DNA of 33,137 bases. It comes from Paenibacillus oceani. GTDB taxonomy: Bacteria; Bacillota; Bacilli; Paenibacillales; NBRC-103111. Where the stretch lies: contig NZ_JACXJA010000039.1 in assembly GCF_014705615.1 (NCBI RefSeq), positions 1-33,137 of the forward strand. Direction: 5' to 3'. This document shows, piece after piece, positions 1 through 33,137 of this stretch; the stretch's first letter is position 1; every line of letters begins with the position of its first letter. Below the pieces are notes generated by a model that saw only the letters and a list, made by a program, of their open reading frames with translations, did no database searches and was not told where the DNA came from. Both the position numbers and the translations under genes were made by a program.

Positions 1-55
1 GGCATTCCTACTGTATATGGAATAAAGCTTGTGCATCTTTTCACACCTTAAAAAT

Positions 56-483
56 CTAAAAAATCTGTCTTGACTTCTTGTGCCACCATACATCTTGCCA
101 TTCTGGCGGTAAATAAAAACCATAAGCATTGCGGCTGCCAACTTGATTTTGTTCTTCGCGATACTCGCTAACACGCGGTCTTCGTCCGTGGGATATTCGG
201 ATAATGGCATGCAGCTTTTTAATCAATTCCTCTGTGACCGGAAGCTGCCTTTTTTCGGCTTCATCCAAGTATTCTAAAGCTTTCATTAAGTTATATACTT
301 CCTGCTCTTCATTGTCATTGCTGGTTTGGTACAAGACTTCAATTTTCGTTGAAAGGATGACCGTCTTTTCCATCGATTCTTTCTTAAGCAAGTCCAGAAT
401 AGATGGAAGCAAATCCACCACAACGCTGGCGCGTTGTATATCCATTAGTCTGCGGGCAATGACGTCCGTTATTGAATATTTGG
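56..483 (-). pseudogene. Fic-family protein fragment (Fic N-terminal region)
   Basis: About 140 codons read like the N-terminal region of Fic/DOC-family proteins (AMP-transferases and relatives). A helical stretch leads to LSTKIE, matching the usual SS-x-IEG signature with the glycine replaced by valine. Then come an EVYN-x3-AL segment and a region around YREEQNQVG that resembles the linker before the Fic core. Reading stops at TAG after a short unrelated tail, so the catalytic HPFxxGNGR core is absent. The 5' end joins directly to a YhaM-like fragment in another frame. The open frame continues upstream to 571, but those codons overlap the YhaM fragment and are not Fic-like. It is almost certainly non-functional; the family call is from recall of motifs. 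Confidence 0.55.
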
Positions 484-486
484 GTT

Positions 487-654
487 GTGCGAGAGAATAA
501 GGTGCTGCAATCCGATCACTTGTTGCGAGTCGAGTGGAAGCTCCAGCCGCAAAGCCGCCTCTGTGACCCAACTAGCCGCCATTGCAATATGGCCGATCAA
601 CTTACCCTGGGTGCTGTAGTCTGTCACGACCCCAAGCTGAGCGATCATTTTGTT
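487..654 (-). pseudogene. YhaM-like 3'-5' exoribonuclease fragment (part of HD domain)
   Basis: Roughly 56 codons, from NKMIAQLGVV to HLILSH, align without gaps to residues ~201-255 of the intact YhaM encoded at 4704-5660. DYS-x-QGKLIGHI and LQHL-x-LSH are common to both. The fragment lacks the N-terminal OB-fold, the HD metal site and the C-terminus. At the DNA level it differs clearly from the intact gene, so it comes from a divergent homologue and is not a recent local duplication. It is joined on its 5' side to a bPH2 fragment and on its 3' side to a Fic fragment, each in a different frame. Confidence 0.75.
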
Positions 655-877
655 CCTGATCCACATGCTGCACTCGGCTAAGCGGAATAATGGAGGAGTT
701 ATCTGACCAGACATTCCCCCATCGAACCATCAGCTCGTCGTCACCTAAGAGATAGCTCCTTCGGGAGTATTTTCTGTAGACGCCAAAACAAATGAAGGCG
801 AGTCCTTTGATGAAGAAAAATGAGATCGCCAAACAGGAAATCATGGTTAACCACATTCGGTGAAGCTTTTGTTCCAA
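647..877 (-). pseudogene. bPH2 (DUF304, YdbS-like) membrane protein, 5' fragment
   Basis: The probable start is TTG at 877, eight bases after an AGGAG. A hydrophobic segment (WLTMISCLAISFFFIKGLAF) comes first. Next is a Y-x-L-x-DDEL-x-VRWG-x-W strand and IPLSRVQHVDQEQ, the typical opening of bacterial PH domains of the YdbS/YdbT type. The similarity ends at about 650, where the sequence becomes a YhaM fragment in another frame, so only about half of a normal ~160-residue YdbS-like protein remains. The start region and ribosome binding site look intact, so a truncated product could still be made. Confidence 0.6.
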
Positions 878-962
878 CGCAATCAACTCCTAATGCAGCT
901 CTAATAACATTAGAGCAGAGCGCATCGACCATGATCTGTTAGCGAACGAATGTTCGAAGCAC

Positions 963-992
963 AAAAAACGACTAAGCAAACCTAGCCGTTTT
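963..992 (-). terminator. Rho-independent terminator after the pRiA4b ORF-3 family gene
   Basis: On the minus strand a stem AACGGCTAGG / CTTAGTCGTT (two G-U pairs) is followed by a run of T. It lies about 135 bases after the stop of the gene ending at 1127. Confidence 0.6.
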
Positions 993-1126
993 CATCACTT
1001 TGTTGTTAGAATGACTTATTCCATTTTCCCTTTACATTGCGAACCAAGGATGGAAGTTGGATGTCTTCTTATCTCCCGAATATCCTCTTGCCGCGACTCA
1101 AAATGGACAATAGCCGATTTCGAAAT

Positions 1127-2263
1127 TCAGGAAATCCATTGTACTTCAGCATACAGTTCAACCAAACGGTCATGAAAACCCCAGCCGATCCCTTCTGTTT
1201 TCGAAACAACGGCTTCAAGGCGCTCCTCGAACTCGTCGAACAACTCCGCCGTTTCATCTTCATTCACCTGAGCGATGATATCGGCATACACGGACACCAT
1301 ACTATAGTAAAAGCGTTCATCGATATCCCCGTAACTTAGGGTGAAGTCGACTCCATTTTCGACGTAGATCAGCTTCAATTCCAGACTGTACTGAACACTT
1401 CCGGTTAATTTTTCGAATTCAGATATCGCATGTTTCGCCTCCTGAAGTCTTAGCTTCCCATGACCACGTTCAGGGAAAAACTCTTGCTCAACCTTCTTGC
1501 GATATTCTTGAAACAGGGATTGAACCGCTTCATCGCCCAGTATTCTTACGGCAAGAAACTTCTCCATATCTTTGCTGGCGCCATAACAAGCCTTCACCAA
1601 ATCGATAAGCTGGTCGCTATCCAGTTGCTTCAGATGCTTATTCAGAGCGGACTTCGTCAGCTTCACAGGCTTTTTCCCTACCGGCGGCTTAACCATTGAC
1701 TTGGGGATCAGCTTGTCCTTCTGCCGCCCAAGCTCCTGATTCACTTCTTCGCAGGAGAAATGTTCGGGATCAAATCCTTCTCGAGCCCAACCTGTAAAAC
1801 GATCCCGCTCCGGATGATCGGGAGTGCGCATAACTTCCATCATATGCTGATGCCCCCACACGCCTCCCGCATCTTCCTGGGGGCAACTGCGGGCTCCATT
1901 CAGACACAAGGGCGCTGGATCGGACGTCGATGTGTCAATATTGATCAACGTAACCTTGTGCTGCCATTCGTCGCCTAAATCATAGATATAGGTAAATACG
2001 GTATTTACCGCATGAACATGCTTTTGAACGATTTCTTTTCTAGCATTCAGTGCCTCTCGGTCTTCCATATGCTCGAATGTCGAATCAGGCAGGCCGATAA
2101 CTTGTCCATTGACATGAAATTCATACAGGTGGTAATTTTCCCAACCCATAACCACTTGAACAATCTTGTGAAGCTGATGAAACGTCACGCCCGGATGAAA
2201 TTGAAACTCCCGCCATATCTTCGGGGCGATCTCATTGAGTTCGATTCTGCATCTATAAACCAT
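1127..2263 (-). CDS. Plasmid pRiA4b ORF-3 family protein
   Basis: A 378-residue cytoplasmic protein. The N-terminal ~180 residues match the pRiA4b ORF-3 domain: an opening R-x-EL-x3-P-x-IWR, then the core F-x-QLH-x-IVQ-x-VMGWENYHLYEF, a FTYIYDLGDEW segment, and a cysteine-containing CLNGARSCPQEDAGG loop before a second F-x-G-x2-REGFDPEHF block. The remaining ~190 residues are mostly helical and charged, a common C-terminal extension in Bacillales members. The biochemical role of the family is unknown. The start follows AAGGAG at 11 bases. The gene overlaps the end of a small ORF upstream by about ten bases, and its own terminator is at 963-992. It is the only intact gene in this decayed stretch. 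Confidence 0.85.
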   Translation of the reverse strand: MVYRCRIELNEIAPKIWREFQFHPGVTFHQLHKIVQVVMGWENYHLYEFHVNGQVIGLPDSTFEHMEDREALNARKEIVQKHVHAVNTVFTYIYDLGDEWQHKVTLINIDTSTSDPAPLCLNGARSCPQEDAGGVWGHQHMMEVMRTPDHPERDRFTGWAREGFDPEHFSCEEVNQELGRQKDKLIPKSMVKPPVGKKPVKLTKSALNKHLKQLDSDQLIDLVKACYGASKDMEKFLAVRILGDEAVQSLFQEYRKKVEQEFFPERGHGKLRLQEAKHAISEFEKLTGSVQYSLELKLIYVENGVDFTLSYGDIDERFYYSMVSVYADIIAQVNEDETAELFDEFEERLEAVVSKTEGIGWGFHDRLVELYAEVQWIS

Positions 2264-2486
2264 GATCGTCTGTTCTCCTTTTAAAGTGTTCCGAGTAAGT
2301 AAACAACCGCTGTAACCCTGACGGAATTACAATAGGCCGGGTACTAGATTCAATATCAGCTTGAACGGACCGCTGCTCTTCCTCCTGCATGACGAGAGTG
2401 AACTTTCCTTTCCCTGGAATATGAAATTGGGATAAGCTTTCCCGTTCTTTTATCACCAGTATAACATACACTTGCTTCGTGTTCAC
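2253..2486 (-). CDS. Small unknown ORF between truncated sigK and the pRiA4b-type gene
   Basis: An open frame of up to 77 codons whose middle part (ESLSQFHIPGKGKFTLVMQEEEQ, cited as ESLSQFHIPGKG and KFTLVMQEEEQ) has protein-like composition. The formal GTG start overlaps the sigK fragment's stop and has no good ribosome binding site. An extended -10-like TGTTATACT at about 2460 suggests transcription begins inside the frame. Its stop overlaps the start region of the next gene, which could indicate translational coupling. I do not recognise the family; it may itself be a remnant of a longer gene. Confidence 0.3.
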   Translation of the reverse strand: MNTKQVYVILVIKERESLSQFHIPGKGKFTLVMQEEEQRSVQADIESSTRPIVIPSGLQRLFTYSEHFKRRTDDHGL

Positions 2487-2692
2487 AACGTGTTGACGAT
2501 ATGGGCGACCAGCCGCAAATTATGTTCAATCAGCACATTGCGCGAATGCTGATTTCCTCCGGCCATCAGACGGAGATGCTTTTCCTCGTCCTCCTTGGCA
2601 AGCGGCTGCGGAAACGCATTATTTTTGACGTACGATACCAGCAACAGAAGCTGCTTGATGAAAATGGATACGGCACCGAAGAAACCAAGCAC
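2483..2692 (-). pseudogene. sigK: sigK 5' portion (RNA polymerase sigma-K factor), truncated
   Basis: The translation closely follows the N-terminus of sigma-K: a hydrophobic pro-region, then LVSYVKNNAFPQPL, an LMAGG-x2-HSRN segment and LIEHNLRLVAHIV at the start of sigma region 2.1. Sigma-K family proteins are about 230-240 residues; here the reading frame diverges right after HIV and stops three codons later, about 70 codons from the start. The remainder of region 2 and all of regions 3-4 are missing and are not found leftward to base 1. The start chosen is GTG at 2692, eight bases after AAGGGG; an in-frame GTG at 2701 is also possible. A sigma-E/K-like promoter precedes it. Either sigK is interrupted by an element larger than 2.4 kb, as in skin-type arrangements, or this is a dead copy. 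Confidence 0.85.
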
Positions 2693-2721
2693 ATGTGTCA
2701 CCCCTTAGGAAAAGATCATTT

Positions 2722-2749
2722 TAATGTATGTGGGCGACTACCCAGTCGT
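2722..2749 (-). promoter_or_regulatory. Sigma-E/sigma-K-like sporulation promoter for sigK
   Basis: The minus strand carries CATACATTA, which fits both the sigma-E -10 (CATACANT) and sigma-K -10 (CATANNNTA) consensus. An AC lies 17 bases upstream, as in sigma-K promoters. The position, ~30 bases before the sigK start, agrees with the known mother-cell control of sigK. Confidence 0.5.
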
Positions 2750-2792
2750 GCCTGTACGTCAAAAAATAATGCAGCTTTTTTGGCCGGCCGCC

Positions 2793-3884
2793 TTACCGCT
2801 TGCCGTGTCTGGATACGATATCGATCGTTTTGAACATCATCCGCAGCGCCTTCCCCGTAGAACGAAGCTGGTTGAAGCTGCCGATCAAATAAAGGTCCAG
2901 CTCTGCCTGATAAAACAAAAACGAGCCGGTAGAGCCGAAATTGCCCCACACTTGATAGCGTTTCGGAAGCAGCAGCGGAATGGGCTTGAACCGGACCAGC
3001 CCGTAGCCGTAGTCGATGCCGACCTGGAACTTCGACCAGACTTGCATCGCCTCGAACCGCTGCTTGCTGATCAGCTCATGCTTCGCCAGCGCCTTCATGA
3101 AGATCAGCAAATCTTCCGACGTCGATACGATGGCGCCTCCTGCGTAGTCCACGCTCAAGCTCTGATGATCCGTCACCCGATTGTCCCCGATATACACATC
3201 GGCGAGCGGATAGCCGTTATCCTCTTCCGGCTCCGAGTATAAATGCAGCGACGTATGCTTCATGCCTAGCGGCCGGAACAAATACTGGTCGAACGCCTCA
3301 TGCAGCGGCTTCCCGAGCGCTTGCTCGATGATCAAGCCGAGCAGATGGTAGCCGGTGTCCGAATAATGAAACCCTGCGCCTGGGGGAAAATGCGGCTCCA
3401 GATGCGCCTTCGACCATTCCACCACTTCCCGCGGGGGCCACAGCCGATCCGGCTCGTCCTGGATCAGCTCCAGCATCGGCTTGCCCTGCTTCGGCTTATC
3501 TTCGAAAAAGTCGTGAAGACCGGAAGTATGGCCGAGCAAATGCTTGATCCGGATTTCGTTCGAATACTCGTTCCCCTTATACCGATGCAGCCCCTTCAGA
3601 AGATCCGCATCCACGTATTTCGCCAACGTATCCTCGTAATCCAGCCTGTTCTCTTCGATCAGCATCGACGTCAGAACCGAGGTGAACAGCTTGCTGATGC
3701 TGGCGATCAGATAGCGCTGTCCAGGGTTCGCGGGGCTGCCGCCGGTCCTGCCCTCGGCCATACTCAGATGGATGCCGAGCCGGTCGGAGTGAACCAAATA
3801 ATAGGCGTTGCGGACATTCGGATTGTCGCCCACCGTTTTTCTGAATCGTTCTTCAATACGGGACTGTGCTTTATGAACCGCCAT
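2793..3884 (-). CDS. Beta-lactamase-fold serine hydrolase (class C / esterase-like)
   Basis: A 363-residue member of the class C beta-lactamase/DD-peptidase superfamily (Pfam Beta-lactamase). The nucleophile motif SISK is at residues ~62-65, HTSGLHDFF at ~119-127, the second catalytic motif YSD (usual YSN/YAN) at ~174-176, and a third-box-like GNFGSTG at ~314-320 in place of the usual H-x-GG. There is no signal peptide or membrane segment, so it is probably cytoplasmic and acts as an esterase or amidase on an unknown substrate. It is not an evident resistance enzyme. It lies 20 bases downstream of a TetR-type regulator in the same direction, and the pair is most likely one self-regulated operon. 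Confidence 0.85.
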   Translation of the reverse strand: MAVHKAQSRIEERFRKTVGDNPNVRNAYYLVHSDRLGIHLSMAEGRTGGSPANPGQRYLIASISKLFTSVLTSMLIEENRLDYEDTLAKYVDADLLKGLHRYKGNEYSNEIRIKHLLGHTSGLHDFFEDKPKQGKPMLELIQDEPDRLWPPREVVEWSKAHLEPHFPPGAGFHYSDTGYHLLGLIIEQALGKPLHEAFDQYLFRPLGMKHTSLHLYSEPEEDNGYPLADVYIGDNRVTDHQSLSVDYAGGAIVSTSEDLLIFMKALAKHELISKQRFEAMQVWSKFQVGIDYGYGLVRFKPIPLLLPKRYQVWGNFGSTGSFLFYQAELDLYLIGSFNQLRSTGKALRMMFKTIDIVSRHGKR

Positions 3885-3904
3885 ACCGTCTCCCCCTCAA
3901 CCGA

Positions 3905-4483
3905 CTAGATCGATAGTCCTTGCTTTCGCATCCGCGCCGCTGCAATCAGTTCCTTGGCGGTGCTGTCCAGCAGCCCTTGCTCCATCTCCTCGCCGAAGCC
4001 GTCCGGCAGCAAGCCGTTCGCCACCATGACGGAGAGGCCCAGCTGGAAAATTCTCATTTTGAACAGCAGCCCCTTCAGCTCCTCCTCCGTGAACCCTTCG
4101 AGCTCCGGATCGGACTTCATATGGGCGACCAGAACGGTCAGTTCTTCCTCGTACCCGCTCATATGATCATTCGGCTTCAGCACCAGATCGCGGAACAGCA
4201 CGCTGTATTCTCTGGCGAATCGCAAACTGGCCGCACCGATATCGTGAAACGGGTTGCCGGTATCGTGCTCCTTCAGCAAACGCCGGGACAGCTCGAAGAT
4301 GCTGCGGACGACCTCGCCGGTCAGCTCCTCGACGTCTTGGAAATTGACATAGATCGGCGCGATCGAGCTTCCCAGCTTCTCGGCTACTTTCCGGATCGTA
4401 ATCCCGCCGAGTCCTTCCACTTTAGCGATTTCGAAGGCGGCGTCGATGATCGATTGTTTCGTAAATTTGGCTTTCGGCGGCAT
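3905..4483 (-). CDS. TetR/AcrR-family transcriptional regulator
   Basis: 192 residues. The N-terminal helix-turn-helix is clear: KQSIIDAAFEIAKVEGLGGITIRKVAEKLG, then SSIAPIYVNFQDVEEL (residues ~8-53), the usual TetR layout of helix 1, the turn and the recognition helix ending in the IY-x-NF-x-D motif. The helical C-terminal part should bind a ligand that cannot be inferred. The start follows a strong GAAGGGAAGG. A near-perfect palindrome sits inside its own promoter, so autorepression together with the downstream hydrolase gene is likely. Confidence 0.9.
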   Translation of the reverse strand: MPPKAKFTKQSIIDAAFEIAKVEGLGGITIRKVAEKLGSSIAPIYVNFQDVEELTGEVVRSIFELSRRLLKEHDTGNPFHDIGAASLRFAREYSVLFRDLVLKPNDHMSGYEEELTVLVAHMKSDPELEGFTEEELKGLLFKMRIFQLGLSVMVANGLLPDGFGEEMEQGLLDSTAKELIAAARMRKQGLSI

Positions 4484-4511
4484 GAGCCTTCCCTTCTTTT
4501 GAATATCATTT

Positions 4512-4539
4512 GTTATATATCATTTGATATATAATGCAA
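4512..4539 (-). promoter_or_regulatory. TetR-gene promoter overlapped by a palindromic operator
   Basis: Minus-strand -35 TTGCAT (4534-4539) and -10 TATAAC (4512-4517) are 16 bases apart. The spacer is filled by TATATATCA-TT-TGATATATA (4514-4533), two 9-bp arms around a 2-bp centre. A degenerate second copy follows at about 4502-4517. Binding by the TetR protein would block RNA polymerase directly. Confidence 0.7.
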
Positions 4540-4602
4540 TCATACCGGAAATTCGTTCCTGTTTCAACCATCCATTTCCGCTCACCGTCTTCATTCCACA
4601 CC

Positions 4603-4632
4603 AAAAAAGCCCTTCAACAAACGAAAGGCTTT
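4603..4632 (-). terminator. Rho-independent terminator after yhaM
   Basis: On the minus strand, AAGCCTTTC, a 7-base loop and GAAGGGCTT are followed by a T run. It lies ~75 bases after the yhaM stop and before the divergent TetR promoter. Confidence 0.8.
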
Positions 4633-4703
4633 TCCCGGCTCCCTCTATTCTCATTACGATCATATTATTCCAACATCCTGTTTCCCTGTTTCAGCGGTCA
4701 TAC

Positions 4704-5660
4704 TCACCATTTCATGCGGTAGATCGCCTTGTTCTCCAGCCCCCGGATCATCGGCGTCCATTCTTCGTGCTCCGGCGTCGTTTGCAAGGCGTCCTCCACC
4801 ATTTGCAGCTTGGCGTCCAGCGCGTCGATATGGTGCAGCGCGACGGCCTCGGCGGTTTGCGGCTGCACGGGACTGCCCCATTCTCCCAGATTGTGATGGG
4901 ACAAGACGAGATGCTGCAAGGCAAGCACCCGCTCCGATTGCAGATCGATTCCTTCGACCAGGGCGGCCTCGGTAATCCAGTTGGAGGCCATCGAAATATG
5001 GCCGATCAGCTTGCCTTGGACGCTGTAGTCGGACACGATCCCCATCTGCGCGATCATCTCTTCCGGCTTCGCGATATCGTGCAGCACGATGCCCGCCTTG
5101 ATCAGATCCGGATTGAGGAAAGGCCGCTGCTTGCAGACGAATTCCCCGAGCTCCAGCATTCTCGCGATATGATAAGCCAGCCCTGCAAAATAGGCGTGAT
5201 GATACGTCTTGGCGGCCGGATAATGGGACAGCTTATCTTCCACCTTTTTCACGCAATAGGAAACGATCTTATGTATATCCCGATCCGTGATGGATTCCAC
5301 CGTTTGCTTGATCGCAGCAAGCAGGTCCGCCGGACTGATCGGAGCCGAACGGATAAAATCGGTGAGCACGACACCGTCCTCCGGCGTCGTTTTGCGCATT
5401 CGCGTGATCTTGATCTGCAGCTTCTCCCGGTATGTCTGAACGAGCCCTTGCACTTTGACGAGCCCCATCGGGAAAAACGTTTCCTTGTCGGTAGGCGAGA
5501 CGTCCCAGTATTTAGCCGGCAGTTGACCGCTCGAATCGCACAGGACGATATCGAAATAGTCTTTGGCAGGCGTTGAATTGGTTTGTTTGACCTCTAGTTC
5601 CTTCAATAAGTAATAACCGACAAATTCGTCTTGACTCGATAAGCTTTTAATTGCAGTCAT
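4704..5660 (-). CDS. yhaM: 3'-5' exoribonuclease YhaM
   Basis: 318 residues, the normal length for YhaM. An N-terminal OB-fold for nucleic-acid binding (residues ~15-90) precedes an HD-type metallohydrolase domain (~150-300) with HH at ~154-155, the defining HD at 194-195 in IVLHDIAKPEE, H221 in KLIGHI, and LQHLVLSHH at ~248-256. The family degrades RNA and single-stranded DNA from the 3' end in the cytoplasm. The start at 5660 has a GGAGGG six bases upstream and there is a terminator downstream, so it appears to be monocistronic. A divergent fragment of a second YhaM homologue lies at 487-654. Confidence 0.92.
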   Translation of the reverse strand: MTAIKSLSSQDEFVGYYLLKELEVKQTNSTPAKDYFDIVLCDSSGQLPAKYWDVSPTDKETFFPMGLVKVQGLVQTYREKLQIKITRMRKTTPEDGVVLTDFIRSAPISPADLLAAIKQTVESITDRDIHKIVSYCVKKVEDKLSHYPAAKTYHHAYFAGLAYHIARMLELGEFVCKQRPFLNPDLIKAGIVLHDIAKPEEMIAQMGIVSDYSVQGKLIGHISMASNWITEAALVEGIDLQSERVLALQHLVLSHHNLGEWGSPVQPQTAEAVALHHIDALDAKLQMVEDALQTTPEHEEWTPMIRGLENKAIYRMKW

Positions 5661-5775
5661 TAGCTTCCCTCCAGTATGGTTACCTCCAGTATACTACCTA
5701 ATCCCCCGTCGGTGTTCAGCTTTCTTTCCTTGAGCTTTACGATTTTGCGAATTGCCTGCACAAGGGGGCAGCCTC

Positions 5776-5801
5776 GCCGATGGCCCCGAATGGCCATCGG
5801 C
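5776..5801. repeat. Perfect 10-bp inverted repeat in the yhaM/ABC-lipoprotein gap
   Basis: GCCGATGGCC, six bases, then GGCCATCGGC. No T run follows on either strand, so it is not a typical terminator. Apart from this and the terminator at 5922-5955, I see nothing in the 320-base gap 5661-5979. Confidence 0.6.
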
Positions 5802-5921
5802 TGATGATTCGCCGAAACCGGACGATTCCCCGCTCACCCCGCCGCACTGCCGCTCCGCGCGCGATCGTCGGTCGGGATCACCGTCGCTTGCCCGTCAGCC
5901 TCGAACGTCCCTGTCGCGCAC

Positions 5922-5955
5922 AAAAAAACCGCCCGGCGGGAAACCCTCAGGCGGC
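5922..5955 (-). terminator. Rho-independent terminator of the solute-binding lipoprotein gene
   Basis: On the minus strand a GC-rich hairpin (CCGCC / GGCGG outer stem, GGG-TTT-CCC inner stem) is followed by seven T, 25 bases after the stop at 5980. Confidence 0.8.
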
Positions 5956-5979
5956 AGCTTTCGTTTCTGAACAGGCGCG

Positions 5980-7320
5980 TTATTTCGCGTTTTTCTGTTT
6001 GATCTCCTCAATCGCTTTGTTCGCCGCCTCGTTCGCTTCGCGCAAAGCCGTATTGATATCTTTCTGGTTCAAAATAATTTTCGTAAACGCGCTCGAAAAT
6101 TGAGATGCAGCCGCCGTATCCGCTGCCGTGTAATCGCCGATCGGCGCCCGTTTCTCCGGGAACATCGCGGTAATGTTTTTGCCTTTGAACTTCGCCATCG
6201 ATTCGCCGTACGTTTTAATAATTTCTTTATCGTTCAGTACGGTGGCGCGGCCCGCTTTCGTATTCTGCAGCTGATATTCTTTCGAGACGAGGTAATGAAT
6301 GACGTTAAAGGCGAGCTCTTTGTTTTTGCTCAGCGTCGTCATCGACAGGTAGGCCGGATAGCTTTGCGGACCTACGCCGGGCGCCTGCTCGTACGAAGGC
6401 ACTTTCACTACGTCCCAGTTCATATCCGCCGGAGGCGTGCCGCCGCTGTAGTTCGTATACATGGCCGCGGTCCGGTCCTTCTCGAACATCGCCCGCATCG
6501 CCGCAACCGTCGTATTTTCCGCCGTCCAGGTCATCCCGCTGATTTGGAAAAACGGCACGATGCTCTGCATGAACTTCGTCCAGTCTTCATTATCGATTTG
6601 CGCCTTGCCGGTTTTCGAATCGACGTATTTGAGCCCGAGCTGGTTCGTGTTCGCCTGAGACCCCGCCGCCGTTACATAACCGACGTATTGGATGTCGCCG
6701 TCTTTACGAGTCAGCTTTTTGGCGATCTCGAGTATTTCCGACCACGTCATATTGTCCTTCGGATAGCCGACTCCAAACTTGTCGAACAAGTCTTTGTTGT
6801 AGAACAATCCGGCCGAAGCGGTCCATACCGGGAGCGAATGAATTTGCCCGTTGCCGATTTTCCGCTGGAACTCGATCGCGGTTTGTTCAAACTGGTTCAG
6901 ATCCAATCCGCTCGCTTTGATGTAAGGCGTCATATCCATATGGATGCCGTAATTACGGAACGACTCCGCATAACCGATCGAGTCGAATATAATATCAATC
7001 GTCGTACCGGCCGCGATCAGATCAGGCAAGGTGGAGCCTTTTGTATTCGGAATAAATTTGACCGTCACATCCGGGAATTTTTTGCGAATCGCATCGCCGT
7101 ACATCGAATCGAACGCTTTCTCGTCAATGGTGCCGCCTGCCGTGTACATCGTGATCTCTCTCGGTCCGGTATTGACCGGCTTGCTGGCGGCCGGAGGATT
7201 GTCTTTCGCCTCCGGGCCGGCCGCTTGTCCGCCCTGGCTCCCTCCGGCTCCGCCGCATGCTGCTAGCGCTGATGCCGTTAAAGCGGTTACAACCATTAAA
7301 CTGATTCGTCTCTGATTCAC
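5980..7320 (-). CDS. Extracellular solute-binding lipoprotein, ABC sugar type (family 1)
   Basis: 446 residues from the GTG at 7320, which has GAGGAGGT nine bases upstream; the frame stays open to 7494 but lacks a ribosome site there. The signal peptide ends in a lipobox (LAAC), so the protein should be lipid-anchored outside the membrane. A Gly/Ala/Pro linker follows and then a family-1 binding-protein fold: ITMYTAGGTIDEKAF at the start, LPVWTASAGLFYNKDLFDKFG around the hinge, and PYEQAPG and SVYP-like segments later. Such proteins deliver sugars or oligosaccharides to ABC permeases, but no permease or ATPase gene is nearby, so it is an orphan that must use a transporter encoded elsewhere. 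A catabolite-type palindrome lies in its 5' region. Confidence 0.88.
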   Translation of the reverse strand: MNQRRISLMVVTALTASALAACGGAGGSQGGQAAGPEAKDNPPAASKPVNTGPREITMYTAGGTIDEKAFDSMYGDAIRKKFPDVTVKFIPNTKGSTLPDLIAAGTTIDIIFDSIGYAESFRNYGIHMDMTPYIKASGLDLNQFEQTAIEFQRKIGNGQIHSLPVWTASAGLFYNKDLFDKFGVGYPKDNMTWSEILEIAKKLTRKDGDIQYVGYVTAAGSQANTNQLGLKYVDSKTGKAQIDNEDWTKFMQSIVPFFQISGMTWTAENTTVAAMRAMFEKDRTAAMYTNYSGGTPPADMNWDVVKVPSYEQAPGVGPQSYPAYLSMTTLSKNKELAFNVIHYLVSKEYQLQNTKAGRATVLNDKEIIKTYGESMAKFKGKNITAMFPEKRAPIGDYTAADTAAASQFSSAFTKIILNQKDINTALREANEAANKAIEEIKQKNAK

Positions 7321-7342
7321 GATCGTTCGACCTCCTCGTTTA

Positions 7343-7374
7343 TGTGAAGCGCTTACAATCACATGTATATTATA
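7343..7374 (-). promoter_or_regulatory. Promoter and cre-like palindrome of the solute-binding lipoprotein gene
   Basis: The minus strand has a TATAAT -10 (7369-7374) with no convincing -35. Just downstream is TGTAAGCGCTTCACA (7343-7357), an AAGCGCTT-centred palindrome resembling CcpA/LacI-family sites but with one base inserted relative to the classical cre. Carbon-source repression is a reasonable inference only. Confidence 0.4.
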
Positions 7375-7505
7375 TGTATTAAGATGTGAATTTGGTGTGA
7401 ATTGAATACAACTATGTAACAATTTATTAACAAGAAGTTTACAACAAATACCGCAACATAACGACTGGTGAATCACGTCTCCCCTTGCCCACACTCAAAA
7501 AAAGA

Positions 7506-7533
7506 TTGTCATCTTATCGGAAACTGGTATGAT
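7506..7533 (+). promoter_or_regulatory. Sigma-A promoter of the queuosine-precursor transporter gene
   Basis: TTGTCA (7506-7511) and TATGAT (7528-7533) with 16 bases between them; transcription would start near 7540, ~20 bases before the riboswitch. Confidence 0.7.
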
Positions 7534-7558
7534 GGTAGCTGTCGGATTTTTTTGACCG

Positions 7559-7600
7559 GCCGCGGTTCGTAACCATCCCGCGTTATCAAAACTAAGGAGG
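7559..7600 (+). promoter_or_regulatory. PreQ1-I riboswitch (translational type)
   Basis: P1 stem CGCGG (7561-7565) and CCGCG (7578-7582) enclose the loop UUCGUAACCAUC. An A-rich linker and AAAACUAAGGAGG (7588-7600) follow, the conserved preQ1-I tail. The AAGGAGG in the tail is also the ribosome binding site of the gene starting at 7610. When preQ1 is bound the pseudoknot should sequester it and shut off translation. The compact layout closely follows the known small class-I aptamers. Confidence 0.85.
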
Positions 7601-7609
7601 CATTATTCG

Positions 7610-8305
7610 ATGTTCAATTTGGTTTGGGGCATCTTGTTTTTGCTCGTTCATTTCGGGCTGTTTTTGCTGTGCTACCGGTTATTCGGCAAGAAGGGGCTGT
7701 ATTCCTGGATCGGCTTTGCGACGGTTCTCGCCAACATCCAGGTGACGAAAACGATCGAGATGCCTTTGCTCGTGACAGGCGGAATCGTCATGACCCTCGG
7801 CAATACGATCTATACGTCGATTTACATGTCCACCGATCTGCTGAACGAAAAGTACGGTACGCAGGCGGCCAGGCAGGCGGTATGGTTCGGGTTTTTCAGT
7901 ATGCTCGCTTCGCTGGTCATTATGCAGATGACGCTGGCGTTCGTTCCCCAGGAAGGCGATCTCGCCCAGGAGTCACTGCAGACGATTTTCGGTCTGCTGC
8001 CGCAAATCGCGGCGGGCAGCTTGTGCGCTTACTTCGTCAGCCAGTTTCTCGATGTCCGCGTGTTCGCCTACCTGAAACGCAAATTTCCGGTGCCCAACCA
8101 ATTCTGGATTCGCATCAACGGCAGCACCCTGCTCAGTCAGCTGGTCGATTCGCTCGTCTTTTGCACGATCGCGTTTGCGACCGAATATCCGTTCGACATT
8201 TGGCTGCAAATTTTCATTACGACCTATTTGTTCAAAATGATCATATCGATAGCGTCGACCCCGGTTTTATACTGGGCCCGCAGCTTCAAAATCAAGGAAG
8301 ACTAG
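7610..8305 (+). CDS. Queuosine precursor transporter (VUT family, YhhQ-like)
   Basis: 231 residues with about six membrane segments. The VUT/YhhQ hallmark D-x2-NE-x-YG-x3-AR is present (STDLLNEKYGTQAARQAVW, residues ~75-93), as is the conserved SQLVDSLVF near residue 180. The family takes up queuine or 7-deazaguanine precursors (preQ0/preQ1) across the cytoplasmic membrane. The preQ1-I riboswitch covering its ribosome binding site independently supports this role: the cell would stop making the importer when preQ1 is plentiful. It is a single-gene unit, with a terminator at 8364-8415. Confidence 0.92.
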   Translation: MFNLVWGILFLLVHFGLFLLCYRLFGKKGLYSWIGFATVLANIQVTKTIEMPLLVTGGIVMTLGNTIYTSIYMSTDLLNEKYGTQAARQAVWFGFFSMLASLVIMQMTLAFVPQEGDLAQESLQTIFGLLPQIAAGSLCAYFVSQFLDVRVFAYLKRKFPVPNQFWIRINGSTLLSQLVDSLVFCTIAFATEYPFDIWLQIFITTYLFKMIISIASTPVLYWARSFKIKED

Positions 8306-8363
8306 TTCAAATTCAGAGCTTGTGATGTGCAGTCACCAACAGGCACACAACAGACAAACGCCA

Positions 8364-8415
8364 ACAAACCCTCCAACTCCGCCGTTCCGCGGATTTAGAG
8401 GGTTTGTCGTTTTCC
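8364..8415 (+). terminator. Rho-independent terminator after the transporter gene
   Basis: ACAAACCCTC (8364-8373) pairs with GAGGGTTTGT (8398-8407), with an inner CCGC / GCGG helix, then CGTTTTCC. It lies between convergent genes and may act on both strands. Confidence 0.75.
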
Positions 8416-8448
8416 GGTATTCTCATTTTGCGATCGTTACGGCTTGGT

Positions 8449-10320
8449 TTATCGAAGGAAGCCGTTCAGCTTCCCCATCATATCCCGATACTCTTTGGAA
8501 TCAGTCATTTCCTTCACATGACGGTCCCAGTCGTCCAGCGACGCTTCGCCGCTTATGACTTTGACTTTCAACTCCTGAAGCTTGCGGTTCAACTCGCCGT
8601 ATTCGCCTGTCGCGAACAAAGCGTTTGCCTGCGGCAGCGTTTTGCCGGCATACGACACGTCCTGCCAAGCGTACACCGCGTACCGGTACCCGTCCCGGGT
8701 CGAATCGGACAACTGGTCGAACAGCGCCTTTTGCGGAAGCAGCGACGTCGTGCCGAACACATTGTCCAGCACGGACCGGTCCGCTTCGCCGAGTCCGGAT
8801 ATGCTGCTCCAATCGCTTTCGCTTGCGGCTATTCCGCGGTCGAGCCAGTCCAGGATCGATTCCGCTTTGTCCTTCGGCACCGTACGCGGGATGATGTAAA
8901 GCCCGGACTCCTCCGTGCTCCAAGGCGCAATCGCGCCGCTTGTCCCCTTCAGCCCCGGAATCGGCATCCAGCGCGCGGAAAATTTGTCGGATGTGCCGGC
9001 TTCGACGGTCAGCTTCGCCGCCTGTTCAGCGGTGATCGCGGCAAGACCGACCCGGCCTTGACTGAGCTTGGATACGACACGCTCGCTGCCGGTTTGCGCG
9101 AACTCTTTGTCGATCAAGCCGGCCTTAAAGGCGCGAGCGAGCCAGTCCAGCGCGGCCCGCTGTTCTTTCCCGACCGCGTTATCGACGACTTTCCCGCCGG
9201 CCGCGCCAAACCGCACGGGGCTTCCCGTGAACGCCTGCTCCACCCAGGACAAGGTGCCGAGCCCGTTGCCGTCCACACGCCCCGTGATGCCGATCGTATT
9301 ATGCTTGCCGTCCCCATCCGGGTCGTAATGAACGAACTTATCCAACACCGCGAACAATTGGTCCATCGTCTCCGGCATAATAAGTCCGAGGCGGTCCAGC
9401 CAATCTTGGCGGATCGCGGGAAAAGCCGCAGCATTCGGATGACTCGGGCGCGGAATGCCGTACAGCCGGCCGCCGATGCTGCGCGCAGCCGCGGCATCGC
9501 CGGACGCCAGCGCTTGGAGCCGCGGGTACTTCTCGAGCATATCCGTCAGATCGGACGCAAACGACTGGAGCAGCTCATCCGAGTAGCGGTACGGGTTGCC
9601 GAGCAGCATCAGATCGGTCGGATCTCCCGCCGCGATCCGGATATTGACCCGGTCGTTGTATTGCTCCGGCGCATAAATCGAGAAGCGGATATCGGACTTC
9701 CACTCCGTCTTGAAGTATTCGTTCAGCTTGTCCGAAGCGTCCAGAACGCCGTTGTCCGAACGGGTTCCTACGCTGAAGCGCACCGGCGCATTCGGGTCGC
9801 TCACCATGGCGGCTTGATCCAACGCGTTCCAGCTGACTTTCAAGCCGCTGGCCTCGGCCGGCATCCGCAGCGGAACCCACAATAGGTCGCCTTCGATATA
9901 CGGCGCCACCGGCAGTTCAACTACCGCGCCTCCTTTGATGTTCATCTCTCCGTGTCCGACGCGAAATACGAGAGTCTCGCCGCTTGCGCGGCTTGCCGTC
10001 AGCTCGAGCTGCCCGGAGTTCCACTCCAGGCTGTAGCCGATGCCCTCCAGCAGCGCTCTCGCCGGGACGACCGTCGTCCCGTCCTTCATCTTGGGAGCCG
10101 CCGGCCACTTCACGACCGGGCCTTCGAAAACAATCCGCACTGTCCGGGAATCGGCCGCTTCCTCAACGCCTGGAGGCGCATCGCTCCAAGGCCAGCCGTT
10201 CGGCACATCGGCATATGCCGGAGCCGGAGCCGCCCCCGCTAACGATAGTGCCGCTACGCACAACGCAGCCGGTAGCGTCTTCCAGCTTTTTTTGCTTGAT
10301 CCAGCTTGATCGTTAACCAA
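8449..10320 (-). CDS. Secreted fusion: copper-amine-oxidase-like stalk domain plus ABC solute-binding domain
   Basis: 623 residues from TTG at 10320, with a weak AAAGGCGG upstream. The N-terminus is a Sec signal peptide ending near AYA-D (residue ~38) with no lipobox. Residues ~60-175 form the copper-amine-oxidase N-terminal (stalk) domain common in Paenibacillus cell-surface proteins: VVPARALLEGIGYSLEWN and LLWVPLRMPAEASGLKVSWN, with no catalytic part. From ~180 to the end there is a family-1 type solute-binding fold, including a calcium-loop-like DPDGDGKHNTIG as in LplA-type proteins. No transporter genes are adjacent. The domain pairing suggests a wall- or surface-held binding or sensing protein. 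It could also be only a binding protein with an extra N-terminal surface domain. Confidence 0.8.
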   Translation of the reverse strand: MVNDQAGSSKKSWKTLPAALCVAALSLAGAAPAPAYADVPNGWPWSDAPPGVEEAADSRTVRIVFEGPVVKWPAAPKMKDGTTVVPARALLEGIGYSLEWNSGQLELTASRASGETLVFRVGHGEMNIKGGAVVELPVAPYIEGDLLWVPLRMPAEASGLKVSWNALDQAAMVSDPNAPVRFSVGTRSDNGVLDASDKLNEYFKTEWKSDIRFSIYAPEQYNDRVNIRIAAGDPTDLMLLGNPYRYSDELLQSFASDLTDMLEKYPRLQALASGDAAAARSIGGRLYGIPRPSHPNAAAFPAIRQDWLDRLGLIMPETMDQLFAVLDKFVHYDPDGDGKHNTIGITGRVDGNGLGTLSWVEQAFTGSPVRFGAAGGKVVDNAVGKEQRAALDWLARAFKAGLIDKEFAQTGSERVVSKLSQGRVGLAAITAEQAAKLTVEAGTSDKFSARWMPIPGLKGTSGAIAPWSTEESGLYIIPRTVPKDKAESILDWLDRGIAASESDWSSISGLGEADRSVLDNVFGTTSLLPQKALFDQLSDSTRDGYRYAVYAWQDVSYAGKTLPQANALFATGEYGELNRKLQELKVKVISGEASLDDWDRHVKEMTDSKEYRDMMGKLNGFLR

Positions 10321-10566
10321 AAAGTCCCCCCGCCTTTCTATTCGTTACCCTTACAAAGTTAGACGTTATTCCCCAAAGGAAAGTTTCCCTTCGGACAATA
10401 TTTCGACATTTCCGCTTGGCTTACGGACCTTTGGACCCCAGCCTGCATGCGGCTCCGCCGATCGAGTCTCTGCGGGCGCCGGACGCACCGGTATGGTATA
10501 CTGGATTGCAGCGGACCCGCAGTGGAGCAAGGCTGCAATTTATTTCAGATCAGGGGGACAGGCAGG

Positions 10567-10854
10567 TTGAAAATCCACATCGTCGCCGGTATTCTCGTCG
10601 GTTACTTCAACGATATTTGGCAAATGGTGCTTGTCGCCTCGGTATTATGGGGCATCGTGTTTTGCGCATTTATGCTCAAATCGTACAAGGAGCGCAAAGA
10701 ACGGTACTTGGCCCGATTGAAATCGCTGGGCAAAGAGAATGAATTCGGGCTGTCGCCGAAGATCGCTTATTACATCCGGGAGTTTATTATGGCGGTTGGC
10801 ATGGCTTTCATGATCGGCACGATTACGTTGACGGTCAAATCGATGGCCGGTTGA
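10567..10854 (+). CDS. Small two-helix membrane protein of unknown function
   Basis: 95 residues from TTG at 10567, nine bases after AGGGGG; an upstream extension of the frame to 10447 has no protein-like features. A first membrane helix (QMVLVASVLWGIVFCAFML) is followed by a charged cytoplasmic loop (KSYKERKERYLARLKSLGKENEFG). A second helix (FIMAVGMAFMIGTITLTV) lies near the C-terminus. An extended -10 (TGGTATACT, ~10490) could drive it. I do not recognise a family. The 30-base inverted repeat at 10879-10908 lies just downstream. Confidence 0.65.
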   Translation: MKIHIVAGILVGYFNDIWQMVLVASVLWGIVFCAFMLKSYKERKERYLARLKSLGKENEFGLSPKIAYYIREFIMAVGMAFMIGTITLTVKSMAG

Positions 10855-10878
10855 TGCGTTGCTCAATGGTTTAAGATG

Positions 10879-10908
10879 CCGCTCCATTTGCCGACGCGAA
10901 TGGAGCGG
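10879..10908. repeat. Perfect inverted repeat downstream of the small membrane protein gene
   Basis: CCGCTCCATT, ten bases, then AATGGAGCGG. It lacks a T run; it may still end or stabilise the upstream transcript. Confidence 0.5.
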
Positions 10909-11029
10909 ACGGCGTCTGTCGGCCGGGCAGGCCGCCGCTATTTACTGATTTACTTCAGTACGCGGCCCGGTTCCTCGGCGAACAGCGCGTGCTCCAATCC
11001 CCGTTCGTCATTTCTTAAAATCCGCTTCC

Positions 11030-11300
11030 TATAGCGAATTCGGCTTGAACATCCCGTCGTTCACATAATTCGTCACGAATTGCTCGCGCTCGCACCTTCG
11101 ATTCGTGTTTTCTTACAACGACGAATCCCGAATCGGGGGATGCCGGTCCGGCACACCCGCCAATTCGCCCCATCCGTCCCGATCGTCGCTAATTTCGACA
11201 AAATGTCCGTTCTCGTAATCCATAATGAACGTCCGGTCCGGCAGCATTCGATCTCGCTGCGGGTATAGTGAACCCGGAAAATCTCCTCCCAGCGGATTAA
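11030..11300 (-). pseudogene. Decayed coding remnant of unknown family
   Basis: Three protein-like stretches follow each other on the minus strand in shifting frames. EEIFRVHYTRSEIE comes near 11300-11258. An open frame 11247-11113 reads MLPDRTFIMDYENGHFVE and later ISDDRDGWGELAG. EREQFVTNYVNDGMFKP lies near 11091-11040. Conserved-looking aromatic and acidic residues suggest one former gene broken by frameshifts and stops. I cannot name the family. Confidence 0.4.
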
Positions 11301-11866
11301 ATAGGACAGCGGTCGACCGTTCCTGAGACGGTTTTCACTCCCAAATACCTACATCGTCCGTATACAGCATAGACCTGTCCGATTCTCCATCTCCTTCCAG
11401 TATGGACAAATTAGTATGGTTATACGACATCCGTCCGACATTTCCTGCTGGTTTCGACGTTTTCGGTGATGGGGAGTCTTTCAATCGGGAGTAGAGGTTC
11501 CGTTGGCAGGATAAAGGTCGAGTTGTACATCGCGTCGCATACGGTTCCAACATCTTATCGCACAGAGTTCTATATACCAGACAAGTCCCGACGGGTAATG
11601 GACAACATGCCGGATGCAGCAAGCCGGATTCGGCAAATTCACGGTTGGCACGAAATGGAGTCTGATAGGCGAGCGGAGCCTGGTGGGCGGTAGAAGCAAT
11701 AGGTTGGAATAGCAAATGACCTGTTTAAAAGCGCGAACGTTATGAGGGAACACGAAACAATGCAAGGTAGCTAGGAGGGATATGAGAGGTCACTAAGGCA
11801 ACATTACGTTGGAATAGTTTAGTTAGTATGGATGAAACGGTACGAGTTTACATAATGGTAGGATGC
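11301..11866. other. Gene-free stretch
   Basis: A lower-GC region with short open frames on both strands, none with ribosome sites or recognisable protein features. I see nothing assignable in it. Confidence 0.5.
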
Positions 11867-11986
11867 GGTAATAGCAGGTGGTACGCGGTCATATGTGGCG
11901 GAATGCGGGAACAGCAGTTGGTACGCGGTCAGATACGGCGGGATGCGGGAATAGTAGATGGTGCGAGGCCATATGCGGCTGGATGC
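11867..11986. repeat. Three tandem copies of a 40-bp imperfect repeat
   Basis: Copies begin at 11867, 11907 and 11947. Each reads approximately GG-x-AATAGCAG-x-TGGTACGCGG, then TCATATGCGGCGGGATGC, with a few substitutions between copies; a partial fourth copy follows. There are no variable spacers, so it is not a CRISPR array. The unit resembles the palindromic repeats just to the right. Confidence 0.8.
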
Positions 11987-12022
11987 GGCCAGCAATAAGA
12001 GATGATTGCAGCTTCTATTTCG

Positions 12023-12195
12023 GACAAAACCTCCTTTTTTGGAAAATAAGAGTTGTTTGCACCCCTTATTTCAGCCAGTTGTGCCAATTTCCCGGATACG
12101 AGCAGGAAATAAGAGCCCCTAGGAGCTCTTAATATCGCGTTTTTGGGCAAATCCCGCAAAATAAGAGGTGCAAACATCTGCTATCGCTTCCGGAT
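12023..12195. repeat. Cluster of degenerate AATAAG...CTTATT palindromic repeats
   Basis: Three successive imperfect palindromes: AAATAAGAGTTGTTTGCA running into CCCCTTATTT; AAATAAGAGCCCCTAGGAG running into CTCTTAATAT; and AAAATAAGAGGTGCAAAC running into ATCTGCTATC. The same kind of unit recurs at 24640-24980. This is probably a dispersed intergenic repeat family. Confidence 0.55.
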
Positions 12196-12424
12196 CGCTG
12201 ATCGCTGTCCGATCCCTTACCAGATAGCTCCCGGAAAGAGCCACAGACGCAAGGCGCCGTAAAATCGCACCGAGCGGAACAACCCACCATCTGCTATCGC
12301 TTTCGGATCACTACCGAATTGCTGATCGCCGCCCGCTCCCCTACCGGATAGCACTCGAAACAGCCGCAGAGCGGTTGCTCCGCAAGGCGCCGTAAAATCG
12401 CACCGAGCGGAACAACCCAACCAT
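12174..12424. repeat. Direct duplication of a ~120-135-bp GC-rich segment
   Basis: Two copies begin with CATCTGCTATCGCTT (12174 and 12288). Each ends in an identical 39-base block (12248-12286 and 12381-12419) that starts GCAAGGCGCCGT. The second copy carries about 15 extra bases. No coding content is seen. Confidence 0.75.
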
Positions 12425-12494
12425 CTGCCAGACAGCGCTGCGAGGCCTTGAAACAACTTGCAACAACTTTCACCAGCTTACAGCCGGTTACAGC

Positions 12495-13595
12495 CTACAG
12501 CCAAGTACTGTCCGCGTTCATCGGCATCGGCTCCGGAGATTCGCACGAGCTGTGCATCTCATAATGCTTCCCTTGATCGGAAGCGTCATGGAAGCCGTGC
12601 ATCGCCTCCAGCACGTGGTAGGCGAGATCTCCGTTCGCGCGGTGCGGGCGGTTCTCCGCGATCGCTCTGGCGATATCGAGCACGCCGACGCCGCGGCTGT
12701 TCTCGGCAAAGCCGTGTGACAGCGGAATCTCCGTCCAATCTTTCGCCCCTTTGCGGCGGTACAGCACCGGTCCGCCGAACGTGTTCGGGTCCGGCACCTT
12801 CAGCGAGCCTTCGCTTCCATAGATTTCGATCCGGGGCAAACCCGATCCGCCCATTACGTCGAAGCTCGTAATGATCGTGCCGATCGCGCCGGAAGCGAAT
12901 TCGAGCAACCCCGCGATATGCGTCGGGGTGTCGACCTGAATCATTTGGCCGTATTTCGGTTCGCTCGTAATGCGCCGTTCCGGGAAGCTCGTCTTCGTCA
13001 TGCCTGCAATTCGGCTGATTGGACCAAGCGCCGCCACCAACGCGGTCAAATAATAAGGTCCCATATCGAACATCGGGCCGCCGCCGGCTTTATAGAAAAA
13101 TACCGGATCGGGATGCCAGTTCTCCGGACCGCGGCTCAGCATAAACGCCGTAGCGGCGACCGGCTGGCCAATCCAGCCGTCACGGATCAGCTTGATGCTA
13201 GTCTGGATGCCGCCCCCAAGGAACGTATCCGGCGCGCAGCCGACCCGAAGCCCTTTCTCCTTCGCCAGCTCGACGATTTTGCGACCGTCTTCGCGCGTGA
13301 CCGCAAGCGGTTTCTCAACATACACATGCTTGCCGGCATTCAGCGCCCGCAAGCATACTTCCGCATGAGCGGCCGGAATCGTCAAATTGATCACAAGATC
13401 GATCGCCGGATCGGCCAGCAGCTCTTCGACGGAGCAGGCTTTCGCTACGCCAAACTCCTCGGCCCGGGCCTGGGCGCGGCTGACGTCCAGATCGGCGCAG
13501 GCCACAACTTCAAGGGCCCGGTACGTTTTGCAGTTTTTGAAATAGATGGCGCTAATATTGCCGCACCCGATAATGCCTACGCGAACTTTCTCCAT
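12495..13595 (-). CDS. Gfo/Idh/MocA-family NAD(P)-dependent oxidoreductase (last gene of the xyl operon)
   Basis: 366 residues from ATG at 13595, nine bases after GGAGGGG. The N-terminal Rossmann fold is VRVGIIGCGNISAIYFKN with the dinucleotide-binding GxGxxS-type loop. The family lysine motif is HVYVEKPLA (residues ~90-98), followed by the C-terminal substrate domain with GGGPMFDMGPYYL. Members oxidise or reduce sugars, inositols and their keto forms. It is the fifth gene of a run reading xylA-xylB-Gfo-ThuA-Gfo, so a role in pentose or pentoside breakdown is likely; the exact substrate cannot be read. The 89-base gap to thuA is the largest within the operon. Confidence 0.88.
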   Translation of the reverse strand: MEKVRVGIIGCGNISAIYFKNCKTYRALEVVACADLDVSRAQARAEEFGVAKACSVEELLADPAIDLVINLTIPAAHAEVCLRALNAGKHVYVEKPLAVTREDGRKIVELAKEKGLRVGCAPDTFLGGGIQTSIKLIRDGWIGQPVAATAFMLSRGPENWHPDPVFFYKAGGGPMFDMGPYYLTALVAALGPISRIAGMTKTSFPERRITSEPKYGQMIQVDTPTHIAGLLEFASGAIGTIITSFDVMGGSGLPRIEIYGSEGSLKVPDPNTFGGPVLYRRKGAKDWTEIPLSHGFAENSRGVGVLDIARAIAENRPHRANGDLAYHVLEAMHGFHDASDQGKHYEMHSSCESPEPMPMNADSTWL

Positions 13596-13684
13596 GGAAC
13601 TTAACCCCTCCGCCTTCAATCGAGATGAACGGTTCCCCCGCTTATTCCATTTACGCAGCTGCGGTCCGCTCTCATACCGCCGGA

Positions 13685-14440
13685 CTACAGCTGGCTGTCT
13701 CCCATTCCCGTATACGCCGCGCCCTGCTCTACAGCCGATCCTTTCGCCGCAGAAGCCGCCGCTTCCTCCGCACGCCGCTTGCCTTCCGCCGCCCATACGA
13801 AGCCGCGGCGCATCATCAGCTTCACCTGCGGGATCTCGACGACGCTGGCGACGTGCCCGAGCGAACAGTAAAAGACGCGGCCGACGCCCCATCGCTTCGT
13901 CCAGACGACCGGGATATCGACGGCCTTGTTCAGCGAATGCGGACCCGGCGCCACCGGAAAACGCGTCGTAGCGAGCACTTCGACAGCCGGATCAACATGC
14001 ATGTAATACTGCTCGGTCTTGACGCCGAAATCGTCGATGCCTTCGAGTAGAGGGCTGGAGCTGCTCTTGATGTTCACGGTGTATTCGACGGAATCGTTCC
14101 CGGGATGCGCCACCCACTGCCCGCCGGTCATAAACTGCCAGTCGACGTTCGTGCGGAACGCGTCGCACATGCCGCCATGGCAGCCTGCGATCCCGACGCC
14201 GCTTTGCACCGCTTTGGATACGCCCTCAACCTGCTCCTTCTCGATCTGCCCCATCGTCCATACTGGCACGATCAGATCGAGCGACTTCAGCTTCTCTTCG
14301 TCGGCGAACGTCTCCAGCGTATCGGACAGCTCCACCCGGAACCCTTCCTCTTCGAGCACCGTCCGGAAAATGGCGGCCACTTCCTCTGGCTGGTGTCCGA
14401 GCCAGCCGCCCCAAACGATTAATGCTTGCTTACTGCTCAT
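13685..14440 (-). CDS. ThuA-like protein (class I glutamine-amidotransferase-like fold)
   Basis: 251 residues from ATG at 14440, which has GAAGGAGG upstream; the frame opens earlier at 14530 but overlaps the preceding gene. It opens with ALIVWGGWLGH and has VPVWTMGQIEKEQ, then GVGIAGCHGGMCDAF with the conserved CHGG turn, and GRVFYCSLGH near the end. These are hallmarks of the ThuA (trehalose-utilisation) family, whose members often travel with Gfo/Idh/MocA oxidoreductases in sugar operons. The catalytic role is not settled. It starts 17 bases after the upstream oxidoreductase gene and is clearly cotranscribed with it. Confidence 0.88.
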   Translation of the reverse strand: MSSKQALIVWGGWLGHQPEEVAAIFRTVLEEEGFRVELSDTLETFADEEKLKSLDLIVPVWTMGQIEKEQVEGVSKAVQSGVGIAGCHGGMCDAFRTNVDWQFMTGGQWVAHPGNDSVEYTVNIKSSSSPLLEGIDDFGVKTEQYYMHVDPAVEVLATTRFPVAPGPHSLNKAVDIPVVWTKRWGVGRVFYCSLGHVASVVEIPQVKLMMRRGFVWAAEGKRRAEEAAASAAKGSAVEQGAAYTGMGDSQL

Positions 14441-14457
14441 ATGTACCGGCGCCTCCT

Positions 14458-15618
14458 TCACATGTCGGCGATCGAGATCCAGCGCTTTTCGTCGATCGAC
14501 CGCTCCACCGCTTCGAGAACCGCCTGGCACGATACTCCGTCATGAAAGTTCGGCACGGGTTGGCGGTTTTCCTGCAACGCTTGCATCATTTCTACCATTT
14601 CATGGATGAACGTATGTTCATAGCCGATCGTATGTCCCGGAGGCCACCACGCTTCGGAATAGGCATGGGCGGGATCGGTCGCGAGCACGCGGCGGAATCC
14701 TTGCACGTCGGCGGGATCGTCCTTAAAATACACCTGCAGCTCGTTCATCCGTTCAAAATCGAACTTGACGCTGCCGAGGCTGCCGTTTATTTCGAAGCCG
14801 TTCGTACAGCGGTGCCCCGCGGCAAACCGGGTCGCCTCGAAGCTGCCGAGCGCGCCGTTTGCGAAGCGGGCCAGGAATAACGTCGCATCGTCGACCGTAA
14901 CCTCGCCTTTTGGAGCGTCCTTGCTCCCTTGAGCGCTCAGTCCGGTCATCTCGCTCGGCATCGGACGTTCCTTGACGAACGTCTCGCTCATGCCGACCAC
15001 CTCGGTCATCTCGCCTACCAAATACCGCGCCATATCGATCAGATGCGCCCCAAGATCCCCATGCGCGCCAGAACCGGCCACCCGTTTATCCAGCCGCCAG
15101 ACGAGAGGGAAATCCGGATCGAGAATCCAGTCCTGCAAAAAGACGGCGCGGAAATGGTAAACCCGGCCGAGCCGCCCATCCTCGATCAGCTTCTTCGCCA
15201 GCCTTACGGCAGGCGCGAACCGGTAATTAAAGCCGACCATATGCTTGACGCCGGCTTCCTCGGCCGCCTGCAGCATCTCTCTCGCATCCCCAAGCGACAG
15301 CGCCAGCGGCTTCTCGCAGAACAGATGCTTGCCGGCCTTCGCCGCCGCAAGGGCGATCTCCTTGTGCGCATCGCTCGGCGCATTGATGTCGATCAGGTCG
15401 ATATCGTCGCGTAGGACGATCTCCCGCCAATCCGTCGAAGCTTCCTCCCAGCCGAACTGTGCGGCCGCCCGGCGCACCGCCTCCCCGTTCCGTCCGCCGA
15501 TCACCTTCATAACGGGTTTCGCCGTATCCGGAAAAAACATCGGGAGATCCCGGTACGCGTGACTGTGCGCTTTCCCCATAAACTTATAACCGATCATGCC
15601 GATCCGAACCTGCTCCAT
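14458..15618 (-). CDS. Gfo/Idh/MocA-family oxidoreductase (third gene of the xyl operon)
   Basis: 386 residues. The Rossmann start VRIGMIGYKFMGKAHSHAY is of the GxxFMGKAHS type typical of sugar-operon members. The catalytic lysine motif is HLFCEKPLA (~94-102), followed by HMVGFNYRFAPAV. A GAHGDLGAHLIDMARYL segment supplies the conserved His of the active site, and W-x-PGHTIGYEHTF is near the C-terminus. The two oxidoreductases in this operon are only distantly alike, so they probably act on different intermediates. It lies 46 bases from xylB and 17 bases from thuA, in one transcription unit. Confidence 0.9.
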   Translation of the reverse strand: MEQVRIGMIGYKFMGKAHSHAYRDLPMFFPDTAKPVMKVIGGRNGEAVRRAAAQFGWEEASTDWREIVLRDDIDLIDINAPSDAHKEIALAAAKAGKHLFCEKPLALSLGDAREMLQAAEEAGVKHMVGFNYRFAPAVRLAKKLIEDGRLGRVYHFRAVFLQDWILDPDFPLVWRLDKRVAGSGAHGDLGAHLIDMARYLVGEMTEVVGMSETFVKERPMPSEMTGLSAQGSKDAPKGEVTVDDATLFLARFANGALGSFEATRFAAGHRCTNGFEINGSLGSVKFDFERMNELQVYFKDDPADVQGFRRVLATDPAHAYSEAWWPPGHTIGYEHTFIHEMVEMMQALQENRQPVPNFHDGVSCQAVLEAVERSIDEKRWISIADM

Positions 15619-15664
15619 CGCCTAAATCCCCCTTACCCTCGGATAATATAGCCGATCCTGCCGA

Positions 15665-17164
15665 TTATGGCATACGGAACGCGCTCAAAGCCGCTTGAAG
15701 TTCGCGCGTATCCGCATACACCCGCTTATATAGCGGATACAGCTCCGCGTATTTCGCCGCCTCCGCAGGGCGCGGCCGGTACGTCCTGCTCCGTTTGATG
15801 AATACCGAGGCGCATTCCGCGAGCGAACCGAACCAGCCGCAGCCGTATGCCGCCAGCATCGCGGCTCCGAGCGCCGGCCCTTGCTCGCTTTCCAGCTTGT
15901 GAATATCGGCTTCGAACAGGTCCGCCTGCAGCTGCAGCCAGCTGTCGTTTTTGGCCCCTCCGCCGATTGAGACGAGCGAGTCGATGCGCTGGCCCGATTC
16001 GCGAAGCAGCTCCAGCGACTCCTTCAAGGAAAACGTGATCCCTTCGACGACCGCCCTCGTGAAGTGCGCAAGCGTATGGGAGGCGTCCATACCGATGAAG
16101 CTCGCCCGAATCAGCGCATCCGCGTGCGGCGTCCGCTCCCCGACGAGATACGGCGTGAAGAGCAGCCCGCCCGCTCCGGGAGCGGTCTCGTCCAGCCCCT
16201 TCAGCAGCTCTTCGAACGGAACATCCGGCGCGAACGTGTCCTTGAACCATTGCAGGCTGTAGCCGGCCGCAAGCGTAACGCCCATCGCATAAAAGCTGTC
16301 CGCTTTGCCGTGATTGAAAAAGTGCAGCTTCCCTTTATAGTCCGCCCCGCCGTCTCCGGCATAAGACAGGACGACTCCGGATGTCCCGATGCTGCAAAGC
16401 GTCTCCCCTTCGGATATAATCCCTGCGCCGATCGCTCCGCAAGCGTTGTCCGCGCCGCCTGCATAAACGTTCACCGTATCCGGCAAGCCGGTCTCGGCGG
16501 CAATGTCCGGCAGCAGCGTGCCGGTGTTCGCGTGAGATTCGACCAGCGGGGCGCACAGCGACAAATCAATTCCGCAGGCGGAAGCGATCTCGGAGCTCCA
16601 CCGCTTGCCCGCCACATCGAGCAGCAGCGTGCCCGCCGCGTCGGAATACTCGGCGGCGATCTGTCCGGTCAGCCGGTAGCGCAAATAATCTTTGGGCAGC
16701 AGAAACAGGGCAGCTTGCGCATACAGCTCCGGTTCATGCTGCTTCACCCAGAGCAGCTTCGGCAGCGTGAATCCTTCCAGCGCCTTGTTTTTGGCGACAG
16801 CGAGCAGCCGATCGCCGAGCACGGCTTCAATCTCCCGGCATTCCTTCGTCGTACGCGTATCGTTCCACAAGATCGCATGACGGAGCACCCGCCGGCCCGC
16901 ATCCAGCAAGACAAGTCCGTGCATCTGCCCGGAGAAGCTCAGTCCTTCCACGCCCGCCGGATCGATGTCCGACACAGTTACGAGTTCCCGCAAGGCGCCG
17001 ACCGCTGCGTCCACCCACAGCTCAGGGTCCTGCTCGTTATAGCCGGGCTTCTCCTGAATAAGCGGATAGGCTCTCGACGCTTCCCCGCATACGCGGCCTT
17101 CCTTGTCGATCAGCAGCGCCTTAACCGCGCTAGTACCGAGATCAACCCCAATGACATATCCCAC
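15665..17164 (-). CDS. xylB: Xylulokinase
   Basis: 499 residues, the family's usual length. It phosphorylates D-xylulose to D-xylulose 5-phosphate with ATP in the cytoplasm. The FGGY kinase signatures are visible: VIGVDLGTSAVKALL at the N-terminus, SGQMHGLVLLD and ILWNDTRT (~75-105), DAAGTLLLDV, GGADNACGAIG (~245), and IGGGAKNDSWLQLQADLF (~395-415) near the ATP site. The start is placed at GTG 17164, eight bases after AAAGGAG; that site lies inside the longer open frame beginning at 17185. It follows xylA by 38 bases. Confidence 0.95.
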   Translation of the reverse strand: MGYVIGVDLGTSAVKALLIDKEGRVCGEASRAYPLIQEKPGYNEQDPELWVDAAVGALRELVTVSDIDPAGVEGLSFSGQMHGLVLLDAGRRVLRHAILWNDTRTTKECREIEAVLGDRLLAVAKNKALEGFTLPKLLWVKQHEPELYAQAALFLLPKDYLRYRLTGQIAAEYSDAAGTLLLDVAGKRWSSEIASACGIDLSLCAPLVESHANTGTLLPDIAAETGLPDTVNVYAGGADNACGAIGAGIISEGETLCSIGTSGVVLSYAGDGGADYKGKLHFFNHGKADSFYAMGVTLAAGYSLQWFKDTFAPDVPFEELLKGLDETAPGAGGLLFTPYLVGERTPHADALIRASFIGMDASHTLAHFTRAVVEGITFSLKESLELLRESGQRIDSLVSIGGGAKNDSWLQLQADLFEADIHKLESEQGPALGAAMLAAYGCGWFGSLAECASVFIKRSRTYRPRPAEAAKYAELYPLYKRVYADTRELQAALSAFRMP

Positions 17165-17202
17165 TGGCAGCACTCCTTTCTCCACTACATTTCTACCCGA
17201 AT

Positions 17203-18519
17203 TTACTGCTCCGCCAGCAAATATTGGTTCAGAACCGCCTTCAGCCTTTCCTGACGGCCGGAGCGGTTGCGGATCGTATCGTTTTGCAGCGCATACGCCT
17301 CGAGACTGGCCAGCGTGGCTTTGCCGGAGACAATGTCGAGCCCGATGCCTTCATTAAATGTAGCGTACCGCCGGTCGATCGCATCCTCGAACACCCGGTC
17401 CTCCAGCAGCCGCGCCGCCACCTTAAGCCCTTTCGCATACGCGTCCATCCCGGCGATATGAGCGTGGAACAAATCGTCCGGCTCAAACGAGCCGCGCCGC
17501 ACTTTTGCGTCGAAATTAATCCCGCCCCGGCCGATGCCGCCGTTTTGCAACACCTCGTACATCGTCAGCGTCGAAGCATATAGATCGGTCGGGAACTCGT
17601 CGGTATCCCAGCCGAGCAGCAGATCGCCCTGATTCGCATCCAGCGAGCCGAGCATGCCGTGCATCCGGGCTACGCGCAGCTCGTGCTCGAACGTATGGCC
17701 CGCGAGCGTCGCATGGTTCGCTTCGAGGTTCAGCTTGAAATGATCCTTCAGCCCGTAATGCTGGAGAAACGAGATCGTCGTCGCCGCATCGAAATCATAT
17801 TGGTGCTTGGTCGGCTCCTTCGGCTTCGGCTCGATCAGAAACTGGGCGTCGAATCCGATCTCGGACGCATAATCGATCGCCATCCGGTACAGCCGCGCGA
17901 GATTGTCCAGTTCCAGCTGCATATCCGTATTCAGCAGCGTCTCGTAGCCTTCCCGTCCGCCCCAGAACACGTAATTTTCCGCGCCGAGCGCTTTGCCGAC
18001 TTCCAGCCCTTTCTTGATCTGGGCCGCGGCGTAAGCGTATACATCGGCGTTGCTCGCCGTTCCCGCTCCATGGACGAACCGCGGATTCGTGAACATATTG
18101 GCCGTATTCCACAGCAGCTTGACTCCGGTGGACTTCATATACTCCTGAATGATCGCGACGATTGTGTCGAGATTGCCGTTTGTCTCCCGCAGCGTATCCC
18201 CTTCCGGAGCGATATCGCGGTCATGGAAGCAAAAATAAGGAACGTTCAGTTTTACGATCAGCTCGAAGGCAGCCTCCACCCGGGCTTTCGCCAAATCCAT
18301 GCCGGTGTACCGGTCCCACGGACGCTCCGCCGTACCCGCTCCGAACGGGTCGCTTCCCGTGCCCGTCAACGCATGCCAGTACGCTACCGCAAAGCGCAGA
18401 TGATCGCGCATCGGCTTGCCCGCTACGATCTCACCGGGATTGTAATGTTTAAATGCGAGCGGGTTGCCTGACGAAGCGCCTTCATACCCGATCCGCTCGA
18501 TGCCGGAAAAATAAGACAA
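17203..18519 (-). CDS. xylA: Xylose isomerase
   Basis: 438 residues from TTG at 18519, seven bases after GGAGGG; this start matches the family's usual beginning, -SYF-x-GI-x-R. An upstream ATG at 18558 has no ribosome site. It converts D-xylose to D-xylulose with two divalent metal ions. Signature segments are [13 protein letters not shown] with the catalytic His, [33 protein letters not shown], the metal ligands in [53 protein letters not shown] and INFDAKVRR. It is the first gene of the xyl operon, under a promoter overlapped by an inverted repeat. Confidence 0.97.
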
Positions 18520-18616
18520 GACCGATCCCTCCATACTCGGATGTTTTTCATTAGACATAAAACGGCTAACGTCCGAATTACCGGAACAAACCAAAACCAT
18601 TCATCATTTCAAAACC

Positions 18617-18645
18617 ATCATAGCAAACAATCCAAACTTTGTATA
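18617..18645 (-). promoter_or_regulatory. xylA operon promoter
   Basis: Minus-strand -10 TATGAT (18617-18622) and a weak -35 TATACA (18640-18645) are 17 bases apart. The -35 lies inside the operator 18634-18662. Confidence 0.55.
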
Positions 18646-18662
18646 TCGGTTAAACAAAGTTT
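18634..18662. promoter_or_regulatory. XylR operator 1 (inverted repeat)
   Basis: AAACTTTGT (18634-18642) and ACAAAGTTT (18654-18662) are perfect 9-bp arms around 11 bases. This resembles XylR sites of other Firmicutes. It covers the -35 region of the xylA promoter, so bound XylR would block it until xylose is present. Confidence 0.7.
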
Positions 18663-18677
18663 TTGGATACCAACCGG

Positions 18678-18720
18678 TTGTGTTTTCAGACAAACTAAAA
18701 TAAACTGGATTCATTAGTTT
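18678..18720 (+). promoter_or_regulatory. xylR promoter with XylR operator 2
   Basis: -35 TTGTGT (18678-18683) and -10 TAAACT (18701-18706) are 17 bases apart. The inverted repeat AAACTAA (18692-18698) / TTAGTTT (18714-18720), with the TTAGTTT half-site known from Bacillus xyl operators, overlaps the -10, pointing to autoregulation. Confidence 0.6.
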
Positions 18721-18746
18721 AACGCTTGTACAAACGAGGGAGCCCA

Positions 18747-19907
18747 TTGCAAACAACCGGAGATCAGCATTTAGTCAAAAAAATAAATAAAACGATCGTC
18801 CTGGAAGCGATCAAAAAAGAAAGCCCGCTGTCGCGGGCGCAGTTGTCGGAGATGACGGGCCTCAACAAAGGAACTGTATCGACCCTCGTGAGCGAGCTGA
18901 TCGAAGAAAAGCTCGTCTATGAGATCGGACTCGGTCGCTCAAGCGGCGGCCGCAAGCCGGTCATGCTGTTGTTCAACAAAACGGCGGGATACGCAATCGG
19001 CGTCGATCTCGGCGTCCGTTATCTGCTTGCCGTGCTAACCGATCTGGACGGAAAAATCGTCAGCGAGCGCCAGGTCGAGCTGGAGCGGAGCGAGGCCGGC
19101 TATGTGCTGCCCGTTCTTGCAAATACCGTCCGCTCGCTGGCCGATGCCGCTCCGGACAGCCCTTACGGCGTCGTCGGCGTCGGGATCGGAGTCGCCGGCA
19201 TCGTCGACGATAAAGGAACCGTGCTGTTCGCGCCAAATCTGGAGTGGCGGCAGGTCGAGCTGCAGCGGCTGCTCGCGGAAGAGCTCGAGCTGCCCGTAAC
19301 GATCGGCAACGAGGCGAACGCCGGAGCGCTCGGCGAGATGCAATACGGGGCGGGCCAAGAAGCGTCCGATCTGGTCTACTTAAGCGTCGGCACCGGCATC
19401 GGAGCGGGCATCGTCGTCGGCGGCCGGATCTTGCCGGGAACCGGCGGATTCGCCGGCGAGATCGGTCATACGACGATCGAGCAGAACGGCAGGAAATGCA
19501 GCTGCGGCAATAAAGGATGCTGGGAGCAGTACGCTTCCGAGAAGGCGCTGCTGGAAGCGGCAAAGCCGCTCGGCGTCGAGCGGCTGGGTAAACTTGTGGA
19601 ACTCGCGGAAAGCGGTTCTACGGAAGCGATCCGGCTGTTCCACGAGGTCGGCGAGAGCCTCGGGCTCGGCATCGCCAATATCGTCAATACACTGAATCCC
19701 GATCTGATTCTGATCGGCAACCAGATGACCCGCGCCGAACCGTGGATCCGCAGTTCGATCGAACGCGTCGTCACGTCCCGCTCGCTGCCGTTCCACCGGA
19801 AGCAGGCGCAGATCCGCTTCGCTTCATTAGATACGCATTCTACCGTGCTGGGCAGCGCATATGATGCGATATCCGCCTTTTTCTCCAAGGACCGGATATC
19901 CTTGTAG
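18747..19907 (+). CDS. xylR: Xylose operon repressor XylR (ROK family)
   Basis: 386 residues from TTG at 18747, five bases after GAGGGA; a TTG at 18726 is the alternative. The N-terminal winged helix-turn-helix is SPLSRAQLSEMTGLNKGTVSTLVSELIEE (residues ~27-55), followed by SSGGRKPVML and a ROK sugar-binding/kinase-like domain. That domain has IGVDLG, a zinc-binding CSCGNKGCWE (~260) and GTGIGAGIV. The order matches Bacillus XylR over its whole length. It is transcribed away from xylAB, with two inverted-repeat operators in the shared 230-base region. It should repress xylAB and itself and be released by xylose. Confidence 0.93.
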   Translation: MQTTGDQHLVKKINKTIVLEAIKKESPLSRAQLSEMTGLNKGTVSTLVSELIEEKLVYEIGLGRSSGGRKPVMLLFNKTAGYAIGVDLGVRYLLAVLTDLDGKIVSERQVELERSEAGYVLPVLANTVRSLADAAPDSPYGVVGVGIGVAGIVDDKGTVLFAPNLEWRQVELQRLLAEELELPVTIGNEANAGALGEMQYGAGQEASDLVYLSVGTGIGAGIVVGGRILPGTGGFAGEIGHTTIEQNGRKCSCGNKGCWEQYASEKALLEAAKPLGVERLGKLVELAESGSTEAIRLFHEVGESLGLGIANIVNTLNPDLILIGNQMTRAEPWIRSSIERVVTSRSLPFHRKQAQIRFASLDTHSTVLGSAYDAISAFFSKDRISL

Positions 19908-19940
19908 CTCATTTCCGTCATGCCCGTCAGCTCCGAGGGC

Positions 19941-20753
19941 TTACGCGGAACGTCGGCCCGGCGCAGCGGACCGGGAGCCCGGCTTCCGCAAGTAGACGAA
20001 CCAGTACACTGTCCCTACGAACAACGAGCCGCCGACCGCGTTTCCGAGATATACCGGAATGAAATTGCGGACGTAGTCGCCCCAGTTCGCGTATCCTTCA
20101 AAGATGGCGGCCGGGATGACGAACATATTCGCAACCACGTGCTGAAAACCGATCGCCACGAACGCCATCGTAGGGAACCAGATGCCGGCGATTTTGCCGG
20201 CGATATCGTCTGCTCCGTACGCGAGCCATACCGCCAACGCGACTAGCCAGTTGCAGCCGATGCCGGAGACGAACGCCTGCAGGAACGTATCCTCCAGCTT
20301 ATGCAGCGCGATCGCCGCCGTCTGGCTCATATAAGGTTCGGCCGCGGTCAGACCCGCCACATGGCCGAATAAGTATGCGACCAGCATCGCGCCGAGAAAA
20401 TTGCCGGCCGTGACGCACGCCCAATTCACGAGCAACTGCCGTGTCGAGATTTTCCCGGCCAGTCTGGCGACGGGAACGGCCATCATATTCCCGGTGAGCA
20501 GTTCGCCGCCCGCCAGCAAAGTCAGAATGAGACCGAGCGGAAACACCGCAGCCCCCGCCAGGGCGCCGACGCCGGACCATGCGTCCGGGAATACCGCCGC
20601 GATGCGGATATGGAGCAAAAAACCTAGTGCGATAAAAGCTCCGGCCATCACGCCTAACGCGGATGAGCGGGCCCAGCCGAGCGACGTCTTATAAACGCCC
20701 GACTCCACGGCGATCGCCGCAATGTGGGGTGGCTTGTGATAAGGCATACGCAT
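19941..20753 (-). CDS. Formate/nitrite transporter family channel (FocA/NirC/YwcJ type)
   Basis: 270 residues with six membrane segments, the usual size for FNT channels. Family signatures present: GAFIALGFLLHI in the first helix, GGELLTGNMM (~87-96) at the pore loop, NWACVTAGNFLGA, and FVSGIGCNWLVALAVWLA followed by K-x-AGIWFPTMAFVAIGFQHVVANMF. The FNT family conducts formate, nitrite or similar small anions across the membrane; the specific ion cannot be read. It is convergent with xylR (33 bases between stops) and there is no recognisable terminator there. Its start is at 20753 or two codons later; GGAAGG lies upstream. Confidence 0.9.
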   Translation of the reverse strand: MRMPYHKPPHIAAIAVESGVYKTSLGWARSSALGVMAGAFIALGFLLHIRIAAVFPDAWSGVGALAGAAVFPLGLILTLLAGGELLTGNMMAVPVARLAGKISTRQLLVNWACVTAGNFLGAMLVAYLFGHVAGLTAAEPYMSQTAAIALHKLEDTFLQAFVSGIGCNWLVALAVWLAYGADDIAGKIAGIWFPTMAFVAIGFQHVVANMFVIPAAIFEGYANWGDYVRNFIPVYLGNAVGGSLFVGTVYWFVYLRKPGSRSAAPGRRSA

Positions 20754-20845
20754 CCGACCTTCCGGTGCCTTACTTGGCAGTTATTCACTATATACAGAAT
20801 AACAGCCGTCCGGACAGTTCGGATGTGACTTATTTCACAGTACGA

Positions 20846-21955
20846 TTACAACCCGAGCTTGAGACCCGCGCCGGCGGCTTCCCGGTACAAGCCCGACGCC
20901 TTCACCTCGCGGACGAATTCCTCGAATTCCTCGATATCGAGCTGCTGGTCCGCATCGGACAACGCCGCGGGCGGATTCGGATGCACCTCCGCCATGATGC
21001 CGTCCGCTCCAGCTGCGAGCGCCGCCTTAGCGCACGGGATCATAATATCTTTGCGGCCGGTCGAATGGCTCACATCGACGAGTACGGGCAGATGGCTTTC
21101 TTTCTTCAGAATCGGCACGGCCGAAATATCGAGCGTGTTGCGGGTCCATTTCTCGTAGGTGCGAATTCCCCGTTCAATCAGCATGACCTGCGTATTCCCT
21201 CTGGATACGATATATTCGGCCGCATGCAGAAATTCGTCCAACGTCGCGGCGAGCCCCCGCTTCAGCAGCACCGGCTTACGCAATTCGCCCGCCGCTTTCA
21301 GCAGCTCGAAATTATGCATGTTGCGTGCCCCGATCTGCACAATATCGATGTACGCGGCCGCTTCCTCCAGATGTCTCGGATCGACAATCTCGCTGATCGT
21401 CAGCAGACCGTACTCGTCGGCCGCTTCCTTCAGCAGGCGCAGCCCTTCGAAACCGAGCCCCTGAAAATCGTAAGGCGACGTACGTGGCTTGAACGCCCCG
21501 CCCCGCATAACCGGCACCCCCGCGCGCTTCAGGCTGGCGGCGACCTCCATCACCTGTTCCCGGCTTTCCACCGAGCAAGGTCCTGCGACGAGCACCGAAT
21601 CGGCACCTCCGATCGCCGTACCCCGGAGCCGGATCACCGTATCCGCCTGCTCCTTCCTGCGGCTTACAAGCAGCGGCTGCTTCTTGCGCTCGGGCTGCTG
21701 CAGTTGAAGCGTAGCTTTGAATATTTCTTTGAACAAATGACGGATCGTCTGATCGTCGAACGGCCCTTCGTTGCTTGCCGCAAGCCGGTCGAGCATCTGC
21801 TTCTCCCGCTGCGCGTCGTGAACAGGCACATCTAGACTTTGTTTGATTTCGCCGATTAACACGCCGATCCGCGCTCTTTCGTTCAGCAGCTCCAGCAGTT
21901 GCTCGTTAATGCCGTCCAAGCGGCCTCTAAGTTCATGTAGTTCCGTAGTTTTCAT
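20846..21955 (-). CDS. aroA: Bifunctional chorismate mutase / DAHP synthase
   Basis: 369 residues. An AroQ-type chorismate mutase (residues ~1-85: [20 protein letters not shown] and [12 protein letters not shown]) is fused to a type-Iβ 3-deoxy-7-phosphoheptulonate synthase. The synthase shows [62 protein letters not shown] and [21 protein letters not shown]. This is the Bacillus AroA arrangement: the synthase starts the shikimate pathway, and the mutase part serves as allosteric sensor for chorismate/prephenate. 'aroA' here follows Bacillus naming, not the E. coli EPSP synthase. A T-box leader precedes it, so expression should respond to charging of an aromatic tRNA. Confidence 0.95.
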
Positions 21956-22027
21956 CGGGGTTCTCTCCTACATCTATTTTATTTTGGTGAACGGGCACTG
22001 TTCGGAGCCCGTTTGTTTCTGTGAACG

Positions 22028-22330
22028 CAAAAAAGCCCCACGTCCAAAAGGGACGGGGAACCGCGGTACCACCCTTATTAGAAAAAACGACGGCTGCCGG
22101 CGTAGCCATGCGTAGTTCTCACTCGATGCACGTTAACGGCGTGCGTCCGGGGCATCTCTACTGAGGCAACCGCTCGATCGGAATCAAGTGCAGTTTCCTC
22201 GTTCAAGGCCCGACTCGGGAGTGAATTTCGGCCGTCCGGTCCATTCGGGCGCTCTCAGTCTATCGGCGCTCCGTCCCTGGTAAGAACCGTGATCGGCTTA
22301 CTTGTCTCCGTCATCGTCTTGGAATGTTAA
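22028..22330 (-). promoter_or_regulatory. T-box leader of the DAHP synthase gene, probable Phe (UUC) specifier
   Basis: On the minus strand the leader carries the T-box motif AAGGGTGGTACCGCGG (22061-22076). A terminator (CCCCGTCC-CTTTT-GGACGTGGGG, then TTTTTT, 22028-22058) follows. In the 3' side of stem I, GAAA-TTC-ACTCCCGAG places TTC (22223-22225) in the specifier position before a purine, which indicates tRNA-Phe. Uncharged tRNA-Phe should stabilise the antiterminator and let transcription enter the gene at 21955. The T-box identity is firm; the specifier is read by eye. Confidence 0.88.
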
Positions 22331-22335
22331 ACCAG

Positions 22336-22364
22336 ATTATAGAAGATTCAGACGATTTACGCAA
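22336..22364 (-). promoter_or_regulatory. Sigma-A promoter of the T-box transcript
   Basis: Minus-strand -35 TTGCGT (22359-22364) and -10 TATAAT (22336-22341) with a 17-base spacer, about seven bases before the leader. The ~120 bases between it and the MITE-like element at 22485 show nothing recognisable. Confidence 0.8.
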
Positions 22365-22484
22365 TAGACTGCTGGGAAGCTTTAACGCAGCACAAAGGTA
22401 AACGCCTGCCGGCGTCCATGGCACTGCCGAATTCCGGGACTTAGCGCCACCTTCCGCTATACGTTCTGTCTAATCATAGAAATG

Positions 22485-22674
22485 AGGCTGTCGATTCAAT
22501 GTGGACAATCAAGTGGAAAGAGAAAAGATTACCTTCTGGCGAGTTTTGTCTGGAATCCCTTACCTTACAATCCTTATTCAATCAAGGGGTTCAGGACAAC
22601 CTGTCTGAGCAGAAGAAGGTAACTTTTCACTTGGAACGGCCTGCTATCACTTCTATACAATGAATCGACAGCCT
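22485..22674 (+). mobile_element. MITE-like hairpin element, copy 1
   Basis: 190 bp bounded by perfect terminal inverted repeats AGGCTGTCGATTCA / TGAATCGACAGCCT. The two halves also share inner inverted blocks (AAAGATTACCTTCT on the left, AGAAGGTAACTTTT on the right), so a single strand can fold into one long imperfect hairpin. There is no transposase and no conserved open frame between copies. A second copy (~90% identical by eye) lies inverted at 28446-28634. No target-site duplication is recognisable here, which suggests an older insertion or a rearranged flank. Confidence 0.85.
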
Positions 22675-22743
22675 CGAAAAACGCGCTATTTCGGGAAAAT
22701 TCGGGCCGCCCCAACATTTTCCGATGCGGCTCGCGCGTCTCCC

Positions 22744-22752
22744 TGTTATACT
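22744..22752 (+). promoter_or_regulatory. Extended -10 promoter of the ECF sigma operon
   Basis: TG-T-TATACT, ~64 bases before the sigma gene. The -35 is weak. CCAACATTTT ... CGTC upstream looks like ECF elements, but the 20-base spacing is too long for a convincing autoregulated promoter. Confidence 0.4.
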
Positions 22753-22815
22753 TAGGAAAGTGCATAAATTTGGCAAGGGCCGGATTTTGAACCGGTCAAG
22801 GGGAGGCACCGTCTA

Positions 22816-23400
22816 ATGAAAGAGGTGAAGCAAGTGGAAACCGGCGCCAGCGAAAATTTCGATTATTTGAGATACATAGCCGAGACGACTGATCAGAAGG
22901 CGATCTTGCGCGAATTGATGACCGCCTACGGCGACGATGTATGGAATTATGCATTCAGCATATGCCGCAAAACCGATTTGGCCGACGATATTACACAGGA
23001 CGTCTTCTTGAAAGTATACCGGAGACTGACCTCGTTTCGCGGGGAATCGTCCGTAAAAACATGGTTGCTTACGATAACGCGCAATACAGCGCTTGATTAT
23101 AAACGATCCGCGTTTTGGCGCAGGGTGACGTTAATGGACGTCATCTCCCCCCACGGCTCTCACCGTTCGGCGGAGAATGAAGCGATGGAAAATATGTCGG
23201 TTAACGGCATTTGGGCCCAAGTGTTGCAGTTGCCGCCTAAATATAGAGAAGTACTCATTTTATTCGCCCACCATCAATTATCGATGAAAGAGATCGCCGA
23301 CGTGCTTGGAATCAGCGTCGGAACGGTCAAATCGAGGCTGCACCATGCGCGGCTTAACATTTTGAAGGCGAAGGAGCGCGGAATACATGAAACAGATTGA
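22816..23400 (+). CDS. ECF-family RNA polymerase sigma factor
   Basis: 194 residues. Region 2 (residues ~35-95) includes DDITQDVFLKVYRRLTSFRGESSVKTWLLTITRN, the usual -10 recognition stretch. Region 4 (~135-185) includes LPPKYREVLILFAHHQLSMKEIADVLGISVGTVKSRLHHAR. Its closest resemblance is to the SigV/SigX/SigM class of Bacillales envelope-stress factors, but the subgroup cannot be fixed. The start follows GGGGAGG. Its last codons overlap the next gene by 14 bases, so the two are translationally coupled and probably form a sigma/anti-sigma pair. Confidence 0.92.
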   Translation: MKEVKQVETGASENFDYLRYIAETTDQKAILRELMTAYGDDVWNYAFSICRKTDLADDITQDVFLKVYRRLTSFRGESSVKTWLLTITRNTALDYKRSAFWRRVTLMDVISPHGSHRSAENEAMENMSVNGIWAQVLQLPPKYREVLILFAHHQLSMKEIADVLGISVGTVKSRLHHARLNILKAKERGIHETD

Positions 23401-24583
23401 CGCCGATATGGAAGCCGAACTAGAACGAGAGCTGTCATCCGGCCCTTTGCCCCGCAAAGGATTTACAGACCAGCTTCGCAAGAGGATCGAAGAGCGCGTG
23501 GACGAGAAAGAAAAAAGTTCCAGGTCGTGGTTTGCGATGGCCGGTTACGTATGCTCGATTATCGTTATGCTCGCCGTCTTCACCTCTGTCGTTCTGTACA
23601 GCGACAAAACGGCGGAAATCGCAATACCGAATACAGTCGAAATCCAGCAGCCGCAGCAGCAAGAGCTGTCTATGTTCAGCGCCGGCTACGATTTGCAGGA
23701 ATCGTTCAAGTCCGGGCTGCTGATCGGCCTGCGCAACGACGACCGGGACGTGACTTACCGGACGTTGTATATCGCACCCAAAAACGACCGTCCGGCTGTA
23801 GTCGCTCAAGGCAGCGGCATATTGGTACCTTATAAGCGCGATTTCTGGAAAATCGATCAGCTCCGTTACGAGACCGTGACGGACCGCTTGGAGTTTTTTG
23901 CGGCGCGTCCGGCTTCCCAGCGGGCAGCGGAACCGCGGAGCATCGCTCCGACACTGTTCCGGGACAATCCGAACGAAAAGGTCGTACATGCCGAACGGAT
24001 TTTGTTCGCCGGCAACGAGTACGTCTCGATCGGCGAGACGAACGAAACGATCGCCGGAAACGTTTCCAGCCCCAGTAGCAAAATGTGGACCACGACGATC
24101 CCAAGCTTGGCGGGCAAACGCGAGCCGGTCTCGCTGAGCGAGGTGCTGCAAGTGAATACGACGGCGCCCGATTATACGACGCACGAATGGTTCGTAGCCC
24201 GCAGCCAGGGCCGCTGGGTTCCGATGACCGCCGAGAAGGCGGCCGAGGCGACCTCCGCCAAACCCGCCCTGCTCGAAACGTACCGGCAAATTAACGCGCA
24301 GCTCCCCAAAACGGTCGTCAATCACGACGAGCCGTGCTGCGCCTGGAGCGAGCTCGGCACCCGGTTTCCCGGCGCATCCGACTCGTTCTCTTCGCCGGCC
24401 AAAGATATGACTGTCGTATCGTCCGACGGGCTGCTGCTCGTATTCGGCAGTCCGGATCAGCTGTCCGGGGAGCCTGCGCTTACGATCAAGCTGAAGCCAA
24501 AGGAAACCGTCGTTATGGCGCAGTGGGCAACCGATCACTATGTGGAGGAATGGGCGGTCAAAACTTCGCAGCTGCTGCGTTAA
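23387..24583 (+). CDS. Membrane-anchored partner (probable anti-sigma factor) of the ECF sigma factor
   Basis: 398 residues. A short charged cytoplasmic N-terminus (residues 1-45, with PLPRKGFTDQLRKRIEERV) is followed by a single membrane helix (~46-72: WFAMAGYVCSIIVMLAVFTSVVLY). A large extracytoplasmic domain of ~325 residues has no family I recognise. The topology and the 14-base overlap with the sigma gene fit an anti-sigma factor. The cytoplasmic part lacks the H-x3-C-x2-C zinc motif of ZAS-type anti-sigmas, so it would bind sigma differently. The outer domain has a CC pair near residue 317. The name is inferred from context; its ligand is unknown. Confidence 0.7.
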   Translation: MKQIDADMEAELERELSSGPLPRKGFTDQLRKRIEERVDEKEKSSRSWFAMAGYVCSIIVMLAVFTSVVLYSDKTAEIAIPNTVEIQQPQQQELSMFSAGYDLQESFKSGLLIGLRNDDRDVTYRTLYIAPKNDRPAVVAQGSGILVPYKRDFWKIDQLRYETVTDRLEFFAARPASQRAAEPRSIAPTLFRDNPNEKVVHAERILFAGNEYVSIGETNETIAGNVSSPSSKMWTTTIPSLAGKREPVSLSEVLQVNTTAPDYTTHEWFVARSQGRWVPMTAEKAAEATSAKPALLETYRQINAQLPKTVVNHDEPCCAWSELGTRFPGASDSFSSPAKDMTVVSSDGLLLVFGSPDQLSGEPALTIKLKPKETVVMAQWATDHYVEEWAVKTSQLLR

Positions 24584-24639
24584 TAAGAAAAGCTTCTTAA
24601 CGGCTAAACGGAGCCTTAGCCACGATGAATGATGAGACA

Positions 24640-24980
24640 ACTTGCATAGGGGCTGCCTAACTAGATAAGGGTCTCTGGCACCCTTTATTTTCGGCATATT
24701 GGGCTACCAGAGATCAATAGAGGCGATTTGTACCCCTTATTTCCACTACCTGAAGGAGATTGCGCCTTTTCGCGGAAATTAGCAGCTTCAAACCGCTCGT
24801 ATTCCGCGCCCAAGCCGCTTTTCGGACAACATAAAAGCTGCAAACCACTCCTATTCGACTCCTTCCCCCAGCTAGTAGCAGGGCGGAGAGCCGAACGGCC
24901 ATGATAAGCAGCTTGCGGCACCGGCTGACTCGACAAGTAAGGGCGTCTTTTACCCGCTTTATCACGGTGAAGAACATTCA
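24640..24980. repeat. Cluster of about six degenerate palindromic repeats
   Basis: Units of ~30 bp with AATAAG-type left ends, a TTTG/GCAA-C centre and CTTATT-type right ends recur every 30-60 bp. Examples are ATAAGGGTCTCTGGCACC to CTTTATTT, CAATAGAGGCGATTTGTACC to CCTTATTT, and AAGTAAGGGCGTCTTTTACC to GCTTTATC. They resemble the units at 12023-12195. Nothing else is seen in this 560-base gap apart from the terminator at 24985-25036. Confidence 0.5.
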
Positions 24981-24984
24981 AATA

Positions 24985-25036
24985 TTAAAAAAAGGCTCAA
25001 GCTGCCCGGCAATCGGGAAGGCTTGAGCCTTTTCTT
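24985..25036. terminator. Bidirectional terminator between the anti-sigma and MutS2-like genes
   Basis: AAGGCTCAAGC (24992-25002) pairs with GCTTGAGCCTT (25021-25031). It is flanked by A7 on the left and TTTTC on the right, so it can end both convergent transcripts. Confidence 0.85.
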
Positions 25037-25145
25037 TGTTCTCTCCTGAGCGCGGGAAAGCTCAGGTTCGCGGTGCAACCAATGCCCGCTTGAACAACGG
25101 TTCAGGCGCCGGCTGCCGCCCGTTTATCCGGTTACTGGCGCCAAC

Positions 25146-27224
25146 TCACCCGTCCGTCTCCGGCTTTTTTACGATCATTACCCCTTCCGCATGTTTGCGG
25201 CTCATCAGCTTACGCTTTTTCCGGTCTTCCTTCGATTCGAATACGATGTCCATATCGTAATCGTCAGGGTACAGCTCGCTTTTGGCGATATGCAAGGCGA
25301 GTCGTTTCCGGTTTATTCTAAACCGCTGCTTCTGGATCATAACGCCTACGTTCCCTCTCGCATCCTCCGCTTCGCAGACGATTCCGGTTTTGCCCAGATA
25401 AGCGATGAACACGCAGTCTCCGATCTCCAGCTTCGGAGCGGGGACAGCCCCTGCTTCATTCCGTCCTGAATCGCCTGAAGTCAGTCCCGCTCCTGTCCTT
25501 TCCTGTCGGCCTTGCTTCACGGGCCGATTGTCCTGCCGCTGTTCCTGCGGCTCTTCCTGAAGCTCCTCCAGCCGAACGCGCACCGGTTCCGGGTCAAGCT
25601 CCCGTTTCTGCTCCAGCTCCGTAAGGCGCGGATACTCCTGCTTTGCTCCGGTCCCCGGCTTCGCCAGTCGCGCCCCATCGGTAAAGTCCGCTCCACTCCC
25701 TCGTGCGGACGTTAATTGCTCCGAGCGCGAGATAATGCCCGCCGGTATTCCCAGCTTTTTGGCGATCAGAAATGCATAGCTCTGCCCCGCCTCTCCGATA
25801 CGCAGACGGTACAGCGGCTGCAGCGTCTCGGCGTCGAATTCCATCCGGGCGTTCTGGAATCCCGGAGTTTGTGAAGCAAAATGTTTGATTTCGTTGAAAT
25901 GCGTCGTAGCGACGACCGTAGCGCCCCTTTCGTGCAGCGCCTCCAGGATGGCGATCGACAGCCCGACTCCTTCCCCGGGGTCGGTTCCAGAAGCCAGCTC
26001 GTCGAGCAAGACGAGCGTCGAGCCGTCCGCTATATCCAAAATGCCGACCATATTCCGGATATGCGCCGAAAACGTGCTGAGCGACTGCTCGATGCTCTGG
26101 CCGTCCCCGATATCCGCCGCCACGTGGCGGAATACGGCAAGCTCGCTCCCTTCGCCCGCCGGTACGAGCAGACCGGATTGGGCCATCAGGGTGAGCAGAC
26201 CGACCGTTTTCAGAGCGATCGTTTTGCCTCCGGTATTTGGGCCGGTAATCACAAGCGACGAATACGATCTTCCGATCGTAAAATCGAGCGGGACCGTGCC
26301 GCCCCCGAGCAGCGGATGAACCGCGCTGTGCAGACGGATGAGGCCGCGGTCGTTCAGCCCGACGTTTCTGCCGTTGACGGCAAGCGCAAACTTTGCTTTG
26401 GCAAACAGGAAATCATACGTGCCGATCGCCTCTACATTCAGCTTCAGCTCATAATCGGCTTCTTCCACCAGTCCGGTCAGATCAGCGAGCACCTTCTCCT
26501 CCTCCCTCGCCTCCTCGGCGCGCAAACTTGCAAGCTCATGCTGCAGATGGGCGATCTCCTGAGGTTCGATATACACGGTTTGACCGCTGGACGACTCATC
26601 CAGCACGGAACCGGCTACAAGCTTCCGGTGCTCCTTCTTAATCGGCAGCACGTACCTGCCCGAACGGACGCTGAACAACTGTTCCTGCATAATCGAGCGG
26701 TGCCTGCTCATCAGCGCATCCATCCGTGCTTTGATTTTTTCCGCCACGGCGGCGATTTTCCGACGAGTTTTCAGCAAATCCCGGCTTGCCCCGTCGTCTA
26801 CTTGCCCGTTGCGGATACAGCGGTCGATCTCCCGCTTCAGCCCGGACAGCTCGTGCATCGAGCCCGCATACCCGGCGATGCGCGGAGCGACGGACGCTTT
26901 GGCGGCCATATACGTCTGGAGCTGGCCGCAGCCTTGCAAGAACAGCCGAATGTTCGCAAAGTCCTGTTCGTTAAACACATATCCCGTACCCGACAGCTGC
27001 AGCACCGTTTCGATTCCGCTTAGCGAGGGGATCGGCACGCTTGCGCCGTTATTCAGGATGGCCAGCGCCTCCGCCGTCTCGTCCAGCGCCGTTCGTACCG
27101 TCCGGAGTTCCGTCATCGGGCGCATCCCCTCCACATGCCGTTTCCCCAAGTACGAGACGGCATAGTCCGCCACTCGATTGACGACTTTATCGTATTCCAA
27201 TCTGTGCAGTGCATACTGATTCAC
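25146..27224 (-). CDS. MutS2-like ATPase lacking the Smr nuclease domain
   Basis: 692 residues from GTG at 27224 (GAGGAG upstream). Layout: N-terminal helical/core part (1-320), then the MutS ATPase with Walker A GPNTGGKT (328-335), signature SLSTFSAH (~381) and Walker B STLVLLDELASG (402-412), and TTHFNEIKHFA as the switch. A charged Q/E-rich linker (~545-610) and a KOW-like domain around GDCVFIAYLGKTG (~625) follow. The end is DYDMDIVFESKEDRKKRKLMSRKHAEGV. Canonical MutS2 (~785 residues) continues into a Smr domain with an LDLRG motif; here it is absent, and the chain ends in a different conserved-looking tail. Bacillus MutS2 acts on collided ribosomes and branched DNA; this paralogue's function is unknown. 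The 515-base upstream region holds a structured leader and two terminators. Confidence 0.88.
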   Translation of the reverse strand: MNQYALHRLEYDKVVNRVADYAVSYLGKRHVEGMRPMTELRTVRTALDETAEALAILNNGASVPIPSLSGIETVLQLSGTGYVFNEQDFANIRLFLQGCGQLQTYMAAKASVAPRIAGYAGSMHELSGLKREIDRCIRNGQVDDGASRDLLKTRRKIAAVAEKIKARMDALMSRHRSIMQEQLFSVRSGRYVLPIKKEHRKLVAGSVLDESSSGQTVYIEPQEIAHLQHELASLRAEEAREEEKVLADLTGLVEEADYELKLNVEAIGTYDFLFAKAKFALAVNGRNVGLNDRGLIRLHSAVHPLLGGGTVPLDFTIGRSYSSLVITGPNTGGKTIALKTVGLLTLMAQSGLLVPAGEGSELAVFRHVAADIGDGQSIEQSLSTFSAHIRNMVGILDIADGSTLVLLDELASGTDPGEGVGLSIAILEALHERGATVVATTHFNEIKHFASQTPGFQNARMEFDAETLQPLYRLRIGEAGQSYAFLIAKKLGIPAGIISRSEQLTSARGSGADFTDGARLAKPGTGAKQEYPRLTELEQKRELDPEPVRVRLEELQEEPQEQRQDNRPVKQGRQERTGAGLTSGDSGRNEAGAVPAPKLEIGDCVFIAYLGKTGIVCEAEDARGNVGVMIQKQRFRINRKRLALHIAKSELYPDDYDMDIVFESKEDRKKRKLMSRKHAEGVMIVKKPETDG

Positions 27225-27264
27225 ATTGATCGCTCCTCATCTTCTTTTGCTTCTTAAAGAGGTA

Positions 27265-27430
27265 GTTCAAACAAGCCCGCTCTTGATCACGAAGCAGCTC
27301 AGGAAGCCTGCTCGACATCGAATATGGATTCAGCCGGAACTTCCGGTGCTCACGTAGCCGCCACTACGCTCCGCTCCTCATTTCCTAGCTTCATCCCATC
27401 TTCTCGGTGCTGAAAACCGGACTTTTGAAC
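27265..27430. repeat. 166-bp imperfect inverted element in the MutS2-like 5' region
   Basis: The ends are inverted: plus GTTCAAACAAGCCCGCTCTT (27265-) against minus GTTCAAAAGTCCGGTTTTCA (27430-). Similarity continues into GATCACGAAG / GCACCGAGAAG. I recall similar GTTCAAA-ended units as dispersed intergenic sequences in Paenibacillus, but that is from memory only. Confidence 0.45.
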
Positions 27431-27442
27431 TCGCACTTAAAC

Positions 27443-27488
27443 AAAAAAAGGAAGGCCAAGAATGAGCATAGTCATTCTTGCCTTCCTC
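27443..27488 (-). terminator. Second intrinsic terminator upstream of the MutS2-like gene
   Basis: On the minus strand AGGAAGGCAAGAATGA, six bases, TCATTCTTGGCCTTCCT and a run of seven T form a very stable hairpin 220 bases before the start codon. Confidence 0.85.
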
Positions 27489-27516
27489 GTCCTTATCCGC
27501 GTTTGCCAAATACAAT

Positions 27517-27544
27517 AAAAAAACCGTGCTCAAAGACAGCACGG
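27517..27544 (-). terminator. First intrinsic terminator of the structured leader
   Basis: CCGTGCT, seven bases, AGCACGG, then seven T on the minus strand, about 200 nt from the predicted transcription start. Confidence 0.9.
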
Positions 27545-27692
27545 ATCGGCGCGTAGATAAAGGTATCTAGGGCAATGATGATATCCGCTGTTCTTAACTA
27601 CATTCCGAGGCTCGCTGGCAGGCATAGGAAATAAACGTCCTGTTTTGGACAGGCCATTCTCCTCGCGCTTCAACGCCTCTTATGGAATTAAA

Positions 27693-27716
27693 TTAGTTAA
27701 GAACGTTCACCGACAT
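27693..27716 (-). CDS. Seven-codon upstream ORF (MSVNVLN) in the leader
   Basis: ATG at 27716 lies six bases after GGGAGAG (27729-27723); seven codons end in TAA at 27693. Its last three codons and stop coincide with the 5' arm of the leader's 11-bp helix. A ribosome translating or stalling here would therefore prevent that helix from forming. The size, position and ribosome site are those of regulatory leader peptides in Firmicutes antibiotic-response genes. Translation is inferred. Confidence 0.5.
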   Translation of the reverse strand: MSVNVLN

Positions 27717-27746
27717 CAAAATCTCTCCCAGTACAAAGATACTACA

Positions 27747-27775
27747 ATTATATAAATCTCCCGGCCCGGCGTCAA
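27747..27775 (-). promoter_or_regulatory. Strong sigma-A promoter of the leader RNA
   Basis: Minus-strand TTGACG (27770-27775), a 17-base spacer and TATAAT (27747-27752). It is one of the best consensus promoters in the window. Confidence 0.88.
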
Positions 27776-27850
27776 GCCCGGAGTTGGTTCGGACTTCCCG
27801 CCCTCGCCCGACTTTCCGGAATCGGGTACAATGGAATTCGACAGAAACTA

Positions 27851-27882
27851 TTGACCTTGACATCTGTGTCAAGGTTTATACT
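27851..27882 (+). promoter_or_regulatory. MerR-type promoter with perfect dyad operator
   Basis: -35 TTGACC (27851-27856) and -10 TATACT (27877-27882) are 20 bases apart, the overlong spacing typical of MerR-activated promoters. The perfect palindrome CCTTGACA-TCTG-TGTCAAGG (27855-27874) fills the spacer. The MerR gene downstream is the obvious binding partner. Confidence 0.8.
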
Positions 27883-27933
27883 GATCTTGAAACCGTTATT
27901 CAGATCGGAGTAAGCAGGGGGGAGGGTGCATCG

Positions 27934-28350
27934 ATGAGAATCGGAGAACTAGCCAGTATAACCGGCGCCAGCCTTCGCTCGCTGCGCTATTATGAGCAGC
28001 AAAAGCTGATAAGCCCGGTACGTTCGGACAACGGATACCGGGAATACAGCCCTTTCGCTGTCGAACAGGTCGAGACGATCCGGTTTTATATCAGCCTCGG
28101 CTTCACGACCGAACAAATCGCCGGCTTTTTGCACTGTGTGATGCAAAATAAAGAAGCGTTCTGCCGGGACGTTCTGCCCGTATACGAAACGAAAATCGCC
28201 GAGCTAGACCAGCAGATCCAGTTGCTTTCGCGGATCAAATCCAATCTGGAGGAACGGGTCCGGGCGATGCTAGACGAGCGGGAGCAGGATGCGGACTACG
28301 ACGTAATCCAGCCGCCACCGGAAGCCGGCCGCGCTCCGTCCGGCGGGTGA
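27934..28350 (+). CDS. MerR-family transcriptional regulator
   Basis: 138 residues from ATG at 27934 (GGGGGGAGGG upstream). The winged helix-turn-helix is MRIGELASITGASLRSLRYYEQQKLISPVRSDNGYREYS (residues 1-39), with the RYYE motif of the family, then the dimerisation coiled coil (~75-115: YETKIAELDQQIQLLSRIKSNLEERV). A single Cys (~65) and no Cys cluster near the C-terminus argue against a classical metal sensor. A dyad in its own overlong promoter implies autoregulation. No target gene lies immediately downstream; a terminator follows at 28365-28404. Confidence 0.9.
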   Translation: MRIGELASITGASLRSLRYYEQQKLISPVRSDNGYREYSPFAVEQVETIRFYISLGFTTEQIAGFLHCVMQNKEAFCRDVLPVYETKIAELDQQIQLLSRIKSNLEERVRAMLDEREQDADYDVIQPPPEAGRAPSGG

Positions 28351-28364
28351 AGCGCATATAATCG

Positions 28365-28404
28365 AACCTTCAGCCCCTTCGATCGCGGGGTTGAAGGTTT
28401 TTTT
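28365..28404 (+). terminator. Rho-independent terminator after the MerR gene
   Basis: AACCTTCAGCCCC, eight bases, GGGGTTGAAGGTT and seven T. Between this and the germination operon at 28693 lies only MITE copy 2. Confidence 0.88.
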
Positions 28405-28445
28405 GTACGATTTTGCGGAACGTTCAAGAGCTAAAGCTTTATTCG

Positions 28446-28634
28446 AGGCTGTCGATTCATTGAGTAGAAGTGATAGCAGGGCTTTCCAAGTGAAAAGTTA
28501 CCTTCTTCTGCTCAAACAGGTTGTCCGGAATCCCTTGATTGAATAAGGATTGTACGGTAGGGGATTCCAGACAAACTCGCCAGAAGGTCATCTTTTCCCT
28601 TTCCACCTGGTTGTCCACATTGAATCGACAGCCT
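28446..28634 (-). mobile_element. MITE-like hairpin element, copy 2, with 7-bp target duplication
   Basis: 189 bp with the same terminal inverted repeats (AGGCTGTCGATTCA) as copy 1, in opposite orientation. TTATTCG is repeated exactly on both sides (28439-28445 and 28635-28641), the footprint of a transposition event. It is inserted between the MerR terminator and the germination operon, ~60 bases upstream of the first ger start, so it may affect that operon's promoter. A 267-base open frame crosses it but is not preserved in copy 1. Confidence 0.9.
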
Positions 28635-28692
28635 TTATTCGTCGTATATTTTTCCTGCAATGGGAAACCTAATGAAACGAGGTGACCGCAGG

Positions 28693-30378
28693 ATGAGCTA
28701 CAAGTTTCGACAGCCGATTGCATTGTCGGACCTATTAAAGCGCCGGGCCAAACGATTTCAGGCCGAATTGGACAGCCGTTACGAGAAAAGCGTATCCGCC
28801 TACGAACATCTTCCCCTGACCGGTGATCTGGACACGAACGTGGAGGCGGTACGTTCGATTTTTGGCAACAGCAGCGATTTAGTCATACGCCGTTTTCTGG
28901 TGGCCAAAGGGAAGCTGCAAGCCGCCGTCATTTTTTTCGACGGACTGACCAACACGGAAACCATTAACGAGAATATTATACAGCCGCTTATGGCTGCAGG
29001 CAGCCTGCCCGATTCGGAAAGCGCGCTTTCGTCATCCACCGACTGGCTGGACAAAACCGGAATCCCCATTGGCGAACTGCATCATACGGACCGGCTGAAC
29101 AGAGTAATCCGCACGATCCTGTCCGGCGATTCGGTTCTGCTGCTGGAAGGCTCGGACACGGCGATTCTGCTTAACTCCAAAGGCTGGGAAAGGCGCGGGA
29201 TCGACGAGCCTCGTACCGAATCGGTCGTACGGGGGCCAAGGGACGGATTCACGGAAACGTTATGCATCAATACGGCCCTGATCCGCCGAAGATTAAGAGA
29301 TCCGAATCTCCGCATCCAGTACATCACGGTCGGCCGGCGGTCGAACACCGATGTAGCAGTCGTCCATGTGGAAGGACTTACGAACCCGCAAATCGTGGAA
29401 GAAGTGGTGACCCGGATTCGAGCCATCGACATCGACGCCGCCCTGGAAAGCGGATATTTGGAGCAGGTGATCGAGGACAGCCACTGGACTCCCTTCCCGC
29501 TCATTCAGAACACGGAAAGACCGGACAAAGCGACGGCCAACCTGCTTGAGGGCAAAGTGATCGTTATTTGTGACGGGACCCCTTTCGTCCTGATCGCCCC
29601 GGCCGTATTCGCACAGTTTTATCACAGTCCGGAAGATTATTACGAACGGTTTCTGATCGGCACGTTAATCCGGCTGATCCGCGTAGTCAGCATGGCGATG
29701 GCGCTGCTGCTGCCCTCGCTCTACATCGCCTTCAGCTCGTTCCATCCGGAGATGATCCCTTCCCGGCTCGTTATCGCGATGGCGGCGGGACGATCGACCG
29801 TTCCTTTCCCATCGATCGTAGAAGCGTTCCTGATGGAGGTTACGATGGAAATATTGCGGGAAGCGAGCGTCCGGCTCCCCGGGCCGATCGGTCCGACCAT
29901 CGGAATCGTCGGAGCGCTGGTTGTCGGACAAGCGGCGGTTCAAGCCGGTATCGTCAGTCCGATCATGGTCATCATCGTTGCGCTGACGACGATCGGATCG
30001 TTCGCGGCACCGAGCTACAGCGCGGCGATTGCACTACGGATGCTCCGGTTTCCGATGATGGTCGCAGCGGCGTTTTTCGGGCTGTACGGCATTATGCTGC
30101 TGCTCATCTTAATCATCATTCACCTGTGCTCGCTGAAATCGTTTGGCGTCCCGTATTTGGCTCCTCTGACTCCCAGCCGGTTCGGAGATTTGAAAGACAC
30201 CTTCCTGCGGGCGCCGTTCCAGTGGATGACGATGAGACCTACTATTTTCAAACCGAAGGACAAACGGCGCGCTTCGCGCAATGCCAGAGAGGCGGGAGGC
30301 GGGCAGCATGGTTCGGACAACCGGCAGCAGCACGGGCAGCGGTACTCGGACAACGGAGGACCGGAACAAGCCCGATAA
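28693..30378 (+). CDS. Spore germination protein, GerA family (A subunit of a germinant receptor)
   Basis: 561 residues from ATG at 28693, eight bases after GAGGTG. The large hydrophilic N-terminal domain (~1-310) carries the family motifs NSSDLVIRRF, DGLTNTETINENIIQPLM and VLLLEGSDTAILLNSKGWERRGIDEPRTESVVRGPRDGFTE. About five membrane helices follow (~325-515), including the conserved REA-x-RLPGPIGPTIGIVGALVVGQAAV. The C-terminus is charged. The A subunit sits in the spore inner membrane and with B and C forms a receptor for small nutrients. The 3' end overlaps the B gene by 71 bases. The receptor's germinant cannot be read from sequence. Confidence 0.95.
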   Translation: MSYKFRQPIALSDLLKRRAKRFQAELDSRYEKSVSAYEHLPLTGDLDTNVEAVRSIFGNSSDLVIRRFLVAKGKLQAAVIFFDGLTNTETINENIIQPLMAAGSLPDSESALSSSTDWLDKTGIPIGELHHTDRLNRVIRTILSGDSVLLLEGSDTAILLNSKGWERRGIDEPRTESVVRGPRDGFTETLCINTALIRRRLRDPNLRIQYITVGRRSNTDVAVVHVEGLTNPQIVEEVVTRIRAIDIDAALESGYLEQVIEDSHWTPFPLIQNTERPDKATANLLEGKVIVICDGTPFVLIAPAVFAQFYHSPEDYYERFLIGTLIRLIRVVSMAMALLLPSLYIAFSSFHPEMIPSRLVIAMAAGRSTVPFPSIVEAFLMEVTMEILREASVRLPGPIGPTIGIVGALVVGQAAVQAGIVSPIMVIIVALTTIGSFAAPSYSAAIALRMLRFPMMVAAAFFGLYGIMLLLILIIIHLCSLKSFGVPYLAPLTPSRFGDLKDTFLRAPFQWMTMRPTIFKPKDKRRASRNAREAGGGQHGSDNRQQHGQRYSDNGGPEQAR

Positions 30379-31531
30379 ACCTTATCTGATCACGATCCGG
30401 CAATCGAGCGCCATGATTGCCAGCGGTCTGATCGGCGTAGGAGTGTTGACACTGACCCGGAAAACGGCGGAGTCGGCGGGAGAAAGCGGATGGATCGTGG
30501 CGATCGGCGGGACGATGCTGGCACTGGCTGTCATTATCAAGCTTTCCAACCGCCACCCGGGTCAGACGATCGTTGAGTATGCGTCCCGCCTGCTCGGTCC
30601 CCGTCGCTATCCGCTGATCGGCCGGATTGTAGGCTTCCCGCTGTTCCTCGCCTTTTTTTTGTTTTGGGCCACCTCGACGGCATTGGTCGCCCGCACGTTT
30701 GGGGATGTCGTCGTCACCACCGTGTTGACCCGGACGCCTTTGGAAGTGGTCATCGCAACGATGCTGATCACGTCGTTTATTTACGTCATGTATGACGAGG
30801 GAGTGGTCGCCCGCGTCAACGAAATCTTATTGCCGATCATCGTCATCCCGGTGCTCGTCATCGCTTTATCTTCTTTTCAAAGCGCGAGAATCGATAACCT
30901 CCTGCCAGTGTTCGACGGAAACTGGGCAGGCTTGATGAAAGGGATTTTCTATACGGCAAGCTCGTATCTCGGCTTCGAGATCATGACGATCTTTTTCGCC
31001 GATACGAAACAAGGCAGCAAGCGGATGACCGGCGGGATGGTCGGTGTCGCCATACCCGGCTTGATTTATGTGCTGATTGTCATCTCCAGTATTTCCGTAT
31101 TCGGGGTGGAGGAAATCCGTCTTCTGGCCTGGCCGACTCTGGAGCTGGTCAAAACAAGCGAGGTTCCCGGCTTCATCCTGGAACGGCTGGAATCTGCGTT
31201 TCTCGGCGTATGGGTGGCGGCCGTTTTCACGACGGTAGGCAACATGTACTATGCGACTGCGGCCATCGCCCGGCGTACATTTAAGCTGAAAAGCCACCGT
31301 TGGATCGCTTTGTTCTTGCTTCCCGCTTACTATTGGTTTTCCCTGGTTCCGCAGAACGGGGAAATGCTGCTCCAATATTCGCGGTTTATTAGCAACGGGG
31401 GGATGATTATCGCCTATTGCGTGCCCGTACTGCTGCTGTTCCTGTCCTTCGCCAAAGGGGGACGCAAGCGGGAAGGACAAACTCAGTCCGGCCAAGCCCT
31501 ATCGGATCAAAAGGAGGCATCGACCACGTGA
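30308..31531 (+). CDS. Spore germination permease-like protein, GerB family (B subunit)
   Basis: 407 residues from ATG at 30308, which has GGGAGG upstream, inside the 3' end of the A gene. About ten membrane helices in the amino-acid/polyamine/organocation transporter fold run from LITIRQSSAMIASGLIGVGVLTLTR to GGMIIAYCVPVLLLFLSF. Members bind amino-acid-like germinants in the spore inner membrane. The start ATG at 30281 in the same frame has no ribosome site. Its stop overlaps the GTG start of the C gene (GTGA). Confidence 0.93.
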   Translation: MVRTTGSSTGSGTRTTEDRNKPDKPYLITIRQSSAMIASGLIGVGVLTLTRKTAESAGESGWIVAIGGTMLALAVIIKLSNRHPGQTIVEYASRLLGPRRYPLIGRIVGFPLFLAFFLFWATSTALVARTFGDVVVTTVLTRTPLEVVIATMLITSFIYVMYDEGVVARVNEILLPIIVIPVLVIALSSFQSARIDNLLPVFDGNWAGLMKGIFYTASSYLGFEIMTIFFADTKQGSKRMTGGMVGVAIPGLIYVLIVISSISVFGVEEIRLLAWPTLELVKTSEVPGFILERLESAFLGVWVAAVFTTVGNMYYATAAIARRTFKLKSHRWIALFLLPAYYWFSLVPQNGEMLLQYSRFISNGGMIIAYCVPVLLLFLSFAKGGRKREGQTQSGQALSDQKEASTT

Positions 31532-32679
31532 ACCGCACTCGCTTATGCATGATGACACTGCTGTCCGTTATGCTGATCACGGCCTTGCTGTTATCCGGCT
31601 GCTGGGATCGCCGTGAAATCGAGGAACGTACCTCCGTCGTCGCCATTGCGATCGATAAGCCGAAGGACCGTCCGGATATGATTTTACTGACCGTCCAAAT
31701 CCCCATCCCGATCCGGATCGCCGGTTCCGGCACGGGCAGCGGAGGCGGGGACGGCACCAATTCGGTTGAAGTGATGTCCGCTATGGGAAGGACTGTCGTC
31801 GATGCCTTTGAAAATTTGCAAAAACGGTTAAACCAGCAGCTGTTTTATGGACATACCCGTGTCATCGCGATCGGCGAAGAAGTGGCCAAGTCGGGACTTG
31901 TCTCGATTCTCGACCCGTTCCGGCGCGACCCACAAATACGCCGGCTTCTGTGGCCGATCGTCGTCAAAGGAGAAGGCCGAAATCTGCTGACCGCCACTCC
32001 CACGCTCGAGCAGATTCCGACCGTATTCATTATGACGATGATCGAAAACGGGACGCGCAGCGGACGCATTCCGGAAGTGAACTTGGGCACGTTTTTCGTC
32101 GATCTCTCTTCGGTGTCGAGGGAACCTTATTTGAACTATGTCGAGGTAAACGGCAAAGACATCAAATGGAGCGGCGTCGCTATTTTCCATGACGACCGGA
32201 TGGTCGGCAGACTGAGTGAACGGGAAACGTGGCGGCTGATGCGAATCCGGGAGAAAAGTGACGGAGGCAACATCATTTTTCCTTTCGAAGGAAATCCGAA
32301 GCAGCTCGCGACGATTAATACCGAATTTGTCGAGAGCAAAAAAAAGATTACGTTTAAGGGCGATCAAGTCATCGTACGGATCTATGTCTCTATCGAGAGC
32401 AATTTGCTGGAGAAAACGTTTGAAACCGACTTGTTCAACCCGCAAACGATAAAACAGCTGGAGCAGGACGCCACCGCTTATTTGGAGAAATATACAGCTG
32501 ATCTCGTTCACAAATTACAGCATCAGTTTCGCACCGACGCGTTCGGCATCGGCAGCCACATTAAAGCGTATCACAATGCAAAATGGAAAAGTATGGATTG
32601 GAACAGACAGTTCCCCGAAGCGGACATCAAAGTGTTCTACGACGTAAAACTGCGCAACAGCGGAATGGGGATGCGGTAA
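31528..32679 (+). CDS. Spore germination lipoprotein, Ger(x)C family (C subunit)
   Basis: 383 residues from GTG at 31528, which has GGAGG ten bases upstream and overlaps the B stop by four bases. The signal peptide ends in the lipobox LLSGC, followed at once by WDRREIEE, the family hallmark. Further conserved segments are YGHTRVIAIGEEVAKSGL and DPQIRRLLWPIVVKGEGRN in the N-terminal domain, and WSGVAIFHDDRMVGRLSE in the middle. A C-terminal Ger(x)C domain (~210-375) ends with AYHNAKWKSMDWN. The protein is lipid-anchored on the outer face of the spore inner membrane and completes the A-B-C receptor. Confidence 0.95.
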   Translation: MNRTRLCMMTLLSVMLITALLLSGCWDRREIEERTSVVAIAIDKPKDRPDMILLTVQIPIPIRIAGSGTGSGGGDGTNSVEVMSAMGRTVVDAFENLQKRLNQQLFYGHTRVIAIGEEVAKSGLVSILDPFRRDPQIRRLLWPIVVKGEGRNLLTATPTLEQIPTVFIMTMIENGTRSGRIPEVNLGTFFVDLSSVSREPYLNYVEVNGKDIKWSGVAIFHDDRMVGRLSERETWRLMRIREKSDGGNIIFPFEGNPKQLATINTEFVESKKKITFKGDQVIVRIYVSIESNLLEKTFETDLFNPQTIKQLEQDATAYLEKYTADLVHKLQHQFRTDAFGIGSHIKAYHNAKWKSMDWNRQFPEADIKVFYDVKLRNSGMGMR

Positions 32680-32846
32680 TGGCTGCCCCCTTCCGGGGCT
32701 CTGTCTGATTCAGCACTCTCGCCCGTCCCCGGGGAGGAGCTGCGGAATTGGGCTTGTCCGGATGAGCCACAAAAGTGTCAATAGGCTTCCGCTTACATAC
32801 ATTGGAAATGTGCATTTATCCAGTGTGAAAGGAAGTCGGTACAATC

Positions 32847-33137
32847 ATGTGGGTGTATATACCGGCACAATACGTGCAAGTTCCTGACGATGATGAGCGT
32901 TCTCTCGGATTCCCTCCTTCTGGTCCGTGGGGACCCGGAGGTACGCAAGGCGGCGGTATGTGGCCGGGTGGCGGCGGTGGCGCGTGGCCTGGCGGTGGCG
33001 GCGGGTGGCCTGGCGGCGGTGGCGCGTGGCCTGGCAGCGGTGGCGGATGGCCTGGCGGCGGTGGCGCGTGGCCTGGCAGCGGTGGCGGATGGCCTGGCGG
33101 CGGTGGCGCGTGGCCTGGCGGTGGCGGCGGGTGGCCT
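32847..33137 (+). CDS. Trp-Pro-Gly heptad-repeat protein, 5' part (runs off the window)
   Basis: ATG at 32847 follows AAAGGAAG, and 97 codons stay open to the last base. The N-terminus MWVYIPAQYVQVPDDDERS leads into a Pro/Gly segment (LGFPPSGPWGPGGTQGGG). At least eight consecutive 7-residue repeats of the form W-P-G-(G/S)-G-G-(A/G) follow, encoded by near-identical 21-base units. There is no signal peptide or membrane helix. The pattern is not collagen-like Gly-X-Y. I do not recognise it with certainty. Its neighbourhood (just after a germinant receptor operon) and composition make a spore-surface or structural role possible, but that is inference. A CATACATT resembling mother-cell -10 elements lies ~55 bases upstream without a matching -35. 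Confidence 0.7.
   Translation, partial: MWVYIPAQYVQVPDDDERSLGFPPSGPWGPGGTQGGGMWPGGGGGAWPGGGGGWPGGGGAWPGSGGGWPGGGGAWPGSGGGWPGGGGAWPGGGGGWP

Follow-up and report, generated by a model that had tools for sequence, protein, structure and literature searches.

A conserved leader with a seven-codon upstream open reading frame, probably a ribosome-mediated transcription attenuator, precedes a MutS2-like gene in Paenibacillus oceani and other Bacilli

In Paenibacillus oceani a gene for a MutS2-like protein (25146-27224, minus strand) lies behind a long, structured leader, and we sought to elucidate how this leader might control it. The window, that is the whole stretch of DNA analysed, comprises 33,137 nucleotides (positions 1 to 33,137 of contig NZ_JACXJA010000039.1), and all named leader elements lie on its minus strand at 27775-27443, 5′ of the gene. 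A preliminary description made from the letters alone had proposed a near-consensus promoter, a tiny ORF with a ribosome site, a rod-like RNA and two terminators, arranged as a ribosome-sensing attenuator. The promoter (27747-27775, with the -35 element TTGACG at 27775-27770, the -10 element TATAAT at 27752-27747 and a spacer of 17) matches the consensus at 11 of 12 positions and is the sole consensus promoter within 26800-28300; transcription would start near 27740. The match by itself is little proof, since the same scan yields consensus promoters in shuffled sequence as well (mean 1.0). Its place is kept among the homologous leaders described below, where the corresponding position scores at least 9/12 in 127 of 144 rows, versus 4 of 144 in a control stretch.

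The leader matches all four genus mates, each time beside a MutS2-like gene, and one mate carries a second copy before a BpsA_C gene. A first covariance model, built from these six leaders (the window, the four mates and the second copy), gave 65 matches, distributed over 56 of 104 family genomes. A second model, built from 64 of the 65 family matches, located the leader in 303 of 392 genomes of the order and in 77 of 398 of the class; 42 of these 77 belong outside the order, one of them (G627) being probably false. All 65 family matches and 79 leaders chosen from the longer order and class lists make up the 144 rows examined in detail. They represent 143 places, as the leader of G136 appears twice (L114 and L173), so that one ATG uORF and one MutS2-like gene are counted twice in the raw totals and once in the distinct ones. 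L094, whose locus is cut by a contig end, and L145, a 28-bit match without uORF or arm that was taken as false, were excluded before these counts, and L091 and L092 repeat L058 and L060. The genome of the window itself holds a second family member (L071, contig C39, 70061-70205, minus strand) with the uORF MSASVLN-stop before a BpsA-like gene.

Folding of the transcript gave a long rod, near 220 nt in length, with an 11-bp helix at its core (z = -4.1 against dinucleotide shuffles through terminator 1, z = -6.4 with both terminators). Such a shape and length would also suit a stand-alone 6S-like small RNA that ends at the terminators and adjoins the gene by chance. Against this, in 143 of the 144 rows the leader stands before one of four types of gene, the next gene being MutS2-like in 103, BpsA-like in 34, GNAT in five and APH-like in one, with none in the remaining row (L069); moreover, the uORF and the antiterminator pairing are conserved. 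6S RNA (RF00013) was rejected, since the 6S RNA of this genome lies on contig C37 and the window contains no match to the family at cut-off. In agreement with the preliminary description, which had assigned the RNA to no known class, no Rfam 15 family reaches its cut-off in the window or in 40 fetched homologous loci apart from one tRNA, and the eight sub-threshold matches are all far below the cut-offs of their families. We therefore consider a free-standing small RNA very improbable.

The uORF (MSVNVLN, 27693-27716) is preceded by the Shine-Dalgarno sequence GGGAG at 27729-27725. Its start codon lies exactly 12 nt before the helix arm GTTCTTAAC in 139 of 144 rows (ATG 133, TTG 4, GTG 2), and codon 8 is the stop in 117 of the 124 distinct uORFs (TAA 101, TAG 12, TGA 4); six of the other seven stop at codon 9 and one reaches 12 codons. 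Among the five rows without a standard start, L136-L138 are compatible with a uORF of one extra codon that retains the VLN-stop end, and L087 and L088, both GNAT leaders, have no normal uORF. Conservation of this ORF had been put forward as a check, and the conserved place, length, start and stop make it look translated.

Position 4 of the peptide is free, while positions 5, 6 and 7 are Val, Leu and Asn in 123, 122 and 120 of the 124 distinct uORFs, respectively. Since the letters of these positions also form the helix, constraint on the peptide and constraint on the RNA are not fully separable. The conserved Val, Leu and Asn codons could point to a classic amino-acid attenuator sensing the uncharged tRNA for one of them, but there is no run of one codon, position 4 varies freely and amino-acid biosynthesis genes account for none of the four target types. 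With codon run and biosynthesis gene both absent, the leader was not placed among the amino-acid leader-peptide attenuators, and we regard such sensing as scarcely credible here. The conserved Val-Leu-Asn-stop could instead pause the ribosome at the stop codon, so that the leader would read peptide release or ribosome recycling, not elongation generally, and the sensed step would be one that a MutS2-like splitter could relieve. L136-L138, which keep VLN-stop with a CTG codon and in two cases also with an AAT codon, speak for such a sensor, as does the finding that a ribosome placed at the last uORF codon in silico also removes the helix. The same letters form the helix, however, so RNA pairing explains VLN too; in L182 Asn is replaced by Ile together with a change in the partner strand, and VLS, VFN and uORFs with one extra codon before the stop also occur. 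We thus find a sensor of slow termination unlikely, if appreciably less so than amino-acid sensing.

The 11-bp helix, P1, joins the end of the uORF to a strand made about 100 nt later, as the preliminary description had proposed: its 5′ arm (27704-27694, codons 5-8 of the uORF), a putative anti-antiterminator, pairs with the 3′ arm at 27600-27590, as judged from folding and comparison of arm pairs. Standard pairs fill 95.8% of the cells (11 pairs in 117 distinct arm pairs) versus 24-48% in slid registers, and 15 cells are changed on both sides versus 3-11 in slid registers; most of the pairs are uninformative because P1 hardly varies. In three of the four leaders with a TGA stop (L068, L073 and L169, but not L077) the 3′ arm has changed to match, which indicates that stop codon and helix are kept together. 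One leader, L089, is without a 3′ arm. Behind the stop codon, the first part of the motif AATTCCATA (27681-27689) pairs with 27606-27602 to form a second helix, P2, and in the cognate test, which compares each leader's own partner with those of other leaders, this motif was specific for the strand that precedes the 3′ arm (z -6.9, a value inflated by the kinship of the sequences). Lower P1, between the start region and the antiterminator segment AT1, gave no cognate signal (z -1.2). A loose form of the post-stop motif, AATTYCATA, is present in 136 of 144 rows, and pairing accounts for its first part only.

Two terminators with T tracts stand before the gene, as had been described: terminator 1 at 27517-27544 (stem 27544-27524) and terminator 2 at 27443-27487 (stem 27487-27449), the sequence of the latter being conserved among homologues. 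The search for them took in 142 leaders, L069 and L089 being excluded; no terminator 1 turned up in 4 of these 142, and no terminator 2 in 25 of 138. Directly behind the 3′ arm of P1 lies AT1 (27583-27591), which can pair with 27546-27536, the 5′ arm of terminator 1. When the 16 nt after the 3′ arm were paired with the terminator 1 arm of the same leader, the mean was -7.64, versus -6.60 (sd 0.15) for permuted pairs, and none of 10,000 permutations reached the cognate value (122 of the 142 leaders, giving 96 distinct pairs; the other 20 were excluded because the terminator was absent or unusually spaced). When each of the 44 cores was represented by a single row, 3 of 10,000 permutations did so. 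The stretches before and behind the AT1 region showed no such cognate effect with terminator 1, that of the P1 arm reaching about 2 sd.

A second segment, AT2 (27571-27581), may act in the same manner on 27482-27472, the 5′ arm of terminator 2. Compared with shuffled arms, this pairing gave z -9.6 in mutS2 leaders and -3.9 in bpsA leaders, values that, like all those from the cognate and shuffled-arm tests, are inflated by related sequences among the rows. The two segments appear matched to their terminators, as in the shuffled-arm test AT1 shows no fit to terminator 2 (z 0.1 and -1.1), nor AT2 to terminator 1. In the cognate test the AT2 pairing is weak (z -2.0) because both sequences are conserved, and AT2 therefore stays a proposal. 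Terminator 2 gave no cognate pairing signal with the uORF region, the 3′ arm of terminator 1 or the post-stop motif. Its sequence (GGGCAGAGAATGAC..GTTCATTCT in many leaders) is kept across mutS2, bpsA and GNAT leaders, which is more than a plain terminator needs.

To the extent that folding in silico reflects the nascent RNA, a ribosome on the uORF would decide between these structures. Masking the uORF as a ribosome would lowered P1 from 0.99 to 0-0.03, and, at the stage where terminator 1 is still half made, AT1 then occupied the terminator arm with a share of 0.52-0.60. In the finished transcript terminator 1 mostly won back its arm (AT1 0.02-0.27), and the order of folding must therefore matter.

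Sequence comparison thus supports the uORF, P1, P2, AT1, the terminators and the association with the genes, and from it we infer readthrough, the inducer, the function of the protein and the role of AT2. The competing antiterminator pairing and the kinds of genes controlled favour the leader-peptide attenuation suggested earlier, and we consider it quite likely that the leader is a ribosome-mediated transcription attenuator, in which ribosomes stuck on the seven-codon uORF probably turn the MutS2-like gene on. RNA polymerase would start near 27740 and a ribosome would load onto the uORF. A fast ribosome would finish and leave, whereupon the end of the uORF could pair with the later strand in P1 and the terminators would stop transcription. 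A slow or stuck ribosome would cover the 5′ arm of P1 and leave the strand 27591-27571 free, so that AT1 could bind the 5′ arm of the first terminator and AT2 may do likewise with the second, which would allow the MutS2-like gene to be transcribed. The likely inducers would be ribosome-targeting antibiotics or other causes of slow elongation.

Attenuators of this kind are known, and the comparisons that follow draw on part of each cited report. The vmlR leader of Bacillus subtilis likewise has a uORF inside an anti-antiterminator, a competing antiterminator and an intrinsic terminator, and its downstream gene likewise encodes a translation-related ATPase; it differs in its uORF (Met-Ile-Asn), in having one terminator together with a hairpin that sequesters the SD sequence, and in its ABCF target (PMC9226507). 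The hflXr leader rli80 of Listeria monocytogenes shares transcription attenuation, a small ORF and a ribosome-splitter resistance paralogue with a housekeeping homologue elsewhere, but its uORF has 14 amino acids with an RLR motif and its target is HflX, not MutS2 (PMC6310831). Two features of this kind of attenuator recur here: a uORF with an SD sequence and with conserved start, stop and length, and a helix overlapping the uORF that, by comparison and masked folding, excludes AT1 against terminator 1. The uORFC-6-1 motif upstream of hflX in Bacillales is also a candidate uORF attenuator before a ribosome-rescue gene; there Arg-Leu-Arg is conserved in the peptide and the structure lies wholly downstream of the start codon, whereas the present leader has MSxxVLN and its uORF inside the helix (PMC8632094). 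With MSxxVLN instead of RLR and no hflX among the four target types, the leader was not assigned to that motif. The cplR, vmlR2 and lsaA leaders likewise place short conserved uORFs before translation-related resistance genes, with the different uORFs MR[I/M], MK[L/Q] and MAGN and with ABCF targets (PMC10201436). In Escherichia coli one uORF, toiL, answers several classes of ribosome inhibitors, but it acts on translation and Rho-dependent termination and has a toxin-antitoxin target (PMC12121999). In the literature on MutS2 with a leader peptide, uORF, attenuation or resistance paralogue, whose subscription papers were covered incompletely, no such leader was found, and MutS2 is absent from the main text of two earlier surveys, of attenuators and of ncRNAs. 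The leaders apparently form a real, conserved and undescribed attenuator family of a known kind, that of vmlR and hflXr, whose novelty lies in sequence, targets and perhaps the control of two terminators.

Between terminator 2 and the gene, the segment 27436-27259 is a mobile, MITE-like repeat of about 178 bp and not part of the leader, flanked by TTTAA at 27441-27437 and 27258-27254. The preliminary description had counted it as leader without recognising it; the leader elements down to 27443 stand. When the leader was searched by BLAST within its own genome, 47 matches appeared: its own locus, 44 nearly complete repeats with 87-94% identity and two incomplete ones. Matching AT-rich flanks of 5-6 bp were seen by eye in 7 of 10 distinct copies compared. 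The repeat lies outside the leader part that matches in the four genus mates, in which BLAST returned no long matches resembling the full-length repeat. The distance from the modelled part of the leader to the gene is 163-190 nt in 10 of the 12 MutS2-like rows listed and 274 in one; in the window it is 353, an excess of about the length of the repeat. Such an insertion could have uncoupled the gene from its leader in this strain, for example by a promoter inside the repeat. In a scan for consensus-type promoters, none was found in 27225-27443, nor, to that extent, the separate gene promoter below 27443 that would have spoken against attenuation, and the leader itself is intact; we consider uncoupling improbable. 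As a separate observation, the repeat has inverted ends and AT-rich target duplications, and some of its at least 44 further near-full copies are in tandem.

The product of the MutS2-like gene, which had been recognised as a MutS2 relative, has 692 amino acids with the core and ATPase parts (TIGR01069, 601 bits; cut-off 400) and is 40% identical over 501 amino acids to the full-length MutS2 of the same genome. No Smr or MSSS match was found in it (P0001), whereas the full-length MutS2 has both; the two domains are also absent in all eight further members tested. Visual inspection points to a possible KOW-like stretch around residue 600. A MutS2-like gene with an E-value of 1e-120 or lower occurs in 55 of 103 family genomes. 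Each of the 51 that score 430 bits or more is accompanied by a leader match (established for 49 by eye from the coordinates and for two by a separate check), that of G067 being degenerate; the four more distant genes (408-414 bits) have no leader match above 7.4 bits. According to the part of the report considered here, MutS2 of B. subtilis splits collided ribosomes, its absence sensitises the cells to chloramphenicol, tetracycline and erythromycin, and survival on erythromycin depends on its ATPase more than on KOW or Smr (PMC10897456). By analogy, an Smr-less MutS2 paralogue with this predicted activity would make sense under drug control, and this protein probably relates to the ribosome splitter MutS2 as HflXr does to HflX, namely as a paralogue reserved for stress.

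Close copies of the leader before four kinds of gene in many Bacilli suggest a single, hitherto unrecognised response to a block in protein synthesis. Whether they amount to a single unnamed attenuator class that spans several Bacilli families as a translation-stress regulon seems to us evenly balanced. Such a regulon would comprise the Smr-less MutS2, a BpsA-like aminopropyl-/methyltransferase, a GNAT protein and an APH-like kinase as intrinsic factors against ribosome inhibitors, with a fixed seven-codon sensor uORF and one bipartite strand disarming two tandem terminators, and it would separate ribosome splitting by MutS2 from the recognition of collisions by Smr. A widespread RNA element absent from Rfam 15 would then predict a response of four gene families to blocked ribosomes. 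It would also offer a concrete candidate for a stress-only ribosome splitter, comparable to HflXr, and an architecture whose single strand seems to govern both tandem terminators.

Some copies are decaying: MutS2-like frames carry internal stops in G058, G060 and G088, a frame is split in L079, and the leader without a 3′ arm (L089) and that without a target gene (L069) belong here too. In L063, two opposite-strand transposase-like frames, recognised by eye, lie at about 789-2153 in leader orientation between the leader and a GNAT gene about 1.8 kb off. Divergently from the present leader, the plus strand at 27784-32679 encodes a MerR-type regulator followed by an operon for spore germination, whose genes are of the GerXA-, permease- and Ger(x)C-like types.
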